In this document: positions 1 to 17,312 of the stretch, one piece after another | How positions within the stretch are numbered: the stretch's first letter is position 1 | Layout of the letters: every line of letters begins with the position of its first letter | Assembly: GCA_030590165.1 (NCBI GenBank) | Contig: JAUUZA010000012.1 | Location: forward strand, 1 to 17,312 | Reading direction: 5' to 3' | DNA: 17,312 nt | From: Candidatus Altarchaeota archaeon | GTDB taxonomy: Archaea; SpSt-1190 | Translations under genes and position numbers: made by a program | Notes under the pieces: generated by a model | What the model was told of the DNA's origin: nothing | Database searches by the model: none | Seen by the model: only the letters and a program-made list of their open reading frames with translations

Positions 1-81
1 ATTTCTCACTTTTTCTACAGTGTCACCCAATCCAACTCGTATAGGATCCACAGCCACTTTAATTACGGATGTTGAAAGCAT
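1..81 (-). CDS. Unidentified protein, N-terminal 27 residues only (cut by window edge)
   Basis: The frame is open from an ATG at 81-79 to the window edge and starts MLSTSVIKVAVDPIRVGLGD. A strong Shine-Dalgarno site (AAGGAG, about 90-95) lies 8 nt before the ATG. The start is 29 nt past the Cdc48 stop on the same strand, so it is probably the third gene of the Hsp20-Cdc48 operon. The 27 visible residues are too few to name a family. The reality of the gene is well supported by the ribosome site; its function is unknown. Confidence 0.7.
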   Translation of the reverse strand, partial: MLSTSVIKVAVDPIRVGLGDTVEKVRN

Positions 82-110
82 ATCTATCTCCTTTTTAGAC
101 GTATTTATGT

Positions 111-2432
111 TTACCCAGCAATTTTCAATCTAATTTTTTCAAAAAATTCTCTATCTTTTTTTGTTAAACTTGGCTTCGTTTTTTCAAGAGCAACTTCAAA
201 ATCATCCATTGAAACCTTTTTCATAAAGTGAGTCGGTAAAATTTCTAAAGTGCGAACAGATTCAGAATCACGACTCTTTATTATTTTTTGAATCATTGGA
301 TAAATTGGAGTCTCCTTAAATTTTTTAATTACCATTTCATCAGGTACTTGTTCTTTTATGAAAGCACGAAGAGTTTTTTTAGCGTCTTCAGTTTTTCTCA
401 CTGCATTTCGTATTGTTGCCATAACTGCACTTCTACAAATAGCAGCAACATCAGCACCAGTATAATTTTCAGTCGTCTCTGCAAGCTTTTTAAGGTCAAC
501 ATCATCTTCCATCGGAATTTTTTTAGTATGAACCTCAAAAATCTTCAAACGAGTTTCCTTATCTGGGAAAGGTAAATAAATTAATTTATCAAATCTCCCC
601 GGTCTAAGTAATGCATTATCAATTAAATCAGGACGATTTGTTGCAGCTAATACTATGACCCCTCTTAAATTTTCAATACCATCTAATTCAGTCAAAATCT
701 GATTAAGGACCTTGTCAGAAACACCAGAAGAATCCCCTCCCCTATTCACTGCTATTGAATCAAGTTCATCAAAGAAAATTATTGAAGGAGCCATCTGTCT
801 AGCTTTCTTAAAAATTTTTCTAACAGCACGTTCACTTTCTCCAACCCACTTACTAAGAAGCTCTGGACCCTTCACTGCAATAAAATTAGCATTAGCTTCA
901 TTAGCTACTGCCTTTGCAATTAATGTCTTTCCAGACCCTGGCGGACCATAGAGTAAAACACCCTTAGGTGGACTAATTCCCAATGAATCATACGCTTGAG
1001 GATATTTGAGTGGCCAATCTACACTTTCTTTTAATTCTTTTTTCACAAATTCAAGACCACCAACATCATCCCAATTCACATTTGGAATTTCTATAACTGC
1101 ATCTCTCATTCCACTTGGTTCAATCTCAAGTAGAGCATTCATAAAATCATCCATTGAAACACTAAGATTGTTTATCACTTCTGACGAAATTTCATCTGGG
1201 ATTTCCCCATGTTCATGAATTACTTCTGGCAAGAGTCGACGAAGTGCCTTCATTGCTGCTTCCTTTGAAAGCATTGAAATATCAGCACCAGTGAATCCAC
1301 CTGTAATTTCAGAAAGTTTCTCAAGATTAACATCATCCACTAATGGCATACTTCTAGTATGAATTTGGAGCATTTCATATCTACCTAATTTATCAGGAGT
1401 TCCAATTTCAATTTCCCTATCAAATCTCCCAGGACGTCTAAGTGCAGAATCAATACTGTCTGGAATATTTGTTGCTGCAATAACTAAAACCTGTCCACGT
1501 CCCTTCAAACCATCCATTACAGTTAAGAGCTGACTTACCACCCTTCTTTCAACTTCACCATGAACATCTTCTCTTTTTGGAGCGAGTGAATCAAGTTCAT
1601 CAATAAAAATAATTGCAGGTGCGTTTTTTTCAGCATCATCAAAAATTTCTCGAAGTTTCTTTTCACTTTCACCATAAAATTTACTCATAATTTCAGGACC
1701 GTTTATTGTAATAAAATGAGCATTGGCTTCATTAGCCACTGCCCTTGCCAATAAAGTTTTACCAGTTCCCGGAGGACCGTGAAGTAAAACTCCCTTTGGT
1801 GGGTCTATGCCCAATTTTTGGAATAGTGCGGGATGCTTTAATGGAAGTTCAACCATTTCACGAATCTTCTTAATTTCCTCACGCAAACCACCAATATCTT
1901 CATAAGTTACACCAGGAACTGTTGCTTCCCCCGGTTTCATTGGCTTCTCACTAATTTTAATCTTAGTTTCTTGAGCCACAAAAACAATTCCTTTCGGAAG
2001 TGCATTCGCAACAATAAAGGGAATTGATTGTCCCATAATATCAAAAACTAAAAGGTCACCTTTCACTACAGGTTTATTCAATAATCTTTGTTTGAAATAA
2101 TTAGTAATATCACCCCTCAAATAAATTTTTTCAACGGGTGCTAAGAGAATTTGTTTTGCGGGCTTTGCATCTGCCCTATTAATTTCAATAATATCACTAA
2201 GACTTAATCCTAAATTTTTTCTGATTATACCATCAACACGAACAACACCCAAGCCTTCATCTTTTAAACGACTTCTCCAAACAACGGCGGCTGTTTTATT
2301 TTTTCCCACAAGTTCAATAATATCTCCAGTCGAAACCCCTAATTTCTCCATTGTTGTACTATCTATCCTTGCAATACTTCGTCCAACATCGGCGTACTCT
2401 GCCTCTGCAATTTTTAATTTTATAACTGTCAT
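111..2432 (-). CDS. cdc48: Cdc48/p97/VAT-type AAA+ unfoldase
   Basis: A hexameric ATP-driven protein unfoldase, the archaeal counterpart of p97/VAT, thought to feed substrates to the proteasome in the cytoplasm. The 773 residues show an N-terminal double-psi barrel and adaptor domain (about 1-170), then two AAA modules. D1 has Walker A GPPGTGKT (219-226), Walker B with D278/E279, and an arginine-rich RRPGRFDRE segment. D2 has GPPGSGKT (496-503), Walker B D555/E556 and LRPGRFD near 609-615. The length is near the usual 740-840. A charged insert lies in the D2 lid (about 680-735). The chain ends in KIAG, with no HbYX proteasome-docking tail. The ATG overlaps the Hsp20 stop as ATGA, so translation is probably coupled. 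The family call is secure. Confidence 0.97.
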
Positions 2433-2881
2433 TGTATTTTCACCTTTTTACTCTTAGGTTTCTTAATTTTCTTAAGTTTAACTTCTAAAATTCCATTATG
2501 ATATTTAGCTTTCACTGTATCCGCATCAACTTCAGCAGGAAGCCCCATATACTTTTTGAATTTACGAATAGACGAACTCCTAGAATTTTCATTCACTGAA
2601 ACTTGTTTAATAGATGCAATAATTTCCAAACCATTTGAACTTGCATTCAATTCAATATCATTTTTTGAGGCACCAGGAAGTTCAATAGTAACTATAACTT
2701 CATCCTTAGTTTCAAAAATATCTGTAAGAGGTTCACGTTCCTCTGAATTAAAATTTTGTTTTTGTCCAAATCCTGCTCCCCTAAAGGGAGTAATAACATT
2801 AACACTACTACCTCCAAAAAGCCCTTCAAGCATGCTCTTCATTAATTTTTCAAATTTGTTTACATCATCAAATGGATCCAT
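2429..2881 (-). CDS. hsp20: Small heat shock protein Hsp20 (alpha-crystallin family)
   Basis: An ATP-independent holdase that forms cytoplasmic oligomers around unfolding proteins. From the chosen ATG it has 150 residues: a variable N-terminal arm (1-50), an alpha-crystallin domain (about 51-138) with the typical NGILEVKL strand near 129-136, and a C-terminal VKI that fits the I/V-x-I/V oligomer-docking motif. I chose ATG 2881 over GTG 2890 because that GTG is part of a purine-rich AGAGGTG ribosome site about 7 nt before the ATG. A likely TATA box sits at 2930-2938, giving a leader of about 27 nt. Its stop overlaps the Cdc48 start by 4 nt, tying a holdase and an unfoldase into one transcript. 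Confidence 0.93.
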
Positions 2882-2929
2882 TTTTTTCACCTCTAATTGC
2901 TAAGCTCAATTAATAGGTAAAAATTTGGG

Positions 2930-2938
2930 GTTTAAAAG
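2930..2938 (-). promoter_or_regulatory. Putative TATA box of the hsp20-cdc48 operon
   Basis: On the minus strand the sequence reads CTTTTAAAC about 26 nt before the predicted transcript start near 2908. This leaves a short leader carrying the AGAGGTG ribosome site. Judged by eye; other AT-rich boxes lie nearby. Confidence 0.4.
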
Positions 2939-2998
2939 TGTTGTTTAGAAAAGGTTTTATTTATCCACCTTTAATTACAGACCAAATCTTAACAAGCA

Positions 2999-3007
2999 TT
3001 AAATAAT
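2999..3007 (+). promoter_or_regulatory. Putative TATA box of the MFS gene, leaderless GTG start
   Basis: TTAAATAAT is centred about 24 nt before the GTG at 3027. There is no Shine-Dalgarno site before that GTG, so transcription probably begins at or next to the start codon. Confidence 0.5.
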
Positions 3008-3026
3008 AAAAAGACGCTTCTTTTTA

Positions 3027-4157
3027 GTGAAGAAACCAGATAACAAAAAAAATGTTTTTCTCCTTGGTTCAACCAGTTTCTTTAATGATATTAGTAGTGA
3101 AACTTTATTTACTCTCTTGCCAGTTTATCTTGATTCCCCACTTTCACTCGGATTAATTGGTGGAATAATAAGTGGTTTGGGAGATTTTATTAAAATTTTT
3201 TTTGGTTATCTTTCAGATAAATTGGGTAAACGAAAAATACTTGTTCAATTTGGTTATTTACTTTCCTCAAGCTCAAAAATAATTATCCCCTTCGTTGACA
3301 AAACTTGGTTATTTCTAATAATGATTTTTGATAGATTTGGTAAGGGAATTAGGGAAAGCCCTCGGGATTCTATAATTTCCCTTTCAAAAAATAAAGGAAA
3401 AGCATTTGGAATCCAAAAAGCAATGGATACAACAGGTGCAATCATAGGTGGTCTTCTTGCCTATTTTTTTATTTCAAAGGGATTTGCGCTTAAAGGGGCA
3501 CTCTTTGTTGCTGCCTTAATTGGTTTTCTTGCCCTAATTCCTCTTTACTTCGTAAAAGTTCCCCCCTTCAAAAAAACCAAGAAAAAACTTAATAGGGCCA
3601 TAAAAGAATTACCAAGTGATTTGAAAAAATTCTCAATTGTGAGTGGAACTTTTGGACTTGTTTTAATTTCACCACTTATTCTTGTAAGAACTGCATATAC
3701 TACTTTCGGAAATAATGGATTACTAATCTACACTTTATTCAATATAATTTATGCATCTTCAGCCGCATATTTTGGTTCTCTTTCAGATAAAGTAGGAAGA
3801 GACGCCATTCTTAAATTTAGTTTTATGTCTGCAGCTCTTTCTTTCTTTTTTATGTTCCTCGGAAGTTTTGGAATTATTCTTGGTTTAATTTTGTATGGGG
3901 CAGCATTTGGTTCATTTAGGTCATCAGCAAACGCCTTTGTCAGTGAAATAGGTGGCAAAAATAAAGGAACCGCTCTTGGATTGTTTCAAACAGTTTTAGG
4001 ACTCTCAATATTTACTGGTTCACTTATCTTTGGTTATCTTCTAGAAATTTTCGCAAATAATGCTTATTTAATTGGTTCACTTTTTTCAATACTAACTTTA
4101 ATCATTTACAAACTCATATTCATCCCAAAAATACGCCCAAGAAATTGGAATGTCTAA
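3027..4157 (+). CDS. Major facilitator superfamily (MFS) transporter
   Basis: A polytopic secondary transporter of the cytoplasmic membrane; the substrate cannot be read from sequence. The 376 residues are strongly hydrophobic, with about 10-12 membrane segments in two halves. Each half has the MFS loop signature: GYLSDKLGKRK near residues 60-70 and a degenerate GSLSDKVGRDA near 250-260. A second conserved stretch, RFGKGIRESPRDS, follows at about 103-115. Length is typical of compact archaeal MFS proteins. The start is a GTG with no ribosome site but a TATA box at about -24, as for other leaderless genes here. It converges on nrdG with only 8 bp between stops. Confidence 0.9.
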   Translation: MKKPDNKKNVFLLGSTSFFNDISSETLFTLLPVYLDSPLSLGLIGGIISGLGDFIKIFFGYLSDKLGKRKILVQFGYLLSSSSKIIIPFVDKTWLFLIMIFDRFGKGIRESPRDSIISLSKNKGKAFGIQKAMDTTGAIIGGLLAYFFISKGFALKGALFVAALIGFLALIPLYFVKVPPFKKTKKKLNRAIKELPSDLKKFSIVSGTFGLVLISPLILVRTAYTTFGNNGLLIYTLFNIIYASSAAYFGSLSDKVGRDAILKFSFMSAALSFFFMFLGSFGIILGLILYGAAFGSFRSSANAFVSEIGGKNKGTALGLFQTVLGLSIFTGSLIFGYLLEIFANNAYLIGSLFSILTLIIYKLIFIPKIRPRNWNV

Positions 4158-4165
4158 TTTATTAT

Positions 4166-4885
4166 TTAATCTCTTAAAAGTATCTCTTCAAAAAATCCTT
4201 TATCTTCAATTTCTTTCCTTAATAATTCCATTTCATTTTTGTAATAAGGACGAATATCATTAAATCTAATATCAATATATGAAGGGGCCCTAGAGAAAAA
4301 TCCTTGTAAAATATATTTTTTAGCTCCTTTAAGTTGCTCAGCTATTTCTCTAACCATATCAAAAGTTATTAATTTTGGGGCTAGTGTCGTCCTAAATTCA
4401 TAAGGAACTTTACTTTTTTTTATGAAGTCTATGCTTTTTTTTACATCATCAAAATCTTTTTCGGAAAGTTTACAAACAAGATAATAAGACTCAAAATCCA
4501 AGGGAGCTTTAACATCCATTGCAATATAATCAATAAGTCCTTTGTCAACCAATTCCTTCAGTTTTTCAAATCGTGAACCTTGAGTATCAAGCTTAACTAA
4601 AAAACCTTTTTCCTTCACTTTTTTTACAAATTCAATAATGTCAGGTTGAAGTAATGGTTCACCCCCTAAAAGAGTAACCCCATCAACTAAACCTTTTCGA
4701 GTTTCCAAAAAAGAAAAAAAATCAGCTGTTGAAATGGGCTTAGAAAATCTATCTGGTAAAACCACATCAACATTATAACAATAACCACATCTAAAATTGC
4801 ATCCTTGAAAAAAAATTGTTGTTGAAATCTTTCCAGGGAAGTCAATCAAACTGGTTTTTATTATACTGCCTATCTTAACCTCCAT
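4166..4885 (-). CDS. nrdG: Anaerobic ribonucleotide reductase activating protein (radical SAM), NrdG-like
   Basis: A radical SAM activase that uses a 4Fe-4S cluster and S-adenosylmethionine to place a glycyl radical on class III ribonucleotide reductase. The 239 residues carry the cluster motif CX3CX2C (C29, C33, C36) and the SAM-contacting GGEP (74-77). It resembles the longer NrdG/PflA-like activases found in archaea and many anaerobes. The ATG at 4885 has an AAGGAG ribosome site that overlaps the TAA stop of the upstream glycyl-radical peptide, so the two are probably translationally coupled. It is third in the operon, after the large NrdD chain and that peptide, which is strong context for the assignment. 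Confidence 0.93.
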   Translation of the reverse strand: MEVKIGSIIKTSLIDFPGKISTTIFFQGCNFRCGYCYNVDVVLPDRFSKPISTADFFSFLETRKGLVDGVTLLGGEPLLQPDIIEFVKKVKEKGFLVKLDTQGSRFEKLKELVDKGLIDYIAMDVKAPLDFESYYLVCKLSEKDFDDVKKSIDFIKKSKVPYEFRTTLAPKLITFDMVREIAEQLKGAKKYILQGFFSRAPSYIDIRFNDIRPYYKNEMELLRKEIEDKGFFEEILLRD

Positions 4886-4898
4886 TACACTCTTCTCC

Positions 4899-5060
4899 TT
4901 AAAATTTTTTCAATACATTCAATGTTTTTTCAAATGTCTTTCGCTGACGAAATTCTTCCTGTTTACCGTCATTCCATTGACTGACCGGCCTAATATATCC
5001 AACAACCCTGCTAAAGACTTCTGTCCTTACTGGGAATTCCTTTGGGCTAAATGTTTTCAT
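4899..5060 (-). CDS. Free-standing glycyl-radical domain of class III ribonucleotide reductase (53 aa)
   Basis: This short gene encodes what is normally the extreme C-terminus of NrdD. Residues 11-40 contain RVVGYIRP, then QWNDGKQEEFRQRKTF, which matches the RVxGY...P...WN-GK-E--R pattern around the radical glycine; here that glycine is G21. The activase NrdG should abstract a hydrogen from it, and the radical should pass to the catalytic cysteine of the large chain. The ATG at 5060 has its own ribosome site (TAGGAG at 5074-5069) embedded in the NrdD stop codon, and it lies in a different frame from NrdD. The next gene, nrdG, starts 13 nt after its stop. It could be a genuine two-chain enzyme or a split caused by mutation or assembly error; the precise ribosome site favours the former. 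Confidence 0.88.
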   Translation of the reverse strand: MKTFSPKEFPVRTEVFSRVVGYIRPVSQWNDGKQEEFRQRKTFEKTLNVLKKF

Positions 5061-5068
5061 TTTTTCAT

Positions 5069-5074
5069 CTCCTA
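5069..5074 (-). promoter_or_regulatory. Shine-Dalgarno site inside the nrdD stop codon
   Basis: On the minus strand TAGGAG combines the nrdD stop (TAG, 5074-5072) with a GGAG ribosome site 8 nt before the ATG at 5060. It supports independent, coupled translation of the glycyl-radical peptide. Confidence 0.75.
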
Positions 5075-6814
5075 TATTTCAAATTTTGCAAGACCATTTA
5101 TCTTCAAAAGACCTGCCCTAACCAACTCATCTTGAGTATGTGGATAGGGACAGCGGTCATGCCTCCCGGATATGTATCCGTGAATGGGACATATACTGTA
5201 TGTTGGGGTTATTGTATAGTATGGATTTCCAAACTTTGTTATAACTTTTTTAACAAGGTCAGAAACAACATCTGATTCTGGGGATTCCCCCAACCACATG
5301 TGTAATACAGTACCTCCAGTATATTTAGTTTGTAGCTCCTCTTGGTGAGAAACCACATCAAATACGTCACCTTCATAATTAACAGGCAACCATGTTGAAT
5401 TTGTATAATAAGGATAATCAGTTCCAGCAGTTATAATATCTTTAAACTTTCGAGTATCAGCTCGTGCAAATCTATAAGTTGCTCCCTCACCGGGAGTGGC
5501 TTCTAAATTCCAAATTTGAGAAGTTTCATTCTGATAATCTTGAAGATTCTTTAACATATGGTCCATAACACGAAGTGCAAATTTTTTTGAATCTGGATCT
5601 TCAATACCTTTTCCCATAAAGTTCATTAAACCCTCATTCATACCGAGGAGTCCAATGGTGTTAAAGTGATGAGACCAATATTTATCTTCCATATCTTTTA
5701 TTGTACGAAGATAATATTTTGCGTAAGGATACAATCCTCTTTCAGTCATTTTTTCTAAGAAGTCACGTTTAACTACTAAAGCCTCTTTGGCTGTATCCAT
5801 AAGTTCATCAACTTTTTCAAAAAAGACTGTTTCATCCGGACTAGTATATCCAATACGCCCCATATTAAGAGTCACAACTCCAATTGAACCTGTAAGAGGT
5901 GCACTTGCAAAAATTCCCCCTGTTCTTTTTTTGAGTTCACGCGTATCAAGTCTCAACCTGCAACACATACTTCTAACATCATCAGGACTGAGTGTACTAT
6001 TCACAAAATTAGCAAAATAAGGAATACCATATTTTGATGTCATCTGCATAATTTTATCATTAAGGTCAGAATCCCAATCCCATTTCTTTGAAATATTATA
6101 AGTTGGTATTGGGAAAGTGAATGGTCTTCCTTTAGCATCACCTTCCATCATAACATCAACAAAAATTTTATTAAACATATCAATTTCTTCAGCATATTCA
6201 CCATATGCTTCTCCTATCGGTTTTCCGCCTATTATGGCCTGTTTATCACGTAAATCTTTTGGAACATCAATATCCATAGTAATATTAGTAAAGGGTGTTT
6301 GAAATCCAACTCGAGTTGGAACATTCATATTATAAACATAATTTTGCATAAGTTGTTTCACTTCTTTATAACCTAATTTATCATGACGAATGAAAGGTGC
6401 CATTAAAATATCAAAGTTACTAAATGCTTGTGCACCAGCAGATTCTCCTTGAAGGGTGAACATAAAATTTACTGATTGTCCTAAAGCAGCTCTCAAATGT
6501 TTAGCTGGTCTACTCTCAATTTTTCCAGAAACTCCCTTAAAACCATTCACTAATAAATCGTTCAAGTCCCATCCAACACAATAAGTCCCAAGAAAACTCA
6601 AATCGTGAATGTGAATATATCCTTCTTTGTGAAAACTTGCTGCTTTTTCAGGATAAATTTTTGAAAGCCAATATCTTTTCACTATTTCTCCAGATATAAA
6701 ATTATTCAAAGCTTGAATAGAATATGTGGTGTTTGCATTTTCTCTAATACGCCAGTCGAGTTTGTCGAGAAACCCATCTACTAACGTAATTACATCCCAC
6801 CATTCTTGTTTCAT
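5072..6814 (-). CDS. nrdD: Class III anaerobic ribonucleoside-triphosphate reductase, large chain lacking the glycyl-radical domain
   Basis: Reduces ribonucleoside triphosphates to deoxy forms without oxygen. The 580 residues carry the ten-stranded barrel. C79 (in GTYCVGWDL) and C284/C285 (in RSMCCRL) correspond to the active-site cysteines of the family. Near the end, C542-x2-H545 and C555-x3-H559 replace the usual four-cysteine zinc knuckle. The chain then stops after a short tail, with no RVxGY radical motif; that motif is in the next gene (4899-5060). There is also no N-terminal ATP-cone, so dATP shut-off of this type is not expected. The ATG follows a strong GGGGGAG ribosome site, and a TATA box lies at 6859-6867. 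The family is certain; the split is the odd point. Confidence 0.96.
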   Translation of the reverse strand: MKQEWWDVITLVDGFLDKLDWRIRENANTTYSIQALNNFISGEIVKRYWLSKIYPEKAASFHKEGYIHIHDLSFLGTYCVGWDLNDLLVNGFKGVSGKIESRPAKHLRAALGQSVNFMFTLQGESAGAQAFSNFDILMAPFIRHDKLGYKEVKQLMQNYVYNMNVPTRVGFQTPFTNITMDIDVPKDLRDKQAIIGGKPIGEAYGEYAEEIDMFNKIFVDVMMEGDAKGRPFTFPIPTYNISKKWDWDSDLNDKIMQMTSKYGIPYFANFVNSTLSPDDVRSMCCRLRLDTRELKKRTGGIFASAPLTGSIGVVTLNMGRIGYTSPDETVFFEKVDELMDTAKEALVVKRDFLEKMTERGLYPYAKYYLRTIKDMEDKYWSHHFNTIGLLGMNEGLMNFMGKGIEDPDSKKFALRVMDHMLKNLQDYQNETSQIWNLEATPGEGATYRFARADTRKFKDIITAGTDYPYYTNSTWLPVNYEGDVFDVVSHQEELQTKYTGGTVLHMWLGESPESDVVSDLVKKVITKFGNPYYTITPTYSICPIHGYISGRHDRCPYPHTQDELVRAGLLKINGLAKFEI

Positions 6815-6858
6815 TTAAACTTCTCCCCCAAAAGGCAGAAATAATTGGACTTAAACTG

Positions 6859-6867
6859 CATATAAGT
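6859..6867 (-). promoter_or_regulatory. Putative TATA box of the nrdD operon
   Basis: The minus strand reads ACTTATATGC here. A start about 25 nt downstream (near 6837) would leave a leader of about 23 nt holding the GGGGGAG ribosome site. A second AT-rich box lies at 6893-6906. Confidence 0.45.
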
Positions 6868-7058
6868 ATTCTTAGACTCAAATAGATACAACGAAATATA
6901 TATTTAAGAAGAAACATTTTTTAACAGCACAAATTAAAGTTAGAAGGAAAAAAAATAATATACCTCTGTATTACTTATAAGTTAATATTTTTCTTTTTTT
7001 CTTATTCAATTTATAATAATACATCATACTACTACTCAAAATGTCTTTTTTTGAAAAA

Positions 7059-7120
7059 GCGTGTTTCAAGCCAAAATAACCTCAAAAACAGAGGAATAAG
7101 ATTGAAACACTTGAAAACGC
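7059..7120. repeat. Nested inverted repeats with two mutually exclusive pairings
   Basis: GTGTTTCAA (7061-7069) pairs perfectly with TTGAAACAC (7102-7110). The same arm, extended to 7059-7070, can instead pair with 7110-7120 over 11 base pairs with one bulged G. An inner CCTC/GAGG hairpin (7080-7083 with 7091-7094) fits inside both. Two tandem, imperfect copies of the 3' arm are therefore competing for one partner. Confidence 0.6.
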
Positions 7121-7169
7121 GTTATAAATTAATAAAAATTTATTTTCTTATAAAATTTAAACCTATATA

Positions 7170-7183
7170 TTCACTAAAGTGAA
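7170..7183. repeat. Perfect palindrome beside a TATA box
   Basis: TTCACT-AA-AGTGAA directly abuts a TATATA run (7163-7169). On the minus strand the palindrome lies just upstream of the TATA element, where a regulator could help or block TBP/TFB. A transcript from there would run toward nrdD. Confidence 0.4.
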
Positions 7184-7252
7184 CTTTATTTTTCATTCAC
7201 TTTTTTTATTTGTTTGAAACTTTCTGATTCACAAAATAACTCATTCATTACA

Positions 7253-7921
7253 CTATTTTAGTTTCCTACAAATACAAATGAATGCTGTATGTGCTAAAGT
7301 TTTTGACTTCGGTCTAAATTTTTCTGCGTCAGCCCTCCAATCAAGAACAGTATTAGTTACAACTCGATGTTCTGCAAATTCTTTTGTTGACGCTAACCAA
7401 GTTGTTACTTGTTGAACATTTGGCAAATATGTCAAAAGGTAACCTCCTTTTTTCAAAGCCTTAAATGCAACATCAGTTCCTTTCCATGGGTCTTGTAAAT
7501 CAAAAATTACTAAGTCTACTTTTTTTTCTTTCATTTCAAATACATTTCCCTTTTTCATCTTCACTTTTTTCAACCCAAGTGAATCAACATTGTGTGAAGC
7601 AATTTTAAAAAAATCATCTCTTTGTTCATATGAGTGAACAGTACATCCTAAGTGACCGAGCCAACAAGTCAAATGTCCAGAACCACTTCCGCCTTCAACC
7701 ACTTTCCATCCTTTTCCAAGACCTGTAAGAGTAATAATCTGACCTACATCCTTTGCATGTATTACCTGTGGGCCTCGCTTAATTTTCTCCATTCTATCAA
7801 GAAATTTAGCTTCAAAAACATTAGCCCATTCCGGTGGATTAGTTGTATCAACAATTCCTTTCCCTGTATTTACTTTATCAGTCCCTATCCACTTATGTTT
7901 ACCATCAGTTACAACTTGCAC
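7253..7921 (-). CDS. trmI: tRNA (adenine-N1)-methyltransferase, TrmI family
   Basis: Uses S-adenosylmethionine to methylate adenine 58 (and 57 in some archaea) in the T-loop of tRNAs. The 222 residues show a short N-terminal barrel region (1-48), the family signature RGPQVIHAKD (49-58), the SAM-binding motif I VEGGSGSGHLT (75-85), DLQDPW (141-146) and a terminal RPKSKTLAHTAF stretch shared with TrmI. It is about 30 residues shorter than TrmI of Pyrococcus or Thermus, mostly at the N-terminus. The start is GTG with no ribosome site, and a TATA box centred 25 nt upstream makes it leaderless. That box also faces the divergent membrane protein gene. Confidence 0.92.
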   Translation of the reverse strand: MQVVTDGKHKWIGTDKVNTGKGIVDTTNPPEWANVFEAKFLDRMEKIKRGPQVIHAKDVGQIITLTGLGKGWKVVEGGSGSGHLTCWLGHLGCTVHSYEQRDDFFKIASHNVDSLGLKKVKMKKGNVFEMKEKKVDLVIFDLQDPWKGTDVAFKALKKGGYLLTYLPNVQQVTTWLASTKEFAEHRVVTNTVLDWRADAEKFRPKSKTLAHTAFICICRKLK

Positions 7922-7941
7922 ACTTCTTGTTTAAACACGCA

Positions 7942-7950
7942 TTTATATTA
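7942..7950. promoter_or_regulatory. Single TATA box shared by divergent trmI and the 7968 gene
   Basis: The plus strand reads TTTATATTA and the minus strand TAATATAAA. Its centre is 25 nt from the trmI GTG (7921) and 22 nt from the ATG at 7968. The gap between the two starts is only 46 bp and holds no other clear box, so both leaderless genes probably use this element. Confidence 0.55.
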
Positions 7951-7967
7951 TCTATTCTTTATTTAAT

Positions 7968-8270
7968 ATGGAAAAAGGAATATTTCGAACTTTTGTAATT
8001 TCAGGTTCTTTTTTTGTTACAGTAATATTACACAATTTAATTTATGCTCTTTTTGGATTTGAAGAACCTTTCTTCTTCTTTGTAGCACTTTCCTGTATAA
8101 TAGCCTTCCCTGTCTCAGTTTTCCTTAATACTTTGAATTATTTCAAACATAAAAACCATGAAGAAACTTGGAAATTAGGTTATCTTGGTTTTCTTGGGTT
8201 TTTAGGAGTTAGTGCACCTATTTTATTCCCTTTCTTCGCATTCTTTTTGTATTTTCTTATCAAAAAATAA
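7968..8270 (+). CDS. Small membrane protein, three predicted transmembrane segments
   Basis: I do not recognise this protein. The 100 residues form three hydrophobic stretches, about 8-30, 34-56 and 70-98, separated by a short basic and charged loop (KHKNHEET near 61-68). It ends in IKK. There is no signal peptide cleavage pattern and no catalytic motif. The ATG has no ribosome site and follows the shared TATA box by about 22 nt, so it is probably leaderless and co-regulated with trmI. The reading frame ends just before the structured RNA at 8285. Confidence 0.7.
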   Translation: MEKGIFRTFVISGSFFVTVILHNLIYALFGFEEPFFFFVALSCIIAFPVSVFLNTLNYFKHKNHEETWKLGYLGFLGFLGVSAPILFPFFAFFLYFLIKK

Positions 8271-8277
8271 ATAAATA
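8262..8277 (-). terminator. U-rich termination tract of the structured RNA
   Basis: On the minus strand TATTTATTTATTTTTT follows the closing stem of the RNA by about 8 nt. T-rich runs are the known archaeal intrinsic terminator. It lies across the end of the plus-strand membrane protein gene. Confidence 0.5.
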
Positions 8278-8284
8278 TGAATAG

Positions 8285-8437
8285 AATGGGCCCCGATTGA
8301 AACGGTCGCCTCCCACGCTGTAAATCAGCTTTCGCTCCTCAACAGGCTTGGTTATCGCCGCCCCTACCCCCAATGATAAACAGTTAGGAACCTACTCTGC
8401 CAGAGCATTGGAAGCGTCGAAATCGGGATTGCCCCTT
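8285..8437 (-). ncRNA. Unassigned GC-rich structured RNA, about 150 nt
   Basis: This block is strikingly GC-rich in AT-rich surroundings and has no open coding frame. Its ends pair: GGGC (8288-8291) with GCCC (8431-8434), and CCCGATT (8292-8298) with AATCGGG (8421-8427), leaving a 3-nt bulge. Inside are CCAATG/CATTGG (8370-8375 with 8406-8411) and a short stem 8307-8311 with 8412-8416. A third hairpin (8318-8345) has, on the minus strand, a GAAA tetraloop on AGC/GCU, an internal loop, and CUGU/ACAG. The minus strand is favoured: G-U pairs replace C-A mismatches, the loop becomes GNRA, a TATA-like CATAAATC sits about 27 nt upstream, and a U-tract follows. It does not fit tRNA, 5S, SRP or RNase P RNA. 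Strand and ends are approximate. Confidence 0.7.
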
Positions 8438-8458
8438 TCTAATTTGGAACACGACCAA

Positions 8459-8467
8459 GATTTATGC
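8459..8467 (-). promoter_or_regulatory. Putative TATA box of the structured RNA
   Basis: GCATAAATC on the minus strand is centred about 27 nt before the GGGGC that opens the RNA (8435). A weak box, judged by spacing. Confidence 0.35.
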
Positions 8468-8490
8468 CTTACTAAGACCTAAAAAGAAAC

Positions 8491-8498
8491 GTATATTA
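8491..8498 (+). promoter_or_regulatory. Putative TATA box deciding the PRC-barrel start
   Basis: GTATATTA predicts a transcript start near 8520. That excludes the ATG at 8499 and leaves a 12-nt leader with AAGGG (8520-8524) before the ATG at 8532. Confidence 0.45.
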
Positions 8499-8531
8499 AT
8501 GGCCAAAGTTAATTTGCGTAAGGGAATAATC

Positions 8532-8774
8532 ATGGAAGAACGTATTAGAGGAAAAGATATCATGGGTAAAACTGTTGTCAGCAAGGAAGGAAGAAAATTC
8601 GGTTCCGTTGGAGATGTTACATTTGACCCATCAACTGGTGAATTACTCAAACTTGTCCTTACAAATGTTACTCAATATGCTAAAAACCTTCTCGGTTCAG
8701 AGATGCGTATACCTTTTAGTGCAGTAGTCAGTATTGGCGACTTTGTTATACTCAGTGAAGAAGATTTAGTTTAA
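8532..8774 (+). CDS. PRC-barrel domain protein
   Basis: A short all-beta protein of the PRC-barrel superfamily. In archaea such stand-alone domains are common and mostly uncharacterised; relatives act in RNA processing (RimM) or photosynthetic reaction centres. The 80 residues show the family pattern: GKDIMGKTVVSKEG, then GSVGDVTFDPSTGEL, a valine-leucine strand, and IPFSAVVSIGDFVIL near the end. An ATG at 8499 would add 11 residues, but the TATA-like box directly before it and AAGGG before the second ATG favour 8532. A hairpin terminator follows the stop. The domain call is good; the cellular role is unknown. Confidence 0.85.
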   Translation: MEERIRGKDIMGKTVVSKEGRKFGSVGDVTFDPSTGELLKLVLTNVTQYAKNLLGSEMRIPFSAVVSIGDFVILSEEDLV

Positions 8775-8813
8775 AACTAAACTGTGTTTTATAACACAGA
8801 ATTGTTTTTTTTT
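8765..8813 (+). terminator. Double-hairpin plus T-tract terminator
   Basis: The first palindrome, TTTAGTTT-A-AAACTAAA, spans the PRC-barrel stop codon. The second has 7-bp arms, CTGTGTT (8782-8788) and AACACAG (8793-8799), with a TTAT loop, and is followed by a long T run (8802-8813). It resembles a bacterial intrinsic terminator. The T run also falls at the end of the convergent gene. Confidence 0.65.
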
Positions 8814-8815
8814 AT

Positions 8816-9145
8816 TTAATCAATTGGTGGGAAGTCCCAGTTTTCAACTTGTCTATGAAGACCATATTCAAGAAGATTTGTAATTTCTTTTTTAAGAAAA
8901 ATTTTAAAATCATCAGAATTTTTTCCATCTTTTTCAATGGGAACAGAGGGATATCCATAACTTTTTTCCCCTCTTCTATTAATTTCAAACTGGTAAAATT
9001 CTGCATTATCATAAAAAAGATTCAAATCTAAAAATTTGTGTTTATCCATCACTTTTTCTAAATCTTCACAAATAAGTACGGGAGTATAATCTAATTTAAA
9101 ATAACGAAGTGAAAGGAAACATTCAGAATTCTTGTTTTCATTCAT
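8816..9145 (-). CDS. Unrecognised 109-residue protein
   Basis: I recognise no family. It is a soluble, acidic-aromatic protein with no membrane segment or signal peptide. It contains the stretch YGYPSVPIEKDGK (64-76), a predicted helix FLKKEITNLLEYGL (83-96), and the tail WDFPPID. It starts 22 nt after the stop of the nucleotidyltransferase-like gene on the same strand, so the two are probably co-transcribed. The ribosome site (a GGGG run about 12 nt upstream) is weak. A second reading frame on the same strand (8812-9012) is a shadow with poorer composition. Being a real gene is likely from spacing and composition; function is open. Confidence 0.65.
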   Translation of the reverse strand: MNENKNSECFLSLRYFKLDYTPVLICEDLEKVMDKHKFLDLNLFYDNAEFYQFEINRRGEKSYGYPSVPIEKDGKNSDDFKIFLKKEITNLLEYGLHRQVENWDFPPID

Positions 9146-9167
9146 ATTTTATTTAGTTTCCCCATCT

Positions 9168-10169
9168 TTAAATTATTTTTATTTCAAAAATATTTTCCAT
9201 TATTTCCTTAGCTATTCCAACAGTACTTCTTCCAACCTTAACATTAGGGCCTACATATGAATCTTCACCTATGAGGCTCTCAGTAACTATTGAATTTTTT
9301 TCAATTTTCACATTAGGACCAATAATTGAATCTGAAATATTAACATTATCACCAATCTTAACTCCGGGATAAATGACAGAATTGCGTACTTTACTTCCTA
9401 GCCCCAAATGAACATCTTCTGCAGAAACATTTGGACCAACAAAAGCGGCATCACCATGAACATTTTTCAAACAAACTGGAGGATACATATTCACTCCCGT
9501 TACATTAACTTTTGTCATTTCCATGCGTCTCCTCAAATAATCAACATTAGCTTCGACATATTCCTGAACGGAACCCAAATGATACCAATAAGTTTTAAAT
9601 TCATAACCATAAACTGGCATTTGTCTTTGCACTAAATAAGTAACGAGCTCTTGCATTTCCATCTTATATGGAATTTTATCAAAGACACCAAGTTCAAGAA
9701 CAAAAATACCTGCTGAAATCAAATTTGAAAAAACTAAATCTGGTCGTGGATTGTATAAAAAGCGTACAACACGCCCGGATGGGTCCATACTAACAACACC
9801 ATATCTCCAAGGATTGGGTGAGGCATGTAATCCCATTGTTATTAAGGGTTTCATTCTTTCATGAAAATTAAGGAGTGGCTCAATTCTAAATGGAGTAAAA
9901 GTATCAGCATAATGAACAACAAATCTCCCCTCAACAAGTTTCTCTATTGATCTCAAAGAAGCAGCAGAACCAGAAGAATCATCTTTTAACACTTGCACAT
10001 CATATTCTTTGAACTCCTCTGGAAAGGGAGTCACAATAATTACCTCGTGTTCCTTTAATTTATTTAAAGTTGTTTCAAATAATTCCTTCCCACCCATCCT
10101 CAAAAACGCTTGTGGTTTACGAAGAACAGGAAAATCCTGATTGTACCCCGCCGGAATTATAACTTGCAC
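9168..10169 (-). CDS. Sugar-phosphate nucleotidyltransferase-like protein with hexapeptide-repeat domain, degenerate active site
   Basis: The fold is that of GlmU/RmlA-type NDP-sugar pyrophosphorylases: a nucleotidyltransferase domain (1-215) and a C-terminal left-handed beta-helix of hexapeptide repeats (about 220-320). Family landmarks remain at K18-P19, YGVVSMDPSGRVVRF (133-147) and SNLISAGIFV (158-167). The nucleotide-binding GxGTR loop is replaced by PAGYNQDFP (6-14). The metal aspartate of the YWxD(I/V)G motif is H197 (YWYHLG), while D89 in HYAD keeps the other metal position. It may be a regulatory or binding subunit, as in eukaryotic GMPPA, rather than an enzyme. The GTG start is leaderless, with a TATA box at 10189-10197. 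Its likely operon partner is the unknown 8816 gene. Confidence 0.85.
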   Translation of the reverse strand: MQVIIPAGYNQDFPVLRKPQAFLRMGGKELFETTLNKLKEHEVIIVTPFPEEFKEYDVQVLKDDSSGSAASLRSIEKLVEGRFVVHYADTFTPFRIEPLLNFHERMKPLITMGLHASPNPWRYGVVSMDPSGRVVRFLYNPRPDLVFSNLISAGIFVLELGVFDKIPYKMEMQELVTYLVQRQMPVYGYEFKTYWYHLGSVQEYVEANVDYLRRRMEMTKVNVTGVNMYPPVCLKNVHGDAAFVGPNVSAEDVHLGLGSKVRNSVIYPGVKIGDNVNISDSIIGPNVKIEKNSIVTESLIGEDSYVGPNVKVGRSTVGIAKEIMENIFEIKII

Positions 10170-10188
10170 TAAAATATGTTGTATTTCA

Positions 10189-10197
10189 TATTTAAAA
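10189..10197 (-). promoter_or_regulatory. Putative TATA box of the nucleotidyltransferase-like gene
   Basis: The minus strand reads TTTTAAATA, centred 24 nt before the GTG at 10169. It fills the 29-bp gap after the secD stop, so this gene has its own promoter although it lies in line with secF-secD. Confidence 0.55.
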
Positions 10198-10198
10198 G

Positions 10199-11425
10199 CT
10201 AAAGGGTCTCTTCGAGTGCCGCCATATAACTTGGACGAGTCACGAAATAACCCACAACAATCCCAAATAAAGTAGTAACTGCAAAACCTCTAACCGCACC
10301 GACTCCAATAAACATTAAAGGTAACATTACGGCAGACATAGTCCCAAAGGTAGCCATAATAACAAACATAGCTTCTTTTATTTTATTCTTTGAGCTTGTT
10401 CCTTTCTTTTTTCCTGCAATAAGTTCATCAGTAATTATAATTTGTTGGTCAACCCCCGTTCCAAGTGTAATTATAATTCCTGCAATTGCACTCAAATCAA
10501 GTTGCCAATTCACAAAACTAGCTAAGGCCAAGGTTATGAAAACCTCACAAATTGAAGTGAGTGTAATGAGTGTTACAATATCAAAATTTCTATAACGAAT
10601 AAATAATACAACACTAACAAGTAAAAGAGCTACAAGACCTGCAATCGCTGTGCTCTTCAAAAATTCAGCACCTAATAAGGGTGAAACACTTTGAAGACTA
10701 ACTATCTCCATTTTTGTCGGGATTGAACCTGTCATTAAAACAGCCTTCATTGCATTAAGACTGTTTTCTGCTTCTTCCTTTGTTTCTGCCCCCCCTGAAA
10801 CACTTGCACTAGGAACATCTCTTCCCCTCAAATCAGAAGAAATTTGTAGACTATTCTGAAGAACATCATCAATGTAAAGTTCAAGTTCAGCATTAAGATA
10901 TTGTCCACCTGAAATAGTTGGGAATAACCCCTCCGTAACTTTTGCAAATTTACTTGAAGCACTTGGCGAAAGTATTATTGGAATTGAATATTGATATCCT
11001 CCCGAAGGGTATTTTTGAAATAAAATTTGAGCCGTATTCACTGTAACATCTTCACTAGTGAATATAGTAATATTAGTAATCCTTCCTTCAAAATGACCTT
11101 CATTAGATAAGAGAGTTTCAATTTCATCTCTTGAAAGTCCAGCTGCTTCAACAACTACAAATGATGTTGTTAAATCTGAAGCACTCCTAACCTTCACATC
11201 TCTAAGTCCATAAATATTCAAACGATTTTGGAGAACTGAAAGAACATCATCTAAATTAACACTTTGGTTAGATGGTTTCAATACAACACGTGAACCGCCT
11301 TCAATATCAAAACCCCATTCAACATTTAGACTTCCTTCCCAAGGTTTCAATTGAAAAATACTCCAAACCATAAGAGCCAAAGCAAACATGACTCTCCACT
11401 TACGAGTAATTTTTTCAAGATTCAT
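10199..11425 (-). CDS. secD: Protein translocase subunit SecD
   Basis: Membrane subunit that, with SecF, assists SecYEG-dependent protein export, using ion gradients in bacteria. The 408 residues show an N-terminal membrane helix (12-26), the family motif GFDIEGGSRVVL (38-49), a large extracytoplasmic region (50-255), then five membrane helices (about 259-397). The signature LDLSAIAGIIITLGTGVDQQI (309-329) in the fourth helix region carries D326. GAVRGFAVTTLFGI follows near 376-389. Length is in the archaeal range. The ATG overlaps the secF stop as ATGA and is preceded by GGAGG, so translation is coupled. No SecA is expected in archaea; the driving mechanism there is unclear. Confidence 0.95.
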   Translation of the reverse strand: MNLEKITRKWRVMFALALMVWSIFQLKPWEGSLNVEWGFDIEGGSRVVLKPSNQSVNLDDVLSVLQNRLNIYGLRDVKVRSASDLTTSFVVVEAAGLSRDEIETLLSNEGHFEGRITNITIFTSEDVTVNTAQILFQKYPSGGYQYSIPIILSPSASSKFAKVTEGLFPTISGGQYLNAELELYIDDVLQNSLQISSDLRGRDVPSASVSGGAETKEEAENSLNAMKAVLMTGSIPTKMEIVSLQSVSPLLGAEFLKSTAIAGLVALLLVSVVLFIRYRNFDIVTLITLTSICEVFITLALASFVNWQLDLSAIAGIIITLGTGVDQQIIITDELIAGKKKGTSSKNKIKEAMFVIMATFGTMSAVMLPLMFIGVGAVRGFAVTTLFGIVVGYFVTRPSYMAALEETL

Positions 11426-12282
11426 TGTTTAGCCTCCATAAACCAAAGTACCATGCTAAGACTCTGGAACCATGTATTGATTATATCGAAAAAGGCTCCA
11501 AGTAAAAGAACTAAAGCTATATCTTTTATCATTGTTGAAGTTGAAACAAAATAAAGAGCTGATAAACTTGCAAAAACTGCAAAACTCATAGTCATTGCAG
11601 TCTTCATGGCTTCAAGTGCCCTCTTCTTTGGGTCACCTCCTTTTTCTCTTAAAATTTTAGTATCAAATAAAACTTCACTATCAACACCCCAACCCATGAG
11701 CATAAGAAGAGCTCCAATTGTATGAGGTGCTAATTTTACTCCAAAAAGAGTCATAACTGCAGCTGCTTCAAACACATTTAGAAACCCAGATAAAATTACT
11801 GTCAGTGCAACTATTGGTTGCTTAAAAATAAAAGCAAGAACTATACCCATCATAATAAATGCAAAAATAATTGCTTTTTGAGCACTACTCATAAAACTTT
11901 CTCCCATTGAAGGTCCAACATTCCTTACATCATATTCAATACCAGGAAATACAAATTCAACAATTTCTTTCACTTCTTCTTCACTATAACTCGGTCCAGC
12001 TTCAACAATAACTGCAATAATTTCAGAAGAGTCAAAACTTTTTATTTCCCTAAAATTTAATCCAGCTGATTCAATTTGTTCTCTGGCTCCCGAAGGAATA
12101 TTTGAAACATAAATATTGAAGAGAGTTCCCCCACTCAAATCTATATCTTTTGAAAAAAATTCTCCATTTTTTGATTTATTATTAATGAAAATACTTGAAC
12201 ATAAAAGAAAGGTAATGAGTGGAATAATCATTAAAATTTTGTAATGAGACCCATACCACTTGGAAAATTTCTCGTAAAGCAC
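11422..12282 (-). CDS. secF: Protein translocase subunit SecF
   Basis: Partner of SecD in the export complex. The 286 residues begin with one membrane helix (15-33), then IDLSGGTLF (47-55), a short extracytoplasmic domain, VGPSMGESF (122-130), and five further membrane helices. The conserved GWGVDSEVLFD (197-207) matches the SecF core motif. It is encoded first, and secD overlaps its end by 4 nt. The start is a GTG with no ribosome site and a TATA box centred about 22 nt upstream, so it is probably leaderless. Confidence 0.94.
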   Translation of the reverse strand: MLYEKFSKWYGSHYKILMIIPLITFLLCSSIFINNKSKNGEFFSKDIDLSGGTLFNIYVSNIPSGAREQIESAGLNFREIKSFDSSEIIAVIVEAGPSYSEEEVKEIVEFVFPGIEYDVRNVGPSMGESFMSSAQKAIIFAFIMMGIVLAFIFKQPIVALTVILSGFLNVFEAAAVMTLFGVKLAPHTIGALLMLMGWGVDSEVLFDTKILREKGGDPKKRALEAMKTAMTMSFAVFASLSALYFVSTSTMIKDIALVLLLGAFFDIINTWFQSLSMVLWFMEAKQ

Positions 12283-12299
12283 AGGTGAAATTTGTGTAT

Positions 12300-12308
12300 A
12301 TATTTAAA
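12300..12308 (-). promoter_or_regulatory. Putative TATA box of secF-secD
   Basis: The minus strand reads TTTAAATAT, about 22 nt before the GTG at 12282. A plus-strand T-rich run (12327-12344) separates it from the divergent promoter. Confidence 0.5.
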
Positions 12309-12374
12309 AATCATTACCCTACTTTGTTTTTTTATTTATTTTTTAAGTTCACCACTGGCAAGTTGTTAGTATAA

Positions 12375-12383
12375 GATATTTAT
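12375..12383 (+). promoter_or_regulatory. Putative TATA box of the 12403 gene
   Basis: GATATTTAT is centred about 24 nt before the ATG at 12403. It is only about 12 nt before the earlier ATG at 12391, which argues against that earlier start. Confidence 0.45.
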
Positions 12384-12402
12384 TGTTAAAATGCGTATTT
12401 GT

Positions 12403-12723
12403 ATGGCTCACTTTCTAATTACGCTTGGGTTAATCTTTCTTGGTTTTGTACTTGGAGGTCTAATTCAAAGTGTTTTTGGGAAATTAGAAGACCATACTTC
12501 TCCTTTACTTGGTGAAAATGCACCAAACTCACTTAATTTCATTGTAGAAACTCTTTATTTGGCTTTAATTTTCTCAGTGCCTCTTTCAGGAAACATACCC
12601 CTTTTTATAGTCATAATTGCATTTTTCCTCTACGCACTTTATGGTGAATTTGGCAGATCGAAATTGAAGCCACGTAAACCAGAGGACAAGGTGGTTACAA
12701 AATGGTTTTCAGGATATCCTTAG
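12403..12723 (+). CDS. Small membrane protein, two to three transmembrane segments
   Basis: I do not recognise the family. The 106 residues have a hydrophobic N-terminal helix rich in glycine (about 4-26), an acidic loop, a central hydrophobic stretch that may form two helices (about 47-80), and a basic cytoplasmic-type tail (KLKPRKPEDK). I start it at 12403 because the TATA-like box at 12375-12383 is too close to the ATG at 12391, which would add MRIC. Its last 22 nt overlap the DHH nuclease gene, and the nuclease's GGTGG ribosome site lies within it. The two are therefore co-transcribed, though no functional link is known. Confidence 0.7.
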   Translation: MAHFLITLGLIFLGFVLGGLIQSVFGKLEDHTSPLLGENAPNSLNFIVETLYLALIFSVPLSGNIPLFIVIIAFFLYALYGEFGRSKLKPRKPEDKVVTKWFSGYP

Positions 12724-14000
12724 AAAAAATAGTTTCAAGGATGCGCCAATTAGAAAATCCGGTTGTTGTCTGTCATATAGATGCAGATGGATTAACTAGT
12801 GGTGGCATCATTCTAAAGACCTTGAGGTCTCTTGACAAACGTACTGAAATTTTACCCATTAGACAATTAGACCAAACAACTTATGATAGTATTCCTTGGG
12901 ACCGTGACTTAGTTTTTGTAGACCTAGGTTCAGGTCAAATTGATTGGACTGAAAAACACGTAATCATTGACCATCATCCACCAATAAGAAAAACACCATA
13001 TCAATTCAATGCTCACCAGCTTGGTTTAGATGGTTCACACGATATCAGTGCATCAGGATTATCTTATTTAGTTTCAAAAGAAATAATGGGCCACAGTGAA
13101 TTAGCAGGTCCTGCTGTTGTTGGGATGGTAGGAGACAGAGTGAATAATCCACTAAAAGGATATGCACGAATTCCCTTGGAAACTCCTTGGGTCAAAGCTG
13201 TAAAAGGCCTTAAGTTCTTTGGACGTGAAACCCGTCCATTAACCCTATTACTCCAATACGCCAGTGACCCCTTTATACCGGGGATAAGCAGTGAAATGAA
13301 GAGTTCTTACGAATTTTTAGAAAAGCTCCATATTGACCCAAAAAAATCATATCATAGTCTAAGTAAGAATGAACGAATTAAATTTAATAATGCATTAATT
13401 AAATATGCATCAAGCAGAGCAGTAAAAGTTCATCGAATGTTAGGTGAATATTACATACTCCCAAGCATGAGAAAGGGAACTGAAATGAGGGACGCGAGTG
13501 AATACTCAACTCTTCTTAATGCATGTGGAAGACATGACCGCCCAGAAATTGGAATTGGACTTGTAACTGGTGAAGATGTTTATCCAGAAGCAAAGAAACT
13601 CTTACGAATCCATCGTAGACTTCTTAGTAAGGGAATGGAAGAATTTAGAGTAATGGGCGCGGAAGACAGACCTAATTTTAGTTTATTCAGAAGTGATACA
13701 ATCAAACCAACCTTAATTGGAATTATTGCAGGAATTGCATTATCAAGTCGTCTTGTTGACCACAGAAAACCAATCATTGCTCTAAGCCACGAAGACGGCG
13801 GATATAAAGTCAGTGGTAGGGGAACAATGGAACTTGTTGAAGGTGGATTAAATCTTGGGAAAGCCATGCATGACGCATCCGAAGGTTTCGGTGAAGGTGG
13901 AGGTCACGATGTTGCCGCTGGTGCCTTTGTCCCTGAAGAACAAATCAAAACATTTCTTAAAAGATTGCACCTTTCACTAGAACAACAAAAAAGAAAGTGA
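12702..14000 (+). CDS. DHH-family phosphoesterase, archaeal RecJ/GAN-like nuclease
   Basis: A manganese- or magnesium-dependent phosphoesterase of the RecJ superfamily. Archaeal relatives are single-strand exonucleases, including GAN, which binds the GINS replication complex; some degrade RNA or short oligonucleotides. The 432 residues contain motif I HIDADG (D27, D29), motif II FVDLG (D74), motif III DHHPP (D90-H91-H92), and GMVGD near 140-145. A C-terminal DHHA1 domain ends in GEGGGHDVAAGAF. All metal ligands appear intact. The ATG at 12702 has a GGTGG site 8 nt upstream. The gene converges on the RNase P RNA gene, whose predicted 3' end is 8 nt past this stop. Confidence 0.92.
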   Translation: MVFRISLEKIVSRMRQLENPVVVCHIDADGLTSGGIILKTLRSLDKRTEILPIRQLDQTTYDSIPWDRDLVFVDLGSGQIDWTEKHVIIDHHPPIRKTPYQFNAHQLGLDGSHDISASGLSYLVSKEIMGHSELAGPAVVGMVGDRVNNPLKGYARIPLETPWVKAVKGLKFFGRETRPLTLLLQYASDPFIPGISSEMKSSYEFLEKLHIDPKKSYHSLSKNERIKFNNALIKYASSRAVKVHRMLGEYYILPSMRKGTEMRDASEYSTLLNACGRHDRPEIGIGLVTGEDVYPEAKKLLRIHRRLLSKGMEEFRVMGAEDRPNFSLFRSDTIKPTLIGIIAGIALSSRLVDHRKPIIALSHEDGGYKVSGRGTMELVEGGLNLGKAMHDASEGFGEGGGHDVAAGAFVPEEQIKTFLKRLHLSLEQQKRK

Positions 14001-14007
14001 ATAAGAT

Positions 14008-14303
14008 GAGGTGCTGACAGTAGGCCACCTTCTGTTTTTATTTCCCCCAACAAAGTTAGGAAAAACATAACGGCATTTATCTAAGCCCCACTAACGGGTT
14101 GCACCCGACAGGGAAGTGACCGTTTCATCCTCACTATTTTTCAGCCTTCATTCCATAACGGAAATCACAAGTCCAAATAGCTGGTATCGTTTCTGTTTCA
14201 CTTCCGCTCCTTCTCAAGAGCATCAGTCTTTATTGGGTGGGCGGACCTTCCTCCCTTTTCCTTATTTTCATATGGCGTCGCGTAACCGTTCAGTCAGCTC
14301 CTC
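14008..14303 (-). ncRNA. rnpB: RNase P RNA, archaeal type
   Basis: The catalytic RNA that trims tRNA 5' leaders. Its ends pair as P1: GAGG-A-GCTGAC at the 5' end (14303-14293) with GTCAGC-A-CCTC at the 3' end (14018-14008), 10 pairs around an A-A mismatch. The conserved regions follow in order: CR-I as GGGAGGAAGGTCCGCCC (14255-14239; usual core GAGGAAAGUC, one base different), CR-II/III as ACAGAAACGATACC (14196-14183), CR-IV around 14136-14111, a CGGGTGCAACCCG hairpin (14107-14095), and CR-V as ACAGAAGGTGGCCTACTG (14035-14018). Length of about 296 nt is typical. It starts 4 nt after the archaeosortase stop, so its promoter must lie in that gene or it is processed from the operon transcript. 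Confidence 0.95.
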
Positions 14304-14307
14304 AAAA

Positions 14308-14895
14308 TTACTTCTTTCGCTTCTTCTTTTTAGCTTTTGTCTTTATTTTACTTGTTTTCCTTGGTTTCTTTACTTTTTTTCTCTTTTTTCTCTCTTTTAA
14401 TCCTAAAGCATAAGCTAGTTTATTCTTCTTTGTTAGGCCAATAGACCAAAGCCAAAGGTAAAGAATTATGGATATTGAAATATATTGAAAAGAGGGATGA
14501 AAATAATCAAAACTTCCTGGAAAAATAACAAGTATGTCCAATCTAATAAGATTATAAAATAAAATAAGAGCTATTGACTTTAAAGCAAGTAAATTTTTTT
14601 TCTTCTTGGGCCACGCTATAAACAGGGCCAAAAAGACAAATATTTCCTTCCAAGCCGTGCAATCTGTTACAATTTGCATCAAAAAGTCGCCCTTCCTAAC
14701 AAAAATCCCATCCATTTCATCAATTAATTCAGCTCCTGTAGTAGTAGAAACCAATTGGGCCGTGAATCTTTTCATTAAATAAAAATTTGGTGAGGCCATC
14801 CAAAGTACAAAAAACGCCAATGCAAAAATCATGAGTCGAGCAGTAAATCTTACTTTATTACGATATTTTCTTGGAATCTTGAATTTTTTTGTCAT
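14308..14895 (-). CDS. Exosortase/archaeosortase-family membrane protein with polybasic tail
   Basis: A predicted membrane cysteine transpeptidase that would cleave and sort surface proteins carrying a C-terminal tripartite signal. The 195 residues have about four to five hydrophobic helices. The catalytic triad pattern is present: C79 in DCTAWK, R118 in NLIRLD, and H133 in FHPSF. The last 30 or so residues (about 167-195) are almost all lysine and arginine, probably a cytoplasmic tail. No candidate substrate with a sorting signal is visible in the window. The ATG overlaps the DUF460 stop by 4 nt, and the RNase P RNA begins right after its TAA. Confidence 0.82.
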   Translation of the reverse strand: MTKKFKIPRKYRNKVRFTARLMIFALAFFVLWMASPNFYLMKRFTAQLVSTTTGAELIDEMDGIFVRKGDFLMQIVTDCTAWKEIFVFLALFIAWPKKKKNLLALKSIALILFYNLIRLDILVIFPGSFDYFHPSFQYISISIILYLWLWSIGLTKKNKLAYALGLKERKKRKKVKKPRKTSKIKTKAKKKKRKK

Positions 14896-15677
14896 CCTCT
14901 AAACCGCCTCTTATATTCCTCAATCATTCTTAGTGCCTTCTGCCTTATATCCTCTTTCTTGTCTTCAGGGGCTTTTTTGAATTTTTTGAGTTGAGCTTCA
15001 ATCTTATTAAGTCTCTGATGAGCTTCACTCAATTTTATTTCAATACGTTCTCTTGCTTCTTTTTCATGTTTGAACTCTTTAGAGAAAGTAACAATAGTTT
15101 TTTGACCTGAATTGTCTTTTACTTCATTTAATCTTCTTATTTCCTTATTCTTTTCGGCCAAAATAACATCAAACATTTTAACCTCTCTTTCAAGTGCTCT
15201 AATATGTTTCTTTTGATTTATGTTCTTATTTAACAAATCATTTGTTTTTTCTTTCTTTTCAAATACTTCGGAAACTTGTTTTATTTCTTTTGTAATAATC
15301 ATTTTGAATATTTCTTTTTCTTTCTTTAACACTTTAAGAATAATTTTTTTATGATGGTTGTATGCAAATAAAGCAGCGGACAAAGCATTCCTTTCTTGTT
15401 TATTCTTTAATTTATTGCGTTTCAATAAATTTGATTTTTCAAATAAGGTCAAATTTTCTTTAGGATAAAATTCAATAGCATTGAAGGTCGCGGCCAATTT
15501 TTTAACTCCTATTTCCTTTTTTTTATCTGAAGCAACAATAATTGGTTTAAAATCTTTTGCGAGAAGGGCTATAGCCTGTTTAACCCCACCTTTAAACTCA
15601 GTTACGAAGAGAAGATGACCCTTCATATCAACAACTGCTAAACCAGAAACAGTCCCTGGGTCAAAACCTATTATCAT
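14892..15677 (-). CDS. Short DUF460-type protein: RNase H-like domain plus coiled coil
   Basis: The N-terminus, IIGFDPGTVSGLAVVDMKGHLL (2-23), is the first strand and hairpin of an RNase H/RuvC-like fold as seen in archaeal DUF460 proteins; D6 would be the first catalytic acid. Residues 1-115 form this domain. About 115-255 are charged and helical, with heptad-like spacing suggesting a long coiled coil, and the chain ends in RRFRG. At 261 residues it is less than half of the roughly 600-650 residues common in other archaea. The function is not established. The ATG at 15677 has no ribosome site, and its TATA-like box overlaps the stop codon of the upstream kinase gene. Confidence 0.78.
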   Translation of the reverse strand: MIIGFDPGTVSGLAVVDMKGHLLFVTEFKGGVKQAIALLAKDFKPIIVASDKKKEIGVKKLAATFNAIEFYPKENLTLFEKSNLLKRNKLKNKQERNALSAALFAYNHHKKIILKVLKKEKEIFKMIITKEIKQVSEVFEKKEKTNDLLNKNINQKKHIRALEREVKMFDVILAEKNKEIRRLNEVKDNSGQKTIVTFSKEFKHEKEARERIEIKLSEAHQRLNKIEAQLKKFKKAPEDKKEDIRQKALRMIEEYKRRFRG

Positions 15678-15693
15678 ACTAAAGACTAAAACA

Positions 15694-15702
15694 GTATTTT
15701 AA
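15694..15702 (-). promoter_or_regulatory. Putative TATA box overlapping the kinase stop codon
   Basis: The minus strand reads TTAAAATAC; the TAA of the upstream gene (15701-15699) is part of it. It lies about 22 nt before the ATG at 15677 and would give a leaderless transcript. Confidence 0.4.
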
Positions 15703-16628
15703 GAAGATGCTTCTTGTAAAATTTTATCTATCAAATAATTACTGACTTCATCATATTTCTTATCAGGGTGAAGGTGTTTTAATTGAAGTGATTTATACCA
15801 ACAAGCCTGATACATTAAGTAAAAATTAAATCTTTTTTTATCAACATCCCCATACATTTCAACAACTTTATCGACCCTTTCTTCCTCTAAATTATAAAAA
15901 TTCAATACATAAAAACGTGCTAAATCACAAAGCGGGTCTCCCGACATAGCATCTCCAAAATCTATAATTGCACTAATTTTTTTATCTTTTACTAAAATAT
16001 GGTCTGAAGACAAATCATTATGAATTAAACGAGGATCATCCAACTCTATGTATTTTTTATTTTCATTAAAAAACTTGAGTATTTTATTACCCAATTCATC
16101 TTTAATTAATTGTTTTTGTTTAAGTCCTTGAATTAAATCTATGGCTAAATCATAAGCTAAATCCCACGAGTCTTTATTTCCTTTCTTCTTTCCTATTAAA
16201 AGTCCATAATCTTCTGTTTTTATTTCATGTATTTCTTTAAGATGAGAAACAAGTTGTTTTAGGATTTTCTCTGAATCCTTCTTATTTAATTTATTGAAGT
16301 CAACAGGTTCACCTTCTACTTTCTTAGAAATTAAATAATTGAAAGGCACTAAATCTTTTGAAATATCTAAAACTAATGCCTTCGATATTGGAACCTTTGT
16401 TTTCTCTAAAATACCGGAAGCCCAATAATGTCTTAGAAGTTGATACTCCCTAGAAAAAACTCCATTTTTACCTTCTTTTGGAATTCTTATTACAGTGGAA
16501 CTCTTATTTGTTTCAATAAAATATGCCTTACTTTCATACCCTTTGTATATTTGAGAAATTTTCAACACTTTTTCATTTAATTTTTCCTTATAAATTTTCT
16601 CAAAAAAAAGTGCCGATTCCGACGTCAT
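15699..16628 (-). CDS. Aminoglycoside phosphotransferase (APH)-fold kinase, substrate unknown
   Basis: A small-molecule kinase of the APH/choline-kinase superfamily. The 309 residues carry the catalytic loop HNDLSSDHIL (203-212), with D205 the catalytic base, and the metal-binding IDFGDAMSGDP (222-232), with D223. R48 in VIRIP lies in the N-lobe strand. The HND-x4-H form of the loop is common in chromosomal APH relatives that phosphorylate metabolites, so antibiotic resistance should not be assumed. The ATG at 16628 has no ribosome site and a TATA box about 23 nt upstream, which is shared with the divergent DUF72 gene. Confidence 0.9.
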   Translation of the reverse strand: MTSESALFFEKIYKEKLNEKVLKISQIYKGYESKAYFIETNKSSTVIRIPKEGKNGVFSREYQLLRHYWASGILEKTKVPISKALVLDISKDLVPFNYLISKKVEGEPVDFNKLNKKDSEKILKQLVSHLKEIHEIKTEDYGLLIGKKKGNKDSWDLAYDLAIDLIQGLKQKQLIKDELGNKILKFFNENKKYIELDDPRLIHNDLSSDHILVKDKKISAIIDFGDAMSGDPLCDLARFYVLNFYNLEEERVDKVVEMYGDVDKKRFNFYLMYQACWYKSLQLKHLHPDKKYDEVSNYLIDKILQEASS

Positions 16629-16646
16629 ACTATATGTTCAGTTACT

Positions 16647-16656
16647 CTTTTAAGTA
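16647..16656. promoter_or_regulatory. Single TATA box shared by divergent kinase and DUF72 genes
   Basis: CTTTTAAGTA reads as a TATA-like element on both strands. Its centre is about 23 nt from the ATG at 16628 and about 25 nt from the GTG at 16676. Only 47 bp separate the two starts, and no other box fits both distances. Confidence 0.55.
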
Positions 16657-16675
16657 TCTAATTAGCGTGATTATA

Positions 16676-17312
16676 GTGAATATAGGAACTTGTGGGTGGA
16701 GCTATCTCCCTAAAAAATTTGTTAGTCCGGGGATGAGCCGTTTAGTTGCATATGCTAAAGTTTTTGATGTTGTCGAAATTACTTCAACATTTTACCAATT
16801 ACCAAAAACCAGCACAGCAAGGGCATGGAGAAAAGAAGTGGACAAGGTAAATCCAAAATTTGAATTTACAGTAAAAGTCCCTAAATTAATTTCGCATGTC
16901 AGTAATTTTACTGATATGGGTACTTGGGAAAAAATTAGAGATATCGGTGAAGCACTTAAGGCAAAAGTTATGGTTTTTCAAACGCCTAAAAGTTTCAAGG
17001 AAACCCCTGTTAATATTAAAAAAATGACAAATTTCTTTGGTTCAATTAAGGGATTCCACTTTGCTCTTGAAGCCAGAGGATGGAGTAAGGAAGCTGTTAA
17101 GAAAGTATTTCCAAAACTTGGGCTTATTCAAATTGTTGACCCCTTCAGTTATGACCCTATAAAACAAAAATTCAATTATTATCGTTTGCACGGAAAAGGT
17201 GAAATAATGTATAGATATAGATTCAAAGATGAAGACCTTGCCTTCCTCAAGAAGAAGATGAAGAAAAATTATTATTTGATGTTTAACAATATTTTTATGT
17301 ATGACGATTCCA
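16676..17312 (+). CDS. DUF72 (YecE-like) protein, C-terminus beyond the window
   Basis: DUF72 proteins have a TIM-barrel fold related to sugar-phosphate isomerases; their reaction is not settled. About 212 codons are visible, starting GTG AAT ATA at 16676. The opening GTCGWSY (4-10) and the later EITSTFYQLP (about 37-46) are the family hallmarks, followed by YRLHG and a MFNN stretch close to the window edge. The GTG has no ribosome site but a TATA box about 25 nt upstream, so the gene is probably leaderless. The gene runs off the window without a stop codon. Confidence 0.92.
   Translation, partial: MNIGTCGWSYLPKKFVSPGMSRLVAYAKVFDVVEITSTFYQLPKTSTARAWRKEVDKVNPKFEFTVKVPKLISHVSNFTDMGTWEKIRDIGEALKAKVMVFQTPKSFKETPVNIKKMTNFFGSIKGFHFALEARGWSKEAVKKVFPKLGLIQIVDPFSYDPIKQKFNYYRLHGKGEIMYRYRFKDEDLAFLKKKMKKNYYLMFNNIFMYDDS

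Follow-up and report, generated by a model that had tools for sequence, protein, structure and literature searches.

To our knowledge, the radical loop and the barrel are parts of one chain in all characterized NrdD proteins, the class III ribonucleotide reductases (RNRs). The single-chain enzymes of T4, Thermotoga maritima, and Prevotella copri share with the NrdD analyzed here, which is encoded in a 17,312-nt stretch of archaeal DNA (hereafter, the window), the barrel, the finger loop of the MCCR class, the beta-A cysteine, the zinc site, the RVxGY loop, and the NrdG activase. The window enzyme differs from them in having the loop on a separate gene product, in lacking the ATP-cone, and in the fourth zinc ligand, which is His. 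An RNR split within one operon, with the C-terminal part forming the small subunit, is found also in Pseudomonas aeruginosa, where both NrdJa and NrdJb are required in vivo. However, NrdJab is a class II, adenosylcobalamin-dependent enzyme, and the 229-aa NrdJb functions in disulfide exchange, whereas the small chain encoded in the window would carry the radical itself; moreover, the window genome gave no match to PF02867, the class I/II catalytic subunit.

Free-standing glycyl-radical domains are known from pyruvate formate-lyase (PFL), in which GrcA/YfiD replaces the O2-cleaved end of the enzyme, and spare parts have been suggested for other glycyl-radical enzymes as well (PMC8683613). The PFL spare parts, GrcA/YfiD and Y06I of T4, resemble the small chain in that a free-standing glycyl-radical domain completes a barrel chain devoid of the loop (PMC8683613), but GrcA rescues a cleaved full-length enzyme, whereas the window genome contains no full-length NrdD and encodes the peptide inside an operon. 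In the phage nrdD genes that are interrupted by introns, inteins, or homing endonucleases (PMC3653736, PMC12363816), the coding sequence is likewise in pieces; these interruptions, however, are mobile elements and are often spliced, whereas the two ORFs in the window are separated by an 11-nt gap with no element inside and the break falls at the radical domain. Interruption by such an element was therefore rejected; Rfam likewise identified no intron in the window, its sole match there being an archaeal RNase P RNA (RF00373; 14009-14302, 103.8 bits).

The window is located in a 724-kb archaeal MAG. On its minus strand, the gene for the NrdD large chain is followed by a 53-aa ORF and then, 13 nt beyond it, by the radical-SAM activase gene nrdG (Table 1). 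A sequence-only reading of this DNA had held that the 580-residue NrdD ends without RVxGY and that the next gene encodes precisely this motif, with the radical glycine at residue 21, and both the ORFs and the profile matches agree with it. In particular, the large ORF stops after the zinc region, at ...CPIHGYISGRHDRCPYPHTQDELVRAGLLKINGLAKFEI, and RVxGY is absent from it; the small ORF begins with MKTFSPKEFPVRTEVFSRVVGYIRPVSQWNDGKQEEF... and contains the motif as RVVGY. The Pfam NRDD profile is matched at positions 1-531 by the large chain (578 bits) and at positions 533-562 by the small chain (37 bits), so that the two chains together span practically the whole model and leave a single position unmatched between them. 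The large chain also scores over the cut-offs of NCBIfam TIGR02487 and NF006126 (872 bits), the latter match missing the first 95 and the last 30 positions; as it starts at position 96, the chain lacks the ATP-cone. Judging from these alignments, the small chain is exactly the radical loop that is missing from the large chain; NCBIfam and PHROG contain no family for the small chain alone. The details of the junction given by the same reading hold as well: the large frame ends with TAG at 5074-5072 and the small frame has an in-frame TGA at 5081-5079, whereas the GGAG site embedded in the nrdD stop is part of an AGGAG that overlaps the TAG and precedes the small ORF's own ATG by 8 nt, and the next gene in line is indeed nrdG (189 bits against NCBIfam TIGR02495, above the family cut-off). 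Upstream of nrdD, the window contains an inverted repeat, GTGTTTCAA-32 nt-TTGAAACAC (7061-7110), for which the chance expectation is none; it was not found upstream of the nrdD genes of relatives.

Table 1. Features of the split nrdD locus (window coordinates)
Feature	Position	Strand	Basis
nrdD large chain, 580 aa; class III RNR barrel, without ATP-cone and glycyl-radical loop	5072..6814	-	ORF
Small chain, 53 aa; free-standing NrdD glycyl-radical peptide	4899..5060	-	ORF; Pfam NRDD; conservation
nrdG, 239 aa; radical-SAM activase, NrdG2 type	4166..4885	-	TIGR02495; CxxxCxxC in translation
Radical glycine codon GGA (small-chain G21)	4998..5000	-	RVVGY aligned with the NRDD C-terminus
Finger-loop C284/C285 (SMCCR), large chain	5960..5965	-	Sequence; alignment to 8p23
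C79, beta-A active-site cysteine, large chain	6578..6580	-	Invariant in 30 relatives; aligned with the CV motif of 8p23
Zinc-site ligands C542, H545, C555, H559, large chain	5138..5191	-	Invariance among relatives
Shine-Dalgarno AGGAG of the small ORF, overlapping the large-chain TAG	5069..5073	-	Sequence

Apart from the loop, the large chain retains the parts expected of the enzyme, namely, the catalytic barrel and the zinc site as well as the finger-loop and beta-A cysteines. C285 aligns with Cys416, and C79 with the beta-A cysteine, of P. copri NrdD (8p23; residue numbering according to PMC11226230). The finger loop, S-M283-C284-C285-R, belongs to the double-cysteine MCCR class, which retains the methionine (PMC9669993), and both the loop and C79 are invariant in 30 relatives. 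Of the zinc ligands, arranged as C-H-C-H, all four are invariant in four family members and the first three in 30 relatives; the fourth, His559 in the window chain, is Cys in most fused relatives. The AlphaFold2 model of the large chain (pLDDT 80, pTM 0.83) has class III RNR (NrdD) structures as all of its best PDB matches. The pair was modeled using the Micrarchaeota locus L038, where the two ORFs share a reading frame, with two TAA stops separating them, and were read through as one chain. AlphaFold2 predicts the small part with a pLDDT of about 75-90. Superposed on P. copri NrdD, the model matches from end to end over chain residues 98-735, and the match extends to the radical domain (Z 32.4; 2.6 A over 534 residues). 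The model shows that the small chain can fit the position of the normal radical loop, a result that speaks to compatibility only, not to binding, because the locus was modeled as one chain and fused homologs were present in the alignment.

Taken with the gene layout and the structural models, these features make it highly likely that the three-gene operon, nrdD-large/radical peptide/nrdG, encodes an obligate two-chain class III RNR. By homology, the small chain would dock at the C-terminal zinc region of the large chain, with its loop threaded into the barrel; NrdG would take the hydrogen from Gly21 of the small chain; and Gly21 would hand the radical to C285, whereupon nucleotide reduction would begin as in single-chain NrdD. 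These proposed steps, that is, seating, activation of Gly21, and transfer to C285, are derived from what is known of class III catalysis.

Three other genera of the family have these three genes, split in the same way; their NrdD proteins are 64-71% identical to that of the window and all terminate at the same place, followed by the small ORF and then nrdG. Thus, when gene order and fusion were checked in relatives, as the sequence-only reading had proposed, the three nearest all turned out to be split rather than fused. The small ORF is no chance reading frame: it is 74-77% identical to its equivalents in these loci (L034, L035, and L004), and, when a more distant fifth split locus is added to the comparison, 23 of the 53 residues still do not vary. 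The junctions themselves are built differently: the small ORF is in frame -1 relative to the large one in the window and L034, +1 in L035, and 0 in L004, the large stop is TAG or TAA, and the gap to the small start ranges from 11 to 49 nt. This diversity bears on the concern that the split, seen in the window on a single MAG contig, reflects an error in sequencing or assembly or marks a pseudogene in decay. Differently built junctions in independent assemblies make a shared error impossible, and the same split recurs in independent MAGs of three other genera and throughout whole clades; furthermore, both ORFs are intact and conserved and belong to the only RNR found in the genome, so that the probability of such an artifact is close to negligible.

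How widespread the split is was assessed by scanning 84,980 species genomes with the four split sequences of the family, which yielded the 80 nearest loci; 5 loci from viral contigs and more from searches of archaeal genomes brought the total to 105, and the reading frame of the radical loop was located by a script in each. The loop is in a separate downstream ORF in 55 of the 105 related loci, a fraction that is not a prevalence, given that the loci were sampled by similarity to the window protein, and in the same chain in the other 50 (41 by pattern and 9 by inspection of the C-terminus). Two loci, L037 and L127, are identical in sequence, so that the subsequent counts are based on 54 split loci. 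The split is therefore not unique to the window and extends further than the sequence-only reading supposed, its hosts including Micrarchaeota, Diapherotrites, Moran-, Buchanan-, and Shapirobacteria, Omnitrophota, and Desulfuromonas/Desulfobacteraceae MAGs. The break falls mostly in the linker between the zinc site and the radical loop. On a tree of 103 large chains, 13 changes between the split and fused states are needed, at least 8 of which are forced by well-supported branches; with 8-13 changes on the tree, splitting has been recurrent.

Several of these loci deviate from the window in their layout. Fused NrdD occurs within split clades in L067 (about 4700-4875) and L068 (about 4700-4890), the former with an internal Met close to the former junction; these could be real re-fusions or assembly indels. 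In Moranbacteria-type small chains (L057, L062, L070, L072, L074, L076, and L078), an extra CxxC...CxxC precedes the radical loop. The viral contig L114 (4782-6308) encodes an ATP-cone NrdD and a radical peptide about 1.3 kb apart, with three other small ORFs between them. A search of the phage collection with the small peptide returned two records only, both with 59-65% identity and partial coverage.

Evidence from translation signals indicates that two products are made. ATG is the start codon of the small ORF in 49 of the 54 split loci, the start being picked by the best Shine-Dalgarno match, and 43 of the small ORFs have a match of at least five bases, compared with 10.8 expected from equally many random start codons. 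In ten Omnitrophota loci, the start and stop codons share the sequence ATGA, as is usual in translationally coupled genes. For the loop region, within-group dN is 0.00-0.24, and dS is above 0.4 and mostly saturated; hence, the related small ORFs behave as coding sequences under purifying selection. A radical-SAM gene lies within 900 nt in 44 of the 54 loci.

The same data weigh against the restoration of a normal single-chain NrdD by programmed frameshifting or stop read-through. In the window, the two frames overlap by a few bases, between the TGA and TAG stops, so that a -1 shift would fuse them, but inspection of this overlap by eye revealed no correctly phased canonical slippery heptamer. 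Among relatives, the frame relation varies (0, +1, or -1), the small ORFs have their own Shine-Dalgarno sites, and, in 27 of the 54 loci, the small frame opens only past the large stop, so that no single frameshift is able to fuse the chains. Recoding of the stop codon was rejected as well: the junction stops are TAA, TAG, or TGA at different loci, so that no single recoding fits. We therefore regard frameshifting or read-through as very unlikely.

The two-chain enzyme appears to be the only RNR of its host. In the window genome, a second NrdD was sought and not found, NRDD matching these two ORFs only, and a search of four split genomes of the family, including that of the window, for the class I/II large subunit (PF02867) gave no match. 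Given these two negative searches, the split pair is probably the sole RNR; as the genomes of the family are all MAGs, 84-90% complete, the absence is suggestive rather than final. Within the family genomes seen, the split class III enzyme (G000, G001, G002, and G004) and a class I/II RNR (G003 and G005, which have no NrdD and encode the class I/II large subunit) are mutually exclusive, which suggests that one RNR was replaced by another. The lack of a full-length NrdD in the NRDD search also bears on the idea that the small peptide is a mere GrcA-like accessory of some other full-length glycyl-radical enzyme. Although free-standing radical domains are known for PFL (PMC8683613), the adjoining large chain lacks the very loop it needs and the peptide matches the C-terminus of NRDD, which, together with a search that covered NrdD among the glycyl-radical enzymes, renders a purely accessory role very improbable.

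A different possibility, raised also by the sequence-only reading, which we hold tentatively and consider on the whole doubtful, is that the small chain is exchangeable, with the 53-aa peptide alone being lost upon cleavage by O2 and replaced in the manner of GrcA/YfiD. Such exchange would add a function to the two-chain enzyme and hence does not contradict it. O2 cuts all glycyl-radical enzymes at the radical, and spare parts beyond PFL have been proposed (PMC8683613). Additional observations in this direction come from another archaeal family. In five genomes of one archaeal genus, NrdD is truncated (L174, L175, and L192-L194), ending with ...DGITR-xx or similar, before the radical glycine, and no radical loop was found within 900 nt; in 4 of the 5 genomes, a protein of about 105 aa, consisting of an N-terminal part without assignment and the loop ITRITGYMSTVGNWNKGK, is encoded elsewhere. 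G092, of the sister genus, has an intact NrdD (L173) together with a loop protein of the same type about 190 kb away. The unlinked loop protein (loci L177, L178, L179, and L181-L183) is a candidate spare part for class III RNR, and its combination with a truncated NrdD is what one would expect had a spare part turned into an obligatory component; it makes a spare-part route plausible and is a lead toward replacement rather than evidence for exchange of the window peptide. In the window, by contrast, translation of the peptide is coupled to that of the large chain; the peptide carries no additional regulatory domain, and the genome has no second copy of it. Coupling would probably yield the large and small chains in near-equal amounts, and, together with the single copy of the peptide, it points to a stoichiometric subunit over a stress-induced spare.

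The break can also fall elsewhere in the protein. In the archaeal phylum of G010, NrdD is split inside the zinc site in 11 of 16 genomes, with one CxxC on the large chain and the other CxxC, along with the loop, on the small chain; this architecture was noted at L025, L027, L029, L144-L152, and L195-L198. The zinc site, if formed in these proteins, would bridge two chains. In several of the genomes with this split, a thioredoxin/glutaredoxin domain is fused to the small chain behind its radical loop (Pfam Thioredoxin_3, 6.6e-10).

Overall, the two-chain RNR proposed by the sequence-only reading is strongly supported by the conservation of the split across genera, the small ORF's own start and Shine-Dalgarno site, the failure to find another RNR in the genome, the purifying selection on related small ORFs, and the many other split loci. 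With the radical loop on a separate ORF in over half of the related loci sampled, the enzyme is a variant of class III RNR, not a standard member of the class, rather than a new kind of enzyme. No description of a free radical peptide accompanying a split NrdD was found in the open literature, the search having covered journals outside subscription. Gene callers and RNR surveys would overlook the small chain or label the large chain as truncated.

Whether radical domains are exchanged in glycyl-radical enzymes other than PFL is a standing question that is now directly testable, because the split enzyme offers, ready-made by nature, the means to add, label, mutate, or remove the radical domain at will. 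In the organism analyzed here, an enzyme of DNA precursor synthesis, probably the only one of the cell, would bear its radical on a separate small protein, whereas the textbook places it on the catalytic chain, and this arrangement has arisen on many occasions among DPANN archaea, Patescibacteria, and Omnitrophota. Should the peptide prove exchangeable, cells would discard the cleaved peptide and reload a long-lived catalytic chain, making the peptide cofactor-like, and the repeated fission of NrdD and the unlinked radical protein would represent convergent answers to O2 damage of the only RNR.
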